Source: Limihaloglobus sulfuriphilus (GTDB lineage Bacteria; Planctomycetota; Phycisphaerae; Sedimentisphaerales; Sedimentisphaeraceae). From it: a stretch of 64,000 nucleotides of DNA. Each line of letters opens with the position of its first letter. The stretch's first letter is position 1. A program made the position numbers and the translations under genes. The notes beneath the pieces were generated by a model. It ran no database searches. It worked only from the letters and a program-made list of their open reading frames with translations, and had not been told where the DNA came from. Below are positions 1 to 64,000 of this stretch, piece by piece. The stretch spans positions 3,658,001 to 3,722,000 of the forward strand of contig NZ_CP019646.1 of the NCBI RefSeq assembly GCF_001999965.1, read 5' to 3'.

Positions 1-322
1 TCTGGTTGACGGCGTCTTTGAAACCCTCATCAAGGCTGTCAAGCCGGTTGAAATCGTCGACGCCGTCGGTGTTATCGACAACGAGGTCTCTTTCGTCATA
101 ATTTTTGTCCGGCACCTGGTCGGAATTGTCGGCTTCGGGGGCGTCAGGGTCAGCGTATTCGGCTTCGAGTACGGGGTTTTTGCTCAGCTCGGCATCTATT
201 CTCTGCATGAGTTCCATCGCGGGAAGCTGGAGAATCTCCATCGACTGGATCATCTTGGGAGCCAGAAGCATCTTCTGCTCCATCCGCATCTGGTTGCCTA
301 ACTCTAGTCTCATTGCGCTCAT
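1..322 (-). CDS. rpoN: RNA polymerase sigma-54 factor, N-terminal fragment (runs off the left edge)
   Basis: The reverse strand reads without a stop from an ATG at 322 to the window edge (107 residues). It begins MSAMRLELGNQMRMEQKMLL and continues APKMIQSMEILQLPAMEL, then IDAELSKNPVLEAEYAD. This is the glutamine- and leucine-rich region I of sigma-54, which contacts the -12 element and the enhancer-binding activator. An acidic stretch follows (about residues 55-107), as in region II. A second in-frame ATG lies at 313. The core-binding domain, HTH and RpoN box lie outside the window. The product would direct RNA polymerase to -24/-12 promoters and need an AAA+ activator. The plus-strand reading of the same stretch has no family features and is a shadow. 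Confidence 0.93.
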   Translation of the reverse strand, partial: MSAMRLELGNQMRMEQKMLLAPKMIQSMEILQLPAMELMQRIDAELSKNPVLEAEYADPDAPEADNSDQVPDKNYDERDLVVDNTDGVDDFNRLDSLDEGFKDAVNQ

Positions 323-523
323 ATTATCATGCCTGTACTGTTATGCAAAAGTTTGTATCTTGACTGATTGGTGTGGCTTTCTTCTGCCTTCTAAAAGATT
401 TACCACATTAATTTGTGCGCATTATAACCATAGCGAATGCTATTTTCAACCCATATTGCAAAATTCATACCCAAACCGTTAGTTTTTTTGTAATAGTTAA
501 AGCTGCGTAAGAGTACAAGCCCC

Positions 524-740
524 GTAAGAGTACAGGCTTCAGCTTGTTAAGTAAAAAAAGCACGCTAAAGCGTGAACTCCTACAGGGATAGTAAGAGTCC
601 AAGCTGCGTAAGAGTCCAAGCTTCAGCTTGTTAAAATGCAGATAATGTATAAAATAGAAGCACGCTAAAGCGTGAACTCCTACAGGGAACTCCTACAAGG
701 AGCTTTTACGGTGAAAGTAAGAGTACAAGCTTCAGCTTGT
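524..740. repeat. REP/BIME cluster upstream of the RAYT gene
   Basis: Two palindrome types alternate. Type 1 is GTAAGAGT followed by a hairpin with arms ACAAGC and GCTTGT around TTCA (524-547, 608-631, 717-740, with small variations). Type 2 is the hairpin CACGCT-AA-AGCGTG followed by AACTCCTAC (561-583, 661-683). Read on the other strand, type 2 is GTAGGAGTT plus hairpin, so both types have a GTAG/GTAA-like foot next to a stem, and they face each other. This is the layout of BIMEs mobilised by RAYT transposases. Partial copies of the foot occur at 501-523 and 590-607. Positions 617-683 recur exactly at 1431-1497. I see no gene between 323 and 778. Confidence 0.85.
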
Positions 741-778
741 GTATTTATAAACAATTAAACGTTTAAACGATCATCAGG

Positions 779-1378
779 ATGTATGACTGGCGAAAAATGA
801 CACCGCAGGAACGGGCGGAAACGCTGCGGTTGCGGAAACAGCTTATACGGCCCTGGCACAGCCCGCCGCACTGGGACAGCGGGGAGAGCCGGTACTATAT
901 AGTTTCAGCGGCATGTTATGAGCACAAGCATATCGCGGGTGCAGTATTTTCACGGCTTGCGATGCTTGAAAAGAGCGTTCTGGAAATCTGCGAAAGCTGC
1001 TCTGAGAAGACAATCGCATGGAGCATTTTGCCCAACCATTACCATGTTCTGGTGAAGACCGAACATATTACGGAGCTGCGATATTCGCTTGGACGGATGC
1101 ACGGCAGGCTTTCGCGGCAGTGGAATTTAGAGGACAACTGTCTCGGGCGCAAGGTGTGGCACAACTGCGTAGAGCGTATTATAAGGAGTGAGAGGCATTA
1201 TTGGGCAACGGTGAATTATATTCACCATAATGCCGTAAAGCACGGGTTTGCTCAAAGGTGGGAACAATGGGTTTTCTGCAGTGCGGTACAATTTCTGAAC
1301 GAGGTTGGAAGAGAGAAGGCTAAAGAAATCTGGAAAGCGTATCCTGTCCTTGATTATGGTAAGGAGTGGGATAAATGA
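779..1378 (+). CDS. REP-associated tyrosine transposase (RAYT, IS200-like Y1 fold)
   Basis: 199 residues. The segment SILPNHYHVLVK (about 82-93) carries the HxH metal-binding pair of the Y1/HUH transposase family. VNYIHHNAVKHGFA (about 144-157) matches the segment holding the catalytic tyrosine and following Asn. The ends are typical of RAYTs: an N-terminal segment with a Trp/Arg-rich beta strand (SRYYIVSAACYEHK) and a C-terminal WVFCSAVQF. The gene stands alone between two clusters of REP palindromes (524-740 and 1422-1497), which are its expected substrates: single-strand cleavage at the hairpin foot through a 5'-phosphotyrosine. The frame is intact with all key residues visible, so it may be active. 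A short palindrome CGTTTAAACG at 760-769 sits just before the start. It differs from IS200 transposases in being longer and single-copy in the window. Confidence 0.92.
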   Translation: MYDWRKMTPQERAETLRLRKQLIRPWHSPPHWDSGESRYYIVSAACYEHKHIAGAVFSRLAMLEKSVLEICESCSEKTIAWSILPNHYHVLVKTEHITELRYSLGRMHGRLSRQWNLEDNCLGRKVWHNCVERIIRSERHYWATVNYIHHNAVKHGFAQRWEQWVFCSAVQFLNEVGREKAKEIWKAYPVLDYGKEWDK

Positions 1379-1421
1379 TTGTAATAAGTAAGAGTCCAAG
1401 CTGCGTAAGAGTACAAGCCCC

Positions 1422-1549
1422 GTAAGAGTACAAGCTTCAGCTTGTTAAAATGCAGATAATGTATAAAATAGAAGCACGCTAAAGCGTGAACTCCTACGGT
1501 GAACTCCTACGGTGAACTCTTACGGGGAGCTCTTACGGGGAGCTCTTAC
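1422..1549. repeat. REP/BIME cluster downstream of the RAYT gene, with a 67-bp direct copy of the upstream cluster
   Basis: A type 1 palindrome lies at 1422-1445 and a type 2 palindrome at 1475-1497. They are joined by the same 29-bp linker seen upstream, so 1431-1497 is identical to 617-683 over 67 bp. Beyond it the foot sequence of type 2 is repeated on its own in tandem (GAACTCCTACGGT, GAACTCTTACGGG, GAGCTCTTACGGG; 1488-1549). This looks like slippage or repeated foot capture. Positions 1385-1421 hold two further degenerate type 1 feet. The RAYT gene is thus bracketed by direct repeats about 750 bp apart. Confidence 0.85.
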
Positions 1550-1596
1550 AGAAATTGTAATATAAAAAGTATTTATTTCTACGAAAGGCGGAATAT

Positions 1597-2478
1597 ATGC
1601 GAAAATTAAAATTGAGCATAAAAAAGATATTTGTGCCGGCAATTGTGTTTTTGCTGTTCTCAGGCGGGTCAGAGCTTTTAGCAAAAGAGACAGATACCGT
1701 TCAGGCCTCGGCTGTACTTACCGTTGCCCAGGGTAAGCGGCTGATAGCGAAAGCCGTCGCTCAGATGCCGGAAGTGCAGAAGGCGAAAAAAGACGGGATG
1801 ATAATTATAACACGCGGCACAACCAATACTTATATCGCCCAGGAACTGACGGGTAAAAAGCTGATGCCGCTGGAGTTTGTGCTTGGCGCGGTTTTTCCGC
1901 CGGATAAGCCCGCTCCCAAACGGCCCGAGCAGAAAACAGATGAAATTGTTATTATCAATGGCAAGGTTGACGAGAAGATCAGCTTTGAAGACGCGTTAAA
2001 GCAGCTCAAGCCCGGAGATGTCGTGATAAAGGGCGGCAACATGCTTGATTACGAAAATAAAATCGCCGGCGTTTTTATCGGTGCTCCCGACGGAGGGACC
2101 TCGGGTAAAATTATGCCCTATGTGGTTGCCAGAAAAGCACATCTGATAATTCCGATCGGCCTCGAAAAACAGGTCGCCGGCTCCGGCCTCGAAACCATAA
2201 ACCGGCTGCGCCAGCCGGTGGAGAGCCTCAACTATACGCCGTCAATGTTTTTGCTCAACGGCACCATCGTTACCGAGCTTGAAGCCATAGACATACTCTT
2301 TGGCATTGAAGCGTTTCAGGCGGGCGCCGGCGGCGTTGCCGGGGCCGAGGGAGCAAGCTGGCTTGTGTTCCGCGGCCAAAGAGCCAACGTGGAAAAGGCT
2401 AACAGCTTTATCACTCAAATCCAAAATGAGCCGCCGTTTATGCAAACCTCAAAGTCCTCAAATAACTCAGATGAGTAA
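1597..2478 (+). CDS. Secreted protein of unknown function
   Basis: 293 residues. The start is supported by AAGGCGG about 8 nt upstream. A lysine-rich n-region and hydrophobic core (residues 1-29, ending SELLAKE) form a signal peptide. The mature part contains IIITRGTTNTYIAQEL, GDVVIKGGNMLDYENKIAGV and IGAPDGGTSGKIMPYVVARK, followed by AHLIIPIGLEKQV and a Gly/Ala-rich segment near 250 (FQAGAGGVAGAEGAS). The alternating short beta strands and glycine turns suggest an alpha/beta fold, perhaps nucleotide or sugar-phosphate binding, but I do not recognise the family. The gene is isolated between the REP cluster and a separately promoted gene. Confidence 0.8.
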   Translation: MRKLKLSIKKIFVPAIVFLLFSGGSELLAKETDTVQASAVLTVAQGKRLIAKAVAQMPEVQKAKKDGMIIITRGTTNTYIAQELTGKKLMPLEFVLGAVFPPDKPAPKRPEQKTDEIVIINGKVDEKISFEDALKQLKPGDVVIKGGNMLDYENKIAGVFIGAPDGGTSGKIMPYVVARKAHLIIPIGLEKQVAGSGLETINRLRQPVESLNYTPSMFLLNGTIVTELEAIDILFGIEAFQAGAGGVAGAEGASWLVFRGQRANVEKANSFITQIQNEPPFMQTSKSSNNSDE

Positions 2479-2546
2479 AATGGCACAAATTATGCTGGCA
2501 TCTCGTTTTGGAGTATCTATTTAAGCAGTGTGGTTCTTCTTTTATC

Positions 2547-2574
2547 TTGACAAATAGACATCAGAGAGTATTAT
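2547..2574 (+). promoter_or_regulatory. Sigma-70-type promoter for the dockerin protein gene at 2619
   Basis: TTGACA at 2547-2552 and TATTAT at 2569-2574, spacer 16 bp. An overlapping TATAAA at 2572 would give a 19-bp spacer. It lies about 45 nt before the start codon of the next gene and outside the preceding coding sequence. Inferred by eye only. Confidence 0.55.
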
Positions 2575-2618
2575 AAAGTGCGTTTTAGTTGACTTAAAGG
2601 CTTAATAAGGAGTTATTT

Positions 2619-3368
2619 ATGCAGAGATTACTTTTACTTACACTTACAATGACTATTGCTTTGAGCTGTTCCTGCGTTCATGCGGAGACTTACGGCGGTA
2701 TAGAGTTTCCCAACGGCGATCTGAGTTTTGCAGATGCGGTGCTTAGATACGATCCTCTTTATGGCGGCGGCCCGGCACCAACAGCCGGTACTGATCCACA
2801 GGCTGCGCTGGGCATCCCCGACTGGGTCGGTAACGACGATGAACACGCCACACTGGGAAGGGGCGGACTGCTTGAACTGCTGTTTGTTGACAATTATCTG
2901 GTCAACAGCGGCGGCGAAGGCCACGATCTGCACATATTTGAAGTCGGCCCGGACGTTGAGGATACTTACGTAGCCATACGCCCGACGGCCGAGACGGCTT
3001 TGATTCTCGATCCTGCCACTTATGACGCAAACGAAGACGGATTTTATGAGATAGGAAAAGTTTACGGCAGCACCTCGTCTATTGACATTGACGCGATATT
3101 CCCCGGCTACCTTGCCGGAGAACTTGTCTTTGACGCTGTCCAGCTCATAGACGACTATAATGAAGGCGGCTCTTCGGGTTCTACTGTCGGGGCGGATATC
3201 GACGCAGTCGGAGCAATCGGCTCGATCAGAAGCTGCGACTATTCGCTGATGGGCGATCTTAACGGTGACTGCAGGGTGGATCTGCTGGATTTAGCTAAGA
3301 TGGCATCCAACTGGCTCATAGACTGCAAGCAGACACCCGGCGATCCGGCATGTGTTCCGCTTGACTGA
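2619..3368 (+). CDS. Secreted protein with C-terminal dockerin-like repeat
   Basis: 249 residues with a clear Shine-Dalgarno (AGGAG, 7 nt before ATG). Residues 1-22 are a signal peptide ending VHAET. The middle (about 30-190) begins with a Gly/Pro-rich region containing AALGIPDWVGNDDEHATLG and GRGGLLELLFVDNYLVNSGG, a pattern seen in secreted planctomycete surface proteins; I cannot name its domain. The tail (about 205-240) is a dockerin type I-like calcium loop, GDLNGDCRVDLLDLAKMA followed by SNWLIDC. In this bacterial group such tails are common on exported proteins and probably attach them to a partner on the surface, although no cohesin is seen here. It has its own promoter at 2547-2574. 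Confidence 0.82.
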   Translation: MQRLLLLTLTMTIALSCSCVHAETYGGIEFPNGDLSFADAVLRYDPLYGGGPAPTAGTDPQAALGIPDWVGNDDEHATLGRGGLLELLFVDNYLVNSGGEGHDLHIFEVGPDVEDTYVAIRPTAETALILDPATYDANEDGFYEIGKVYGSTSSIDIDAIFPGYLAGELVFDAVQLIDDYNEGGSSGSTVGADIDAVGAIGSIRSCDYSLMGDLNGDCRVDLLDLAKMASNWLIDCKQTPGDPACVPLD

Positions 3369-3397
3369 TATATAAAAAAGACCGAAGAGGTTTTAAT

Positions 3398-3733
3398 ATC
3401 GTTAAAGAGCCAGTTGTAAAAATCGCAGCCAGATACCTAAAAGCTGTATCCAAATCTGGTATAAGCATAAGTTTTGGTGTCATATTCGGCTCATATGCCT
3501 GTGGCGGGGCCGATGAGATGAGCGATATCGATTTACTTGTTGTTTCGCCTGAATTCGATGGCGTTGTATCCCGGGATTTTGTAAACAGATTATGGCGGAT
3601 AGCCGCCAGAACGGACAGCCGGATAGAACCGATTCCCTGCGGCGAAAAGCAATGGCTAAATGATAATTCCAATGCAATCATTGAAGTTGCCCGCCGTGAA
3701 GGCCAAACCGTAAAGAAATCAGGCAATGGGTAA
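3398..3733 (+). CDS. Minimal nucleotidyltransferase (MNT-like) without a canonical start codon
   Basis: The frame is open from 3365 to the stop at 3731-3733. It encodes a compact pol-beta-type nucleotidyltransferase core: IFGSYACGGADEMSDIDLLV carries the GS motif and the DxD metal-binding pair. The first ATG (3518) lies inside this motif, after the GS, so starting there would destroy the active site. The only ribosome-binding-like site (GAAGAGG, 3384-3390) precedes ATC at 3398 and GTT at 3401, neither a standard start. Either a non-canonical start is used or the ATG was lost by mutation. At about 112 residues it matches MntA-like antitoxins of HEPN/MNT pairs, but no HEPN partner is visible next to it. 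The downstream sequence is repeat-rich. Confidence 0.6.
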   Translation: MVKEPVVKIAARYLKAVSKSGISISFGVIFGSYACGGADEMSDIDLLVVSPEFDGVVSRDFVNRLWRIAARTDSRIEPIPCGEKQWLNDNSNAIIEVARREGQTVKKSGNG

Positions 3734-3817
3734 TAGACAAGTTTGAAATCCGCAGATTGCGCAGATTCTCGCTGATTGAAAATTTTAGGAACAGGCGGCA
3801 GTAAATCATCAGAGCCG

Positions 3818-3865
3818 TTCTTCACTTGTTTATCAATAATATCAGATTGCCAAACAAGTGAAGAA
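3818..3865. repeat. Perfect 14-bp inverted repeat in repeat-rich spacer
   Basis: Arms TTCTTCACTTGTTT (3818-3831) and AAACAAGTGAAGAA (3852-3865) pair perfectly around a 20-nt loop. No T-run follows on either strand, so a simple terminator is unlikely. The 3734-4079 spacer around it holds no gene. It also contains GATTGACAGGATTTA-like and CTAATCTGCGTAATC-like dispersed repeat text and a REP-like hairpin at 3985. Confidence 0.7.
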
Positions 3866-3984
3866 TTATAGAGCGGTTGGTTCAGACATAAGCAATGGTT
3901 AATAGACATGATTAACAGGATTGACAGGATTTATTTTAATCTTGTAAATCTTGTAAATCCTGTCCAATAAATAGAAAAGTTTGT

Positions 3985-4007
3985 GTCGGGCTGGAAGCCC
4001 GACCTAC
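3985..4007. repeat. Third REP-like palindrome with CTAC foot
   Basis: GTCGGGCT-GGA-AGCCCGAC (3985-4003) is a perfect 8-bp stem followed by CTAC (4004-4007). On the minus strand it reads GTAG plus hairpin, the same foot-hairpin design as the REPs beside the RAYT gene but with a different stem. It may be a substrate of another RAYT elsewhere in the genome. Confidence 0.6.
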
Positions 4008-4055
4008 GCAAAATAATCCGCGCTAATCTGCGTAATCAGCGGATATGTATTTTAA

Positions 4056-4091
4056 ACACCCCGCCCTTCGGGCACCCCTCTAAAAGAGGGG
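4056..4091 (-). terminator. Double hairpin overlapping the 3' end of hydE
   Basis: Two adjacent hairpins occur: CCCCTCT-AAA-AGAGGGG (4075-4091) and GCCC-TTC-GGGC (4063-4073). The first contains the hydE stop codon (4080-4082). On the minus strand they are followed by GGGGTGTTTAAAAT, which has only a weak T-run. They may end hydE transcription, but the sequence looks like a dispersed intergenic repeat that has recombined into the end of the gene. Confidence 0.45.
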
Positions 4092-5156
4092 GATTGGATT
4101 TGTATTTGCATTAGAAGGGTTTAATTTTGATCGTCTGGTTCTTGAGCCCGGGCCGGCGGCGATGTGTCTGCCGATAGACTCGATGCGTCCCCGCAGGCAG
4201 TGGCGGCACTGCTGGGCGGTTTCGTCGATACATGCCTTGGAAGGGTATATCTCGTATAGCGCCCTGTACTTACGCGGCGTCATGTTCGGCATAACGACGT
4301 TTGCCCCTCGCTGGAGGCCGAATTCCCTGCCGGTTGCCTTGTTTATCGTGGCAAGTGCGGTGGTGCTGGGGATGTTTGCCTCGGGGCAGAGTATGCGTAT
4401 CAGGGCAATCATTTTGTATGTCATCAGCTCCGTCGGCCGCGGCTGCTGCGGGCTGTCCGGCAAGGGCATCTGTCCCAGCGGCGTATCCGGATGGGCAATG
4501 TAGGGGCCCACGCCGACCATGTCCAGATCGAGCTCTTTAAATAGCAGAAGGTCATTTGCGAGTGTCTCGTAAGTCTGGCCGGGGATTCCGATCATCACGC
4601 CGCTGCCGGCTTCGTAACCGAGCTCTTGCAGTTTGCGTATTATCGCTATCCGGTCGCTGATTGTCTGGGCGCGCTGCGGGTGTATTTTTTTGTAAAGATC
4701 GGGGTCGGATGTTTCAAACCGCAGCAGGTATCTGTCGGCGCCGCTGCCGCGCCAGAGTTTCAGCTCATCATCACCTCTCTCGCCCAGGCTAAGTGTAACT
4801 GCAAGGGGTGTTTGTGTTTTGATGGTCTCTACAATTTTGGCGATTCTCGCGGCGGTTATGCCGAAATCTTCGCCTGCCTGTATCACTACCGTGCCGTAGC
4901 CGTATTCCGCCGCCATCTGCGCGCATTCGATTATCTCATCGTCGGGCATACGGTAACGCTGTATGTCTTCATGTTCCCTGCGCAGGCCGCAGTAGTGACA
5001 GCTGCGGCAGCAGTAGTTTGATATCTCTATCAGGCCTCTGAGATGCACGCCGTCGCCGACGTACTGTTTGCGAAGACGGTCGGCTTTTTCCCAGAGCTGA
5101 GCGAGTTTTGCTTCATCGCTGGTTTTTAGATAGTCTAATATCTGATTTTTATCCAT
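4080..5156 (-). CDS. hydE: [FeFe]-hydrogenase H-cluster radical SAM maturase HydE
   Basis: 358 residues. EISNYCCRSCHYCGLRRE holds the radical-SAM CX3CX2C cluster (C49, C53, C56), preceded by the HydE-typical HLRGLIEISN. Later come YLLRFETSDPDLYKKIHP, SGVMIGIPGQTYETLANDL and GVGPYIAHPDTPLG, all characteristic of HydE/BioB-like barrels. Near the C-terminus, ACIDETAQQCRHCLRGRI gives a CX7CX2C motif matching the accessory cluster site of Thermotoga HydE. With HydF and HydG it builds the diiron subcluster of [FeFe]-hydrogenase, so its presence implies a hydrogen-metabolising anaerobe; hydF, hydG and the hydrogenase are not in this window. The final ~10 residues (SNANTNPIPLF) are encoded partly inside an intergenic repeat, so the tail is probably a recent replacement. 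Confidence 0.93.
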   Translation of the reverse strand: MDKNQILDYLKTSDEAKLAQLWEKADRLRKQYVGDGVHLRGLIEISNYCCRSCHYCGLRREHEDIQRYRMPDDEIIECAQMAAEYGYGTVVIQAGEDFGITAARIAKIVETIKTQTPLAVTLSLGERGDDELKLWRGSGADRYLLRFETSDPDLYKKIHPQRAQTISDRIAIIRKLQELGYEAGSGVMIGIPGQTYETLANDLLLFKELDLDMVGVGPYIAHPDTPLGQMPLPDSPQQPRPTELMTYKMIALIRILCPEANIPSTTALATINKATGREFGLQRGANVVMPNMTPRKYRALYEIYPSKACIDETAQQCRHCLRGRIESIGRHIAAGPGSRTRRSKLNPSNANTNPIPLF

Positions 5157-5293
5157 AGTATTCAGGTTGTTTTACATTTTTGGTTTATTTAAATCGCTTT
5201 GATAGTGATATTATAGCTTTATATTATAGTATGTCTATATGAAATACGACAATTTTTGTAAATAACTGCCGTCAAAGCGGCCGTTAGTAATTT

Positions 5294-6310
5294 CTACCAG
5301 ATGCCGGCGATAGCTGCGCCGCAATGCGGGCATTTACCGTTTTCTATGTCATTTGAGTTGATGGTCCAGTTGTCCCGCTCAATAAGAGTCCTGCCGCACT
5401 GGGGGCATTTGGTGTCTGGGCTGTGGTCAAGACGTATGTTGCCCGGGTATATGTATTTGAGTCCGGCTTCCTGACCTGTCTGGCAGGCTTTTATTATAGT
5501 TTCCCGCGGCGTCGGCGGCACATCATACATCTGGTAGCATGGGTGGAACGCGCTGACGTGCCAGGGTGTTTCGGGTGAGACCTCTTCGGCGATAAACTCG
5601 CAGAGTTTTTTTAACTCTTCCTCGCCGTCATTCACGCCGGGGATTATAAGCGTGGTGAGTTCGATCCAGATGTCTGTATTTTTTTTGATATATCTTATAG
5701 AATCGAGTACCGGCTCAAGCTGTGCAGCGCAGAAGTCTTTGTAAAAATCGTTTGTAAAGGCCTTTAAGTCGATATTTATCGCGTCAAGCCAGCCGGCAAA
5801 GTCATCTATTGCCATATCGCTCATGTAACCGTTGCTGACAAAGATGTTATAGAGACCTCTTTTTTTGGCTATGTGTGCGGTATCCTTTGCAAGCTCATAA
5901 AAAATGGTCGGCTCGGTGTAGGTGTATGCTATGCTTTCGCAGCCGCTTTGCAGAGCGGCATTTACAATCTGATCGGGTGTTGGCCCGTCTTTTGGGGCGT
6001 CATCCTGATCAATATAATCGCTCTGGCTGATCTGCCAGTTCTGGCAGAATTTACACCTGAAATTGCAGCCTGGTGCGGCGATTGAAAACGCCTCGCTGCC
6101 CGGTTTGAAATGATAAAGCGGTTTTTTTTCTATCGGATCCGCGGCGGCGGAGCAGAGCCGGTCATAATTTAGAGAAACGAGTTCATTGCCGATGTTCATA
6201 CGCTGGCCGCAGCGGCCCTTTTTGCCGGGTGCTATAACGCACTTAAACCCGCACAGATGACACTTTACAGAACCGTCTTTGTTTTTTTCGTATAGATATG
6301 CTTCTTTCAT
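5294..6310 (-). CDS. amrS: AmmeMemoRadiSam system radical SAM enzyme
   Basis: 338 residues from the ATG at 6310, preferred over the ATG at 6325 because AAGGTGA lies about 6 nt before it. The N-terminus carries a Cys-rich KCHLCGFKC...GRCG segment. The radical-SAM motif follows in APGCNFRCKFCQNWQIS (CX3CX2C; C82, C86, C89), then the SIAYTYTEPTIFYE and NIDLKAF segments typical of this family. The C-terminus has two CxxC pairs (CPQC, CPHC) forming a zinc ribbon. The AmmeMemoRadiSam trio (with MEMO1-like and AMMECR1-like proteins) is conserved but its substrate is unsettled; the two partners are not adjacent here. It lies 137 bp upstream of hydE on the same strand, but the spacer suggests separate transcription. 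Confidence 0.88.
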   Translation of the reverse strand: MKEAYLYEKNKDGSVKCHLCGFKCVIAPGKKGRCGQRMNIGNELVSLNYDRLCSAAADPIEKKPLYHFKPGSEAFSIAAPGCNFRCKFCQNWQISQSDYIDQDDAPKDGPTPDQIVNAALQSGCESIAYTYTEPTIFYELAKDTAHIAKKRGLYNIFVSNGYMSDMAIDDFAGWLDAINIDLKAFTNDFYKDFCAAQLEPVLDSIRYIKKNTDIWIELTTLIIPGVNDGEEELKKLCEFIAEEVSPETPWHVSAFHPCYQMYDVPPTPRETIIKACQTGQEAGLKYIYPGNIRLDHSPDTKCPQCGRTLIERDNWTINSNDIENGKCPHCGAAIAGIW

Positions 6311-6484
6311 TTTGGTCACCTTCATTTTATAATAAACTCATTATAACATATCAGCTCATTTTTTCCAGTGTGCGATAATTTTTAAGAAGTAAAGCTCACG
6401 GCCGCCGCGACGCTCGCTGCCGCACACGGTCCCGGACTTTAGCGGCTGTAAACTCAATGAAGTAAGCACTTTCGGGGCAGTTAT

Positions 6485-6506
6485 GAGAAAATTCGTGAAT
6501 TTTCTC
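6485..6506. repeat. Perfect 10-bp inverted repeat upstream of the agmatinase gene
   Basis: GAGAAAATTC-GT-GAATTTTCTC is a 22-bp near-continuous palindrome, 89 nt before the agmatinase start. It could be an operator for a dimeric regulator or a short stem. The 6326-6594 spacer contains nothing else I can identify. Confidence 0.5.
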
Positions 6507-6594
6507 TACAATGTTGCTGCTGCCGCCTGTATAATGCTGATAATAGTTAATTTCATTTAGAGAAATCTTGAATCCCATTTAAAGCGGTAATTTT

Positions 6595-7446
6595 ATGGCA
6601 TATGCAGAATTTGGAGATTTTGAACCAGAGTTCACCTCCTGCGAAAAATCAAAGATAGTGATCCTGCCGGTGGAGTATGACCACACAAGCACCTGGATTA
6701 AGGGTTCAGAAAAGGGCCCCTCGGCTCTGCTGGAGGCGTCTAAAAATCTTGAGTTTTATGACATCGAAACCGATTCGGAGGTTTACAAACGCGGCATATA
6801 TACCGACCACCCTATACGCGGTTTTATCAGGCCCGAAGAGATGGTGCAGGCTGTTTACGACAGGGTTCGTGAGCATATGGCGGATGATAAGTTTTGTGTG
6901 TGCATCGGTGGAGAGCATTCGATAAGCATTGGTGCCATGATGGCTCACTGCGAGAAGCACCCGGAAGCGACGATTGTGCAGTTTGACGCTCATAGCGACC
7001 TGCGAGACGAGTATCACGGCTCTGAATACAACCACGCCTGTGTTATGGCACGCGGCCGCGAACTGGGGCCGGTTGTTCAGATTGGGATCCGCAGTATGGA
7101 CGTAGAAGAAAAGGGCTCGGCAGATTTTGAATCTATTTTTCTTGCCAAAGACATCTACAACAATACCGCATGGATAGACAGGATGGTAAGTCTCCTTTCA
7201 GAAAATGTTTATGTAACTTTTGACCTTGACTGCCTCGATGTCGGGATTATGCCCTCAACCGGCACACCCGAGCCGGGCGGCATCGGCTGGTACACTGCTC
7301 TTGAGGCACTGAGAGCAATCGCACAAAACAGCAACATTGTCGGTATGGATATATCCGAGCTGTGCCCTAATCCAGTGAACAAGGCACCTGATTTTCTCGC
7401 GGCGAAACTGCTTTATAAGATGATAACTTACAAATTCGAGCTGTAA
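6595..7446 (+). CDS. speB: Agmatinase / ureohydrolase family enzyme
   Basis: 283 residues. The dimanganese site of the arginase/agmatinase family is complete: GGEHS (H108), FDAHSDLRDEY (D131, H133, D135) and TFDLDCLDVG (D210, D212), followed by the family signature TGTPEPGGI. YDHTSTWIKGSEKGPSALL near the N-terminus is typical of bacterial agmatinases. The reaction expected is hydrolysis of agmatine to putrescine and urea in polyamine synthesis. Related guanidino-acid hydrolases share these motifs, so substrate is inferred. In the usual SxDxDxxDP motif the final DP is DV here. It is followed 9 nt later by a U32 gene and probably co-transcribed with it. Confidence 0.88.
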   Translation: MAYAEFGDFEPEFTSCEKSKIVILPVEYDHTSTWIKGSEKGPSALLEASKNLEFYDIETDSEVYKRGIYTDHPIRGFIRPEEMVQAVYDRVREHMADDKFCVCIGGEHSISIGAMMAHCEKHPEATIVQFDAHSDLRDEYHGSEYNHACVMARGRELGPVVQIGIRSMDVEEKGSADFESIFLAKDIYNNTAWIDRMVSLLSENVYVTFDLDCLDVGIMPSTGTPEPGGIGWYTALEALRAIAQNSNIVGMDISELCPNPVNKAPDFLAAKLLYKMITYKFEL

Positions 7447-7455
7447 CTTCTATCC

Positions 7456-8679
7456 ATGTCAGAGAAGAGAGACAAGAATAAACCTGAACTGCTGGCACCG
7501 GCAGGCAATTTCGAGAAACTGAAGTGGGCGGTTGAGTATGGCGCTGACGCTGTGTATTTCGGCGGCAAATTCAGCCTTCGCAGCTTTGCGGGGGATTTTT
7601 CCGACGAGGTTGTCCAGGACTGTGTAAACTACCTCCACGCCAGAGGTAAAAAAGGCTACGTCACGCTTAACTGTTACCCGTTTTCTGACGAATACGATGA
7701 AATCCGCAAGACAGCCCGGAAGTATGACGAAATAGGCGTTGATGCGTTTATTGTCGCGGATCTGGGCGTTCTATTTGAGCTGAAAAAGCTCAACCTCAAT
7801 GCCGCAATTCACATAAGCACACAGGCAAACACGCTGAGCCTCCAGACTGTGCGTGCGTATCAAGAGCTCGGCGCCGCCCGGGTAAACCTGGCAAGAGAGC
7901 TCTCGCTGGAGCAGATACAGTCGATACAGGCCGCTCTGGCGGGCAGCGGTATCGAGACCGAGGTCTTTGTGCACGGTGCTGTGTGTTTTTCATACTCGGG
8001 TAGATGCGCGATCAGTGATTATCTCACCGGCCGGCGCGCCAACCGCGGAGAATGTACACATCCGTGCAGGTGGAAATACAGCGTTGTAGAAGAAGAGCGG
8101 CCCGGCGAGTATCACCCTGTGTTTGAGGACGAGAGGGGGCTGTATCTTTTTAACTCAAAAGATCTTGCACTTTTTGAATATATACCGGAGCTTATGCGAG
8201 CCGGAGTTGATTCGTTCAAGGTCGAGGGGCGTATGAAGTCTATACACTATATAGGCTCTGTTGTCTCGCTCTACCGCCAGATTATAGACGGCAAAGCCCT
8301 GAGCAAAGAACGTATCGAAGAGCTGCTTGCCAGAGTGAAAAACCGCGGCTACAGCACGGGTTTTATAAAGGGCTCTGTTACGCCGGACGATTATCAGCTC
8401 GGGGACAACCATTCCGGCAGCTCAGCGACGTTTGTGGGTAATGTTCTCGGCGAAAACGAAATATACAACGGCAGCCGGCTTTTCCGTGTTCGCAACAAGG
8501 TTCATGCCGGCGAGGCACTCGAAGTTCTCAAACCGGACGGATCTGTTGAACAGATTCAACTGCCGCATCCGCTGTTTGACGATGCCGGCAGAGAGCTGGA
8601 ATTTGCCAACAACGAGCAGAAAGTCGCCATAGGTGAGCAGCTGCCCGAATTTACGATTCTGCGAAGGTTAAACAAATAA
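7456..8679 (+). CDS. U32 family peptidase-like protein (TrhP/RlhA type)
   Basis: 407 residues. It begins with the U32 signature PELLAPAGNFEKLKWAVEYG and ADAVYFGG, and contains ETEVFVHGAVCFSYSGRC with the conserved Cys residues and RRANRGECTHPCRWKY later. FKVEGRMKS (about 258-266) is also diagnostic. E. coli relatives TrhP and RlhA act in oxygen-independent hydroxylation of tRNA U34 and 23S rRNA, with prephenate as donor; the peptidase name is historical. Domain order and length (407 against about 450 for TrhP) fit this group, but I cannot decide between tRNA and rRNA targets. The start is 9 nt after the agmatinase stop. The stop overlaps the terminator of the convergent PEP-CTERM gene. Confidence 0.85.
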   Translation: MSEKRDKNKPELLAPAGNFEKLKWAVEYGADAVYFGGKFSLRSFAGDFSDEVVQDCVNYLHARGKKGYVTLNCYPFSDEYDEIRKTARKYDEIGVDAFIVADLGVLFELKKLNLNAAIHISTQANTLSLQTVRAYQELGAARVNLARELSLEQIQSIQAALAGSGIETEVFVHGAVCFSYSGRCAISDYLTGRRANRGECTHPCRWKYSVVEEERPGEYHPVFEDERGLYLFNSKDLALFEYIPELMRAGVDSFKVEGRMKSIHYIGSVVSLYRQIIDGKALSKERIEELLARVKNRGYSTGFIKGSVTPDDYQLGDNHSGSSATFVGNVLGENEIYNGSRLFRVRNKVHAGEALEVLKPDGSVEQIQLPHPLFDDAGRELEFANNEQKVAIGEQLPEFTILRRLNK

Positions 8680-8711
8680 AAAAGACGAAGCCCGTTTAAA
8701 GACCTCGTCTT
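8678..8711 (-). terminator. Rho-independent terminator of the PEP-CTERM gene at 8767
   Basis: Arms AAGACGA (8682-8688) and TCGTCTT (8705-8711). On the minus strand the hairpin is followed by a T-run (8678-8683 as A on the plus strand). It overlaps the stop of the convergent U32 gene. An almost identical element lies at 9579-9615. Confidence 0.8.
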
Positions 8712-8864
8712 GTGTATATCTAATTACTTAAATTGTTGGTAAACAGTCGTTTAAGCCTTTTCGATTTTAGCTGCGTTTTCTGAGCAGTCCCAGCATTCCC
8801 GCCGCCATAATCATCATTGTAGCCGGTTCAGGAACTACTGTCATTGTCAAATCAAAACCTGCTG
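8682..8864 (-). repeat. Duplicated 3' module shared by the two PEP-CTERM genes (copy 1; copy 2 at 9587-9769)
   Basis: About 180 bp covering the terminator, the 3' spacer and the codons for the PEP-CTERM signal and preceding strand are nearly identical to 9587-9769, with only scattered substitutions. Upstream of this the two genes diverge strongly. The anchor and terminator thus behave as a unit that has been copied onto, or homogenised between, different N-terminal domains. Confidence 0.8.
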
Positions 8865-9429
8865 AGTATGTTTGATTATTGCTGTAATTTTCGTCAAACG
8901 ATCTGAAAAATACACGGTAATTACCGGCAGATAGTTCAACCGATTCATTTACAGGTAGATTGTTATGACTATCGGATAACAGGCTTGATGCATATATTTT
9001 CCAATTGTTGCCTGAATCATACACTATGATTTCTGTCGAGGCATGTAAGGTTGAACTCATTGTGCCGGTTATGCTAACTGTCGCGTCTTCGCTCAAAGTT
9101 ATATTGAAATCAACTACACTATATGAACTTGCTGAGGAGCTTGCTGTGGTTGTTGTGCTTATTTGTCCCAGTGAGATAACCTGGTCATCGTTAAAAGAAA
9201 CATCCAATGTAGAATCGGCTGATGTTAACTCATCCGCAGATGAAAGACTTAATGAGCTGTTGAATGGATCAAACCCCACAGCATCATCCCTGCCGTCTTG
9301 CCATAAACCGGCATTAGTTGATACGGACGTGTAAGATGCCTGCTGATTGTAAGTCATTAAGGCAGCCCCTGAAGTTAAAGTGCAGATTAAAGTGACTACA
9401 AATGCTGCGGCAATTGCTGATTTTCTCAT
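8767..9429 (-). CDS. PEP-CTERM sorting domain protein (paralog 1)
   Basis: 220 residues. The signal peptide is residues 1-22 (ending TSGAAL). A Ser/Thr-rich beta-strand body follows, with a TTTTASSSASS linker. The tail VVPEPATMMIMAAGMLGLL followed by RKRS is a canonical PEP-CTERM signal: PEP motif, hydrophobic helix, basic end. Exosortase would cleave it and process the protein to the envelope or an exopolysaccharide-associated state; no exosortase gene is in the window. FDLTMTVVPEP is shared with its neighbour. It has its own terminator at 8678-8711. The body fold is unrecognised but resembles a bacterial pre-peptidase-like beta-sandwich (ESVELSAGNYRVFFRSFDEN). Confidence 0.9.
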   Translation of the reverse strand: MRKSAIAAAFVVTLICTLTSGAALMTYNQQASYTSVSTNAGLWQDGRDDAVGFDPFNSSLSLSSADELTSADSTLDVSFNDDQVISLGQISTTTTASSSASSYSVVDFNITLSEDATVSITGTMSSTLHASTEIIVYDSGNNWKIYASSLLSDSHNNLPVNESVELSAGNYRVFFRSFDENYSNNQTYSAGFDLTMTVVPEPATMMIMAAGMLGLLRKRS

Positions 9430-9578
9430 TTTTCCCTCGGTTTTTAATTTCCCTGTTTAATAATAGCTGCAAGAGCTAAGTTGGAATGAAACGCAAACGA
9501 TTCGCATCTCTATCCCATATTTCCCAAAAAATACGCCGTAAATTTACGAATATTCTCAAAAATGTCAACAGGAAAATG

Positions 9579-9615
9579 AAAAAAAAAGACGAAGCCCGTT
9601 TAATGACCTCGTCTT
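9579..9615 (-). terminator. Rho-independent terminator of the PEP-CTERM gene at 9671
   Basis: Arms AAGACGA (9587-9593) and TCGTCTT (9609-9615), followed on the minus strand by an eight-base T-run. It is a near copy of the terminator at 8678-8711. Confidence 0.8.
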
Positions 9616-9670
9616 GTGTATATCTAATTACTTAAATTGTTGGTAAACAGGCGTTTAAGCCTTTTCGATT

Positions 9671-10348
9671 TTAGCTGCGTTTTCTGAGCAGTCCCAGCAT
9701 TCCCGCTGCCATAATCATCATGGTAGCCGGTTCTGGAACTACTGTCATTGTCAAATCAAAACCCGCTGATTCTGTTCCGCCGTCTAAGTTTGTAGTGCTG
9801 CTGTAGATATCAACACGGTAAACGCCGGCAGGTAAAACTATCGATTCATTGACTGCTTTGTACACATCTGTCTGTCCCCAATCGCTCAAAGCAATGTCGT
9901 ATGTTTCTGAATAATCGGCCTTTCGGATTTTCACTTGTGCAGAAGCATTAGCAGTTGAGTTGATTGAGCCGTCAAAGAATATTGTAGCACTCTGGCTGAG
10001 AGTCATTTCGAAGTTTATAGCACCGTCGGCGTTAGATGTTGTGGAGCTTGAGGCCGTTGATGTGGCCTCAATGTTAGCTGAAGCTGAAAGCAGGTCATCA
10101 TTGAAGCTGCCGCCTACAGTGGAGCTTGCGTAGGTAAGGCCGTCTTGTGAGGAAACATTTGCGTAGCCGACAAACGGCACAAAACCAATAGCGTTATCCG
10201 AGTCAGAACCAGTTTCATCGCCCATTATGACCTGATAGGTCGTACTGGCATAAGAGCTTTGCGTGTTATAGGTCATGATTGCAGCGCCTGCACCTGAAAC
10301 CAAAGTAAAAACACTAATTACAGTTAGAATCCCAAAAATCTTTCTCAT
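9671..10348 (-). CDS. PEP-CTERM sorting domain protein (paralog 2)
   Basis: 225 residues. It has the same layout as the neighbour at 8767: signal peptide (1-23, TLVSGAGAAI), the motif IMTYNTQSSYAS after it (matching LMTYNQQASYTS in paralog 1), a Ser/Thr-rich beta body, then GFDLTMTVVPEP and an identical C-terminal anchor. The start is supported by AGGAG in the reverse strand about 6 nt upstream. The 3' ends are almost identical at DNA level while the bodies differ, so the pair arose by duplication with later exchange at the anchor. Transcription is leftward; the gene is divergent from the zinc-ribbon gene at 10769. Confidence 0.9.
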   Translation of the reverse strand: MRKIFGILTVISVFTLVSGAGAAIMTYNTQSSYASTTYQVIMGDETGSDSDNAIGFVPFVGYANVSSQDGLTYASSTVGGSFNDDLLSASANIEATSTASSSTTSNADGAINFEMTLSQSATIFFDGSINSTANASAQVKIRKADYSETYDIALSDWGQTDVYKAVNESIVLPAGVYRVDIYSSTTNLDGGTESAGFDLTMTVVPEPATMMIMAAGMLGLLRKRS

Positions 10349-10768
10349 AGCAATTTCTCCTTGCTTAAATACACTTTATTAACGCTGAAAATACGCTAAC
10401 AAATAGCAAAATGTGGGGAAATAAGGGATGTTACCACTAGCATCTCTCTTTCTCTTTCCCGAAAACAATCTTTATGATACTACTTATAGAAAATAAACGG
10501 TGTTTTGTCAAGAACAAATTTAAAATAATATTCAAAGGTGTGCGACATTTTTCCGTGTGCCGGGCAGCTGCCGTCGCGGCAGATGTTTCAAATGGCGTTA
10601 AAAGTGTAAGACAGCGGGCTTTGTTAATTTTTAAAGTCTTTTTAGTAAAGATTTTATGTAAAATCAGCCCTGGGTTGAGAAAACAATTGCAAGAATAATG
10701 CGTATTTATTATCATATAACTACTTTAAGATTTTGAAATTATAACATTTTTCTGAAAGGTCGTATAAA
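10349..10768. other. Divergent intergenic region without a gene
   Basis: AT-rich spacer between the divergently transcribed PEP-CTERM gene and the zinc-ribbon gene. The only structure I see is a GC-rich hairpin CTGCCG-TCG-CGGCAG (10568-10582), overlapping the palindrome GGCAGCTGCC (10564-10573) and not followed by a T-run. No convincing coding frame or RNA was recognised. Confidence 0.5.
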
Positions 10769-11164
10769 ATGGAAGAATCCAAAAAGCAGGTTTTCATGAT
10801 AGCTATTGTCGTGGTATGTCTTGGATTTGCAGGGTTTATAATGTACAAGCAATTTGGAGGCGGCGGCGGTGACGGGCTCGCTGAGGCGCAGCACCTGGTA
10901 TGCACATCGTGCGGAGCTACCTTTGAAATGAGTACAAAAGAGCTGCAACAGCAGATGGCTGACCAGCCGATGATGGACCCGATGATGATGTCTGTGCCCA
11001 AGTATGAGTGCAAAGAATGCGGCAAAAAGGAAGCAATAATAGGTATGCAATGTCCGCAATGCGAGCATGTTTTCATTCCTAACTATAACAATACCAAGGA
11101 TTGGTATGACAGGTGCCCCAAATGCGGCTATAGTGAAGCCGAAGCCGCAATGAAAGAAGAATGA
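10769..11164 (+). CDS. Membrane-anchored zinc-ribbon protein of unknown function
   Basis: 131 residues. After a short charged N-terminus, residues 8-26 (VFMIAIVVVCLGFAGFIMY) form one transmembrane helix, then a Gly-rich linker. The soluble part has three cysteine pairs: VCTSCGATFEM, YECKECGKKEA and MQCPQCEHVF, plus DRCPKCGYSEAEA at the end. This suggests two zinc ribbons. A Met-rich stretch (MADQPMMDPMMM) lies between the first two pairs. No catalytic motif is visible; a role in protein or nucleic-acid binding at the membrane is possible. It is transcribed alone, ending at a strong terminator (11191-11226) before the oad operon. Confidence 0.78.
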   Translation: MEESKKQVFMIAIVVVCLGFAGFIMYKQFGGGGGDGLAEAQHLVCTSCGATFEMSTKELQQQMADQPMMDPMMMSVPKYECKECGKKEAIIGMQCPQCEHVFIPNYNNTKDWYDRCPKCGYSEAEAAMKEE

Positions 11165-11190
11165 TAAAAACCTGACAATAAACAATCATC

Positions 11191-11226
11191 AGCGGCATAG
11201 GATAAACAGCTTATGCCGCTTTTTTT
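11191..11226 (+). terminator. Rho-independent terminator after the zinc-ribbon gene
   Basis: Perfect 9-bp stem AGCGGCATA / TATGCCGCT (11191-11199 and 11212-11220) followed by seven T residues. Confidence 0.9.
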
Positions 11227-11248
11227 CAATAAAACTTCACAATACCGG

Positions 11249-11278
11249 TTGACTCAACGGTAAAAATCCTTTTAATAC
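11249..11278 (+). promoter_or_regulatory. Likely promoter of the oadGAB operon
   Basis: TTGACT at 11249-11254 and TAATAC at 11273-11278, spacer 18 bp, located just after the preceding terminator and about 100 nt before the first start codon. Assigned by eye. Confidence 0.45.
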
Positions 11279-11376
11279 GTTCAAACAAGACAATGGGTTA
11301 TCATAGGGAAAGTGTATCCCTGCAGATGCCCATTTGCGGAAAATAATGTAAATACTGTTAAGACACGGAGATAGAC

Positions 11377-11604
11377 GTGAATGATAACCTCTTTGTAGAA
11401 GGTCTTCAGTTAATGGCGGCGGGCATGATAGTAGTGTTCTGCTTTCTGGTGTTGATGGTGTTTGCCATGAACATCTCCGCGGCTGTTTTGAAAAGACTGG
11501 CCAAGTATTTCCCGGAAGAGCAGCCGGCACAATCTGGCGGCGGTGCTGACAATTCAATAATAGCTGCGGTCATTGCGGCAGCAAGAGCCCAGGCAAACAA
11601 ATAG
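11377..11604 (+). CDS. oadG: Sodium-pump decarboxylase gamma subunit (OadG-like)
   Basis: 75 residues. One hydrophobic helix (about 10-34, LQLMAAGMIVVFCFLVLMVF) follows a short N-terminus, with a Pro/Gly-rich soluble tail ending AAVIAAARAQANK. The GMxxVFxFL pattern is typical of the gamma subunit of Na+-translocating oxaloacetate or methylmalonyl-CoA decarboxylases. This subunit anchors the complex and helps assemble alpha with beta. It is first in the order gamma-alpha-beta, 19 nt ahead of the alpha gene. Confidence 0.85.
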   Translation: MNDNLFVEGLQLMAAGMIVVFCFLVLMVFAMNISAAVLKRLAKYFPEEQPAQSGGGADNSIIAAVIAAARAQANK

Positions 11605-11623
11605 ATTAGAAAGGTAAACCCTT

Positions 11624-13429
11624 ATGGCTAAAAAAGATATCGATGTAATGATAACAGCTTTCCGTGACGGCTTCCAGTCCGTTTTCGGTGCTCGTGTATT
11701 CACAAAAGATTTCCTCCCGGCAGTCGAGGCAACCAAAGAAGCCGGCATTACTCACTTCGAGGCAGGCGGCGGGGCGCGTTTCCAGTCGCTTTTCTTCTAC
11801 TGTAATGAAAACGCTTTTGATATGATGGACCAGTTCCGTCAGACAGCCGGGCCGGATGCAAACCTGCAAACACTTGCCCGCGGCATCAACGTCGTAGGTC
11901 TTGAGTCACAGTCCTCTGACGTGATTGATTTGCACGCGAAGATGTTCAAGAAGCACGGCATAACGACAATTCGAAACTTTGATGCCTTAAATGATGTCAA
12001 CAACCTGGTTTACAGCGGTCAGTGCATAAAGAATCACGGTCTTCGCCATGAAATCAGTGTAACAATGATGGAGCTGCCCCCCGGATGTGAGGGTGCACAC
12101 ACAGCAGAGTTTTATATTGATATCCTCAAGCAGATACTCGCTGCGGATGTTGAATTTGATTCTGTATGCTTCAAAGACGCGTCGGGAACATCAGTTCCTA
12201 AAAAGGTTTATGAGACTATTACTGCAGCGAAAAAGATTCTCCCTTCAGAGGTTCAGCTGCGTTTCCATACTCATGAAACTGCCGGCTGCGGCGTTACCTG
12301 CTACAAGGCGGCACTTGAGGGCGGCGCTGACGGTGTGGATTTGTCGATGGCTCCATGCTCCGGCGGCACGGCTCAGACCGATATCGCAACAATGTGGCAC
12401 GCACTACGCGGCACAGATTTTGATCTGGGAATTGATATTGACAAACTTCTCAAGGCAGAAGAAGTATTCAAGGACTGCATGAAAGAATACTTCATTCCGC
12501 CGGAGGCGAAGATGGTAGAGCCGATGATACCCTGGTCACCAATGCCCGGCGGCGCTCTTACGGCAAATACCCAGATGATGCGTGATAACAACCTAATGGA
12601 TAAATACCCCGACTGCATCAGGGCGATGAGCGAAGTAGTCCGCAGGGGCGGTTTCGGCACATCAGTTACGCCGGTATCGCAGTTCTATTTCCAGCAGGCG
12701 TTTAACAATGTAATGTTCGGCAAATGGGAAAAGATCGCCGACGGCTACGGCAAGATGGTTCTGGGCTACTTCGGCAAGACACCGATCGAGCCGGATCCTG
12801 AGATCGTCAAGATCGCCTCCGAGCAGCTTGGCCTTGAGCCGACGACTAAAGACCCGCGTCAGATAAACGACGAAGACCCGACTAAGGGTGTAGAAGTAGC
12901 TAAGAAGCTGCTTAAAGATAACGGTATTACAGACCTCAGCGAAGAGAACATCTTCATCGCGGCAACCTGCAAAGACAAAGGTATTCAGTTCCTTAAGGGT
13001 GAGGCCAAGGTTGGTGTTCGTAAAAATGCAGCTGAGAAAAAGGCCTCCACAGGCTCTTCTGATGCAAACTGCTTCAATGTAAAAATCGATAACAAGAACT
13101 ACAAGGTAACCCTCAAAGGCTCACAGGCCGTAGTAAACGGCAAGACCTACAACTATGAGGCTTCAGAGTGCGATTATGAAGACAACGGCAAGGGCTCAAA
13201 CGCTACCGGCCAGACAGATACAGTCAAAGCCAAACTGCCCGGCTCCGTTATCAAGATTCTCGTCAGCGAAGGCGATTCGGTTGAAAGCGGCCAGACAATC
13301 ATGATCCTTGAGGCGATGAAGATGGAAACCGAGGTCAAGGCTATGGTCTCGGGAACTATCGAGCAAATCCCCGTAAAGGTCGGTGACCAGGTTACCGCGG
13401 ATCAGGTTCTTGTAGAGATCAATTTATAA
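11624..13429 (+). CDS. oadA: Oxaloacetate decarboxylase alpha subunit (carboxyltransferase plus biotin domain)
   Basis: 601 residues. The carboxyltransferase TIM barrel starts near residue 7 with [17 protein letters not shown]. It includes [20 protein letters not shown], the HTHETAGCG metal-binding HxH and [13 protein letters not shown], as in 5S-like domains of OadA and pyruvate carboxylase. A conserved carboxylase segment covers about 300-460. A linker follows, then the biotinyl domain (about 530-601) with the biotinylation motif EAMKMET (Lys566). The reaction expected is transfer of CO2 from oxaloacetate or a related acid to biotin, then decarboxylation on the beta subunit coupled to Na+ export. 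The first beta-strand motif reads AFRDGFQS rather than the more common TLRDAHQS. It forms an operon with oadG and oadB; spacing to oadB is 16 nt. Confidence 0.9.
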
Positions 13430-13445
13430 GTTAGGTGGTATTTCC

Positions 13446-14870
13446 GTGAATATAAATACATTATCAAACATCTGTACTTTCCGGGCAATGCTTGTTTTAG
13501 TGCTGCTGACGGGTTTTTCCGCGACACTGTTCGCGGCAGAGGCTCCGGAAACCGCGGATATGAAAATTATGACGGGCCAGGCAGATGAGGTTGAAGGGCT
13601 TAGCAGCGATCAACAGTCATCGTTTGGCGGAAAATTGAAAGAGCTCTGGAAACAGACCGGCCTTTACAGGTTCGTAAACCCGCAAACCCAGCAGGAAAAA
13701 GAAAGAGACTACCTCATTGCCAAAGAGCGTGAGACAGAGCTGATGGAGACTGAGCCGCAGAAAGGTTTTCTGCCTGTGGGGCTAAGTCAGGTTATAATGA
13801 TTCTTGTTGGTCTTGTTCTGCTGTTTCTGGCGATCCGAAAAGGCTTTGAGCCGCTGCTGCTGGTTCCGATAGGTTTCGGCTGTATTCTGGCAAATATTCC
13901 AATGGCGGGTATTGCTGAGCCGGGGCTTCCGGGCAACCCTGACGGATTCCTGTATATCATATACGATATGGGTGTAAAGACGGGGCTTTTCCCGCTGCTG
14001 ATATTCATGGGTGTTGGTGCGATGACTGATTTCGGTCCGCTGATTGCCAACCCCAAAACCGCGCTTCTCGGTGCCGCGGCCCAGTTCGGCATCTTCGCGA
14101 CACTGCTGGGGGCACTTGCTGTAACCCCGCTTGGCTTCTCTATTCAGGATGCTGCCGCGATCGGCATAATCGGAGGTGCGGACGGCCCGACGGCCATTTT
14201 CCTGGCGGGCAGGCTTGCGCCGGATCTGCTTGGAGCTATCGCCGTGGCGGCCTACTCATATATGGCGCTTGTGCCGGTGATTCAGCCGCCGATCATGAGA
14301 CTTCTCACAAGCAAAGAAGAACGCATGATCGAGATGAAACAGCTCAGGCACGTCAGCAAGGTTGAGAAGATTGTATTCCCGCTGGTTGTTCTCGGTCTTT
14401 GCGCGTTTTTGCTTCCGTCGGCGTGTCCGCTGATTGGTGCATTGATGTTCGGCAACCTCTGTAAAGAGTGCGGCGTAGTCAACAGACTCTCCGAAACCAT
14501 GCAGAATTCATTGATAAATATTGTTACCATTATGCTCGGGCTTGCAGTAGGTTCAAAACTTGCTTATGACAAGTTCCTTAACTGGCAGACTGTAGGAATC
14601 CTGCTGCTTGGTATTATCGCTTTCGGTATAGGAACTGCAACCGGTATCCTGCTTGCGAAACTGATGAACAAGCTGAGCAAGGAGCAGATCAATCCGTTAA
14701 TCGGTTCTGCCGGCGTCTCAGCCGTGCCGATGGCAGCCAGAGTTGCCAATAAGGTCGGTCTTGAGTCTAACCCGAATAACTTCCTGCTGATGCACGCAAT
14801 GGGCCCCAACGTGGCGGGCGTGATTGGTTCTGCGGTTGCCGCGGGTGTTCTGCTTGCACTGTGCGGATAA
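13446..14870 (+). CDS. oadB: Sodium-translocating decarboxylase beta subunit (OadB-like)
   Basis: 474 residues, GTG start. About ten transmembrane helices begin near residue 116 ([16 protein letters not shown]). Family motifs are visible: [52 protein letters not shown] (with the Asp essential for Na+ passage in the Klebsiella enzyme), and the C-terminal [16 protein letters not shown]. This subunit decarboxylates carboxybiotin and moves Na+ out. Unusually it has about 110 extra N-terminal residues: a signal-peptide-like segment ([16 protein letters not shown]) and a charged linker with a [17 protein letters not shown] helix, absent from the usual ~430-residue form. Confidence 0.9.
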
Positions 14871-14921
14871 TAAACACAGTTTTAGAGAGCAGGTTTAGAT
14901 GAAAACACTGCTGATTAAATA

Positions 14922-14965
14922 CAACACCACGAGGGTCGGCCCAAAACCGGCCCTTGTGTTTTTTT
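14922..14965 (+). terminator. Terminator of the oad operon
   Basis: A long imperfect stem, AACAC...GAGGGTCGGCC against CCGGCCCTTGTGTT, with an AAAA loop and seven T residues at the 3' side, 52 nt after the oadB stop. Confidence 0.8.
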
Positions 14966-15064
14966 ATAAATGCCAACTAAAGCCGCCAATTAGAGGCTTT
15001 TAATCCCGGGCAAATAATATATAATATTTCTTTTTAAGATATTATTTTGTTAAGGCTGTAAAAT

Positions 15065-15946
15065 ATGCAGGAAGAACCCAAAGGTTATGAAAAAGATAAG
15101 GCTTCTGAATCCGAAGATTCTCAGATTGCCGCTCAAGATAGCCCCGAGAGCCGGAATGAGCAGATAGAAGACCTGAATATACCTGCCCGGGAGGTTGATT
15201 CTGACGAGAACGAAGTTTTGGCGGACAATGAAGCCCAAACCGATTCTTCTGATGACTGCCGGATAGAATCAGAGCTCTCAATTGCTGATCAGGGCAGTGA
15301 GGATTCTCTGGACGGGGCCCCGGCCGAGGATTCAGACGAAAATCAGCAGGAAGGCCCCGCCTCCGAGGTGCGTCCCTGGAGTCACGGGCTTGATGAAGAT
15401 TTTGGCGAGAATGACTATCCCCGCCCGGAAATAGCATCTGTAGTAGAGGCGATTCTCTTCGCTTCTGATGAGCCTGTAACACTGCAAAAGCTGATGAGTG
15501 TTGCTGATATAAGTATCGCCAATGATGTAAGAGCCGCTGTTGAGATGCTCAACGAGAGGTATGAAAACTGCAACAGCGCGTTCAGGATAGAAAAAATCGC
15601 AGGGGGCTACCAGATGCTCACGCATCCGGTATATAAGCACTGGCTGCTGAAACTGGTGAACGTACGCAGTGAAACAAAACTCACCCAGGCGGCACTCGAA
15701 ACGCTGGCGATAGTGGCCTATAAACAGCCGATAATCAGGGCTGATGTTGAGGCGATTCGCGGCGTATCTTCCGGGGAGATGATACGCAGCCTGATGACAA
15801 AGGGTCTTGTCAAGATTACCGGCAGGGCAGAGGTTGTAGGGCGGCCAATGCTGTATGGGACTACCAAAAAATTCCTCGAGGTCTTCGGGCTTAGTTCCAT
15901 CAAAGATCTGCCCAAGGTTGAAGACCTAAAAAATCCCGGCACATAA
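15065..15946 (+). CDS. scpB: Segregation and condensation protein B with a long acidic N-terminal extension
   Basis: 293 residues. Residues 1-118 are low-complexity and strongly acidic (Asp/Glu/Ser-rich) and probably disordered. The ScpB winged-helix pair starts near 120 with PRPEIASVVEAILFASDEPV and continues with GGYQMLTHPVYKHW, LTQAALETLAIVAYKQPI, the diagnostic IRGVSSGEMIRSLMTKGLVK, and GRAEVVGRPMLYGTT. ScpB forms the kleisin-associated subunit of the SMC-ScpAB condensin. scpA is not adjacent in this window. Typical ScpB proteins have about 180-200 residues, so the extension is the unusual element. Confidence 0.9.
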   Translation: MQEEPKGYEKDKASESEDSQIAAQDSPESRNEQIEDLNIPAREVDSDENEVLADNEAQTDSSDDCRIESELSIADQGSEDSLDGAPAEDSDENQQEGPASEVRPWSHGLDEDFGENDYPRPEIASVVEAILFASDEPVTLQKLMSVADISIANDVRAAVEMLNERYENCNSAFRIEKIAGGYQMLTHPVYKHWLLKLVNVRSETKLTQAALETLAIVAYKQPIIRADVEAIRGVSSGEMIRSLMTKGLVKITGRAEVVGRPMLYGTTKKFLEVFGLSSIKDLPKVEDLKNPGT

Positions 15947-16067
15947 TTCTCAGATCACAGAAGCTGTTGTTAGACCTCCAGGTGTGTGATGCTTTTTATT
16001 GTGTGTGGCGGCAAGTGACTGCTAAGCATAGCTTTATAACGCCGGTACCGGCAAACATAACCCTCTG

Positions 16068-17381
16068 TTAGATTTCAAAAGGCTTAATCCAATCCTCGCG
16101 GCCGCGGCGGTGGAAACAGCCGTAAGCGGTTATTTGTGCGTTGGGATTGTTTACGATAACCGGCTTGTCGGCGTAGTAGTTTGACATGCGGCAGCCGAAC
16201 ATCGATACCGTAAGCGGCTTATCGCCGTTTACCAGAAGGTACTCATTGCTAAGAGGCAATTTTGTGCCGCGATAATCCACGCTTGGGGTAGATAGTGCCG
16301 CGTTGCTGCCGGAGAATGATTCAACGGCGCTCAGAGCGGTGTGGCCTTCGCCGTCGATTATAATCGGGTGGTTATCCTGTACCGTCTTGCCGGCGTTGGC
16401 GATTATCGAGCCCTGGGCGATCTGCCAGTTGCGGTTGAACTGGCTGTCGCCGGTTTTGTGTATGCCGACGGCGACGCAGTCGAGATTGAAGTTGGTAAGC
16501 TGGCCGTAGGTGGCGGGTCCGAGCCGTATGCCGCCCCATGTGCCGAATGTGAAGATGTCCATCAGCTGGGCATTGTCTGTGTGGTCTATCGAATAGGCGT
16601 ATGTGCCGCGTTTGATGACGCTGTCAACTACCGCCCGGCTGTACTGGCCGTCGATGAACCGGCGAATGGCGGGGTTGACGTGGCAGTGCAGAAGACGCGG
16701 AATATCGTAGCAGTAGTCTATCTCGATGAATCTGCCGCTGAGAGGATAGCCGAAACAATGCTCAAACCGCATCAGCTCGGTAACGTTTTCTCTGTCGGCC
16801 GTGAAGTCGAAGCTCTGGTATTCGCCGAAGAATGTCAGATCCTGCATCGTAACGCCCTGAACGGGTTTGGACTTATCGCTGGAGATTGTCGGCGGGTATT
16901 CTATTATTTTTGACGGGTCAAGCAGTGTCTGCCGTGGGTACCAGAATTGTATGCCGGCAATCTGCGTGGCGGTCTCGACGGTTATAAACGGCTTTTGTGC
17001 GTCTTCGATCCTGAGTACACTGCCGAGGGGCTGAGGTTTTGACGGATGTTGCGTGCCGCGGGGAACTGTCGTGCTGAGTCCGACAAGCGAGGCATTCATT
17101 CGAAGCTGTACGCCCGATTCAACAGTGCAGGGCTCGTCAGTGGGTTCGATAAGCACTGTGCCGCCAATCTCGGCCGACCAGTCGATAGCCGACTGCAGCG
17201 CAGTTTTGTTCCGGGCCGGCGTGTTGGAGCTCTTGAGCCCGAAATCGCCTGCCGGCCTTAGGCCTGCGATGCCGCCGCGAGACTCCGGGGGAGCTGCTTT
17301 GCAAACCGCCGCGCCGGCCGCTGCCGCCGCCGATGCCGTTATGAGGTTTCTTCTGAGAATACTTGTGCCGGCGTTAAACAT
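16068..17381 (-). CDS. Tat-exported right-handed beta-helix protein (possible polysaccharide lyase or hydrolase)
   Basis: 437 residues. The N-terminus has a twin-arginine signal, LRRNLITASAAAAAGAAVCK. The next part begins like the pectate-lyase_3/glycosidase superfamily: ALQSAIDWSAEIGGTVLIEP. It continues with repeated short beta strands (GVTMQDLTFFGEYQSFDF, RFIEIDYCYDIPRLLHCHV, DNAQLMDIFTFGTWGGIRLG, GQLTNFNLDCVAVGIHKTG), typical of parallel beta-helices. No catalytic residues can be assigned. The ladder ends with MFGCRMSNYYADKPVIVN and a Gly-Cys-Phe-His segment. It lies alone, about 2.5 kb before the glycan locus, and lacks the operator found there, so it is probably regulated differently. 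Confidence 0.75.
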   Translation of the reverse strand: MFNAGTSILRRNLITASAAAAAGAAVCKAAPPESRGGIAGLRPAGDFGLKSSNTPARNKTALQSAIDWSAEIGGTVLIEPTDEPCTVESGVQLRMNASLVGLSTTVPRGTQHPSKPQPLGSVLRIEDAQKPFITVETATQIAGIQFWYPRQTLLDPSKIIEYPPTISSDKSKPVQGVTMQDLTFFGEYQSFDFTADRENVTELMRFEHCFGYPLSGRFIEIDYCYDIPRLLHCHVNPAIRRFIDGQYSRAVVDSVIKRGTYAYSIDHTDNAQLMDIFTFGTWGGIRLGPATYGQLTNFNLDCVAVGIHKTGDSQFNRNWQIAQGSIIANAGKTVQDNHPIIIDGEGHTALSAVESFSGSNAALSTPSVDYRGTKLPLSNEYLLVNGDKPLTVSMFGCRMSNYYADKPVIVNNPNAQITAYGCFHRRGREDWIKPFEI

Positions 17382-17463
17382 AACTCACCATACTTTCTGC
17401 ATTATTGGAAAATTCAAAAACCAGACTAAGTTTAATCATTTAACAAAAAATATCAAATTAACC

Positions 17464-17491
17464 TTGATTTTTTGTCCCTGCCCGCTAAATT
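17464..17491 (+). promoter_or_regulatory. Likely promoter of tRNA-Val
   Basis: TTGATT (17464-17469) and TAAATT (17486-17491), spacer 16 bp, ending 11 nt before the mature tRNA 5' end. Assigned by eye. Confidence 0.4.
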
Positions 17492-17502
17492 ACGTATCTC
17501 CC

Positions 17503-17576
17503 GGGCGGTTAGCTCAGTTGGCTAGAGCGTCTGGTCGACATCCAGAAGGTCGTTGGTTCAAGTCCAATACCGCCCA
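17503..17576 (+). tRNA. tRNA-Val (anticodon GAC)
   Basis: 74 nt, read by hand. The acceptor pairs GGGCGGT (17503-17509) with ACCGCCC (17569-17575), discriminator A. The D arm is GCTC-AGTTGGCTA-GAGC, the anticodon arm TCTGG-TCGACAT-CCAGA, the variable loop AGGTC, and the T arm GTTGG-TTCAAGT-CCAAT. The anticodon GAC (17537-17539) reads GUC/GUU valine codons. CCA is not encoded (the 3' sequence is ACTCG). The position before the anticodon (33) is C, not the near-universal U; see findings. A terminator follows at 17584. Confidence 0.95.
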
Positions 17577-17583
17577 CTCGCAG

Positions 17584-17616
17584 CCCCTTGTTACTAAAGC
17601 AGTTGCAAGGGGTTTT
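17584..17616 (+). terminator. Terminator after tRNA-Val
   Basis: Stem CCCCTTG (17584-17590) / CAAGGGG (17606-17612) followed by TTTTGCTTTT. Confidence 0.8.
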
Positions 17617-17798
17617 GCTTTTGTAGGTTACTGCAATTTCCGGCACTTAGGCTCACTGTACATCGCCGTCCTGAGCATCTTGTTTCTGATCGTTTCTATT
17701 TAATTCTGCTCCATCCTTCGCGGTGTTAGGATAGCGTTTTACCTCATCTGTTTTAATATAGAAGATATGTAACAACAACAACTTACAAAATAAAATTA

Positions 17799-17822
17799 AA
17801 AAAGGGTGTCTGACCCCTTTTT
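17799..17822. terminator. Palindrome able to act as a bidirectional terminator
   Basis: Arms AAAAAGGG and CCCTTTTT surround TGTCTGAC, with A- and T-runs on both sides. The core GGGTGTCTGACCCC is a motif I have also seen in dispersed intergenic repeats. It sits between the tRNA and the helicase gene. Confidence 0.5.
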
Positions 17823-17869
17823 AGTTTTTTGCCATTGCTAATTCTTAATCTTATATTAACACGTCTCTC

Positions 17870-17938
17870 GCTCTCGCCGTCAATGTCAATTATCGCCACC
17901 GATTCATCTATCCTGGTGCCGTGAATGCACTTGCGGAC
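17870..17938 (-). pseudogene. Possible relic of an RHS-repeat protein
   Basis: On the minus strand the codons from 17938 read VRKCIHGTRIDESVAIIDID, resembling the conserved VRKYIYGPGIDEP-type segment of RHS-repeat proteins of planctomycetes. The similarity covers about 20 residues, the frame has no start, and the rest of the RHS core is absent. If real, it is a decayed fragment. The comparison is from memory of the motif. Confidence 0.3.
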
Positions 17939-18143
17939 AAGAGGGAAGTCCGTAACCTGACGGCAGGGGACAGGGCGTAGAAAAAAATATTGTTGAATAA
18001 TAAAACTTGTAATAACAGGTGATTATATTATAATTGTGTTTTGATGAGGCAAAAACAGGTCTATATACAGCCTGAATCGGCGAATTTCATTTTTTAGTCA
18101 ATTTGTTTTTGCGTAAAGTTTTATGTTTATTTTAAGGTAATAT

Positions 18144-19565
18144 ATGCCGTTTAAATCTTTAGGTCTTTCAGACCCGCTTGTACGGGGAATCCTGGCTACA
18201 GGTTACTCCGCCCCCACCAAAATACAATCCGAAGCAATTCCCGCCGCACTTGAAGGCCGCGATTTGATTGCATGTGCACAGACCGGAACCGGCAAAACCG
18301 CGGCGTTTGTACTGCCGATACTTCACCGTCTGGAATTAATGGACCCGCCTGCAAAACACCGCAACCCAAAGGCACTTATACTCACCCCGACACGTGAGCT
18401 GGCCCTGCAGATTGAGGGCTGCATACAGGATTACGGCCGTTATCTGGATATCCGTGCACTTACCGTTTACGGCGGTTCCAAGATGGGCAGCCAGCTTCAG
18501 GCACTGAAGCGGGGGATAGATATACTTGTTGCTACGCCTGGCAGGCTGCTTGACCATATGGACCGCAAGAGTGTCAGTCTCTCAGATGTAGAGGTGCTTG
18601 TGCTTGATGAGGCGGACCGTATGTTTGATATGGGTTTTATAAAAGACGTCCAGAAAATAGTCCGCAGCGTTCCAAAGAGCCGCCAGACTCTTCTTTTTTC
18701 CGCTACGATATCTGATGATATTGACCGGCTCGCCGGCGGAATCCAGAAGGATCCGCTGACCATAGTTGTCGGCAAGAAAAGAAACCCCATCGAGACGATC
18801 AACCAGAGGGTGTATTTTGTCCGTAAGCAGCTTAAACCTGTGCTTTTAAAGCATATGCTCAACACAGAAAAGATGGAAACAGTTCTTATCTTCTCGCGTA
18901 CCAAGCATGGCGCAGACCGAATAACACGCAACCTGCAGCGAGAGGGCTTTAACACCATCGCGATACACTCCAACCGCACACAATCCCAGCGGCTCAAAGC
19001 GCTGGAGGGTTTCAAAGCGGGCAGGTACCAGATTATGGTAGCCACTGACATCGCGGCACGCGGTATTGATGTCGAGGGCATCAGCCATGTGATAAACTAT
19101 GACGTGCCAAAACACCCCGAGGATTATGTCCACCGAATCGGTCGTACCGGCAGGGCAGAGGCAACCGGCGACGCGATAACGCTTGTTACAGAAGAGGAAG
19201 GTCCCGAGCTTAGCCGAATTGAAAAATATACTGACAAATATCTTGAGCCAATGCTCTATCCGGATTTTGATAATGAACAGGCCGCTCCGCCGAGATTGCC
19301 GCGAGGGCCCAGAAGTGACTCCAGGCAGGGCGGACAGCGTTCACGCGGCAAGGGCGGCTCCGGCCGGCGAAGAGATTCCCGCGGAGACAGCCGGTCTGCA
19401 AAAAGCGAATCAAGCCAATCCGGCGACAAGAAGAAAAACTCCCGCCGGCGGAAACCAAAATCAGCCTCCAATTCTCAGGGAGGCGGTAAACAGGACAGCT
19501 CAAACCAGAATCAGAACAAAAAACGCCGCAGAAAACCCCGTAAAGATTCACAAAAAAGTGATTGA
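18144..19565 (+). CDS. rhlE: DEAD-box RNA helicase, RhlE type
   Basis: 473 residues. All helicase motifs are present: the Q motif region GYSAPTKIQSEAIP, Walker A AQTGTGKT (45-52), PTRELALQ, GGSKMGSQ, TPGRLLDH, the Walker B DEAD in LVLDEADRMFDMGF, SAT in LLFSATI, then VLIFSRTKHGADRI, VATDIAARGIDV and HRIGRTGRA. The GRTGRAEATGDAITLVTEEE junction and the RhlE-like MFDMGF favour this subgroup. The C-terminal ~95 residues are a basic, Arg/Lys/Ser/Gly-rich tail expected to bind RNA non-specifically. The protein would remodel RNA in ribosome assembly or decay, using ATP. Confidence 0.93.
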   Translation: MPFKSLGLSDPLVRGILATGYSAPTKIQSEAIPAALEGRDLIACAQTGTGKTAAFVLPILHRLELMDPPAKHRNPKALILTPTRELALQIEGCIQDYGRYLDIRALTVYGGSKMGSQLQALKRGIDILVATPGRLLDHMDRKSVSLSDVEVLVLDEADRMFDMGFIKDVQKIVRSVPKSRQTLLFSATISDDIDRLAGGIQKDPLTIVVGKKRNPIETINQRVYFVRKQLKPVLLKHMLNTEKMETVLIFSRTKHGADRITRNLQREGFNTIAIHSNRTQSQRLKALEGFKAGRYQIMVATDIAARGIDVEGISHVINYDVPKHPEDYVHRIGRTGRAEATGDAITLVTEEEGPELSRIEKYTDKYLEPMLYPDFDNEQAAPPRLPRGPRSDSRQGGQRSRGKGGSGRRRDSRGDSRSAKSESSQSGDKKKNSRRRKPKSASNSQGGGKQDSSNQNQNKKRRRKPRKDSQKSD

Positions 19566-19650
19566 GCCTGAAACTGCGAGTGAGATAAACACTAAAACAG
19601 CAAGAGTTTAGCCCGAATTTCTCAATTATCGGGTTAAATTGGATTTTTTG

Positions 19651-19697
19651 ACAGCGTCCGGGCGGTTTACATGCCGCCAGGGGTGCTGTTTTTTTTT
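19651..19697 (+). terminator. Terminator after the helicase gene
   Basis: An outer stem ACAGC / GCTGT encloses an inner stem GGCGG / CCGCC (19661-19665 with 19674-19678), followed by nine T residues. It marks the left boundary of the glycan locus. Confidence 0.85.
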
Positions 19698-19899
19698 GCC
19701 GCCGATAATGTGTGTGTAACATTTTATTGTAATGTTAAATATTATTTTGAAGTGGTTTATGATGATTTTAATCTATGTTTATCGGCAAAGCAATCGTAGA
19801 GCTTCCAACGACAATATTATCCCGCAAAAAGTGCTACACGCATAACAATAATTGAGGAATTCAGGTTTAACCATAGAAATGATAACTTGCTTCTTGTTT

Positions 19900-19960
19900 C
19901 GTAAATTGGCTACAATTAACCGCAAAATGGCGTTGTTTAATTGTGCTTTTCGGATAATTT
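19900..19960 (+). promoter_or_regulatory. Operator A and promoter of the unit starting at 20115
   Basis: Direct repeat CGTAAATTGGC (19900-19910) and CGCAAAATGGC (19921-19931), starting 21 bp apart, with spacer TACAATTAAC. A -10-like TAATTT begins 24 nt after the second copy (19955-19960). Same arrangement as operators B to E. The rest of the 19698-20114 spacer holds nothing else recognisable; the leader to the start codon is about 150 nt. Confidence 0.75.
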
Positions 19961-20114
19961 AAGTGAATGCCGGTATTATAATATCTCAACATTTATTTAG
20001 CTGAAAGTCATGTGGTGAAGTTAGAATATATAGAATTAGACGCATGTAATATCAGGTGCGGCGATGTTGAACAAAAGAGCTTTTAAACCTATATGGAAAA
20101 AGGAACAACTGACT

Positions 20115-22979
20115 ATGAAAAAAATATTATTTACTCTTGCTATACAGATTTTAACGTTTGCCGTTTTTGGTGCCGATAAGTTAGAAAACCAAGTCTATTC
20201 AATACGAACGGTTGATAAAGATACAGTTCTGATCACGCACAAAGAGGGTGGTGAATGGACATTCGATCTTTCATTCTGCGTTCTCTACTCAGATGTTAAC
20301 CCTAAGTTAGGCCTGCGTAAAGGTTGGACCGATCCTGTAAGTTATAATACGACTACCTGGGAAAATAAAGCCCTGGAACAATCATCAGAAGTAGTTGATA
20401 CCGGCAAGAGTAATATTTCAGTTGGAGACGGATTTGATCCCCGTATTCTGGAGGCATCCAACAGCAATCGAACCGCCAATCTGTTCAATGCATCGCCGCG
20501 GATCTATATAAATGCAAAAAGTGTACAGGCCTCACAAAAGGGATTCAAGTACACGTTTGCAGATCATCCTGCTTTTGAGCTTAGCGTGATCATGGCCTTG
20601 CCTGCGGGGCAAGAGCCGCCGGTTATCCGATACACTTTTACGCCGAAAAAAGGTGGATATTATTCTGTCGGTTATGTGGGTGCGCCTCAGTATGAAATGG
20701 ACGAACTTGATGAAATATTTCAGTCCATGCTCTGGCAGGAAAAGCGTTTTCCAAATACAAGTATTATGACCCTGGCTTATAGATGCACTGTCCCCTCGAC
20801 GTTCATCACCAAAGATGGTGTAACATTAGGCGTAGTTGCTGATCCGGAAGATTTCCCTTTTGAAGAATTGCCTCTAATGGATAATTCCCGGTTTGGTGTG
20901 GCAGTTCACAACAAGGAACATCTGGCTCAGCCGATGCTGTTTGCACCGGTACTCGGCGGTAAAGATTCCAAGATGGATTCTGGAGAGCGTTTTACATTCA
21001 CGATGCGGCCGGTGATCGTAAAGGGTGATTCGACGGTCGCTTTTGAGCATATTGCCCGCAGCATGTACGGATTCAGGGACTATCGAACAAATGCGATATG
21101 CTCACTCAACCAGACACTTGAAAACATGGTTGATTACGGCATGAGTCACTGGAGCCGTTTTCTGGAAGATCAAAAGGGATGCAGTTATGATACTGATGCG
21201 CCGGGAACTGTTAAAAATGTGTCATCGCTTAATCCGCTGGAACTGGCAATCATTACGGACAATGAAGATATTTTCAATCGCCGCGCCTATCCTTACATAG
21301 AATATATGCTTTCACGAAAAAAATTCCTTTTTACAGTAGATGAAAAGCAGAAAATCCAAAGCCCCTCTTACACACTGGAAGGACCTTGTGCCCCGATATC
21401 AGAGCTGACTTCGCTTCATACCATTTTTGAACGCGGCACACCGGCGTTCCTGAAACTGGCGGAAAAGGAATTCAACTCATCGCGAGTTCGTAATCTCGAT
21501 GACGCCGAAACCGGAAGGAGCTGGGATAATGCGTTGTTTATGTATCTGGCCGGCGGTGATAAGCAATATTTAGATTTGGCTGTTAAAGGTGCCGATAACT
21601 ATATCCAACGCCGGATTGATAGCCCGCAAACAGATTTCAAAGATCCCGATTCGCCAAGTCCGTTTTTCTGGACGGCATTTGTGCCGAATTTTATAGATTT
21701 GCTCGAACTGTATGAAGTAACAGGTGAGAGAAAATATCTGAATGCGGCTCACAAAGGAGCCCGCCAATTTACACAATTTACATGGATGTGTCCGGCTATT
21801 CCCGACAAGGATATTCTTGTTAACGAAGGCGGAAAGGCACCTTTGTACTGGTATTTAAAAAGCAAGGGTCACAAGCAGATGTCTATTCCGGAAGAAACAG
21901 TTCCCGCATGGCGGCTCTCTTCAATGGGTTTGACACCTGAATCTTCCGTAACCTGTTCCGGGCACAGGGCCATTTTTATGGCCAATTACGCACCCTGGCT
22001 GATACGGATCGGCTATTATGCAGATGATCCCTATTTGAGTGAGATCGGTCGGTCGGCGATTTTGGGCAGATACTGCAACTTCCCCGGCTACCATATGAAT
22101 ACTGCCCGAACAACGGCATACGAGAAGGCGGACTATCCGCTTAGAGAGCATAAAGAATTGAGTGTTAATTCTTTCCATTACAATCATATCTGGCCGATGA
22201 TGTCCATGCTGGTTGATTACCTGGTAACCGAGGCGATGGTACGTTCTGACGGGGCGATTCGGTTCCCGTCCAAGTTCATCGAAGGATACGCTTATCTGCA
22301 GAACAAGTTTTACGGAACTCAACCCGGCAGCTTCTATAACAATGACGATGCGATCCTCTGGATGCCCAAGGGTTTGCTCAAGATTGACAATGTCGAAGTT
22401 AATTATATCGCAGCCCGCGGGGAAAACCGACTGTATCTTGCGTTTATGAATGAGTCATTCGAACCCGTGACGGCACAGGTGTCGCTTAATAATGAGTTAA
22501 TCCCGCAGGGAAGCTACAAAATACATACCCGCAAGGGCAGCGAGAAAACACAACGCGGCGAAATGACTGGAAATAACCTCTCGATAGAGATTGCTCCTAA
22601 GGGCATTACCGCAATCACTGTTGAAGGTGTGGATATTGCTTCACGTTTTCAGTATAAGGTTATGGGAGCGACCGAAGAGAAGGCCTGGAGCAAAGGCTTT
22701 GCCGAGTTCGAAGACCCTGCGGGCCGTGCGATGGTTCTTAACCTTGGTAAGGTTGCCAAGACCGTTTATGTTCATCTCAAAGACAGCAAAAAGGATTTCA
22801 CCCGCGTCGAGCTGGTTTACGAGCTGGGAGACGGCCGGCAGCAGATCGTTGATGAGGCATTCCCGTGGGAATTTACTGTGCCGATCAATGCTGACGCAGA
22901 ACGGTTTTCATTCAAGATCGTCGGAACCGGCAATGACGGTAAAGAAACGGCGTCAGAAACAGTCGAATTGTTCAAATAG
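20115..22979 (+). CDS. Large secreted protein, founding member of an unassigned four-member family
   Basis: 954 residues from the ATG at 20115 (AAGGAA about 9 nt upstream; an upstream in-frame ATG at 20064 would put 17 charged residues before the signal peptide). Signal peptide MKKILFTLAIQILTFAVFGA. An N-terminal beta-sandwich-like part (about 25-310) contains YYSVGYVGAPQYEMDELDEI and MLWQEKRFP. A helical middle has toroid-like repeats: WDNALFMYLAGGDKQYLDLA, FIDLLELYEVTGERKYLNAA. Then come PAWR, GHRAIF, GRYCNFPGYHMN, HYNHIWP, DYLV and NYIAARGENRLYLAFMNES, and a C-terminal beta domain. These blocks recur at 39891, 46466 and 54408. The shape suggests a six-hairpin-type glycosidase or lyase; I cannot name the family. 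First gene of a unit with the URO-D-like gene (11 nt apart), under operator A. Confidence 0.8.
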   Translation: MKKILFTLAIQILTFAVFGADKLENQVYSIRTVDKDTVLITHKEGGEWTFDLSFCVLYSDVNPKLGLRKGWTDPVSYNTTTWENKALEQSSEVVDTGKSNISVGDGFDPRILEASNSNRTANLFNASPRIYINAKSVQASQKGFKYTFADHPAFELSVIMALPAGQEPPVIRYTFTPKKGGYYSVGYVGAPQYEMDELDEIFQSMLWQEKRFPNTSIMTLAYRCTVPSTFITKDGVTLGVVADPEDFPFEELPLMDNSRFGVAVHNKEHLAQPMLFAPVLGGKDSKMDSGERFTFTMRPVIVKGDSTVAFEHIARSMYGFRDYRTNAICSLNQTLENMVDYGMSHWSRFLEDQKGCSYDTDAPGTVKNVSSLNPLELAIITDNEDIFNRRAYPYIEYMLSRKKFLFTVDEKQKIQSPSYTLEGPCAPISELTSLHTIFERGTPAFLKLAEKEFNSSRVRNLDDAETGRSWDNALFMYLAGGDKQYLDLAVKGADNYIQRRIDSPQTDFKDPDSPSPFFWTAFVPNFIDLLELYEVTGERKYLNAAHKGARQFTQFTWMCPAIPDKDILVNEGGKAPLYWYLKSKGHKQMSIPEETVPAWRLSSMGLTPESSVTCSGHRAIFMANYAPWLIRIGYYADDPYLSEIGRSAILGRYCNFPGYHMNTARTTAYEKADYPLREHKELSVNSFHYNHIWPMMSMLVDYLVTEAMVRSDGAIRFPSKFIEGYAYLQNKFYGTQPGSFYNNDDAILWMPKGLLKIDNVEVNYIAARGENRLYLAFMNESFEPVTAQVSLNNELIPQGSYKIHTRKGSEKTQRGEMTGNNLSIEIAPKGITAITVEGVDIASRFQYKVMGATEEKAWSKGFAEFEDPAGRAMVLNLGKVAKTVYVHLKDSKKDFTRVELVYELGDGRQQIVDEAFPWEFTVPINADAERFSFKIVGTGNDGKETASETVELFK

Positions 22980-22990
22980 GAAATTCAGAC

Positions 22991-24169
22991 GTGGCCTCGG
23001 AAATGACAGCGCGAGAACGATTATTTGCTTGTTTAGAGGGCAAGGCTACTGATCGTGTGCCGGTATGGCTGCTGTTTCCGTATCATCCCAGCCACTACTA
23101 TGTTGATGTCAGGAATTATCCTGATTATAAGCCGATATTTGACGCTTCAAAGAAATATGCTCTCATGCTCAATCGCCGAAACCTGGGGATACCATCGGAT
23201 GCCCGGCTTCTAAGTGTACGAAAAAACTCAATACCGCTGTTTACCCCTGAAGTCAGCTACAGAAGCGAGGTTTTTGAGCAGGACGGTGCTAAAATCCTTA
23301 GAGAGCATATTGTGTACAGGGGCAGATCTATCTTTGAGGAACAGCATATGTGCGAATCGGGAAGCCGGATCAAAAAACCGATAAATTCAGATTCTGATCT
23401 GGAGTTTTTCTGTTCACTGCCGGTTGAGACCGATGAAAGGCGAATTCGCCGCGAACTTGAAACCCGCCTGCCGGAGTATCAGAAAGAAAAGCAGGAGTTT
23501 CCAAAGAAATATGGTTCAATGATGCTTGATCTTGGCGAGCCGATTATTCCACTTTATGCCGGGGCCAATCTGGAGGAGTATTCTTTGTGGTCAATAACAC
23601 AAAAAGAGCTTGTAAAAGATTTTCTCGACAGAAACATGCAGCGCCTTAGGATTATCTATAAGTGGAGCCTGGAAAATGATTTGGCTGATATTTATTTTTT
23701 AGTTGGGACTGAGCTGGCGTCTCCGCCTTTAGTCAGCCGCGAAACGTTCAGGAATTGGATCGTTGATTATGATAAAGAGCTGATTGATATGATACACAGT
23801 TATGGCAAAAAGGTAATTCAGCATTATCACGGGCAGATACGAGAGGTTTTAAGTGAGTTTTCGTATATGGGAGCCGATGCGATACATACAATTGAAGCTC
23901 CTCCAATTGGCAATTGCACATTAACGCAGGCCTACAAAGAGCTTGGTGATAATGTTACACTTATTGGCAACATTCAATATGATGATTTTCGGTCATTTTC
24001 AAAAAATCAGATGGCCGCCGCGATAAATTCCGTACTTGATGAATGCAGAGGCAGACGCTTCATCTTATCGCCGACAGCGGGGCCGTTTCTCGAGCCCCTG
24101 CCCCGGCAGATGATCGAAAATTACATTACCTTTATGGAAACCGCATGGAACTATCCGCGGCAGCAGTAA
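22991..24169 (+). CDS. Uroporphyrinogen decarboxylase-like (URO-D superfamily) protein
   Basis: 392 residues. The start is GTG at 22991; an in-frame ATG at 23003 (MTARERLF) matches the usual start of the superfamily, so the first four residues are uncertain. MTARERLFACLEGKATDRVPV is the typical opening (TxRERxxxxLxGxxxDRVPV), and the rest follows the URO-D barrel: GKKVIQHYHGQIREVLSEF, GADAIHTIEAPPIGN and a C-terminal FILSPTAGPFLEPLP. This superfamily also contains MtaA/CmuA-type methyltransferases; members encoded in planctomycete carbohydrate loci have unknown roles, and true heme synthesis is unlikely. Translated with the upstream family gene under operator A; it ends 8 nt from the convergent sulfatase gene. 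Confidence 0.8.
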   Translation: MASEMTARERLFACLEGKATDRVPVWLLFPYHPSHYYVDVRNYPDYKPIFDASKKYALMLNRRNLGIPSDARLLSVRKNSIPLFTPEVSYRSEVFEQDGAKILREHIVYRGRSIFEEQHMCESGSRIKKPINSDSDLEFFCSLPVETDERRIRRELETRLPEYQKEKQEFPKKYGSMMLDLGEPIIPLYAGANLEEYSLWSITQKELVKDFLDRNMQRLRIIYKWSLENDLADIYFLVGTELASPPLVSRETFRNWIVDYDKELIDMIHSYGKKVIQHYHGQIREVLSEFSYMGADAIHTIEAPPIGNCTLTQAYKELGDNVTLIGNIQYDDFRSFSKNQMAAAINSVLDECRGRRFILSPTAGPFLEPLPRQMIENYITFMETAWNYPRQQ

Positions 24170-24177
24170 AGAGACGT

Positions 24178-25575
24178 TCACTGCTTTTTGAATAACTGCC
24201 AGTCGGCGTTGTATGTCCTTGCTGTTTTCATGATCTCTGACATTTTTGCGACAATATCCGGATGATTATCTGCTATGTTATTCTCTTCGCCAAGGTCTGC
24301 TTCGAGGTCGTAGAGCTCTATAGGGGAATCAGGATTCTTATTTACGTCAAGCCGGATTGCTTTCCATCTTCCCATACACACAGCCTGTTTTCCGCCGCGT
24401 TCATGGAATTCCCAGTACAGGTATTTATGCCGGGGCTGCTGTTTGCTGCCGAGCAGGGTGGGCAGGAATGATATGCCGTCAGTGTCCCCGGGTGTGTCGA
24501 TATCAGCAATCTGGCAGAGGGTCGGCATGACATCCCAGAATGCTGAGATATGGTCTGTCAGTGAGCCGGGTTTTATTGTCCCGGGAAGGCGTGCGATCAT
24601 TGGCACGCGGATACCGCCTTCGTAGAGGTCGCGTTTGTATCCCCTGAGCGGTCCGTTGCTGTCAAAGAAAACAGGGTCGTGTCCTCCTGACTGGTGCGGG
24701 CCGTTGTCACTGGTAAAAATTATGAGCGTGTTATGATCAATGTCAAGCTCTTTGAGCAATGCGAGTATTTCACCTGCACCATTGTCGAGGTGCTCTACCA
24801 TTGCCGCGAAAGCCGCTACCGGGTTTTGCACCTCAGGGCCGCGGTATCTGCCAATTTTATCCTCGAATTGCGGAAACTTTTTTCGGTATTTGTCATGCAG
24901 GCCTTTGGGAGCGTGCATTGCGGCATGGGGTATTGTTACCGGTATATAACAGAAAAAAGGAGTACTGCTGCCGGATCGAATGAAATTCTTTGCAGCCTCC
25001 ATTATAAGATCGTGCGAGTATGTTTTGCCGTCAAGCTCTATCTTGTCACGGTTGTGCCAGAGGTGATCCGGGTAGAAAGTATGGGATTGCCTCTGGCAGT
25101 TATAGCCGTAAAATTCATCGAAATGTTCAGCAGGGTCGCTTGCCGAACCCGGGGCGCCAAGCCCCCATTTGCCGAACATGCCGGTTCTGTAACCGGCAGT
25201 CTTGAGAAGCCTGGGAATTGTAACCGTATCTGCCGGCATAGGGGACTGCCCCTCGGGCTCGATCTCCTTGTTTCCCCGGACAACCGTGTGCCCTGTGTGC
25301 AGGCCGGTCATGAGGCTGCACCGTGACGGTGCGCATACTGTGCTGCCCGAGTAGTGCCGGGTGAACTTCATCCCTTCTGCAGCAAGGCGGTCAATATTCG
25401 GTGTTTCAAACTTGCTTTGCCCGTAACAGCTCAGATCGCCCCAGCCCAGGTCATCGGCAAGGATATAGATGATATTAGGTCTTTTGGCTGCCTTCTTCAT
25501 CGGAGATACGCATGAGTTAAGTAATAAAGCGGTTGAAGCGATTCCGATACTTTTGAGGAAATTACGTCTGTTCAT
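24178..25575 (-). CDS. FGly sulfatase (arylsulfatase family S1), Tat/lipoprotein exported
   Basis: 465 residues from the ATG at 25575; the upstream frame extends 20 residues but overlaps the preceding gene, and AGGACC lies about 8 nt before this ATG. The N-terminus MNRRNFLKSIGIASTALLLN followed by SC is a twin-arginine signal with a lipobox Cys22. PNIIYILADDLGWGDLSCYG carries the metal-binding Asp pair. CAPSRCSLMTGLHTGH (C81) is the CxPSR FGly-forming motif. FTSDNGPHQSGGHDPVFF and RVPMIARLPG complete the fold. It should remove sulfate esters from a glycan. It needs a formylglycine-generating or anSME enzyme, not seen here. Transcribed after the GH97-GH31 gene, 10 bp downstream, so both fall under operator C. 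Confidence 0.92.
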   Translation of the reverse strand: MNRRNFLKSIGIASTALLLNSCVSPMKKAAKRPNIIYILADDLGWGDLSCYGQSKFETPNIDRLAAEGMKFTRHYSGSTVCAPSRCSLMTGLHTGHTVVRGNKEIEPEGQSPMPADTVTIPRLLKTAGYRTGMFGKWGLGAPGSASDPAEHFDEFYGYNCQRQSHTFYPDHLWHNRDKIELDGKTYSHDLIMEAAKNFIRSGSSTPFFCYIPVTIPHAAMHAPKGLHDKYRKKFPQFEDKIGRYRGPEVQNPVAAFAAMVEHLDNGAGEILALLKELDIDHNTLIIFTSDNGPHQSGGHDPVFFDSNGPLRGYKRDLYEGGIRVPMIARLPGTIKPGSLTDHISAFWDVMPTLCQIADIDTPGDTDGISFLPTLLGSKQQPRHKYLYWEFHERGGKQAVCMGRWKAIRLDVNKNPDSPIELYDLEADLGEENNIADNHPDIVAKMSEIMKTARTYNADWQLFKKQ

Positions 25576-25585
25576 GGTATAGGTC

Positions 25586-28500
25586 CTACTTGAGTTTATA
25601 GTTATGTCCGGGCTGAATGTCAAATGAAATCGCACCTGTTAGAGCATCCACTTCAAATGGGATGATGCTGCCCGCTGCTGAATCAATAACAGTTATCTTA
25701 TTATCCAGGGCTTTTAACTCAATAATGCTTTGAGAAACGCCGTCAGGGTAATTAAATGTAAACTCTGTCTGCTCCCTTGCTATTGGATATATCTTCACCT
25801 TTAACGGAGATTCGTCTGATTCTCTAAGAATTACTATCCCTCTGCCGCCAACGAAACAGGGGGTTTTCTCGAGGGGCATTTTGAAGTCACTCAGCGTAAC
25901 AGGGCCGACAAATTTTTCTCCGCTGTCATAATCGAACCAGACCCCTTCGGGTAAATAGAGATCAAGCTTACATGATTTATAATTCTTAACCAGAGGGGCA
26001 GCCAAGACAGATTCACCAACCATCCATTGATAATGTTCCAGCTTCGAGGTCTCTTTGTCTTCAGGGTATGCAATGCTCAGGGGCGTTAATGTGTATGGAT
26101 AACCCGTGTCATAGGATTTTATGGCAGCATCATACATGTATGGGGCAAGGGCATAATGGAAGTTCACCATCTTCTTAAACGTATTCTTTTGCTCAGCAGT
26201 CCACGTATCCGGCGGGATTTTCCCCATTGCCAACCCCGCGGTAACTGACATCAGCCAACCATGCCGGATAGAACTCTCGGCATTATCAATATTGCCGAAA
26301 CCAATTGTGTCTGAATAAACATTAGGTGCTCCGCACGCGGCATATTGCATGTAGTTTAGAGGGCAGCGCCGCTGCATAGACTTTGCTCCATAGGTGTCGT
26401 TGATACGGAGTAATGTTCCCGGTGAGCTGTAACTTCCACAACGTGCCATAACCAGTCCGCCTTGTTCGGCAATCAAAGCACTCGGCCCGTTGAAAATATC
26501 AAAATATGTGCCCATATTCATCATGGTGTCTTCTTTTATGCCGTCAACACGCCATTTGTCGTATTGTTCAATAAACCATTCTGCAGCATCAGGTTTTCGT
26601 CCATCTATCATGTAGCAGTCTGTTTGAGGGTAATTACGTGATGCTATCTTTATCACTTCCCCCTCAGGAGACTTTAGGAAATAATCATTGTCCAGGGCGT
26701 ACTGCGACAAGGGATTGCCTTTGAATTCACGAGGTTTCTCTCTTCCGTCCGGCTTAACGTTTGAAGGATACGGCCCGCCGGGGGGCAGCATATTGCTTCT
26801 AAAGCCGATCAGCCATTTCAAATTGTTTTCCTTTAACCAAACTCTGAAATATTCATGGTTCTGAAATTGTTTTCCAAATTTCCCAAAGCTGGTAGTGGTT
26901 CCTCCCTCTTCCCAGAATCCAGAGCCGGTTACCAGCCAGCGAATTGGATAACCCTCTTTCAGTAATTCCTCTACCGCATCTTCAACGGCATCGATGCTCG
27001 TATTGTATTTCAAGGCATCCCAGGTCTCCCAGCCTAATTCAAATAACCTGAATTTAGGTTTAATATTTGCGTAACCATATTGCTTACGCAGAGAGAGATA
27101 GTTTTTGTATATCGTGTGCATATCACCCAAAAAATAGTAGAAGGAAACAGCCCCCTGTGTCTTTATTGCCATACTGTACTGGTCTTTTGACAATGTAACA
27201 TATTTCTCTCCCTCGTCGAAAAAGACTCCGGCAAGGTTGTTTTCAGGGAAAACGGCAAAAGTGCTGATCCATCTGTTACTTCCGCCGTTATTGAGAAAAC
27301 TGTATGTCTTGGCCTGATCTTCAACGAGATTAAACGATGAAGGGCCGTAACCGCCGGCATCTCCCAATCCGTGAGCCACGGGCATTCCGCCTGTAGAGAT
27401 CGAAACATCATTTATGCCGGTGTTTTCCGGAATAACCTTAAAGCACACCACTCCATCATTGATTGTTACATATACCTCGGCCTTTTGACCGTCCTTAGTG
27501 CAGACATCGAATCCTCCGGCTGATGAATCTTTTTTGTTTACTTCTATAACCGGCTGCCTGTTAATCTGCAGACCATTTACAGAATGAGGCGGTGCGGTTA
27601 TATTTTCTTGCCCGTCTGTAAAGCAGAATTTAAAACCGTCCGAGTTGATCTTAACATGGCAGTTACCATTTCTTACAGTATGAACGGCCTGATCGTCAGG
27701 GATAAACTCGGCGACGTAACCGTCATTTGGATCAAGCGGAATATCAATCGTACTATTAGATGTAATGTCGGAAAACTCCTGACGCTTAAAAACCTGACGT
27801 ATGAAGACTCCTGCCTGAATTAAAGGTTTCCCGCTGGATATAACAATAGCTTTATACTTAACACCGTCTTCAAGGAAGGACAGGGAGATATCTTTAAGCT
27901 CCTGTTTTTGTTCTTTACCGTTAATCGCTGCTAAGAACCACTTAGTGTTTCTTTTTCTGGCAAACATAGCCAGCACGCCTATCTTACTTTGGTCCAGGAC
28001 GATAGTCTCATCCCAGACTGCCGGAATATCCATTAATACGTCAAGAGCTCTTTTGGCATTATTGTCGTGTAAAAGGATGTCGGGATTCTCAGAGATGACC
28101 TGCATAGGTGATGTGAAAAGTATTGCGGTTGCAAGCTGATGTGCCCAGGTCGTAGGGCCGGCAAGGTGATAGCCCAGCGGGGTGTAATCGGCGTGCCCCA
28201 CGGCAAAACGGGTAAACGGCAGGGCGGCGTTATGAGATGCTGTGACGGGGCCTTCCCCCATTCTGTTCAGCTCAAGCCCTCGGATTCCTTCCCGTGTTAT
28301 CTCGTTAGGATATGTTCTGGATTCGCCCGTTGACTTGTGGCATCCGTGGAAGTTTACCATAAGTTTTCTTTGTGCCGCAATTGTCAATGCGGCTATTTCA
28401 AAATCGATAGTCTTTTTTGATTCTGAATTCATAAAATCAATCTTTACGCCCGCGGCCCCCGCCTTTTTAAGGTTATCCATAAAATCCCGCATGTCTTTCC

Positions 28501-29599
28501 AGTTATCTTCGGGGTTATCGAGCATGTTTGAATTAGCCCAGAAAAAAACTCCCACCGATTTTTCGCGGGCGTAAGCACATATTTTTTCAGCATTTTCCCA
28601 GTTGTTTTCCCAGGATATCCACCCATCGTCAACAATTGTATATTCAAATCCAAGCTCAGCGGCATAATCAACGAAATCCATTTCTTCTTCGGGGGTGCCT
28701 GTTCCAAGGGTGATCCAGCGCCAGACGCTTCTGCCGGGCTTGATATAACTCGTGTCGCTGAAAAGTTTTGGGTCGGGATCCGGGTTGAGATTGCTGATGA
28801 GATCGCTATTTACAAGTCCGTTGAGCTCTTTTACAATCACAGCCGCTCTCCAGGGGCTGGTAATAGTTCCATCAACTCTAAAGCCCGCAGAACCTTCGGT
28901 AAAGTTGGCCTGAACAATCCTCCCGGGCAGCGACTTTAACCTCATGCCGCTATAATTATAAAGAGCGGCCTCTGAAATGAGCATATAACCTTTATTGTCC
29001 GGTAGTTCCACGACCAGCGGCGGTCCCTGTATTGGGCCCTTGGGTGAGACCTTGTGGAGGTTTTCAGCATTTGTCTTTAGCCAGTAACCTGCATAACTTT
29101 TGAGTTTATAAAAATTTGGCCTTTCGAAATACCATACCTTGCTATCCGGGGTAATCTTCCAGCTCGAGGTTTCACCCTTTACTGTTCTGCTGCCATTTCC
29201 ATTGATAATATACCGGTATGCAAAGCCGTCGTTAAAGGCCCTTGCCTGCAGCTTATAAGTTGTAAGTCCTTTTTTTAACGTTATTTCTTGCTGATTGTGG
29301 TGGTCCCGGGCGAATGAATGCACACCTCGGGTGCTATATGTATTGTCAGATGTACTGCTTTTAACTGAATCGACAGCAAACCCGCTTCCATAATCGATAT
29401 CGTCAACTGTTATTCCCAAATCGGATTTTTCTATTACAGTCTGGCCTTCAAATTGTACCTGGCAGCTTAATCGGCCCGATTGGTCAACAAATACCTCTGC
29501 TTTAATGCTGCCATCAGGGCTTGATATATAGACACTCTGCTCAGCTGCGGCAAACTTAAAACAAACCAGTGAGACCAGAATACAGATTTTTTTTATCAT
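25586..29599 (-). CDS. GH97-GH31 fusion glycosidase
   Basis: 1337 residues with a signal peptide (1-19, ending FKFAAA). Residues about 20-655 are GH97-like: YISSPDGSIKAEVFVDQSG, DDGWISWENNW (326 on), AGAAGVKIDFMN with Asp388 where retaining GH97 alpha-galactosidases have the nucleophile, HGCHKSTGESRTYPNEITRE and GPTTWAHQLATAILFTSPMQ. Residues about 700-1337 are GH31-like: LGWETWDALKYNTSIDAVED, RVDGIKEDTMMN at the nucleophile position and WMVGESVLAAPLV, with the GH31 end LYLPEGVWFDYDSGEKF and PCFVGGRGIVI. Both families act on alpha-glucosides or alpha-galactosides, so the protein may strip two linkages in sequence. First gene of the minus-strand pair with the sulfatase. Confidence 0.85.
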   Translation of the reverse strand: MIKKICILVSLVCFKFAAAEQSVYISSPDGSIKAEVFVDQSGRLSCQVQFEGQTVIEKSDLGITVDDIDYGSGFAVDSVKSSTSDNTYSTRGVHSFARDHHNQQEITLKKGLTTYKLQARAFNDGFAYRYIINGNGSRTVKGETSSWKITPDSKVWYFERPNFYKLKSYAGYWLKTNAENLHKVSPKGPIQGPPLVVELPDNKGYMLISEAALYNYSGMRLKSLPGRIVQANFTEGSAGFRVDGTITSPWRAAVIVKELNGLVNSDLISNLNPDPDPKLFSDTSYIKPGRSVWRWITLGTGTPEEEMDFVDYAAELGFEYTIVDDGWISWENNWENAEKICAYAREKSVGVFFWANSNMLDNPEDNWKDMRDFMDNLKKAGAAGVKIDFMNSESKKTIDFEIAALTIAAQRKLMVNFHGCHKSTGESRTYPNEITREGIRGLELNRMGEGPVTASHNAALPFTRFAVGHADYTPLGYHLAGPTTWAHQLATAILFTSPMQVISENPDILLHDNNAKRALDVLMDIPAVWDETIVLDQSKIGVLAMFARKRNTKWFLAAINGKEQKQELKDISLSFLEDGVKYKAIVISSGKPLIQAGVFIRQVFKRQEFSDITSNSTIDIPLDPNDGYVAEFIPDDQAVHTVRNGNCHVKINSDGFKFCFTDGQENITAPPHSVNGLQINRQPVIEVNKKDSSAGGFDVCTKDGQKAEVYVTINDGVVCFKVIPENTGINDVSISTGGMPVAHGLGDAGGYGPSSFNLVEDQAKTYSFLNNGGSNRWISTFAVFPENNLAGVFFDEGEKYVTLSKDQYSMAIKTQGAVSFYYFLGDMHTIYKNYLSLRKQYGYANIKPKFRLFELGWETWDALKYNTSIDAVEDAVEELLKEGYPIRWLVTGSGFWEEGGTTTSFGKFGKQFQNHEYFRVWLKENNLKWLIGFRSNMLPPGGPYPSNVKPDGREKPREFKGNPLSQYALDNDYFLKSPEGEVIKIASRNYPQTDCYMIDGRKPDAAEWFIEQYDKWRVDGIKEDTMMNMGTYFDIFNGPSALIAEQGGLVMARCGSYSSPGTLLRINDTYGAKSMQRRCPLNYMQYAACGAPNVYSDTIGFGNIDNAESSIRHGWLMSVTAGLAMGKIPPDTWTAEQKNTFKKMVNFHYALAPYMYDAAIKSYDTGYPYTLTPLSIAYPEDKETSKLEHYQWMVGESVLAAPLVKNYKSCKLDLYLPEGVWFDYDSGEKFVGPVTLSDFKMPLEKTPCFVGGRGIVILRESDESPLKVKIYPIAREQTEFTFNYPDGVSQSIIELKALDNKITVIDSAAGSIIPFEVDALTGAISFDIQPGHNYKLK

Positions 29600-29672
29600 C
29601 GTGGTAACCTTAGAATAAAGTAAGTAATTTTATGAGAAAAATCAAACTATCGCTGGAAAAACAATTTTGACA

Positions 29673-29733
29673 ATAATAGCATAATTTAAAATAACATAAA
29701 CGCCAATTAGCGTTAAAATGTAGCCTGTTTGCG
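29673..29733 (-). promoter_or_regulatory. Operator C and promoter of the GH97-GH31/sulfatase unit
   Basis: On the minus strand CGCAAACAGGC (29733-29723) and CGCTAATTGGC (29712-29702) start 21 bp apart with spacer TACATTTTAA. TATTAT begins 24 nt after the second copy (29678-29673). It is divergent from operator B, 223 bp away. Confidence 0.75.
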
Positions 29734-29955
29734 AAGCCTTGCAGTGTTTATGAAATCTGATTTTTAAAGATGTTCCGGGCTGACATATCTGGTAAGTATA
29801 TGTTCAATAGTCTTTTATGGTGTAGGAAACTGGTGCCCATGTCAGTTGCCGCGTCCTGTTTTGCCCATGCTGAAATCTTTAGGTTAAAGACGCTGTCTGG
29901 TATTAGAAAATGCTTATTTAGACCACAGCAATTTCTGTAGTTGACTTCAAACGTT

Positions 29956-30016
29956 CGTAAACTGGCGATATGTTAGCGTAATTTGGCGTTTGTTGGGTGG
30001 GGCTTTCTGTTAATAT
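29956..30016 (+). promoter_or_regulatory. Operator B and promoter of the symporter/oxidoreductase/regulator unit
   Basis: CGTAAACTGGC (29956-29966) and CGTAATTTGGC (29977-29987) start 21 bp apart with spacer GATATGTTAG. TAATAT begins 24 nt after the second copy (30011-30016). The first gene of the unit starts at 30058. The remainder of the 29600-30057 spacer holds nothing else I can name. Confidence 0.78.
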
Positions 30017-30057
30017 ATCGAATTATTATATTATGGCGATTTAATGGAGATTCTAAT

Positions 30058-31809
30058 ATGACAGGTATGGATTATACTGTTTTACTGGCCTATATCGTTG
30101 GCGTGTTTGCGATTGGCGGTTTTTTTGGCAGTAAGGTTAAGAGTTCTAAGGACATGTTCGCTGCGGGCGGGCAGTCGCCCTGGTGGGTTTCCGGGCTGAG
30201 CGGGTTTATGACCATGTTTTCTGCCGGCACCTTTGTCGTATGGGGCGGAATCGCTTATAAATATGGAATCGTAGCTATTTCAATTAACATGTGTTACGGT
30301 GTCGCCGGTTTACTGGTTGGCTTCTTTGTAGCGGGTAGATGGCGAACCATGGGGGTTAAAACGCCTGCCCAATACATTCAGCTCAGGTTTGGCAAAAAAG
30401 CGATCAATTTCTATACCTGGACTATGCTTGTTTACCGCATGGTGGGCGTGGCAGTAGCTTTGTATTCTCTGGCAGTACTTTTGACTGCACTTATGCCGCT
30501 GTCTGAGGGTAACTTTATGAGAGACAGCGATACAGGTAATTTATCGCTTAACTGGGCAATAGTGCTGTTTGGTGCGTTTATGGTATTCTATACCATGGCA
30601 GGCGGGTTGTGGTCAGTATTGATGGCTGATGTATTGCAATTTATCGTTCTCAACCTTGCGGTTATATTTGTCGTGCCGTTGTGTTTTATGGACATGGGTG
30701 GTGTATCCGGTTTTGTGGAGAGTGTTCCCAACTCATTCTTTTCACCTACCAACAATGAATTTACCTGGTTCTTCCTTGCAGGCTGGTGTGCGATACATTT
30801 CTTTATGGTTGGAGCAGAATGGGCGTTTGTGCAGAGATTTATTTGTGTGCCGACTCCCAGGGATTCGCAAAAGGCAGCATGGATGTTTGGCATACTATAT
30901 GTAATAAGCCCGTGGCTCTGGATGCTGCCGCCAATGCTGTATAAAGGCATGAATGCAGATGCTAACCCTGAAGAGGCATACATCCTTGCCTGTCAGACAG
31001 TGCTGCCCGAAGGTATGCTTGGAATGGTTCTTGCCGCCATGGTATCAGCTACCGCGAGTATGGTGAGTGCCCAGTTGAACGTTTTTGCCGGCGTGCTGAC
31101 CAGCGATTTCTACTGCCGGATATTCAAGCCCGACGCCGTCGAAAGACAGCTTGTAAATGTTGGGCGTATTATGACGATACTGCTTGGAGCCGCTCTTGTG
31201 ACAATTGCAATACTGATTCCGTATCTCGGCGGTGCTGAGAAGGTTATCTTGAGTATTACCAGTCTGATAGTCGGGCCTCTTCTTGCACCTTCAATATGGG
31301 GGCTTTTCAGTAAAAAGATCAATACCTCAGCGGTCTGGTTTACAGGTGGTATCTGTTTTACTCTTGGGGCCTTGTACAGATTTGGATTCTCTCAGAACGG
31401 CTGGTTTACCGGTATCGAAGGATTTGATTCAGTGATTCAATTCTGTCAGGCTAACAACAGGAATATCGAGGTTTTTCTCGGAGTGCTGCTGCCGGTTCTT
31501 ATTCTTACTTATTTTGAATTGACCGTTACCACAAAGAGCAGAGGTTATGAAAATGTTGCTGCGAAAATCAAGGAAGAGATTATTGTAAAGGTACCTGTAG
31601 TCAGTGAGCTGCCGGCGTTAGTGGTGGCCTGCTGTGTTGGCTTTTTTGGTTTAATCATGACTATCCTGGCTATTGTAAACCCCGATCAGTGGAAGATTAT
31701 ATCGATTTTCGCTGGTGTTCTTTATTTGATAATGATTGTTTCCTGGCATTCATATTTCAGCAGAAAGAAAGCATTGGCAAAACTTGAACTGGCAGGCAGC
31801 GATATTTAG
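30058..31809 (+). CDS. SSS family sodium:solute symporter
   Basis: 583 residues from the ATG at 30058 (GGAG 8 nt upstream). A longer in-frame TTG start at 29983 is unlikely because it would translate the promoter and begin with an operator base. About 13-14 transmembrane helices. It opens MDYTVLLAYIVGVFAIGGFF followed by GSKVKSSKDMFAAGG, the SSS helix 1 region. FMTMFSAGTFVVWGG carries the family-typical serine-rich unwound helix, with FMVFYTMAGGLWSVLMADVLQ, the segment following the SSS signature, and WAFVQRFICVPTPRDSQKA later. It probably imports a sugar or sugar acid released by the enzymes of the locus, driven by Na+, which fits the Na+ pump at 11.4-14.9 kb. First of three co-transcribed genes under operator B. 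Confidence 0.88.
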   Translation: MTGMDYTVLLAYIVGVFAIGGFFGSKVKSSKDMFAAGGQSPWWVSGLSGFMTMFSAGTFVVWGGIAYKYGIVAISINMCYGVAGLLVGFFVAGRWRTMGVKTPAQYIQLRFGKKAINFYTWTMLVYRMVGVAVALYSLAVLLTALMPLSEGNFMRDSDTGNLSLNWAIVLFGAFMVFYTMAGGLWSVLMADVLQFIVLNLAVIFVVPLCFMDMGGVSGFVESVPNSFFSPTNNEFTWFFLAGWCAIHFFMVGAEWAFVQRFICVPTPRDSQKAAWMFGILYVISPWLWMLPPMLYKGMNADANPEEAYILACQTVLPEGMLGMVLAAMVSATASMVSAQLNVFAGVLTSDFYCRIFKPDAVERQLVNVGRIMTILLGAALVTIAILIPYLGGAEKVILSITSLIVGPLLAPSIWGLFSKKINTSAVWFTGGICFTLGALYRFGFSQNGWFTGIEGFDSVIQFCQANNRNIEVFLGVLLPVLILTYFELTVTTKSRGYENVAAKIKEEIIVKVPVVSELPALVVACCVGFFGLIMTILAIVNPDQWKIISIFAGVLYLIMIVSWHSYFSRKKALAKLELAGSDI

Positions 31810-31853
31810 GTATATAATTAAATATTAGACTTATTTCTAAAGAGACTTATACA

Positions 31854-33668
31854 GTGAGTGATTCATTTAAAACAATAGAACATAAGGTGGATTTTTGTGT
31901 AGTCGGCGGCGGTCTTTCGGGCATGTGTGCCGCGATTGCCGCGGCACGTAATGGCCTGAAAGTGGCCATAATGCAGGACCGGCCTGTTTTTGGCGGCAAT
32001 TGTTCCAGTGAAATAAGAATGTGGATATGCGGTGCCCGCGGCAGGGACAATAAGGAAACAGGGCTTGTTGAAGAATTTATGCTGGAGAATCTGTATCGAA
32101 ATCCCAATAAGAATTACTCTATCTGGGACAGCATTCTTTTTGAAAAGGTTCGCTATGAGCCCAACATTACGACTATGCTGCTCAACTGTTCATGTAACAA
32201 CGCGGAAATGGATGGCTCACGAATTGAATCGGTTAGAGGCTGGCAGGGCACAACGCAGTCATGGCATATTGTAAGGGCGAAAATTTTTGCTGATTGTTCC
32301 GGCGATTCGGTCCTGGCACCACTTACCGGTGCCCAATATCGCGTCGGTCGTGAGGCTAAGACTGAATTTAATGAAGATATAGGCCCCGAAGAGGCAGATA
32401 ATAATACTATGGGCAGCAGCTGCCTGATCCAGGCCCGCGAAATGCCGACAGAGCAGCCTTTTACTCCTCCGGCGTGGGCATATAAATACACTTCATGCGA
32501 TGACTTTAAGCACCGAACACATAACTTAAGCGAGACACAGAATTTCTGGTGGATAGAGATCGGCGGCCGGCTGGACACTATCGCAGATGCTGAAACTATA
32601 CGTGATGAGCTGCTCAAGATCGTTTACGGGGCATGGGATCACATAAAAAACCATTGTGAGAAAAAAGAACAGGCTAAGAACTGGGCGATTGACTGGGTCG
32701 GTATGCTGCCGGGTAAGCGTGAGAGCCGCCGGTATGTCGGCGATTACATAATGACACAGCATGACGTGGAGTCAGAAGGCCGGTTTGACGACCTTGTAGC
32801 GTTCGGCGGCTGGCCTATGGACGATCACCATCCGGGGGGCTTTAGCTATACCGGAGATCCAACATATTTCTATAATGCCCCTTCACCTTACGGCATTCCG
32901 TATAGATGCCTTTACAGCAAAAATATAGATAACCTGTACTTTGCCGGCAGGAATATCAGTGTTACGCACGCTGCATTGAGCTCGACACGTGTAATGGCTA
33001 CCTGTTCGCTGCTTGGCCAGGCGGTCGGAACGGCCTGTTCGATCGCTGTACATGAGAATATAACACCTCGCCAGGTATATGAGGACGGGTATATCAGTGA
33101 GCTCAAAGAGATGCTTATGGATAATGACTGTTATCTGCCGTGGAATCGCAGAGATATATCAGAGATGTCGGTGCGGGCAGAGCTGATTGCCTCAAACGGT
33201 AATCCAGAGCAGTTACGTAACGGTATCGAGCGGGATATTGACGGAGAGGAAAACGGCTGGAAAGCTGGAATAAATGACTGGATCGAGTATAATTGGAGTT
33301 CAGTTCAAAATATAAGTGAAATCCGCATTATTTTTGACAGTAATTTAAATCGAATGCTTAGAACGAAAAAATTGTCATCAGATCAGGTCAATGGTGAAGG
33401 GGATCCTGCCGCCGCATCTGCCCGTGATATGTGGTGCTGCTATCCCTTAGACCAAAAACCCAAGACTGTTCCAGAGTCTATGGTTAAGGCTTTTCGTATT
33501 GAAGCTAAGGATTCAAATGGAGATTGGGCTGTTGTTTATTCAGAAACAAACAATTATCAGAGGCTTGTAAAAATACCGTTGAATCTTGAAACCGAGGCAA
33601 TTCGTCTGATCCCAGAGGCCACCTGGGGCGCAGAGCAAGTCCATATCTTTGCCTGGGAGGTCAGATAG
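31854..33668 (+). CDS. FAD-dependent oxidoreductase with a C-terminal beta domain
   Basis: 604 residues, GTG start. DFCVVGGGLSGMCAAIAAAR (about 11-30) is the GxGxxG FAD-binding Rossmann motif, followed by PVFGGNCSSEIRMWICGARG. LPGKRESRRYVGDYIMTQHD and DNLYFAGRNISVTHAALSST, near the end of the oxidoreductase part (about 430), are typical of the FAD-dependent oxidoreductase group (PF12831-like) common in planctomycete sugar loci. The last ~130 residues (from about NGNPEQLRNGIERDIDGEEN) look like a beta-sandwich or discoidin-type domain (GWKAGINDWIEYNWSSVQN). There is no signal peptide, so it is probably cytoplasmic. A role in oxidising an imported sugar or glycoside is suggested by its position between the symporter and the regulator; the substrate is unknown. 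Confidence 0.82.
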   Translation: MSDSFKTIEHKVDFCVVGGGLSGMCAAIAAARNGLKVAIMQDRPVFGGNCSSEIRMWICGARGRDNKETGLVEEFMLENLYRNPNKNYSIWDSILFEKVRYEPNITTMLLNCSCNNAEMDGSRIESVRGWQGTTQSWHIVRAKIFADCSGDSVLAPLTGAQYRVGREAKTEFNEDIGPEEADNNTMGSSCLIQAREMPTEQPFTPPAWAYKYTSCDDFKHRTHNLSETQNFWWIEIGGRLDTIADAETIRDELLKIVYGAWDHIKNHCEKKEQAKNWAIDWVGMLPGKRESRRYVGDYIMTQHDVESEGRFDDLVAFGGWPMDDHHPGGFSYTGDPTYFYNAPSPYGIPYRCLYSKNIDNLYFAGRNISVTHAALSSTRVMATCSLLGQAVGTACSIAVHENITPRQVYEDGYISELKEMLMDNDCYLPWNRRDISEMSVRAELIASNGNPEQLRNGIERDIDGEENGWKAGINDWIEYNWSSVQNISEIRIIFDSNLNRMLRTKKLSSDQVNGEGDPAAASARDMWCCYPLDQKPKTVPESMVKAFRIEAKDSNGDWAVVYSETNNYQRLVKIPLNLETEAIRLIPEATWGAEQVHIFAWEVR

Positions 33669-33669
33669 G

Positions 33670-34839
33670 ATGCATAATCTGCCGCGAATACTGTTGTCTG
33701 TTGAAAGTTCGAGAGGGTTTGGCCGTGATCTTCTGACCGGGATATCAGATTTCACACGCATGTACAATCCCTGGACAACATACCGTAAACCTCCTTTTTT
33801 CCGTTATGGCAATGTTGATAAATTCGATTTTGACACTATCAAGAATGACCTTGAAGGCATTATTACGCGAATTCCGGAGGAAATTCCGGTTATTCAGGAG
33901 CTTGGTATTCCGGCAATCGTTGCTACAGTGCTGCTTCCCCCGGGTTTCAAACTGGATCCGCATTATCCGACAATTACTTCAAACAATGAGGCAATTGCTC
34001 AGGTGGCTATGGATTATTTCATCTCGCAGGGGTTTAGCAATGTTGCTTATTGCGGGTTTGGCGATGTGTCCTGGTCGCTCCAGAGAAGAGAAGCCTTGAA
34101 GGTCTATGCAAAAGAGTTGGGATATGAAATCTTGTGTTATGACCCGCCGTCAGAGAGCAGTTGGGAAGAGGACATCCAGATTATCGGCGATTGGCTGAAA
34201 GTATTACCTAAGCCGGTTGCAGTGCTGGCATGCAGTGATGACAGGGGTGAAGATATAATTCAGGCGGCCAAGCTCTCACGTGTAAGGATACCCGAAGAAG
34301 TTGCGGTATTGGGTATCGACGATGATAACCTCATATGCAACCTGTCAAATCCGACACTTTCCAGTATAGTTCTCAACACCCAGAAAACAGGATTCCAGGC
34401 GGCAGAATTGCTTAACAGGTTAATCAACGGTGAAGAAACAATGACCGGTCAGAGGCTCCTGCTGCAGCCGCTGTATGTTGAAGCACGGCAGTCAACCGAT
34501 ATCCTTGCAATAGAAGACCCGGAAGTTGCCTGTGCCCTGGGTTTTATTCGCCAGAAAGCAAGAGAGGCCATTCAGGTACAGGATGTAGTCGATGCCACCG
34601 GTATATCCCGGAGGGTGCTTGAGAGCCGGTTCAGGAAAAATCTTAACCGCTCAGTACTGCAGGAAATCAGGAGTGTTCGTGTAAAGACAATAGCCAGAAT
34701 GGTTTGTGAAACAAACATGTCTATAAAATCTATTGCTATATCGCTTGGATTTACAAGCATTGACCATATTTCCCGCTACTTTAAAAAGGAAAAAGGCATA
34801 AGTTTGCATCAATACCGGCAGAAATACGGGCAAATTTAG
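33670..34839 (+). CDS. XylR-type regulator: LacI-like ligand-binding domain with C-terminal AraC HTH
   Basis: 389 residues from the ATG at 33670 (GGAGG 9 nt upstream; an in-frame TTG at 33649 lies inside the previous gene). N-terminal periplasmic-binding-like domain (1-275): PRILLSVESSRGFGRDLLTG, then GFSNVAYCGFGDVSWSLQRR, AVLACSDDRGEDIIQAAK and EEVAVLGIDDDNLICNLSNP, as in XylR. The C-terminal AraC-family domain (about 285-389) has TGISRRVLESRFRKNLNRS in the first HTH and MSIKSIAISLGFTSIDHISR in the second, then YFKKEKGISLHQYRQKYG. It has no N-terminal LacI HTH, which is the XylR layout. The gene starts 1 nt after the oxidoreductase stop, so it is produced from operator B, implying autoregulation. 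It is the likely protein binding operators A to F. Confidence 0.92.
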   Translation: MHNLPRILLSVESSRGFGRDLLTGISDFTRMYNPWTTYRKPPFFRYGNVDKFDFDTIKNDLEGIITRIPEEIPVIQELGIPAIVATVLLPPGFKLDPHYPTITSNNEAIAQVAMDYFISQGFSNVAYCGFGDVSWSLQRREALKVYAKELGYEILCYDPPSESSWEEDIQIIGDWLKVLPKPVAVLACSDDRGEDIIQAAKLSRVRIPEEVAVLGIDDDNLICNLSNPTLSSIVLNTQKTGFQAAELLNRLINGEETMTGQRLLLQPLYVEARQSTDILAIEDPEVACALGFIRQKAREAIQVQDVVDATGISRRVLESRFRKNLNRSVLQEIRSVRVKTIARMVCETNMSIKSIAISLGFTSIDHISRYFKKEKGISLHQYRQKYGQI

Positions 34840-34863
34840 TAGAGAATAGTCAGTTTAACCTTT

Positions 34864-34925
34864 CGTATTATGGCTACTGTTTAGCGTAATATGGCGTGGT
34901 TAATGCTGTTTAAATGTGATAAGAT
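34864..34925 (+). promoter_or_regulatory. Operator D and promoter of the giant surface protein gene at 34989
   Basis: CGTATTATGGC (34864-34874) and CGTAATATGGC (34885-34895) start 21 bp apart with spacer TACTGTTTAG. TAAGAT begins 25 nt after the second copy (34920-34925). It lies 24 bp after the regulator gene. Confidence 0.72.
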
Positions 34926-34988
34926 GTTAAAATTATTGCAGGCAGTAGAATTAGTAAATTTAAATTACTTTTTAAACAGGAGAGTATC

Positions 34989-37900
34989 ATGAGTAAGATT
35001 ATTTGGATTTTGGCAGTGCTGTTATGTGTTCAGGCAGGCGTTTATGCGGTTGACTGGATAGGCGGTTATGGAGACAATGAATGGGATCTCTGGTTAAACT
35101 GGAACCCCGACATACCCACGGCGGCAGACGACGTTACGGTTAAGTTAGATGATCCTGAACATACCCCAATATTGATTGATGCAGATGTTGTTGGCGTGTG
35201 TAAAAGGCTCCGTTTAGGCTCTGACGCCGACAAATACGGCAATATCCTCATGACCGGCGGTACCCTAAATATCAATAGCCACTTAGAGCTTGGTGACTAC
35301 GGTACCGGAGTGTTTGACCTTGAAGGCGGCGAAGTAAATATGACACACGATGTCAAGATTGGTGACGGAGCTACAGGCCACGGTACCTTGAATATTTCCG
35401 GCAGTGCGGTCATTAACGCAGGAACAAGCAGATTTATAAACGTGGGTAACGCCGGTTACGGTGAAATGAATATGACCGGCGGAACCATCAATATTCCTAC
35501 CTATGATTTGCAGGTTGCTGATGCCGGTGGTATAGGTGTTGTAAATATGTCAGGCGGAACTATTAATATTGCCCGTAATCTAAAGGTTGGCGGCGGAAAT
35601 GCCGGCGGAAACGGCAAGTTCACAATGACCGGCGGCGTTATTAACACGAAATCTCTGTATGTGCCTGAGGCGACCGGAGCATTAGGTCTGCTTGAAGTTT
35701 TTGGCGGTACTATAAATGTTACAAGCGGTTATCTCACGATGAAAGATGGCGGCTATATTGATATCAAGAATGGCCAGCTGGTAATGGCTGATTCCACCGG
35801 ATCTGCAAAAAGCAACGTAGATGGGAAAATTGCCACCGGGCAGATCTATGGTTTTGGCGGTTACGGCAGTGTTGAGGCCGTCTGGAACGGCAGTGATACA
35901 ACTACAGTAACGGCAACAGCTCCAGACGAAGCATATTTACTCGCTCCGACTGGGGAGGTTTATGAGCCTTCAGATCCTAATGGTCTGGAAGTGACCTGGG
36001 AGTATGGAGGACAGGCAACCGAACATCATCTGTATTTCAGTACAGATGAGGCTGGTGTTACAGCCAGAACTGCAGGGTATCAGGGCAGCGTTACTTCTCC
36101 GCATTTTATAGCACCTGAAAACTATGTTCCAGGAAATACCTATTACTGGGTAGTTGACGAGAGCGATGGAGTAACAACATGGCCGGGAACGTTTGTTAGC
36201 GTTACAATTGTCGCCCAATCCCCATATCCTGAAAATCTTCAGCCTCAGGGTCTTGATGTTGATATCGACACTGACCTTAGCTGGGCAGACGGCGCACAGG
36301 CGACTGAGCATTATGTATATATCAGTGCAGATGAGCAGCTCGTTATCGATATGGATGCCTCTGTTATGGTGGGCCCGGCAGTCTCGCCCTATAATATTGA
36401 TACACTGGTTAATAATACTACCTACTTCTGGAGGGTCGTCGCAACAGACGGTGTGACTGACTGGGCTTCGGAAGTGGTTAGCTTCAGGACTGTTCCTGCC
36501 GCTTCGGCAAGCTGGGCACCCCAGGATCCGGGCGATCTTTCGTGGACAAATCCGGCTAACTGGACCGGCGGCGCAGGCGCGGGTACCACTTCAAACATAG
36601 ATGATCCGGATTATCCCGTATATATAAGCGCTGGTATGACAACACCGGAAGTAGCAGGTATGGGCGGAAATCTGTTTATAGGCAGCACTGACGGATTAAG
36701 CGGAAGTGTTGTAGTTGATGGCGGCGAGCTGACTGTCGCCGGTTTGCTTGATATTGGTGCTTACGGAACAGGTTCGCTCACTGTAAACAGCGGAACCGTG
36801 GGCGGAACAGCAACCATTAACCTTGGCCATAGCAGTACCGGCGCAAGGGGCTTTTTAACTATAAACGGCGGAGAGGTTAACTCGGCAGATAATTTCTGGA
36901 TCGGCAGAGTTGGTGATGGCTTTGTGGAAGTTAATGACGGGACACTTAGTGTCGCACCCGGCAAAGACCTTATTATGGCTAACGGGCTGGATTCATCGTT
37001 GACAATAAACGGCGGCCTCGTTGATGTGCCTAACAACAGCCGTATTGGATATAAACATCATGGTTCTCTGATAGTTACAGGCGGTACTCTAAGAACTAAG
37101 AGCTTACTTGTTCCATACAGTGACAGCTACCCCGGCAGCGGTAATGTTACCATTACAGGTGGAACGATTGAGGGCCTGGTACAGCTCAGGAACAATGGTA
37201 CAATGAATATTGACGGCGGTACGATCATATCTGCCGGAGACCAGGTTGTCCGTTACACCGAGACTTATGCGTCCAAGATTTCTGCTTATGGCGGTTTTGG
37301 CACCCTTTCGGCAGTTTATGACTCCGATACGGATACCACAACACTTACCGCTATAGCTCCTGACGGCACTGTAATTGATCCATTTGACCAGTATGCTGAC
37401 ACAGCGGCCCTTACGGCCGAGTGGAGTGGTACGGCTGCTGCCGAGATTGATGATACGGATCCATTTGTAGGCAGCAGAGCTATGACGATGACTTACTCAG
37501 GAACATCATCGAACCTGTCACGCTCGATAACAGCTGATGTATCCGGCCTTTCTATAGAAGCCAGACTTCTTTCACTGTATGTCAGAGGCGATTCGGGCAA
37601 TGATGAAGCAGAATTGTCTGTAACTCTGGACAGCTCTGCGGGTAGTGCTGCCGTTGCATACACCGGCATGATTTCAGAAGATGGCTGGCAGAGATGGCTA
37701 ATACCGCTTACGGATTTTGCAGGTGTCGATCTCAATGATATCACCGGTATTACAATCACGGTTGGCGACGGAATTTCATCTGCATCGGGCACCATAGGCA
37801 TAGATCAAATACAGTTTGCTGAGGCTCAATGTATAGCTGATTATACCATCGCCGATATGAATAATGACTGTGTTGTAACTTTTGGTGACTATCTGGCGCT

Positions 37901-38780
37901 GGCAGATGACTGGATGTTGTCTGGTTACGATGTATCGCCTGAGGCAGTTGGCGGTGATCTTGTTCTTTACTATCCTCTTGATGACACAGGTGTTACAGTT
38001 GCTGACCAGACCGGCAGCTATGACGGTGCAACCACCGCTGATAACTGGCAGTCAACAGGCGGTTTTGACGGCGGGGCGTACCTGAGCTTTGACGGAGACA
38101 ATTTTGTGACCATACCGGCAGCGGTTATTGACAATATTGCTAATACCGGTGAGCTCTCCATTTCCATGTGGGTAAGAGGTGATGCCTCCAGTGATGGTGT
38201 ACGGCAGATGATCTTCAGCTCAAGAACTCCGGCGGATGAAGGCCATATTCTCAACTTTGATATTCAATATTATTCAGAAGAGGAATTTAGCCTTGTATTT
38301 GAATCGGGACATGACACCGACCGCCAGGAAGACTGGGAATGGTTCTATTGGGGCTGGAATTCTTCAGGAATGGATATCCCGCGTGATGACACTGTGTTCT
38401 ATGACGATTGGAACCATGTTGTATGTACCAAGAATCTTGCTACAGGTGTTCAGAGGCTGTATTTCAATGGTGTAGTTGTTGGCGAGAACCGTTCGGCTAC
38501 AACAGCGATTCCGCCAAGCAGCGACATAGGCTTCTTTATTCTCGGCGGGTTTGCACCGGGCAGCCTTATGTACAATGGCGACCTGGATGATTTTAAAATC
38601 TACAATAGAGAGCTGAGTCACGCTGAAATATTGACGCTTTCGGGCTATACTGACCCGACTTATCATCAAGATATCCTTTCAGATGTTGATTTTGATGAAA
38701 GCGACGATATTGGTACCGGCGATCTTCAGATTATGGCTGATGTATGGCTTCAGGATCAGAGGTGGCCGGCAGCATTGTAA
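34989..38780 (+). CDS. Giant secreted repeat protein with LamG-like and dockerin-like domains
   Basis: 1263 residues with a good Shine-Dalgarno (GGAG). Signal peptide ends GVYAVDW. Several blocks follow. First (about 20-310) is a beta-solenoid of repeats such as GTGVFDLEGGEVNMTHDVKI and GEMNMTGGTINIPTYDL, of the autotransporter-associated type. Two FN3-like repeats follow (about 320-510; TEHHLYFSTDEA, TEHYVYISADEQ with GNTYYWVVDE). A second solenoid block covers about 515-800. A beta-sandwich (about 805-950) is followed by a dockerin-like DMNNDCVVTFGDYLALADDW (955 on) and a LamG-like domain (about 990-1210; ELSISMWVRGDAS, WNHVVCTKNLATGVQRLYFN). A final dockerin-type half DFDESDDIGTGDLQIMADVW ends the protein. 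Probably binds glycan at the cell surface. Transcribed alone from operator D and ended by the terminator at 38802. Confidence 0.85.
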   Translation: MSKIIWILAVLLCVQAGVYAVDWIGGYGDNEWDLWLNWNPDIPTAADDVTVKLDDPEHTPILIDADVVGVCKRLRLGSDADKYGNILMTGGTLNINSHLELGDYGTGVFDLEGGEVNMTHDVKIGDGATGHGTLNISGSAVINAGTSRFINVGNAGYGEMNMTGGTINIPTYDLQVADAGGIGVVNMSGGTINIARNLKVGGGNAGGNGKFTMTGGVINTKSLYVPEATGALGLLEVFGGTINVTSGYLTMKDGGYIDIKNGQLVMADSTGSAKSNVDGKIATGQIYGFGGYGSVEAVWNGSDTTTVTATAPDEAYLLAPTGEVYEPSDPNGLEVTWEYGGQATEHHLYFSTDEAGVTARTAGYQGSVTSPHFIAPENYVPGNTYYWVVDESDGVTTWPGTFVSVTIVAQSPYPENLQPQGLDVDIDTDLSWADGAQATEHYVYISADEQLVIDMDASVMVGPAVSPYNIDTLVNNTTYFWRVVATDGVTDWASEVVSFRTVPAASASWAPQDPGDLSWTNPANWTGGAGAGTTSNIDDPDYPVYISAGMTTPEVAGMGGNLFIGSTDGLSGSVVVDGGELTVAGLLDIGAYGTGSLTVNSGTVGGTATINLGHSSTGARGFLTINGGEVNSADNFWIGRVGDGFVEVNDGTLSVAPGKDLIMANGLDSSLTINGGLVDVPNNSRIGYKHHGSLIVTGGTLRTKSLLVPYSDSYPGSGNVTITGGTIEGLVQLRNNGTMNIDGGTIISAGDQVVRYTETYASKISAYGGFGTLSAVYDSDTDTTTLTAIAPDGTVIDPFDQYADTAALTAEWSGTAAAEIDDTDPFVGSRAMTMTYSGTSSNLSRSITADVSGLSIEARLLSLYVRGDSGNDEAELSVTLDSSAGSAAVAYTGMISEDGWQRWLIPLTDFAGVDLNDITGITITVGDGISSASGTIGIDQIQFAEAQCIADYTIADMNNDCVVTFGDYLALADDWMLSGYDVSPEAVGGDLVLYYPLDDTGVTVADQTGSYDGATTADNWQSTGGFDGGAYLSFDGDNFVTIPAAVIDNIANTGELSISMWVRGDASSDGVRQMIFSSRTPADEGHILNFDIQYYSEEEFSLVFESGHDTDRQEDWEWFYWGWNSSGMDIPRDDTVFYDDWNHVVCTKNLATGVQRLYFNGVVVGENRSATTAIPPSSDIGFFILGGFAPGSLMYNGDLDDFKIYNRELSHAEILTLSGYTDPTYHQDILSDVDFDESDDIGTGDLQIMADVWLQDQRWPAAL

Positions 38781-38801
38781 ATCATAATAATCATTAAACA
38801 T

Positions 38802-38836
38802 AGGAGTCTGCACGGAAATGTGCAGACTCCTTTTTT
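38802..38836 (+). terminator. Strong terminator after the giant surface protein gene
   Basis: Perfect 11-bp stem GGAGTCTGCAC / GTGCAGACTCC with a 6-nt loop, followed by six or seven T residues. Confidence 0.92.
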
Positions 38837-38852
38837 AGAAACAATTTTTTTT

Positions 38853-38913
38853 CGTGATCTGGCGATAATTTATCGCAATATGGCGTTTTTTCATTTTTTA
38901 TTTGTGGTATAAT
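38853..38913 (+). promoter_or_regulatory. Operator E and promoter of the pseudopilin gene
   Basis: CGTGATCTGGC (38853-38863) and CGCAATATGGC (38874-38884) start 21 bp apart with spacer GATAATTTAT. A perfect -10, TATAAT, begins 24 nt after the second copy (38908-38913). It is the clearest promoter of the set. Confidence 0.82.
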
Positions 38914-38964
38914 TAACATATTCAATTTAAATATATGTTTAAAATAAAGCGAAAGGTAATTACG

Positions 38965-39792
38965 ATGAAACATAAAAGAGGCTTTACTCTTATTGAACTG
39001 CTTGTTGTAATTTCAATCATTGCCGTACTCATGGCAATTTTAATGCCGGCTTTAACAAAGGTTAGAGAGCAGGCAAAAGATGTAATATGCAAATCTAATA
39101 TGCGTCAATGGGCCATCGTATTTGCCGGGTACAACAACGACAATGACAACCTCTACCCCCGCGGCTGGCATGGCGTTGCGGCTGATGACGGAGGACAGTA
39201 TATCTGGGCCGCGGCCCTGAAACCTTATTATGATGATGTAGCTCTCTTGATGTGTCCTTCCGCGACAAAGACACAAGATGACGCCCAGCTCAAACAGAAA
39301 TGCTGGAGTTTTCCTAAAATGGATATAGATGGGAGCCAGCCTTACAGGTATATGTCCGGATTACAGGGCAGTTACACGGTAAATCACTGGCTCGGTCAGC
39401 CGGTTTATCCGCAGGGCAGGCCAAAGGAAAACTACTGGAGGAGAACAGGGCATCCTGAAGCCAACAATGTACCGCTTCTTCTTGAAGGCCCGATGTGGCT
39501 TGCCAGACCTGACGACACTGACAGACCTTCAAAATACAATGGCCAGAACGCATGGAACGAGGTAAGCGGTGCCCTTGGCGAGATGGCACGGGTAACTGTT
39601 CAGAGGCACGGCAAGCGTTCTGGAACAACAAACGCAACATTTATGGACGGCAGTATGAGACAGGTCGGCCTAAAAGAGCTTTGGACACTTAAATGGCACA
39701 AGCAATTTGACACAAAAAACAGGTGTACTCTGGCAGGCGGGATGGAAAAATCGTACTGGCCTGAATGGATGCGTGACTTCAAGGACTATTGA
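38965..39792 (+). CDS. DUF1559-like / type II secretion pseudopilin-type protein
   Basis: 275 residues from the ATG at 38965 (AAAGG about 9 nt upstream; the in-frame ATG at 38935 would add ten residues). KHKRGFTLIELLVVISIIAV followed by LMAILMPAL is a class III (type IV pilin) signal: basic n-region, cleavage before Phe after Gly, Glu at +5. The rest has NMRQWAIVFAGYNNDNDNLY and TTNATFMDGSMRQVGLKEL, which is typical of planctomycete pseudopilins of the DUF1559/prepilin family. Such proteins are very numerous in planctomycetes and may form fibres; a direct role in glycan capture is unproven. It is regulated by operator E and followed by a terminator at 39823-39866. Confidence 0.85.
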   Translation: MKHKRGFTLIELLVVISIIAVLMAILMPALTKVREQAKDVICKSNMRQWAIVFAGYNNDNDNLYPRGWHGVAADDGGQYIWAAALKPYYDDVALLMCPSATKTQDDAQLKQKCWSFPKMDIDGSQPYRYMSGLQGSYTVNHWLGQPVYPQGRPKENYWRRTGHPEANNVPLLLEGPMWLARPDDTDRPSKYNGQNAWNEVSGALGEMARVTVQRHGKRSGTTNATFMDGSMRQVGLKELWTLKWHKQFDTKNRCTLAGGMEKSYWPEWMRDFKDY

Positions 39793-39822
39793 TCCTTAAG
39801 ATAAGAAACAATATGTCAATAT

Positions 39823-39866
39823 GAGGTATGGGATTAGGTAACTATTTAGTCTCATACCTCTTTATT
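39823..39866 (+). terminator. Moderate terminator between the pseudopilin gene and the downstream enzyme genes
   Basis: Stem GAGGTATG / CATACCTC (39823-39830 and 39853-39860) with a 22-nt loop, followed by TTTATT. The T-run is weak, and no operator or clear promoter lies in the 24 nt before the next gene, so read-through is likely. Confidence 0.7.
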
Positions 39867-39890
39867 ATATCCGAATGAAAGCCTTATCGT

Positions 39891-42800
39891 ATGAACTTAA
39901 GGAATTGTGTTTTAAGCCTCTTTATGACGTTTTCAGTTACTGTATGGGCTGGTATAGATTTTACAATTGAGAATGAGGCTTATCAGGTAATGCAGCTAAC
40001 TGAGGGCAGGATAAAGGTTAAAAATATTGGTTTTGGAGGCAGTGTCTATTTTGAACCTGAGTTTACCGTCCTTTATAATTCTTCAAACCCTGATCTGGAA
40101 TTTGCTCTGAAACCCCAGGTAGAGAAGCCTGTCGGCAGCCTTACGGAGTTTAACTATAAGACTCCGAGCTGGAACGGAGATATGAACCCGTTCAATGCGC
40201 CGGGCAGCAAGACTGTAATAACGCCGGAAAGTTATTCTCGGGATGGTAACCAAATAACCTGGCTCTTTGCGGACCAGACTGATTTCAGCTTCTCTGCTAA
40301 ACTTGTTTTGCCTGCCGGCATCTCTGAGCCTAAGATAACCTTTACGCTGGTACCTCAATCAGACGGTTATTTCTCCGCTGCCTATACGGGTTCACCGGAA
40401 TATGCTGATTCGCTGTTGAGCTGGGCGTGGCAGCCTTTGATTTATACCGGCAAACGCTTTCCGCTTTCGCCGTGCGTGGTTCCGGAGTTTCAGTGTCCTG
40501 TTCCGGGGGTTTTTCTAAACAGCAATGGTTTCACGGTTGGTGTGTGTGCTGATCCGGCGGAGATGCCGTTTCGGCTTCCTTTATGGGATAATTCCCGTTT
40601 TGCCCTGGGACTGCGAAACCCTACAGACAGAATGCAGCCCATGCTGTTTGCTCCTATATTTGGAGGGCCGGAATCTCTTATGTCTGCGCAGAGCCGCTAT
40701 GATTTCAGTTTTTACCTGATTCTTAACGGAGAAAGCTGGTACGATAATTTCAAGCATATAGCCCGCGGGATTGTTGGTTTCAGCGACTACCGAAGCAATG
40801 CAGAGATATCGATGAATCAAACGCTTGATAATCTTGTTGATTTTATATTGAATACGAGCGGGAATAATTATTCATACTGGTATGAAAACCAGAAGGTCAA
40901 CGGCTATCAGAATGACAAACCCGGCTGGGGCAGGCAGCAGTCTATTGTGATTCCTCTCTCCCTTGCCATGGTTCGTGACAGTGAGAAAATGTATAACGAA
41001 AGGGCTCTGCCGACTATTGAGTATATGTGTTCGCGCAACAGGCAATATGTGATACTTGACGGCAGCATTCCCTGCATGAATGGGCCGATAGATCAGCCTG
41101 TTGACTGGGCAGCTCTCGACTTGATAAGCAATTCGAGAGTTCCTTCATTCTCTCAGTTCGCCGCAACAGACTCTTATTTGAAGAACAGGGTTGATGTTAA
41201 TGCTGTATATTCACGTGAGCAAGCCATGCGCAACGCCAAAAATTGTCTTCATGAACTTATTGCCATTTATGAAATGACCGGTGAGCAGGAATACCTTGAT
41301 GATGCTGAAAAGGTGGCGGACGATTATATCTACTGGCGGATAGACCAAGAGCCGCTGGACTTCTATGATGTGGCATCGAGTTTCTGGATATACCTGGCTC
41401 CGATGTATCCGGCACTGGAAAGACTCTACGATATAACAGGTGAACAGAAATACCTCGATGCGGCGGTAAAAGGCGCTCAGCAGCGGCTTGCGTATAACTA
41501 TACAGGTCCCCGGATTCCCGATACCGATATAACTCTTGACGGAGTGACTGTTCCGGCCTGGCGGATCTCCGCGGCGGGGCTTAATACCGAGGCTGCCGGC
41601 ACCGCAGCTTCTCACAGGGCAATATTTATGACTCCTCATGCGCCGTATATGCTTCGAATGGCAGAATATGGAGACGATGCGTTCCTGCATGATATGGGCC
41701 GCAGTGCTATGATAGGCAGGTATGAAAATTACCCGGGATATGCGTACCGTGACCGCCACAGGGCAGACGTGCTGCAGGCTGATTATCCGCTTCAGTCTTA
41801 TGATAATTATGCCAACAGCGCGCATTATAATCACCCGATGCCCCTGGCAAGCTTTCTAATTGATTATTTAGTGAGCGATGTTTACGTTCGTTCGGACAGG
41901 GCAGTCAAGTTCCCGTCTCGCTTTACCGATTCAGGGGCCTACTTCAGGGGTAAAATATACGGCGACAGGCCCGGTGAATTCTATGGAGAGACAGGCGTCT
42001 GGCTCTGGATGCCCGGGGCACTTGTCTCATTCGATAATGTCCAGGTAAATTATATTGCCGGCTATGGAAATGGCAGACTCTATCTGGCTTTGACAAATCA
42101 ATCTAAAGAACCTGTAAGCACAGAAGTTTCGCTGAATCCTTCTCTTGTAAATTATCAGGTTGATCATGCAGTAAACGTCTGGCAGGAAAATGCAGTATCT
42201 CCCGATAAGAATCTTGTAAATGGAAGGGTCACTGTCGATATTGCATCAGAAGGTATTACAGTGCTTGCTGTGAATGGCGTAACTGCTAAAACCTCATTCC
42301 AGCATAAATACATTGGCGACAGCGCAGAGAAGTTGAAGCCGGAGAGCTTTAATGAATATACCAATACCTCTTTTGGCAAGGTTACCGGTATGGTGATCTC
42401 CCTTTCTCACCAGCTTACAAGCGGTTATGTATGGCTTGAAGCGGATATAACACAGGTTAAACAGGCAACGCTTCATTATACTTCAATCGGCGGTCAGTGG
42501 CATGAGTTGACAGACAGCGAATATCCATTTGAATTTACTGTTCCGCTTGGCGCAAATGTCTCTGAGTTCCTGTACAACGTTGAGGCAGTAAAGATTGACG
42601 GAATCCGTGAGGTGACAGGCAGCGTAACCCTTCCAGTTTTTGAAAATATTGATTCCAGAAAGATTTCCGGAAAAATCATAAATATTCATGGCGGCGATGT
42701 CAATAGAGTTGAGCTTAACTGTGGAGACGGTTATTCGGTATTCAGCGACGAAGAAGGGAATTACCAATTTGATTTTGTCTCTGACGGCGCTAAAACGGTG

Positions 42801-43595
42801 GTTGCTCAAAAGGAAGGTTTTTTCTTCTGGCCTGCAAGTTTGACAGCCGAGTTCTGTTCAGATTATATCTCAGGTCTTGATTTCTTCTGCAGTGATTCAT
42901 TTTTCACCGTCTATGACAAATTAAACATAATAGCGCTGCAATGGCTTGCCGGTAATGAAGTTTTCTGCGATGGACTGGCGGTTTGTGAGAAAGGCCTGGC
43001 AGCGGACATCAGCGGCGACTGCAGGGTTGATCAATATGATTTCGCATTACTGGCGGAGACAACCGGAACAGCCGGGATAATTGATCCGTCAACAATTGGT
43101 ATAACTGCTTCGAGTGAAAGTACTCAATGGGGTCAGAGGCTGGCGTTGTATGCAGTCAATGGATCCGGTTTGGCCGGTGATGCTCACACAAACTCCGTCA
43201 ACGGCACGATGTGGATGAGTTATAGTTCTTCAATGCCGCAGTGGCTCAAGATTGACTTGTCTGATATTTATTATTTGGATCGACTGAAGATATGGAATTT
43301 TAATATGGCCGGCTATACAGGCAGGGGGGTAAAAGATCTTGAGGTATTTTACTCTTCACTCAATACATCTCAGCCGGGTGATCCGCTGAGTAATCCCGGA
43401 AACTGGTATTATGCAGGGCACTACACATTAACAGAGGCCCCTGGTGAAGCCGATTATGGGACAGCGAACGAGGCCATGCCGGATGAAATATATTTTCCCG
43501 GCAATATCTATGTCAGATGGATGTATATCAAGGTGAATTCTTCTTTTGATGGAAGTTATTCCGGTCTCAGCGAAATACAGTTTTATGGGTATTAA
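39891..43595 (+). CDS. Secreted unassigned family protein with CarboxypepD-like, dockerin-like and discoidin-like tail
   Basis: 1234 residues; signal peptide SLFMTFSVTVWAGI. Residues 20-885 match the family of 20115 in order: EPEFTVLYNSSNPDLEF, WQPLIYTGKRFPL, DNLVDF, WIYLAPMYPALERLYDITGE, PAWRISAAG, SHRAIFMTPHAP, GRYENYPGYAYRDRH, HYNHPMP, IDYLVSDV, NYIAGYGNGRLYLALTNQS. A C-terminal beta domain follows. Residues about 920-975 resemble the carboxypeptidase regulatory domain (KISGKIINIHGGDVNRVELN). Next is a dockerin-like DISGDCRVDQYDFALLAE (about 1035). The last ~150 residues resemble an F5/8 type C (discoidin) carbohydrate-binding domain (QWLKIDLSDIYYLDRLKIWN). It probably anchors at the surface while acting on a glycan. 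It follows the pseudopilin gene through a weak terminator and is 3 nt upstream of the beta-helix gene. Confidence 0.85.
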   Translation: MNLRNCVLSLFMTFSVTVWAGIDFTIENEAYQVMQLTEGRIKVKNIGFGGSVYFEPEFTVLYNSSNPDLEFALKPQVEKPVGSLTEFNYKTPSWNGDMNPFNAPGSKTVITPESYSRDGNQITWLFADQTDFSFSAKLVLPAGISEPKITFTLVPQSDGYFSAAYTGSPEYADSLLSWAWQPLIYTGKRFPLSPCVVPEFQCPVPGVFLNSNGFTVGVCADPAEMPFRLPLWDNSRFALGLRNPTDRMQPMLFAPIFGGPESLMSAQSRYDFSFYLILNGESWYDNFKHIARGIVGFSDYRSNAEISMNQTLDNLVDFILNTSGNNYSYWYENQKVNGYQNDKPGWGRQQSIVIPLSLAMVRDSEKMYNERALPTIEYMCSRNRQYVILDGSIPCMNGPIDQPVDWAALDLISNSRVPSFSQFAATDSYLKNRVDVNAVYSREQAMRNAKNCLHELIAIYEMTGEQEYLDDAEKVADDYIYWRIDQEPLDFYDVASSFWIYLAPMYPALERLYDITGEQKYLDAAVKGAQQRLAYNYTGPRIPDTDITLDGVTVPAWRISAAGLNTEAAGTAASHRAIFMTPHAPYMLRMAEYGDDAFLHDMGRSAMIGRYENYPGYAYRDRHRADVLQADYPLQSYDNYANSAHYNHPMPLASFLIDYLVSDVYVRSDRAVKFPSRFTDSGAYFRGKIYGDRPGEFYGETGVWLWMPGALVSFDNVQVNYIAGYGNGRLYLALTNQSKEPVSTEVSLNPSLVNYQVDHAVNVWQENAVSPDKNLVNGRVTVDIASEGITVLAVNGVTAKTSFQHKYIGDSAEKLKPESFNEYTNTSFGKVTGMVISLSHQLTSGYVWLEADITQVKQATLHYTSIGGQWHELTDSEYPFEFTVPLGANVSEFLYNVEAVKIDGIREVTGSVTLPVFENIDSRKISGKIINIHGGDVNRVELNCGDGYSVFSDEEGNYQFDFVSDGAKTVVAQKEGFFFWPASLTAEFCSDYISGLDFFCSDSFFTVYDKLNIIALQWLAGNEVFCDGLAVCEKGLAADISGDCRVDQYDFALLAETTGTAGIIDPSTIGITASSESTQWGQRLALYAVNGSGLAGDAHTNSVNGTMWMSYSSSMPQWLKIDLSDIYYLDRLKIWNFNMAGYTGRGVKDLEVFYSSLNTSQPGDPLSNPGNWYYAGHYTLTEAPGEADYGTANEAMPDEIYFPGNIYVRWMYIKVNSSFDGSYSGLSEIQFYGY

Positions 43596-43598
43596 TTA

Positions 43599-45338
43599 AT
43601 GGAAATGTTTATGTTAAGGAAAAACGTGAAGGTTAAAAAGACTTTAAAAGCAGTTGTTATGGCTCTGATTATTGCCTCTTCGGGAAAATCTCTTGCCGCA
43701 GATGTAAATGCAGCAGGGTTTGGAGCAATCCCCAATGACGGCAAAGACGATACTCAGGCGGTCAAAAAGGCTCTCGAATCTGTTAAAAAAGGCGATTCTC
43801 TCGTTTTCGACAAGGGTGTCTATGATTTTATTTCGCACCTTGTATTCGACAAAGACAAATGCCATATCGGCGTATTTGATAAAGAAAATATCAAAATCAA
43901 AGGCGCAACAGAAAATGGTAAACCAGCTACGGTTCTGTTGCGGCATATTGATATTGACCCTGAAAAACGAGTTGATCTGCCGCAGATTATGGCTGTAAAG
44001 GGCTGTAGCAATATTACTATTGAAAACATAGTAAGCGACAACTTCCCCAGAGCTACTTCAGCGGGTGCTGTTGTTGAAAAGGATCCTGAAGGTTACTGGA
44101 TCAGAGTAAGGGTTTTCGACGATTTACCAATGGTAGATAAAACCGGATGCGATTCGTCAAACGCGTGGCTGCCGACAAAGCCGCCTGTATTCAAAAAAGT
44201 CAGAAGCCTTACCTATGGGAACTATAAAGGAACATGGAGAATACATGACCGCGAAAACAGGATCATGGAGCTGACCCACAACGATGGCAAAAAACTCGAC
44301 TTCCTTGATCTTGTTGATGTCGGTGAATACATGTCATGGCACTACGGGGCAATGGGCAATAACCAGATGATTGTGCAAAACAATACAAATCTTGTGATGC
44401 AGAACATCTATGTTCCCAATGTTCTTCATGCATTTGTAAATCTCTCATTTAACGACAATGTGCTGATAAAAGATGTTGTATTCAAATCAGATAACTCAAG
44501 CATGGCAGTTGGTTCAAGAGATGCTTTTCATATGTCAACAAACCGCGGAAAAATGCTTGTCGATAATGTGTATATCGAAGGGGTGAGGCTTGACCCTATC
44601 GTATTGAGAACCCGATACGGACATGTACACGAAGTGAAAAATAAGAGAAACTTAAATTGTCAGTTTTTAGTGCCCTCAAGTATTGTTCCGCAGAAGGGAG
44701 ACTCAATAGTATTCTGGGATAAAGAGGGTCTGCCCTGTGAAATCAAAGTAGAATCGTCTCAATATATCTCAAAACCGGTCAGAGGGCTTGATGTAACACT
44801 TCAGGCGGATATTCCTGATTGGGTAACAGCTTCTACTCCTGTAAAATCAAGCATCTATATGCCCGATGAAGTCATAATCCGCAACTGCACTTTTAAAAAC
44901 AACGCAGGGTCAGATATTATAGCGTTTCATGATAATATAACTTTCAAGAACAATCTGCACTTCAGGCCGACAGACGCCGCGATAGTTCTCGGAAGCAATC
45001 GCTCATCAGCGGGTGTCTGCGGGACAAACATTCAAATATTAAACTCAAATTTCATTGACTGCGGGTGGGGAGGCAAAGGCGGATTAAAAGGTGCGATAAT
45101 TTCGGCAAACAGAAATAAATACAAGCTCCCAAGGTGCAATGATGTATTGATAAAGGGAAATACTTTCCGGGGAATTGAAATTGGCGCAGCTATGAATCTA
45201 AAGGATCTTAATAATTGTCTGATAGAAAACAATAGATTTATCAATGTTGTTGAGAAGGTTCGTATAGATCCAGATACTACAGCAGATATCAACATTGATA
45301 ATATGGAAACAACTTCCGGGGTTTTTAAGAAACATTGA
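43599..45338 (+). CDS. Secreted right-handed beta-helix glycoside hydrolase, GH110-like
   Basis: 579 residues; three closely spaced ATGs (43599, 43605, 43611) leave the first residues uncertain. GGAA spaced 6-7 nt favours 43611. The signal peptide ends SLAADVN. The opening GFGAIPNDGKDDTQAVKKAL is the glycosidase/lyase beta-helix start. The ladder contains TNLVMQNIYVPNVLHAFVNL, SSMAVGSRDAFHMSTNRGKM, VDNVYIEGVRLDPIVLRTR, PDEVIIRNCTFKNNAGSDII and IQILNSNFIDCGWGG. The sequence RDAFHMSTNRGK followed by VDNVYIEGV resembles the region of GH110 alpha-galactosidases that ends in their catalytic Asp cluster, so GH110-like is my preferred call; a lyase is possible. It is translationally close to 39891 (3 nt) and 45351 (12 nt). 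Confidence 0.68.
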   Translation: MEMFMLRKNVKVKKTLKAVVMALIIASSGKSLAADVNAAGFGAIPNDGKDDTQAVKKALESVKKGDSLVFDKGVYDFISHLVFDKDKCHIGVFDKENIKIKGATENGKPATVLLRHIDIDPEKRVDLPQIMAVKGCSNITIENIVSDNFPRATSAGAVVEKDPEGYWIRVRVFDDLPMVDKTGCDSSNAWLPTKPPVFKKVRSLTYGNYKGTWRIHDRENRIMELTHNDGKKLDFLDLVDVGEYMSWHYGAMGNNQMIVQNNTNLVMQNIYVPNVLHAFVNLSFNDNVLIKDVVFKSDNSSMAVGSRDAFHMSTNRGKMLVDNVYIEGVRLDPIVLRTRYGHVHEVKNKRNLNCQFLVPSSIVPQKGDSIVFWDKEGLPCEIKVESSQYISKPVRGLDVTLQADIPDWVTASTPVKSSIYMPDEVIIRNCTFKNNAGSDIIAFHDNITFKNNLHFRPTDAAIVLGSNRSSAGVCGTNIQILNSNFIDCGWGGKGGLKGAIISANRNKYKLPRCNDVLIKGNTFRGIEIGAAMNLKDLNNCLIENNRFINVVEKVRIDPDTTADINIDNMETTSGVFKKH

Positions 45339-45350
45339 AAGTTAGAAGAA

Positions 45351-46397
45351 ATGAGTGGCATAATTTATAATAAGATGACAGTTGTTCTATTAGGTGTATT
45401 TGTTCTACAATTTGTTACTTGTGGTACCTGCTGTGCAAAAGAATCGTCTATTAAGCCGGCACAAGTATGGCTTGATGCCGCCAAAAAGCCGATTAACGCG
45501 CATGGCGGCTGCGTTATTTACCATAACGGCATTTATTACTGGTACGGAGAGCATAAGATTGAAGGCCTCTCGGAAAAGAATCATGCCGACGGCGGTGTTC
45601 ACTGTTATGCCTCCTCGGACCTGATTAACTGGCACGACCAGGGCATGATGATTCGGTTAGACCGGCCCCAAACCGAAGACCTGACACACGAATGCAATTC
45701 AGACCGGCCCAAGGTGGTTTACAATGAAAAGACCCGTCAGTTTGTAATGTTTTTCAAGCTGTACCTGCGTGGTATGGGCTCGAGGGTGGCCTACGTAGGT
45801 GTGGCAAAATCCGTTGGTCCTGCCGGTCCGTTCAACTATCAGCATAAATTCCTCGGCGGTAATTCGCCTGAGGGAACTGGTGATTTCGCGATGTTCAAAG
45901 ACGATGACGGGACATTGTATCATTTTAGCGTCCGCAAGCCTGGCAAAGCGTTTGTTGTCGGTAAGATGCGTGATGATTACCTGATGCCGGAAGGAAAATA
46001 CGAGAAATGCGAGGGGGTTACAGCTAAGACCGAGGCCCCCGCTGTAATCAAAAGAAAAGGCAGGTATATAATGCTGGCTTCCGGTTCTTCAGGCTGGGCA
46101 CCAAATGCAGCAAGAAGTTTTTCTGCGGGTTCGATTTATGGCCCATGGGTATCCAATGGTAATCCGACTTCAGGAATCAATCCAATCAACGGACTTGGCC
46201 CTGAAAAAACATTTGGCGGGCAGTCGAACTTCATCATCAAGGTTGAGGGCAAAAAGGATGCTTATATCGCGATGTTTGACATAAACAAACCGGATCATCC
46301 TTACGAAAGCGGCTATATCTGGCTTCCCGTCGAATTTGAGGGCAGCAGGATTGCTATTCCATGGAAAGACCAGTGGGACTTGAATGCGTTCAAGTAA
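45351..46397 (+). CDS. Glycoside hydrolase family 43-like five-bladed propeller
   Basis: 348 residues. A second in-frame ATG at 45375 (MTVVLLGVFVL) gives a cleaner signal peptide, so the true start may be there. The propeller opens with KPINAHGGCVIYHNGIYYWY followed by GEHK, the sequence seen in exo-beta-1,3-galactanases and related GH43 proteins. Other blades: YASSDLINWHDQG, ECNSDRPKVVYNEKTRQFVM, SPEGTGDFAMFKDDDGTLYH and TEAPAVIKRKGRYIMLASG (Glu in the position of the general acid). The family normally uses three acidic residues (D, D, E); candidates are visible, but I cannot align them with certainty. It probably removes galactose or arabinose side chains. It sits between the GH110-like gene and a family paralog. 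A 23-bp internal piece (46044-46066) recurs at 54354-54376. Confidence 0.78.
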   Translation: MSGIIYNKMTVVLLGVFVLQFVTCGTCCAKESSIKPAQVWLDAAKKPINAHGGCVIYHNGIYYWYGEHKIEGLSEKNHADGGVHCYASSDLINWHDQGMMIRLDRPQTEDLTHECNSDRPKVVYNEKTRQFVMFFKLYLRGMGSRVAYVGVAKSVGPAGPFNYQHKFLGGNSPEGTGDFAMFKDDDGTLYHFSVRKPGKAFVVGKMRDDYLMPEGKYEKCEGVTAKTEAPAVIKRKGRYIMLASGSSGWAPNAARSFSAGSIYGPWVSNGNPTSGINPINGLGPEKTFGGQSNFIIKVEGKKDAYIAMFDINKPDHPYESGYIWLPVEFEGSRIAIPWKDQWDLNAFK

Positions 46398-46465
46398 TGG
46401 CTGTTTTTTGGGAGTCTATTAACAATCAAAGCAATATTTACATTTAAATCCAAGGAAAAAGCATA

Positions 46466-49372
46466 ATGAGATTTACTAAAATATTACTCACATCCATGAT
46501 CTGTGTTGGTATGGCAATTTCTTTTGTATCCGGTATGGGAACAAAAGCCCGGTCTTCATTTACTATACTCTCCAATAGTGAATATAAAATCATTTTGGAA
46601 GATAGTGTGAATCTGAAAATTAGTTGCCCAGGGGCTCTGCCGCGAACCTTTAGTTCAGAATTCACCATTTTATTCACTGATCAAGATCCAAAAAAGTCCT
46701 CGAGGCGGCCTGACGAGGGGCATAATCAGCAGGAAAAAATATTATATAAGGTTCCCACTTGGGGCAGGGAAGAACTTAAAACCATTGACCCAGACGAGCA
46801 TGTAATGGATGGCTTCGACCCGGCAACAGACAGGGAACTCGAAAAGGGAAGGACTGCCAATTATTATCTTGCGGCTCCGAGTGAAAAGATGATTGCTGAA
46901 AAAGCAGTAATCAAGTCAGACCGTATAGAATGGATTTACCCGGATAACGACAAGTTCAGTCTTGAGGCAGTGGTTACACTGCCTGAAGGTTCAGCTAAGC
47001 CCGAACTTGTATTTACCCTGACTCCTAAGCTCAGGGGTTATTATTCTGTTGGTTATACAGGCGCACCAAAGGTCAATCCTGAGGATATGGAAGAAATGTG
47101 GCAGCCGATGATCTGGCAGGAAAAACGGTTTCCTAAACTGCCATATTTAACTGAGGCGTTTTTATGTCCTCTGCCTACCGCTTTGGTTGAATATAAGGGG
47201 GTTACTGTTGGTGTGCTGGCCGATAAAGAAGCAATACCGTTTATGCCCATACCCAAATCCAAGAACTCGATGTTTGGTATTATGGTTCGTGATAACCAGG
47301 GAATGGCTCAGCCTGCATTGTTTGCTCCGGTACTCGGCGGCGCAGAATCGCTGATGAGTCCCGGTAATGATTTTACATTCAAAGCTCACCTGGTATGTGA
47401 AGGATCGTCACTATTGGATACATTTGAATCAGTTGCGAGAAATGATTATCAGTTTAAGGATTATAGAAGTAATTCAACGGTAACGCTCAATAAGACATTT
47501 GAAAATATAATAGATTATAATATGAGCCCTTACAGCCAGTTTGTACCTGAGCTTAGAGGCTGTAATTATGCCACAGATGTTCCCGGCGCAGTCAAAAACA
47601 TAACCGGCCTCCATCCCCTTTCACTCGGTATCATCACCGATAGTAAAGATATCTATGTGCAGCGGGGCAGACCGATGATTGAGTATGGTTTTTCAAGGGA
47701 AAGGTATCTGTTTGCCACTAACCCCAAAATCAATCGTGATGGGACTTCAGCCCGTCTTGAAGGGCCGGGAGTTCCCATGTCAGACTTTGCCGCGGTATAT
47801 TCATTTTCACAGGATAGAATGAACAATTACCTGAATCAGGCCATTAAGATATATGAAACGCCGGTCAACAGGTCTTTGAACCTTACTGCACAGCTTTATG
47901 GCGACCGCTGGCAGAACGCAATGTATCTCTATACGGCAACCGGTGATAACAATTATTTGAAGGAAGCTGTAAAAGGGGCCGATGACTACCTGAAGACACG
48001 AATGGGTACGCCTCAGGAAGATTTTAACGATAAAGATTCTCGCGGCATGTTCTTCTGGACATCGTATGCACCCCAGTGGATGGAGCTTTACCTGCTTTAC
48101 GAGATTACCGGCAAGGCCCGTTATCTCGACGCGGCACGAACCGGCGCCCGCAGGTATGCGCAGTTTGTATGGTTCAATCCGGTGATTCCAGATGGGAAGG
48201 TGAGCGTAAATACAGGCGGCAAGGTACCTCGCTACCGCTCAAGTGATCAATTCGAGGATATGCTTATTCCCGAGGAAACGGTAGAAGCATGGCGGGTGTC
48301 GGAAATAGGCCTGACCCCTGAGTCTTCCCCTACCTGCCACGGTCATCGAGGTATCTATCTCACACAATACGCGCCATGGATGCTGCGTGTGGCCTGCGAT
48401 GCAAATGATAAGTTCCTGCACGACATTGCCCGTTCGGCTGTTATTGGCCGTTATGAGAATTTCCCCGGCTATCACATGAATGCCGGCAGGACTACCGGCC
48501 ATGAAAAGGCGGACTTTCCTCTGCGTTCACTCAAAGAACTCAACGGGGTTACTTCGATGCATTACAATCATCCATGGCCGCACGCTGCGACATTGATGGA
48601 TTACCTGGTATCTGATGTCTATTATAAATCTAAAGGCAGACTTGATTTTCCTGCCGAATATGCGGAAGGCTACGCGTATTGCAGGAGTAATGTCTATGGA
48701 GCCAGGCCCGGTAAGTTCTATGACGGCAGCGATATGTATCTCTATATGCCCAAGGCCCTGGCAGAATCTTCTAATGTTCAAATCAATTATCTTGCCGCCC
48801 GCGGCGATGATGTATTGTACCTGATGCTGACAAACCAGTCAGATATTGATCAGCGGACTACAGTCAAACTTAACTCCCGTATTCCGGGGCTCTCTGCGGC
48901 AAAAACGTGTCCTGTTAAAGTGTGGAAAAACAATATAATTGCACCAGAAACTACTTTAATCAGCGGCGAAGTGTCCATTGATGTCGCCGCTGAAGGCTTG
49001 ACAGTGTTAGCTGTTGAGGGAATTCAGATAGATACCGCTTTCCAGAAATATGTATATGAGACGGAAAAAGAAAAGTGGGAAAAAGACATGGAGGTACTTG
49101 ATTTTGGCGGCAAGACCTATGCACTGCTGTTTAATTTTGGACCTGAATTAAAGAGTGTATATTCCTACACAAAAGCCAATGGCGATGTCTTTAAGCAGGT
49201 TACTTTACACTATAATGCTGACGGCCAGTGGAGCTCTGTTACTAAAGATGACTATCCATTTGAATTTACTGTTGAAATTCCAACTGATGCCGCTGAATTC
49301 AAGTTCCGCTATGAAGCCGTTAGCGTGGACGGTAAAAAGGTCGTTTCTAAAACAGGCGTAATCTATAAATGA
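46466..49372 (+). CDS. Secreted unassigned family protein (paralog 3)
   Basis: 968 residues with a signal peptide (1-23; MICVGMAISFVSGMGTKA). It has the same architecture as 20115 without extra tail domains. Blocks: SSEFTILFTDQDPKKS, GYYSVGYTGAPKVNPEDMEE, WQPMIWQEKRFPKL, RWQNAMYLYTATGDNNYLKE, WTSYAPQWMELYLLYEITGK, EAWRVSEIGLTPESSPTCHG followed by HRGIYLTQYAPWMLR, GRYENFPGYHMNAGRTTGHE, MHYNHPWPHAATLMDYLVSD, NYLAARGDDVLYLMLTNQS. It is closer to 20115 than to 39891 in the GLTPESS-xTCxGHR and FPGYHMN-RTT segments. The conserved His/Glu/Asp positions suggest an enzyme, but no catalytic residue can be assigned. The gene lies 17 nt ahead of the first GH95 gene. Confidence 0.8.
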   Translation: MRFTKILLTSMICVGMAISFVSGMGTKARSSFTILSNSEYKIILEDSVNLKISCPGALPRTFSSEFTILFTDQDPKKSSRRPDEGHNQQEKILYKVPTWGREELKTIDPDEHVMDGFDPATDRELEKGRTANYYLAAPSEKMIAEKAVIKSDRIEWIYPDNDKFSLEAVVTLPEGSAKPELVFTLTPKLRGYYSVGYTGAPKVNPEDMEEMWQPMIWQEKRFPKLPYLTEAFLCPLPTALVEYKGVTVGVLADKEAIPFMPIPKSKNSMFGIMVRDNQGMAQPALFAPVLGGAESLMSPGNDFTFKAHLVCEGSSLLDTFESVARNDYQFKDYRSNSTVTLNKTFENIIDYNMSPYSQFVPELRGCNYATDVPGAVKNITGLHPLSLGIITDSKDIYVQRGRPMIEYGFSRERYLFATNPKINRDGTSARLEGPGVPMSDFAAVYSFSQDRMNNYLNQAIKIYETPVNRSLNLTAQLYGDRWQNAMYLYTATGDNNYLKEAVKGADDYLKTRMGTPQEDFNDKDSRGMFFWTSYAPQWMELYLLYEITGKARYLDAARTGARRYAQFVWFNPVIPDGKVSVNTGGKVPRYRSSDQFEDMLIPEETVEAWRVSEIGLTPESSPTCHGHRGIYLTQYAPWMLRVACDANDKFLHDIARSAVIGRYENFPGYHMNAGRTTGHEKADFPLRSLKELNGVTSMHYNHPWPHAATLMDYLVSDVYYKSKGRLDFPAEYAEGYAYCRSNVYGARPGKFYDGSDMYLYMPKALAESSNVQINYLAARGDDVLYLMLTNQSDIDQRTTVKLNSRIPGLSAAKTCPVKVWKNNIIAPETTLISGEVSIDVAAEGLTVLAVEGIQIDTAFQKYVYETEKEKWEKDMEVLDFGGKTYALLFNFGPELKSVYSYTKANGDVFKQVTLHYNADGQWSSVTKDDYPFEFTVEIPTDAAEFKFRYEAVSVDGKKVVSKTGVIYK

Positions 49373-49388
49373 TTTTAAAGGTCATAAA

Positions 49389-51788
49389 ATGTTTATGGAA
49401 AACAAATCTTTTAAAGCAGTGTCTTTCTACGTTATAATTGTAATCAGTTTTAACGTAATTCTTGAGGCAGGTGAATTGAAACTATGGTATGATGAACCTG
49501 CAAAGCAGTGGTCTCAGGCTCTGCCGGTTGGTAACGGCAGGCTCGGTGCAATGGTATTCGGCAGAGCTGATCAGGAACTCATTCAGTTAAATGAAGACAG
49601 TATCTGGGCAGGTCAGGGGTATTACAAACCCATGCCTCAAATGCTGGAAAACCTTCCTCAAGTCAGACAGCTGATCTTTGATGGCAAATACAGAGAAGCC
49701 CAAGACCTTGCTAAGAAAACGATGACTATAAAGAATGATCCACGTTTTGGAAGTTACAGGCCATTGGGGGATATGAAGATTACTTTTGAGGGAATTGAGA
49801 ATTTTCAGAAATACCATCGTCAGCTCGACCTCGATACCGCCATTGCCTCTACGCGATTCGATACCGTTAATGGCACATACACCCGTGAGCTTTTCTGCAG
49901 CTATCCCGATCAGGTAATGGTGGTTTTTCTTAAAGGTGATCAACCGAATCAGATATTTTGTGAAATAGAATTAACTCGTCAGCACCGTGCTGTTACAAAA
50001 GCAATAGATGACAGTACCCTTTCCCTCAAGGGGCAATGCGAACACGGAGGTGTCAAGTTTGGGGCACTGGCCAGGGTGGTCTTAACCGGCGGGAGCGTAA
50101 AAACTGAAAATGATAAAATAAAAATCACTGCGGCTGATTCAGTTGTGCTGTACTTAACGGCAAATACTTCATATTACCATGATGATTATATGGAAATCTG
50201 TCAAAAGCAGATAGACAAGGCTTTGTCACGCGGTTATGAAAAAATCAGAAAAGACCATATCGCTGATCATCAGAGGCTTTTTAGACGTGTAAGGCTTGAT
50301 CTGGGAACAACTGAGGTCTCTTTGCTGCCGACAGATGAAAGGCTCAAGCTGATCAAAGAAGATACCGAAGAAATGAAAGATGACTCTGACCTTGCGGCAC
50401 TTCTTTTCCAGTACGGCAGATACCTTTTGATCGCAAGTTCAAGACCAGCTACTTTACCGGCTAATCTGCAAGGGATATGGAATCCGCTCTTCGATCCGCC
50501 ATGGTTTTCTGATTATCATGTAAACATCAATACGCAAATGAATTACTGGCCGGTGGAAAACTGCAATCTTGCTGAACTGGCCGAGCCGCTTTATGATTTC
50601 ATCGACAGGTGCACAAAATACGGCCGTATTGCCGCCAAAGAACGTTATGGATGCAGAGGTTTTGTGCTCAGCTCTTGTACAAATATTTGGGCAGTTTCTG
50701 AAATGCGCAGCGGCCTGGTGGGTTTGTGGCAGGAAGGGGCCGGCTGGGCATGCCGGCAGCTATGGGAACATTATCTATTTTCACAGGACAAGGAATTCCT
50801 CGCCGAACGAGCATATCCGCGGCTGAAAGAGATAGCCCAGTTCTACCTTGATCTGCTTGTCGAACATCCCAAATATGGCTGGCTTGTATCAGGGCCGACC
50901 ATCTCACCGGAAAACATGTTCATCATACCCGGAGAAGAGCCGGAGCCCGACCATCTGGCCCGGGCCGGACGCGAAGGCAGCGGGATTGATTCTGATAAAA
51001 AAGCTTCCGTTTCCATGGGGCCGACAATGGCTAATCAGATAATTCGGGATATATTTACCCAGTGTATCTATGCTTCAGAAATACTTAAAGTAGATCAAAA
51101 GTTTCGCTCAGAGCTGATAGAAAAAAGAAGCAGGCTCGCTCCTATGCAGATCGGTAAATACGGCCAGCTGCAGGAATGGCTTGAGGATTTCGAGGAAGCT
51201 AAACCGGGGCATCGACATGTTTCTCATCTCTATGGTCTCCAGCCCGGCAGCCAGATAACGCTGCGCGGGACACCGGAGCTGGCGGCAGCAGCGAGAAAAA
51301 CTTTAGAAAGGCGGTTAGAGCATGGCGGCGGATGGACCGGCTGGAGTGCTGCATGGCTTACCAATATCTGGGCAAGACTGGAGGACGGAGAGCAGGCATA
51401 TAAGGCTCTGAAATCACAAATGCGAAACTGTATGTTCGACAACCTGTTAGACAATCACTACCGGGCCGATGGAGCCGTTTTTCAGATAGACGGAAACTTT
51501 GGTGCCGCCAATGCGGTTGCAGAAATGCTTCTTGCGAGCCATACCGGAGAAATACATCTGCTGCCTGCATTGCCGAAATATTGGGAAGACGGGTATGTTA
51601 AGGGGCTTTGCGCCCGCGGCGGTTTTGAAGTTGACATCTATTGGCAAAACGGAAAATTGAGTAAAGCTGCGATAAGTTCAAAGTATGGGGGTAGATGTCG
51701 TCTCCGCTATGGTGGGAAAATTATCGGGTTTGATACAGGAATTGGCAAGAATTATAATCTTGATAGTAGTTTGAAAATAACATTCTAA
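49389..51788 (+). CDS. GH95 alpha-L-fucosidase/galactosidase (copy 1)
   Basis: 799 residues, signal peptide to about residue 28. KLWYDEPAKQWSQALPVGNG followed by RLGAMVFG is the GH95 N-terminal signature. The (alpha/alpha)6 catalytic part shows HVNINTQMNYWPVENCNLAE with the two Asn of the water-holding pair, SGPTISPENMF with the Glu expected as general acid, AKPGHRHVSHLYGLQPG, WTGWSAAWLTNIWARL, and AVFQIDGNFGAANAVAEML with the Asp thought to help activate water. These match the Bifidobacterium AfcA catalytic set as I recall it. GH95 enzymes invert and release alpha-1,2-L-fucose or L-galactose. It precedes its tandem copy by 13 nt. Confidence 0.92.
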   Translation: MFMENKSFKAVSFYVIIVISFNVILEAGELKLWYDEPAKQWSQALPVGNGRLGAMVFGRADQELIQLNEDSIWAGQGYYKPMPQMLENLPQVRQLIFDGKYREAQDLAKKTMTIKNDPRFGSYRPLGDMKITFEGIENFQKYHRQLDLDTAIASTRFDTVNGTYTRELFCSYPDQVMVVFLKGDQPNQIFCEIELTRQHRAVTKAIDDSTLSLKGQCEHGGVKFGALARVVLTGGSVKTENDKIKITAADSVVLYLTANTSYYHDDYMEICQKQIDKALSRGYEKIRKDHIADHQRLFRRVRLDLGTTEVSLLPTDERLKLIKEDTEEMKDDSDLAALLFQYGRYLLIASSRPATLPANLQGIWNPLFDPPWFSDYHVNINTQMNYWPVENCNLAELAEPLYDFIDRCTKYGRIAAKERYGCRGFVLSSCTNIWAVSEMRSGLVGLWQEGAGWACRQLWEHYLFSQDKEFLAERAYPRLKEIAQFYLDLLVEHPKYGWLVSGPTISPENMFIIPGEEPEPDHLARAGREGSGIDSDKKASVSMGPTMANQIIRDIFTQCIYASEILKVDQKFRSELIEKRSRLAPMQIGKYGQLQEWLEDFEEAKPGHRHVSHLYGLQPGSQITLRGTPELAAAARKTLERRLEHGGGWTGWSAAWLTNIWARLEDGEQAYKALKSQMRNCMFDNLLDNHYRADGAVFQIDGNFGAANAVAEMLLASHTGEIHLLPALPKYWEDGYVKGLCARGGFEVDIYWQNGKLSKAAISSKYGGRCRLRYGGKIIGFDTGIGKNYNLDSSLKITF

Positions 51789-51801
51789 AAGGAACAGTAT
51801 T

Positions 51802-54261
51802 ATGACCACCAAAAAGCTGTACATAATAGGATTATTCGGAGCAGTTTCATTTTTTTTCTTGATGCCGGCCAGTGCCTTTGCCAGAGATTGGAAGCTATGG
51901 TATAGGTATCCCGCCCGCGAATGGGAAGAGGCCCTGCCGGTCGGTAATGGACGTATCGGGGGAATGGTATTTGGGGGGATTGACAGGGAAAGGATTTCCT
52001 TGAATGAGGAGAGCATCTGGTCCGGTACTCCTGTCCCTAAAGAAGCTACAAATGTCCATCAGTTGGTGATCAAGAAACAGCGGGAGCTTTATTTCGCCGG
52101 TAAACCCCATGAAGCAAAAAAGGTTAATACCTCAAATGTAGAAATTTCCCCCGATTTTGATGTTCGCAAAGAAAAGATAGAAGGCACAAGCCGTTCTCGC
52201 CATATATATAAACCTTTGGCAGATTTGTATCTGCATTTCGGCAGCACTCGTGAACTGCCGAGCGATTATTATAGAGATCTTGATCTTGACCGTGCGGTTG
52301 CGACGGTGAAATATAATAGTGCCGGCATAAATTATACCCGCGAAGTATTCTGCAGTCATCCGGATCAGGTTATGGTTGTTCGTGTTACCGCTGATAAACC
52401 GGGGCAAATATCATTTAATACTAAAATGACCCGCAGAATAGATGTTAAGGCTGATATGTACCGCTATGATGCCGAGCTTGGTGCGAAGGTTGAAAGCATT
52501 ACCCGTCCTCCTGACCCGGTGATTAGAGTTATCTCTCCGGGCAGGTTCAGCTTTAGCGGACAGGCAGACCCTGATGGGGTAGAATTCACAGCTCACTTTC
52601 AGGTTATTGCTCAAGGGGGCAATGTTAAAAGAATTCCGGAGGGATTTGAGGTAGAAGATGCCGATTCTGCGGTGCTGTATGTAACCGCGGCAACCGATTA
52701 TAACCATGAAAATCCCGATGATATAGCGTGCAGCCATATGGATTCGGTTTCAAGGAAGTCTTTTGATGAACTGCTCCAACGGCACGTTGAAGACCACCAA
52801 AGCCTTTTCAGACGCGTCGATATTGATCTGGGAACAAGCCGCAATGCTGAGATGCCGACAGATAAGCGTGTTCTTGCACATCAGTTAGGAATAAAAGATT
52901 GCCGTGTTCCAGAAGATATGGAACGTGACCCGGATCTATACGCATTATATTTTCAGTACGGCAGGTATCTGATGATAGCCTGCTCACGACCTGGCACCAT
53001 GCCGCCGGCCCTGCAGGGTATCTGGAATGACAGCCTCCTGCCGCCATGGTTTGGCGGACATACATCAGATATAAATGTAGAGATGAACTATTGGCCGGTA
53101 GAGACCTGTAATCTTAGCGAATGTCATCGTGCGCTGCTTGATTTCGTTGAAGGTTTTAGCGATGCTGCCAGTAAATCAGCAGACATTTCATACGGCTGCA
53201 GGGGAATGGTAGTTAATGGAATGACAATATGGGGCCCTAAAACTGCAGCATCAAATTGGCAGGATTTCGGCGGCTGGCTGTCTCAGCACTTCTGGGAGCA
53301 TTACGCCTTTACAGGTGATGAAGAATATCTTGCCGAACATGCTTATCCTTTTATGAAAGAAAATGCACTTTTTTATCTAGATTTTATGGTAAAGGATCCC
53401 CGAAACGGCTGGCTCTTAACCGGCCCTGCATATTCACCGGAAAATCAGTTTTTGTATCCGGATGGCAGCAGGGGACACTCGGATATGGGAGTTACGATGA
53501 GTCTGGCAATCATCAGGGACCTGTTTGAAAATACCATAAAGGCCGGCGAAATTCTCGGTGTCGATCCAGGCTTAAGATCACAGATGAAGGCCGCGCTTGA
53601 TGATCTTGCGCCATACCAGATCGGCATATTCGGCCAGTTGCAGGAATGGCTTTTCGATTATGACGAGGTCTATCCAGGTCATCGCCACATGTCGCATTTG
53701 TTCGGAGTAGCCCCGGGCTATTCGATAACTCCGAGGACTACTACTGAATTAGCAGAAGCGGCAAAGAAATCGCTGATTCGCAGGCTTGACAATAACGGCG
53801 GCTGGACAGGTTGGAGCAGGGCCTGGGCATTGAACTTGGCTGCAAGATTAAAAGACGGCGAACTTGCACGTCAGCAGCTCCAGTTACAGCTTGAAAGGAC
53901 AACTTTCTATAATCTTTTCGACTCACATCCCCGAAAAGGCGGAAATACCATCTGTTTCCAAATTGAAGGCAACTTCGGAAGTATCGCAGGTATGGCAGAG
54001 ATGTTCTTGCAAAGCCATGAAGATTATATTGAACTAATGCCCGCGCACCCCAGCGCTTGGAAGAAAGGTTATGTAAAGGGGCTGCGTGCCCGCGGCGGTT
54101 TTGAAGTGGATATTGCCTGGGATGATGGCAAACTTACAGAAGCAGTAATTAAGTCGCTTAACGGCAAGGATTGCCGGGTGCGTTATGGCGACAAGATAAT
54201 AAAACTTAAGACTGAGCCCGGAAAAAATTACAAGTTTAATGAAAGTCTGAAATTGATTTAA
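51802..54261 (+). CDS. GH95-like enzyme (copy 2) with altered catalytic-site motifs
   Basis: 819 residues, signal peptide (ending SAFARDW). It has the full GH95 layout (YPAREWEEALPVGNGRIGGM, LQGIWNDSLLPPWFGGHTSD, AYSPENQFLYPDGSRGHSD, YPGHRHMSHLFGVAPG, WTGWSRAWALNLAARL). Two positions differ from copy 1 and from the usual family motif: the xNxN segment reads SDINVEMNYWPVE (Asp in place of the first Asn, Glu in place of Gln), and the QIDGNFG segment reads CFQIEGNFGS (Glu for Asp). The Glu of SPEN is kept. The Asn/Asp trio holds the nucleophilic water in AfcA, so specificity or mechanism may differ. Near tandem with copy 1 (13 nt apart), probably by old duplication; DNA has diverged strongly. 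Confidence 0.87.
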   Translation: MTTKKLYIIGLFGAVSFFFLMPASAFARDWKLWYRYPAREWEEALPVGNGRIGGMVFGGIDRERISLNEESIWSGTPVPKEATNVHQLVIKKQRELYFAGKPHEAKKVNTSNVEISPDFDVRKEKIEGTSRSRHIYKPLADLYLHFGSTRELPSDYYRDLDLDRAVATVKYNSAGINYTREVFCSHPDQVMVVRVTADKPGQISFNTKMTRRIDVKADMYRYDAELGAKVESITRPPDPVIRVISPGRFSFSGQADPDGVEFTAHFQVIAQGGNVKRIPEGFEVEDADSAVLYVTAATDYNHENPDDIACSHMDSVSRKSFDELLQRHVEDHQSLFRRVDIDLGTSRNAEMPTDKRVLAHQLGIKDCRVPEDMERDPDLYALYFQYGRYLMIACSRPGTMPPALQGIWNDSLLPPWFGGHTSDINVEMNYWPVETCNLSECHRALLDFVEGFSDAASKSADISYGCRGMVVNGMTIWGPKTAASNWQDFGGWLSQHFWEHYAFTGDEEYLAEHAYPFMKENALFYLDFMVKDPRNGWLLTGPAYSPENQFLYPDGSRGHSDMGVTMSLAIIRDLFENTIKAGEILGVDPGLRSQMKAALDDLAPYQIGIFGQLQEWLFDYDEVYPGHRHMSHLFGVAPGYSITPRTTTELAEAAKKSLIRRLDNNGGWTGWSRAWALNLAARLKDGELARQQLQLQLERTTFYNLFDSHPRKGGNTICFQIEGNFGSIAGMAEMFLQSHEDYIELMPAHPSAWKKGYVKGLRARGGFEVDIAWDDGKLTEAVIKSLNGKDCRVRYGDKIIKLKTEPGKNYKFNESLKLI

Positions 54262-54308
54262 AATTTGATGTATTTAAGCCGATACATTGAACAAAGGAAA
54301 ACCAGACT

Positions 54309-54377
54309 ATGAAAAAAATATTTACTCTTGTTATACAAATCTTAACGTTTGCCGTAATCAAAAGAAAAGGCAGGTAA
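54309..54377 (+). pseudogene. Deletion scar: signal-peptide start of a family paralog joined to an internal GH43 fragment
   Basis: A tiny frame, MKKIFTLVIQILTFAV then IKRKGR and a stop. Its first half matches the start of the protein at 20115 (one codon shorter), including the AAAGGA-like ribosome site and CTATG context. Its second half (54354-54376) is identical over 23 bp to the GH43 gene at 46044-46066, and in the same frame. The junction falls in GCCGT/GCTGT microhomology. A cassette containing a family paralog followed by a GH43 gene therefore once stood here and collapsed by deletion. Confidence 0.75.
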
Positions 54378-54407
54378 CTGTTACAGAAATTCCTTAGGAA
54401 AAGTATT

Positions 54408-57400
54408 ATGCCCAAAAAAAGTGTCTTATTACTATTGTTGTTTGTTTACTTCCAAGCTAATGTACCTGCGGCTGTTTACTGGGATAATGACAGTAAGGAC
54501 CAGAAATGGCAAACACCTGGTAATTGGTCCGGCAACGCCGGGCCGACCGCGTATCCGGCGGTTGATATTGGCGAGCCCAATGGCCCGCAAGAGTGCATTA
54601 TCGGTTCGGGAATTATGGCTAATGAGCCGATACGGTTGTCGATAGGTAATAATGCCGGAACAGAGGGCTCTATTCTTATTGACGGGGGTGATCTTGTTTG
54701 CAATCAGTTTTTAAATATTGGTTATAATGGTAAAGGTATATGCAGGCTTAAAAGCGGCACTATCACGACCGAACTCTACGATGTCGAAGTGGCCGGAACT
54801 CATGGGGGCAATGAAGGTGTGCTTGAAGTATTGGGCGGTACGATCACGGCACAGCGTTTCTTCTGTGTTGCCCAAGGGGTTGACAGTGTTGCTACTATCA
54901 ATATAAGTGGCGGTCTGATAGATGTTTTGGACTACGATTTCGGTAAAAGCTCAGGCGGTGATCTTATGCAGGGGACTACGACGGTAAATCTCAGCGGTGG
55001 AACGATTACAGCGGGGAGGAATTTTTATGCGGGTCGGGGCGGTACGTTTACAATGAATATGACCGGCGGCACTGTCAATGCCCAAACGATGTATCTCGGC
55101 AGCGATTCGAGCGGGGCATCAACAACAAATGCGCTTGTAATTTGTGGCGGCGGGGTAATCAATATCAATAGTTTACAGATAAATTCTTCGGCCATATCGG
55201 CAAAATTGGACATGAGAGGGGGGACGGTAATCATCGAGGGCGATGTCGAATCGATGATAAACAGCTATGTTTCTGCCGGTTATATTGTTGCCTGGGACGG
55301 TCTGGGTGATATTTTTGCAAGCTATGATACACCTATTGCGGGCAAAACAACTTTATATGCTGATTCTTATAACCCCTTTGCAGCTTATGACCTGAGCCCT
55401 GTTGGGCTTGAGACTAACCTTTCGGCGGAACTGAGTTGGCAAGGCGGGCTGGAAGCAGATTTACATCATGTATATTTCAGTACAAGTTTTGATGATGTAA
55501 ACAATAGGGCACCGGCTGCCGACAAAGGTTATCAGATATCACCTTATGATGTGGTTGTAGGCGATTTTGAGCAGGGACAGATTTATTACTGGTGTGTTGA
55601 CGAGGTCAATTCCGGCACGAGAGAAACATGGCCCGGTGAAGTGGTAAGTTTTACTACCATATCCGGTTTAATAGAAAACACTGACTACCGGATTATGTTG
55701 TTACCAGATATGGGTTTAAGGCTGGAGGATAAAGAATCCGGAGTGACAGCGGATTTTTCTTCTGAGTTTACCGTGATACACAGTACCTTCCAACCGAGTT
55801 TAACACCAGAATATATGCAGTATGCTTCCTGGGCAACTGGTCAGAATCCATTCAGCACGGGTGCAAATTATGTTCTACAGGCAAATAGTGTTAAAGTGAT
55901 TGAGGACACTATTGTCTGGTCATTTCCAACACACTCGAAATTTGTTTTAGAAGCATGGGTTGATATGTCAACAGATTACAATGAGCCGGCGCTATTTTAT
56001 ACAATTACAGCCTCGTCATCTGGTTGGTTCATGACAGCTTACACCGGTGCTCCAGAGGTGAATCCTGCCACAATGGAGCTGCTGCCCCAACCGACAATGT
56101 GGGGAAGAAAACATATCGACCCGCCGGATGGAGGTTCTGTGATATTTCCGGATGAGCCGAAATCTACTCCTGAACATGCGGCACCTATGCCGGCAGTTGC
56201 TGTAAGAGACAATGGGGTGACGTGTGCAGTCGCTGTGAATCCCGATTTTCAGAAATTTTGGGTACCAAATTACAGAAGATATGAGTTCGCATTAGGTATT
56301 AGAAACCCGGAGGGGAATGCCCAGCCTATCATATTTGCTCCACAGATGGGAGCGCAGTATGGCTCAGGCAACTGGGGTGAGGGCACTCCTACCGATACAG
56401 ACAGCTATCTGGATGTAGGTGAGAGTTTCAGTTTCAGTCAGTTGTGGATTGTTGATGGTGCTGAGTGGAAGGATGTCTATCGAAGTATAGCCGAGAATAT
56501 CTATAACGTTAGAGATCAGCGTGATAACTCAGGGCCTGGTTCGATGAATAAACTTTTGGACAATTTAAGAGATTATGCCTTGGTCGGTCACGGCACAGGC
56601 CATGATATTAATGAGGGCCCCAATCACGATGCCAATGGCAATCCGACTTATGACTTCTTTGATCCGGCTTACAAAAATTACAATATGTGGGACACAGAGC
56701 AGAAATGCAATGAATACTATATTGATCAGCCCGCTGCCTTTAAGATATTAGGCGGTCTTTTTGCCATCAATGCAGCTATCGTTACGGATGACGAAGAGCT
56801 GTTCTGGAATCGTGCCCTTCCGCAGGTCGAGTACTGTCTTTCCCGTGAAAAAATGGGTTTTCAGCCGTATAATTATAACTATAACGATATGATGGCTATA
56901 AGTAATAACATGGATGGCCCGTTCATGTCCGGAATTGACCTGGGGCATCTTTACTGGATGACCGGAGCAAGGACAGATGCTTTCAAAACCTACTCGCTCG
57001 AAAAAGGTTACACCGCTGCGTACACTCGTTTCGAGCAGTCTTTAGAGTGGTATAGGCTTTGGGGTGATCCCGCCGAACTTGATTATGCGATTGACGGGGC
57101 ATATTACACAATAAGCAATCCTTATCATATTTACGATTTCCAGAAATTTTTGGAGATTTATGACGAAACTGCTGATCCCAACTTCCTGGAAGAGGCAGAA
57201 AAGTATGCCTATAATTTTACGACAACGTTAAATACTTCTCCGCGTGTACCCGATGCAAATATAATAGTAGATATCAACAATGAAGCACCGATACACCATC
57301 ATACCTATGGACGACATGCTGCCTGGGGCTTTGATCCTCCAGAGCCCATGTATGCACCAGAGCAGGAGGTTCCTGCCTGGCGGCCGGCGTTTACCGGAAT

Positions 57401-58880
57401 GCAGCCAATGACCTATCGGGCATTCACCTTTAGCGAATTCCCCGGGCCGCTTTTGCGACTCAGCGGGAACCTTGACGATGACTTCCTGAAATCACTTGCC
57501 CGGTGGGGGGCTGTGGGTAGATGGGCGAACTGGCCTGGACAGCAGTTTTCTACCATCGATCATTCACTGGTTTACGAACAGGATGATTATCCAATGCACC
57601 CGCTGCAGTACATGACGTTTACCTCTGTGCATCCCTGGCATCACTATATGTATTTCTTATACGCAATTGACTTTATGGTCAATGATGTGATCACGAAGTC
57701 TAATGGTAATGTTGATTTTCCAAGGCGAAATATACAAGACAAGGGTGCTGGCGGCAGGCAGAATCTGTGGGGGCATGACAGTGGCCGGTTTTATGAAGAT
57801 CAGGATGTCATTCTATGGCTGCCAAGAAATCTGATTTCGCTGAATACCGAGCAAATCAACTATATAGCAGGCTATGGTAATGGCAATCTTTATCTGGCTC
57901 TGTCAAATCAGTCTTTTGATCCGTTGACTGATGTCTCGGTGACCCTAAATCCTGACCGCGTGGGATTCAGCTCAACACATACTGTCAAAGTATGGGAGGA
58001 AAATGCGCCTCAAAAAGCTAAATTGCTTTCTGAAGGAGCTTTAACGGTGAATGTTGCCGCAAGCGGATTGACCGTTCTCGTCATCGAAAACGTCGAAATC
58101 AAAACCGGCAAGGTTCACAGAGAGATATTTGGTAAACCGAAATACACCCTTACTCCAGAGAGCCTTTCCAGAACAAGTGAACCTTTTGGCAAGATGGTTG
58201 GGATGATTATCTCATTTGGACCGGAATTGACCGAGGCTTACTGTTACACCGATGCCAAGGCTCACTTTCATGAAGGTGGTGATGCTGATTATGTGGTAAT
58301 GAGATATTCCCTGGATGGCGGTCCGTGGCATAAAGTAACCGATGAGATCTTTCCGTTCGAATTTTCAACGATGTTATCTCCAGATGCCAACGAATTCAGC
58401 TTTTACTTTGACAAGGTGGATATGGCCGGAAACCATACAATATCTGAAATACGTACTCTTGATGCCAGAAAAATCACAACACTTTCCGGAAGGGTGGCCG
58501 ATATTGACGGAAGTGGTATTCTTGGTGTAGAGGTTATGTGCAGCGGATCGGCTTCTGTTGTTACAGGCTCAGAAGGAAAGTACAATATAGAAAATGTTCT
58601 CGGCGGCCCTCAAACGCTGATGGTTTCAAAAGCAGGTTATGAGTTTATTCCATCTCAAAGAACTGTAGATCTGAGAATTGGCAGCTTAGGCAATATTGAC
58701 TGGGTTGGAAAATATGGTCAATTCAGCACATTAGATTACATACATATACTTGCATCAGACTGGCTCAGTGTCGATGTAATAGATTTGCTTAGTATTCCAT
58801 ATTGTCTATGCACGCCTGTGGGAGACTTAAATCAGGATTGCCGTGTTAATTACCTGGATTTGTCTCATATTGCTCCATAA
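54408..58880 (+). CDS. Giant secreted protein: beta-solenoid, FN3-like, unassigned family domain, CarboxypepD-like, truncated dockerin
   Basis: 1490 residues; signal peptide ends NVPAAVYW. Residues about 20-330 are solenoid repeats (GKGICRLKSGTITTELYDVE, GTFTMNMTGGTVNAQTMYLG), then an FN3-like unit (EADLHHVYFSTSFDDVNN, GQIYYWCVDEVNSGT). Residues about 425-1290 carry the family domain: SSEFTVIHSTFQPSLTPEYM, TMWGRKHIDPPD, PAWRPAFTGMQPMTYRAFTF, GRWANWPGQQ, NYIAGYGNGNLYLALSNQS. The HRAI and HYNHP motifs of the other three paralogs are changed here (YRAFTFSEFPG; SVHPWHHY), so it may have altered activity or be a binding protein. A CarboxypepD-like domain (about 1365-1430) and a dockerin-like GDLNQDCRVNYLDLSHIAP end it; the usual NWL helix after the last loop is missing. 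Operator F begins 12 bp after the stop. Confidence 0.83.
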   Translation: MPKKSVLLLLLFVYFQANVPAAVYWDNDSKDQKWQTPGNWSGNAGPTAYPAVDIGEPNGPQECIIGSGIMANEPIRLSIGNNAGTEGSILIDGGDLVCNQFLNIGYNGKGICRLKSGTITTELYDVEVAGTHGGNEGVLEVLGGTITAQRFFCVAQGVDSVATINISGGLIDVLDYDFGKSSGGDLMQGTTTVNLSGGTITAGRNFYAGRGGTFTMNMTGGTVNAQTMYLGSDSSGASTTNALVICGGGVININSLQINSSAISAKLDMRGGTVIIEGDVESMINSYVSAGYIVAWDGLGDIFASYDTPIAGKTTLYADSYNPFAAYDLSPVGLETNLSAELSWQGGLEADLHHVYFSTSFDDVNNRAPAADKGYQISPYDVVVGDFEQGQIYYWCVDEVNSGTRETWPGEVVSFTTISGLIENTDYRIMLLPDMGLRLEDKESGVTADFSSEFTVIHSTFQPSLTPEYMQYASWATGQNPFSTGANYVLQANSVKVIEDTIVWSFPTHSKFVLEAWVDMSTDYNEPALFYTITASSSGWFMTAYTGAPEVNPATMELLPQPTMWGRKHIDPPDGGSVIFPDEPKSTPEHAAPMPAVAVRDNGVTCAVAVNPDFQKFWVPNYRRYEFALGIRNPEGNAQPIIFAPQMGAQYGSGNWGEGTPTDTDSYLDVGESFSFSQLWIVDGAEWKDVYRSIAENIYNVRDQRDNSGPGSMNKLLDNLRDYALVGHGTGHDINEGPNHDANGNPTYDFFDPAYKNYNMWDTEQKCNEYYIDQPAAFKILGGLFAINAAIVTDDEELFWNRALPQVEYCLSREKMGFQPYNYNYNDMMAISNNMDGPFMSGIDLGHLYWMTGARTDAFKTYSLEKGYTAAYTRFEQSLEWYRLWGDPAELDYAIDGAYYTISNPYHIYDFQKFLEIYDETADPNFLEEAEKYAYNFTTTLNTSPRVPDANIIVDINNEAPIHHHTYGRHAAWGFDPPEPMYAPEQEVPAWRPAFTGMQPMTYRAFTFSEFPGPLLRLSGNLDDDFLKSLARWGAVGRWANWPGQQFSTIDHSLVYEQDDYPMHPLQYMTFTSVHPWHHYMYFLYAIDFMVNDVITKSNGNVDFPRRNIQDKGAGGRQNLWGHDSGRFYEDQDVILWLPRNLISLNTEQINYIAGYGNGNLYLALSNQSFDPLTDVSVTLNPDRVGFSSTHTVKVWEENAPQKAKLLSEGALTVNVAASGLTVLVIENVEIKTGKVHREIFGKPKYTLTPESLSRTSEPFGKMVGMIISFGPELTEAYCYTDAKAHFHEGGDADYVVMRYSLDGGPWHKVTDEIFPFEFSTMLSPDANEFSFYFDKVDMAGNHTISEIRTLDARKITTLSGRVADIDGSGILGVEVMCSGSASVVTGSEGKYNIENVLGGPQTLMVSKAGYEFIPSQRTVDLRIGSLGNIDWVGKYGQFSTLDYIHILASDWLSVDVIDLLSIPYCLCTPVGDLNQDCRVNYLDLSHIAP

Positions 58881-58892
58881 AAACATTTGTTT

Positions 58893-58924
58893 CGCAAAAT
58901 GGCTGCTTATTTGCGTAAAACATA
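58893..58924 (+). promoter_or_regulatory. Operator F (degenerate second copy) of the CE7-GH106 unit
   Basis: CGCAAAATGGC (58893-58903) is followed 21 bp later by CGTAAAACATA (58914-58924), which keeps CGTAAAA but has lost TGGC. No -10 lies at the standard 24-nt distance; TATGTA (58943-58948) and TATAGT (58952-58957) are the nearest candidates. Weaker than operators A to E. Confidence 0.5.
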
Positions 58925-58991
58925 GTTGTTTTTTATTTTGGATATGTAAAGTATAGTATATAAAGTTGTTTTAAACCAGGAGTTAGTATTT

Positions 58992-60380
58992 ATGAATAAG
59001 CTGTTGTTGATTCTTCTCGGGCTTACTCAGTCTGCATCAACGCATAGACGGCGAGGGATTATCGGTCTCTGGCTGATTCTGGGGTTGAACTTGTCATTAA
59101 TAATAATTACATCAACGGCACGAGATACGCGGCCTCCGTCGGATTATGTGTTGACGATTGAAACAGATCGTCCTAAGGCCTTTTACCAGCAGGGAGAGCG
59201 GGTTGGTTTTAATATATCGCTGACCAGAAAAGGACAGCCGGTAAACAGCGCCAAAATCCATTTGCGTATATCTAAAGATGGAATTACTCCGAATATACAT
59301 GAGGAAGATATTGTGATTACTAATGGCAAAGCTTTTACCTCTGCTGTGCTTAGTGAACCGGGATTTCTTAATGGCCGTGTGGATTTTCGGGTGCCGGAAG
59401 AAAACCGTATTCTCAGTTCTTTTGCAGCAGCTGCGGTTGATCCGCTAAAGATCGGCCCAAGCATGCCGCCGCCGGATGATTTTGATGAGTTCTGGGCTTC
59501 TCAGAAGGAGAGATTAGCCGATTCTAAAATAAACCTCAAAATGACTCTGGTGGACTCGGCTTATTCGGATTTGGAAATATATGATGTACAGGCGGACTGT
59601 TTTGATGGAATTCACCTTTCCGCGTACCTTGCCAAACCAGTGGGAGCAAAACCCGCTTCTTTGCCCGCAACCGTCCTGTGCCATGGTGCAGGAGTAGCCA
59701 GCTCCAGAATGAGCAGTGTTGCGGGGTGGGCTCGTGAGGGGTTTGTTGCCATTGATTTTAATGCGCATGGTCTGCCGAACGGCCAGCCGCGGTCGTTTTA
59801 TACCAATCTATATAAAAATGAGCTCAAACGCTATTATATGCGTGGAGCAAAGTCACGGGAAACCTTATTCTTCCGTGAACTGTTCATTCGTCTTATGCGT
59901 GCAACGGATATAGTGGCATCACAACCCGAGTGGGACGGCAAAATCCTGGTTGCTAACGGTCGCAGCCAGGGCGGCGGACAGGCGATTGCCGCTGCCGGGC
60001 TGGACTCTCGTGTTACGTTTATTGCCGCCCAGATTCCTGCACTGTGCGATCACACCGGCATAGCAGCCGGACGTATTAACGGATGGCCAAAATTGATTCC
60101 TGTGGATGCAAACGGCAAACCGGATTCTGATGTTATGAAGGCTGTTCGTTACTACGATGCAATGAATTTCGCGACCCGAACCAAAGCCGATGCGTTTTTC
60201 ACTGTTGGATTTATTGACCGAAGTTGTCCTCCAACAGGAGTTTATGCCGCGTACAATCAGTTGTCCGGAGATAAAAATATTATGAACCATCTACATACGG
60301 GGCATGTTACTTCAGAAGATGCAGACAAAGCAGTCCGTATTGCCGTACTCAAACATGTTCGACAGATGAGAAATAAATAA
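58992..60380 (+). CDS. CE7-like acetyl esterase (AXE1-type alpha/beta hydrolase)
   Basis: 462 residues. The N-terminus has one hydrophobic helix (about 24-42, IIGLWLILGLNLSLIIITS), suggesting a membrane anchor or uncleaved signal. A beta-sandwich (about 45-150) precedes the hydrolase. DDFDEFWASQKERLADSKIN is the opening of CE7 domains, and the nucleophile elbow is NGRSQGGG (GRSQG, Ser as nucleophile). FFTVGFIDRSCPPTGVYAAY holds the likely Asp, and HTGHVTSED the likely His. CE7 enzymes remove acetyl groups from xylose- or cephalosporin-type substrates; here the context suggests acetylated glycan side groups. First gene after operator F, followed 18 nt later by the GH106-like gene. Confidence 0.8.
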   Translation: MNKLLLILLGLTQSASTHRRRGIIGLWLILGLNLSLIIITSTARDTRPPSDYVLTIETDRPKAFYQQGERVGFNISLTRKGQPVNSAKIHLRISKDGITPNIHEEDIVITNGKAFTSAVLSEPGFLNGRVDFRVPEENRILSSFAAAAVDPLKIGPSMPPPDDFDEFWASQKERLADSKINLKMTLVDSAYSDLEIYDVQADCFDGIHLSAYLAKPVGAKPASLPATVLCHGAGVASSRMSSVAGWAREGFVAIDFNAHGLPNGQPRSFYTNLYKNELKRYYMRGAKSRETLFFRELFIRLMRATDIVASQPEWDGKILVANGRSQGGGQAIAAAGLDSRVTFIAAQIPALCDHTGIAAGRINGWPKLIPVDANGKPDSDVMKAVRYYDAMNFATRTKADAFFTVGFIDRSCPPTGVYAAYNQLSGDKNIMNHLHTGHVTSEDADKAVRIAVLKHVRQMRNK

Positions 60381-60398
60381 AGAAAGGAAATATTAAAC

Positions 60399-63300
60399 AT
60401 GAAAATTAGAATTCAGGCCATTTATTTGTTGATGTCATGTTTTATCGTTGTTGTATTTTCCGGTGAGTCGCCGGCCGTCTCGCTGGAAGCCGGATTTCAT
60501 CAACCACCTCAAATGGCAAAACCGCTTGTCTGGTGGGACTGGATCAATGGAAGTATTACCAAAGAAGGTATTAAGGCAGATTTAATGGACATGAAACGGG
60601 TCGGCATCGGAGGTGTCCAGCTTTTTGATCTGGAACTCTATATGCCCGAAGGGCCGATTCGTTACGGCACAAATCAGTGGCACGAGCATGTTCAGTACGC
60701 TATTGATACAGCCGAGAGCCTGGGGCTTGAGTTTCACGTTATGAACTGTCCGGGCTGGTCTGCCAGCGGAGGGCCATGGATTACTCCGGAAAAATCTATG
60801 AAAAAGATCGTTTGGAGTGAACAGGAGGTGAGCGGCCCGGCGGTCTTTAAGGAAAAGCTGAAGAATCCTGAGCTTACAGGCAAGTCCTCTAAGTACAAGT
60901 TCTACCGGGATGTGGCTGTTTTTGCCGTTCCTTCCGATAAAGGCAATGAATACCGTCTTGAGGACTGGGAAACAAAGATTGGTTTTTCAAGATCTTCGCT
61001 CAAACGACCGGATAAATCGTTGTATGAGCCTGACAGGAAAGCTATTAGCCCCGAAAACGTCCTGAATCTATCAGAAAATTTAACAGAGGATGGCGTCCTT
61101 TCATGTGAAATCCCCGAAGGCAGGTGGGTGATCATTCGTTTCGGGTTTACGACGACCGGTTCTACCAATCACCCGGCGGTACCCGAAGGTCATGGCCTTG
61201 AAGTTGATAAATTCGATAAACAGGCGGTGGAATTTCAATTTAACCAGGCACTCTCGAGAATTATTACAGATGCAAGGCCGCACCTTGGTAAGACGTTTAA
61301 GGGTCTTCTGTTCGATAGTTTCGAGGGTGGATATCAGAACTGGACCCAAAGTTTTCCGGCCCAGTTTGAAAAAATAAACGGCTACGACCTTATGCCGTAC
61401 CTGCCTGTGCTGACCGGCAGGGTGATCGAGTCACAGGCAGTATCAGAAGCTGTTCTCTATGACTTTCGGCGCACGATAGATAGGTTACTGGCCGAGTGTT
61501 ATTACGCGGTCATGCAGCGTCTGGCGCATCAGAATAAATTGATACTCTATTCTGAGTCGCAGGGCGGCCCTTTGAACCCGTTTTTCTGTAATGAATATGT
61601 TGATGTAGCCATGAATGAATTCTGGCTGCGGAATTACACTAAACGTGTTCCATTGATGAAACTGTCCGCCTCATCTGCAAACCTTTATGGCCGCCAGGTT
61701 GTCGGCGCTGAGGCCTTTACTGCGATTCCCGATTATGCTAAGTGGCAGAACACCCCTTATTCCTTAAAGAAAGCCGGTGACTGTGCATTTACTGCGGGCA
61801 TCAACCGATTTATCTTCCATACCTATATCCATCAGCCCTATTCATATCTCGAGCCGGGTTTTACGATGGGCCGCTACGGCACGCATTTTGGCCGCTTGAA
61901 TTCCTGGTGGAAATTTGTACCTGCATGGATTGATTATCTTTCACGCTCGCAATTCCTCCTCCAGCAGGGCAGGACGGTTACCGATATTGGTTTTCTTTTT
62001 CACGATGATATCCTGTATCAAAATCCTCTTTCAATGACGAAAACTCCTGAAGGCTTTGATTATATTGCATTTTATCCCAAACATCTGGAACAGATGCAGT
62101 ACAGCGACGGAGAGATAACGATTCCCGGCGGCGCGTCCTTTAAAATCCTGGTATTGCCTGACTACCCTTTTATGACACTTAAGGCTTTGAAAAATATTCA
62201 TCGTCTTGTTAAATCGGGTGCCGTTGCAGTTGGCGATCGTCCTGCTGCACCTCCCGGCTTGAAAGATTACCTCTACGCAAGAACCCAATTCGAGCAGTTA
62301 GCCTCCGATCTGTGGGAAGGACTTGATGAGAAGAAAGAGACGGTAAAATCTGTGGGCAAGGGTAAAATGTTTTCAAGAACATCGCTTGAGAATGTCGTCT
62401 CACAGCTTGGCTTGACTCCTGATGTCAGGTTTACACAGGCAAAAGATGATACTCTTATCTACACCCATCGAAAGACTGACTTTGAGGACATATATTTCAT
62501 ATCAAACCAGACGGACGAGCTCGTCTCATTCAACTCTCAGTTCCGTGTTACGGGTAAAATACCGGAATTGTGGGATCCTGCCTCAGGCAGGATATGGGAT
62601 GCCGGTATTTATAATTTTGACAAAGTCTCAACCCATGTTCCCCTGACACTGGCTCCCCGGGGTTCAATTTTTGTTATTTTTGGAAAACCAGCCCCTGAAA
62701 AGTGGGTTACATCTGTAAAGCCGGACGATTTAATGAAATTAAATGAGCTGCTGTTGGCTGATTCCGGCAAGCAATTGACCGTTCATTATTCTGATAACAC
62801 GACTGGAAAGTTTATTGTTGATCAGCCCTCCGATTCAATTGCCGTATCAGGCCCGTGGCAGGTGAGATTCCTTGACGGGCGCGGAGCACCGCCCAAGATT
62901 GTGCTGGACTCGCTGATATCATGGACAGGTCACCCTGAAACGGGAGTTAAATATTATTCCGGTATTGCCGAATATGAGGCCGGACTCGATCTGCCTGAAA
63001 ATTTCCGCAAGCAGGATGAAGTCTGTTTGCTCGATCTGGGACAGGTATGCGATATTGCTCAAATCAGTGTAAACGGCAGTGAACCTGTTATAGTATGGAA
63101 AGAGCCGTTTAGAGCTGATGTTACTCAGCTGCTCAAGGCCGGTGAGAACACAGTCACCATACAGGTGGCCAATAGATGGATAAACAGGCTTATTGGTGAT
63201 CAAGACATACCGATAGATTATACATATCAGGTTGGCGGAAGCAAGTTTACAGAAGGCAGAATTGAAGTCTTTCCTGATTGGCTCAGAAATCCGGAACAGG

Positions 63301-63440
63301 CGGCGGTCAAACATAAACGCAATACTTTTGCTACCTGGAAGCACTATACTGCTGACTCTCCTCTGGTCGAATCAGGTCTTATTGGTCCGGTTGAATTGAA
63401 GGTTTATACGAATATTCAAATTAACCATTCTGTTCAATAG
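60399..63440 (+). CDS. GH106-like alpha-L-rhamnosidase
   Basis: 1013 residues, signal peptide (1-25; LLMSCFIVVVFSGESPA). The GH106 opening is clear: KPLVWWDWINGSITKEGIKA followed by DLMDMKRVGIGGVQLFDLEL, then HVMNCPGWSASGGPWITPEK. The barrel has KTFKGLLFDSFEGGYQNW, LILYSESQGGPLN and VVGAEAFTAIPDYAKW, with a C-terminal beta-sandwich (about 780-1000; GSIFVIFGKPAPEKW, YYSGIAEYEAGLDLPENF, VTIQVANRWINRLIGDQD). This layout is that of GH106 rhamnosidases such as those acting on rhamnogalacturonan or ulvan-like glycans. Catalytic Glu residues are probably in the FDSFEGG and GAEAFT segments, but I cannot assign them firmly. The next gene starts 10 nt after its stop. Confidence 0.85.
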   Translation: MKIRIQAIYLLMSCFIVVVFSGESPAVSLEAGFHQPPQMAKPLVWWDWINGSITKEGIKADLMDMKRVGIGGVQLFDLELYMPEGPIRYGTNQWHEHVQYAIDTAESLGLEFHVMNCPGWSASGGPWITPEKSMKKIVWSEQEVSGPAVFKEKLKNPELTGKSSKYKFYRDVAVFAVPSDKGNEYRLEDWETKIGFSRSSLKRPDKSLYEPDRKAISPENVLNLSENLTEDGVLSCEIPEGRWVIIRFGFTTTGSTNHPAVPEGHGLEVDKFDKQAVEFQFNQALSRIITDARPHLGKTFKGLLFDSFEGGYQNWTQSFPAQFEKINGYDLMPYLPVLTGRVIESQAVSEAVLYDFRRTIDRLLAECYYAVMQRLAHQNKLILYSESQGGPLNPFFCNEYVDVAMNEFWLRNYTKRVPLMKLSASSANLYGRQVVGAEAFTAIPDYAKWQNTPYSLKKAGDCAFTAGINRFIFHTYIHQPYSYLEPGFTMGRYGTHFGRLNSWWKFVPAWIDYLSRSQFLLQQGRTVTDIGFLFHDDILYQNPLSMTKTPEGFDYIAFYPKHLEQMQYSDGEITIPGGASFKILVLPDYPFMTLKALKNIHRLVKSGAVAVGDRPAAPPGLKDYLYARTQFEQLASDLWEGLDEKKETVKSVGKGKMFSRTSLENVVSQLGLTPDVRFTQAKDDTLIYTHRKTDFEDIYFISNQTDELVSFNSQFRVTGKIPELWDPASGRIWDAGIYNFDKVSTHVPLTLAPRGSIFVIFGKPAPEKWVTSVKPDDLMKLNELLLADSGKQLTVHYSDNTTGKFIVDQPSDSIAVSGPWQVRFLDGRGAPPKIVLDSLISWTGHPETGVKYYSGIAEYEAGLDLPENFRKQDEVCLLDLGQVCDIAQISVNGSEPVIVWKEPFRADVTQLLKAGENTVTIQVANRWINRLIGDQDIPIDYTYQVGGSKFTEGRIEVFPDWLRNPEQAAVKHKRNTFATWKHYTADSPLVESGLIGPVELKVYTNIQINHSVQ

Positions 63441-63450
63441 TCACGGTAAA

Positions 63451-64000
63451 ATGAAACAGTTAGTCTTAATATTGCAAATATTTGTCCTGTTGGCATCAGT
63501 CACCTGTTTTGAGGTAGTTGCCGGTGAAGAAGCAACTACAATAATATACCTGGACGGCAGCAGGAATAGATGCGGAGAAGGGAGCAGCTGGGAGGATGCC
63601 TGCAGTAGTTTTGATGCGGCTTATGGAGCATTACAAAAGGCTGTGAAAAATGAAGGCCATGCCGAGCTGTGGATAACCGCCGGCACATACAAAATTGCTC
63701 CTGTTGTTATCACTCAGGGAATGTACGTCTTCGGCGGTTTCAAGGGCTGTGAAGATAAATTGTCGCAGAGGGATCCATTTCTGACTACTGATAATGCGAC
63801 AGTTCTTCAGGTAAAAGATCCAAAATCTGACCTGATAACAGTTTCAGGGTGTAGGAATGTCCGGCTTGACGGTTTAGTCTTAAAGGGAATTCGCTCGCCT
63901 TCCGGCAATGCTTCCGCCATGAGAGTTGTTGATTGTGACGGAGATGTCAGTTTTAAACATTGCCTTTTTACCGGCAACGTAAACGCAGACGGAGGCCCTG
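63451..64000 (+). CDS. Secreted right-handed beta-helix protein, N-terminal part (runs off the right edge)
   Basis: Open from ATG 63451 to the edge (183 residues, no stop). Signal peptide MKQLVLILQIFVLLASVTCF (about 1-24). The next part, IIYLDGSRNRCGEGSSWEDA, is the typical start of secreted planctomycete beta-helix proteins (polymorphic membrane protein-like), followed by ELWITAGTYKIAPVVITQGM, then VFGGFKG and strands with SGCRNVRLDGLVLKGI and DGDVSFKHCLFTGNVNADGG. It is probably a further glycan-active or surface protein of the locus. It lies in the operator F unit, 10 nt after the GH106-like gene. Confidence 0.8.
   Translation, partial: MKQLVLILQIFVLLASVTCFEVVAGEEATTIIYLDGSRNRCGEGSSWEDACSSFDAAYGALQKAVKNEGHAELWITAGTYKIAPVVITQGMYVFGGFKGCEDKLSQRDPFLTTDNATVLQVKDPKSDLITVSGCRNVRLDGLVLKGIRSPSGNASAMRVVDCDGDVSFKHCLFTGNVNADGGP

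Follow-up and report, generated by a model that had tools for sequence, protein, structure and literature searches.

How is a whole polysaccharide locus switched on, and by which protein? To our knowledge, the switching-on of the many polysaccharide-degrading genes of PVC bacteria (planctomycetes, verrucomicrobia) has been largely unstudied. The question is raised here by a 64,000-nucleotide stretch of the Limihaloglobus sulfuriphilus genome (the window), in which a preliminary description took one gene to encode a XylR-type regulator, the likely master activator of the locus, and proposed that it also regulates itself through operators on both sides of its gene. The features discussed below are collected in Table 1.

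Table 1. Features of the window, in order of position; operators and their targets are predictions.
Feature	Position	Strand	Details
Operator before ORF 20064 and URO-D gene	19899..19932	+	CGTAAATTGGC-N10-CGCAAAATGGCG; score 32.4, highest in window
GH97 + GH31-like domain protein, operator A target	25586..29599	-	Pfam
-10-like TATTAT, operator A	29673..29678	-	sequence
Operator A, GH97/GH31-like protein + sulfatase (minus strand)	29701..29734	-	CGCAAACAGGC-N10-CGCTAATTGGCG; score 24.4
Operator B, symporter-oxidoreductase-regulator	29955..29988	+	CGTAAACTGGC-N10-CGTAATTTGGCG; score 28.5
-10-like TAATAT, operator B	30011..30016	+	offset 22 after site, within family peak 21-24
Sodium:solute symporter	30058..31809	+	PF00474 3.5e-32; first gene of operator-B operon
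FAD-dependent oxidoreductase	31854..33668	+	PF12831 1.5e-85; upstream of regulator, operator-B unit
GGGAGG, likely ribosome-binding site of regulator	33655..33660	+	Shine-Dalgarno-like; sequence
XylR-type regulator	33670..34839	+	389 aa, ATG start; Pfam; full-length match to E. coli XylR 4fe4
AraC-type DNA-binding domain	34591..34821	+	specificity residues E318 (HTH1 recognition helix), H366 (HTH2 recognition helix)
Operator D, faces gene 34989, away from regulator	34863..34896	+	CGTATTATGGC-N10-CGTAATATGGCG; score 28.4
-10-like TAAGAT, operator D	34920..34925	+	sequence
LamG-type domain protein, operator D target	34989..38780	+	1263 aa; PF13385
Operator E, faces prepilin-like gene, GH43/GH95 beyond	38852..38885	+	CGTGATCTGGC-N10-CGCAATATGGCG; score 28.7
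-10 box TATAAT, operator E	38908..38913	+	sequence
Prepilin-like gene (N_methyl), first after operator E	38935..39792	+	PF07963 9.1e-10
Operator F, probable, weak, before AXE1 and GH106 genes	58892..58925	+	score 20.1; second half-site degenerate

The identity of the regulator is clear. Pfam finds both of the domains that had been read from its translation: the sensor part is a LacI-type Peripla_BP_3 domain (2.3e-30, residues 115-276) and the C-terminal part an HTH_18/AraC domain (2.5e-17, residues 308-384). A periplasmic-binding-like N-terminal sensor joined to a C-terminal AraC HTH in a single chain is the XylR-type arrangement, and comparison with E. coli XylR (4fe4) gave a match that is collinear end to end (E 4.8e-42, ~26% identity). 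The regulator is thus of a known kind, and what has become newly readable is its operator code. As previously described, its gene starts 1 nt past the oxidoreductase gene (stop at 33668, ATG at 33670); a TTG further upstream, at 33649, is an unlikely start because the Shine-Dalgarno-like GGGAGG sits before the ATG. Position 218 of the sensor is Asp, the residue in 116 of 132 relatives being Asn, and this may mark a different ligand. In line with the statement that the locus encodes no other regulator, Pfam found none among the 33 window proteins scanned.

Once extended, the candidate operators of the window can be aligned without gaps, each consisting of two direct half-sites, CGYAAWWTGGC, with starts 21 bp apart, or about two helical turns, as in XylR-type operators. 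A half-site model, (T/G)CGCAAAATGGCG, trained on the sites of other species with the L. sulfuriphilus genome left out, gave exactly six matches scoring above 20 in 64 kb, all of them intergenic (19899+, 29701-, 29955+, 34863+, 38852+ and 58892+), and at spacings of 15-20 and 22-26 bp the window held no site above 20. Markov shuffles gave a mean of 0.04 sites above 20 per 64 kb, and none of 100 shuffles had one above 24. We required the full two-half-site pattern because an initial 16-bp core pattern, allowed 3 mismatches, did no better than chance (18 matches vs 37 for its reversed control).

The genome, a single 3.87-Mb contig of 99.97% completeness, encodes seven strong paralogues of the regulator (32-44% identity). 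Throughout this contig, the TGGC pattern, when one mismatch is allowed, gives five matches, of which four are in the locus and one adjoins paralogue L061. For a TGAC variant, allowed up to three mismatches, there are nine, vs none for the reversed pattern; six of these lie around paralogue L057 and the other three at 2504708-2528289, before large genes of which one encodes a GH2 protein (L187 7708; L188 7332 and 11758). No family regulator is found in the 39 kb around these three sites, and their control probably comes in trans from an Asn366 paralogue (L056 or L057). Two further places in the genome carry sites of other appearance. Divergent, half-degenerate operators adjoin an FAD_oxidored protein at 64439 and 64919 (L189 9439(-)/9919(+)), with no family regulator in the surrounding 19.5 kb, and two operators at L191 (10126(-), 15458(-)), whose first half-site has TGTG, represent a third half-site type and may point to one more specificity class in the genome.

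Do related regulators have the same kind of operator beside them? The family occurs in 72 of 118 genomes searched (E 1e-60, window genome counted), and the named relatives belong to the Sedimentisphaerales, other Planctomycetota, Verrucomicrobiota, Kiritimatiellota, Bacteroidota and Paenibacillus. None of the 118 relatives' genomes has an orthologue above 49% identity (the best in another genome reaches 49%), and a single-sequence scan of the named genomes for one returned nothing; because footprinting had no closer orthologue to work with, we used paralogue-wide tests. The DNA around 120 regulators from other genomes was surveyed in two separate sets of 60 loci. Counting near-identical 11-mers in intergenic DNA, a procedure that assumes no motif, gave 140 pairs at 21 bp vs a background of ~20 in the first set and 176 vs ~20 in the second, while coding DNA gave only multiples of three, as expected. 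The half-site fitted across the relatives is the one used for the window scan, and 69 of 132 regulators have beside them a 21-bp pair with a score above 16, vs 0-6 regulators at each other spacing from 14 to 32 bp; 53 of the 132, some of them on short contigs, have no recognisable site beside them. The peak persists in cross-validation with training and test loci kept apart (of 72 held-out regulators, 34 exceed 16 at 21 bp, vs 0-4 at other spacings of 16-26 bp), and it is seen likewise in other Planctomycetota and in other phyla. Genomes with more regulators also tend to have more sites (Spearman 0.56 over 118 genomes, p 4e-11, vs 0.19 for the reversed-pattern control), and two genomes of the same family without the regulator (G001 and G003) have zero sites. 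The co-occurrence of operator and regulator that the preliminary description had asked for is therefore found, and the opposite outcome, an orthologue next to a different operator, was not seen in these comparisons: the variants beside paralogues follow the recognition residues (TGAC with Asn366). In two XylR-type regulators of Bacteroidota (L250 5438 and L273 5275) we also noted CGCAAATCG-like repeats at 21 bp; judged from sequence, the CGCAAA box is common to regulators beyond the planctomycetes. An operator for this regulator family was not found published in the open-access literature.

The bases of the half-site also vary with the protein. In a set of 72 regulator-site pairs, no position of the DNA-binding domain is associated with the site more strongly than residue 366, which lies in the second HTH's recognition helix: at the third base of TG[G/A]C, His goes with G and Asn with A. 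At residue 318, in the corresponding helix of the first HTH, Glu or Gln accompanies CG at the half-site start and other residues accompany CC, CA or CT, a rule with which 66 of 71 pairs are fully concordant over both half-sites. For a phylogenetic pair test we used a tree inferred from the sensor domain alone, taking pairs from the best tree regardless of branch support (1-2 pairs remain on well-supported branches). Nine disjoint tree pairs bear on 318 and CG, of which 8 agree and 0 disagree (p 0.008); five bear on 366 and TGG/TGA (4 agree and 1 disagrees for half-site 1, 3 agree and 0 disagree for half-site 2), so that the 366 association draws on few independent changes. The pattern is that of AraC/XylS proteins, with 318 co-varying with the 5′ CG box and 366, through those few independent changes, with the 3′ TGGC box. 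The window regulator has E318 and H366, and its predicted operators have CG and TGGC (in operator F, in the first half-site only); its paralogue L057, with N366 and a detectable operator, has TGAC sites. The DNA-binding domain aligns ungapped with that of MarA, a protein without a sensor domain, placing E318 at MarA Q45, which we take to make a base contact in the MarA-DNA structure, and H366 at MarA T93. The co-variation at 318 and 366 indicates that these proteins bind these sites.

The placement of the sites points to activation. In 57 of 69 cases in the family, the best -10 box lies 21-24 bp past the second half-site; the operators run into a weak -35 region, in which the hexamer 17 bp ahead of the -10 is merely T-rich. 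An operator adjoining the -35 region is the class II geometry of XylR-type regulators, and the arrangement of operator, -35 and -10 reads as the layout of a class II AraC-type activator. The predicted target units in the window are the GH97/GH31-like protein and a sulfatase (operator A), the symporter, oxidoreductase and regulator (B), the LamG protein (D), the prepilin-like gene with GH43/GH95 genes beyond (E), and a protein without assigned function plus URO-D (19899); operator F, a weak site, probably drives AXE1-GH106. The GH97 alpha-galactosidase-like part and the GH31-like C-terminal part of the operator A target are fused in one frame of 1337 aa (window 25586-29599). For the prepilin-like gene, a MKHKRGFTLIELLVV start near 38965 is the likelier one.

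Autoregulation calls for a more qualified answer. That operators flank the regulator gene is correct, with B upstream of its operon and the first half-site of D (34864) exactly 24 bp past its stop (34839), but D faces the next gene and is not autoregulatory. In the family, 66 of 72 sites are oriented to a neighbouring gene, either from upstream of the regulator on the other strand (46) or from downstream of it on its own strand (20), and autoregulation is therefore not the family rule; a site heads the regulator's own operon in 5 of 79 members with sites, and the window is the sole case among these 79 with other genes ahead of the regulator in an operon headed by its site. That operon runs from symporter through oxidoreductase to regulator, the genes being co-directional and separated by 44 and 1 bp. 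The part of the claim that stands is thus the one that concerns operator B: because B drives this operon, autoregulation through it is plausible, if atypical for the family.

Taken together, we consider it very probable that a one-component, XylR-type sugar-sensing activator controls this polysaccharide locus through six class II operators with 21-bp direct repeats. The LacI-like N-terminal domain would take a small sugar, and a dimer would then lie with its AraC-type domains on one face of the helix, on the two direct half-sites two turns apart; within each half-site, the first HTH (E318) would read the CG box and the second (H366) the TGGC box. Because the operators adjoin a weak -35 with a -10 box ~22 bp on, the bound dimer would be expected to activate RNA polymerase by class II contact. 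The six operators would place the locus (~19.9-63.4 kb) under a single activator, and positive feedback is expected because the operator B operon ends in the regulator's own gene. The direction of regulation and the sugar ligand are suggested by this geometry together with what is known of the family. The ligand may be a released sugar imported by the symporter, as the preliminary description proposed; an attempt to transfer a ligand from the neighbours of the closest relatives failed, as their contexts differ (GH127 and an FGGY kinase at L069, for example).

Could the operators instead belong to a paralogue encoded elsewhere in the genome, with the linked regulator controlling something else? 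L058, L059 and L062 likewise have E318 and H366, so the main specificity residues are common to several paralogues, and we kept these three as possible binders because prediction of the exact site from HTH residues is weak (mean fractional rank 0.43 vs 0.5 at random) and separates paralogues poorly. We nevertheless regard this as unlikely, given that TGGC operators concentrate in the locus and occur elsewhere mainly beside two paralogues, that family sites adjoin their own regulator, and that the linked regulator has the top predicted fit of the eight (1.76 vs 1.09 for the runner-up). About as improbable, or slightly more so, is a regulator that acts mainly as a repressor or in both directions, an idea to which the LacI-like sensor and the annotation of E. 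coli XylR as a dual regulator lend some weight; against it stand operators that adjoin the -35 at a fixed distance from the -10, with the T-rich -35 hexamer of a class II activator layout, the orientation of family sites to the neighbour gene rather than to the regulator, and a Vibrio XylR homologue that is, by experiment, a xylose-responsive activator (PMC12125979). Finally, the repeats are located at promoters and might be structural or promoter-linked sequence with no dependence on the regulator, but repeats whose number follows that of the regulator over 118 genomes, which are lacking in the two same-family genomes without it, and whose bases co-vary with recognition-helix residues make this very hard to credit. 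The role of master activator proposed in the preliminary description is thus well supported by the operator architecture common to relatives, the class II geometry and the co-variation of operator and residues.

Known systems resemble parts of the proposed one. E. coli XylR (4fe4, 4fe7) has the same collinear LacI-type sensor and AraC-type domain and direct-repeat operators, and a 9/13 repeat with the 21-bp spacing seen here occurs in the xylA-xylF region; it differs in sequence (~26% identity) and in regulating xylose transport and catabolism rather than six units of a polysaccharide locus. Our half-site model finds no 21-bp pair above -2 in the xylA-xylF region. We rejected the idea that the regulator is an orthologue of E. 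coli XylR, that is, a xylose regulator, since the operator sequence differs and no xylose isomerase or kinase domain occurs among the window proteins scanned. Closer in scope is XylRA of a Vibrio beta-1,3-xylan locus, for which binding and a xylose response were shown experimentally (PMC12125979): like the regulator proposed here, it is a one-component activator of the XylR type that governs an entire polysaccharide locus through several operators, each of two direct repeats, but it is gammaproteobacterial and near E. coli XylR, with AT-rich repeats and other genes in its locus. The AraC-type hybrid two-component regulators of Bacteroides are likewise specific to polysaccharide loci and use direct repeats averaging 21 bp, but they are membrane sensor-kinases with periplasmic sensors, unlike the one-component, LacI-type sensor found here (PMC3878776).

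What do such operators control in the family? First targets in relatives include GH43, GH2, heparinase II/III, arabinose isomerase, FGGY kinase, KDPG aldolase, GFO/IDH/MocA, a symporter and URO-D. Prepilin-like genes, called by a custom sequence pattern (Pfam N_methyl is found in 10 of 30 targets scanned), account for 15 of 69 first targets but for 1 of 79 genes that adjoin a regulator without being targets (Fisher p 4e-5); when first targets are clustered at 60% identity, the count is 13 of 52. First genes of this N_methyl/DUF1559 kind were noted in the window (38935-39792) and at L138, L128, L109, L124, L164, L111, L161, L175, L090 and L118. We put forward, tentatively and as less likely than not to hold, that planctomycetes and related phyla use XylR-type activators as a locus-by-locus code, in which each polysaccharide locus would have its own sugar-sensing activator and a readable 21-bp operator, with a prepilin-like gene as a main target, and that these prepilins may be sugar-induced, substrate-matched subunits of polysaccharide-binding fibres. 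Dextran bound to pili-like fibres has been observed in Planctopirus limnophila and Gemmata obscuriglobus (PMC5394234), and prepilins under operator control would be candidate subunits of such dextran-binding fibres. Operators recognised from relatives make it possible to treat the present locus as one regulated unit. An operator that is readable from sequence and tied to recognition residues would likewise allow regulons to be drawn in PVC genomes, and may so link genes without assigned function, the prepilin-like genes among them, to substrates.
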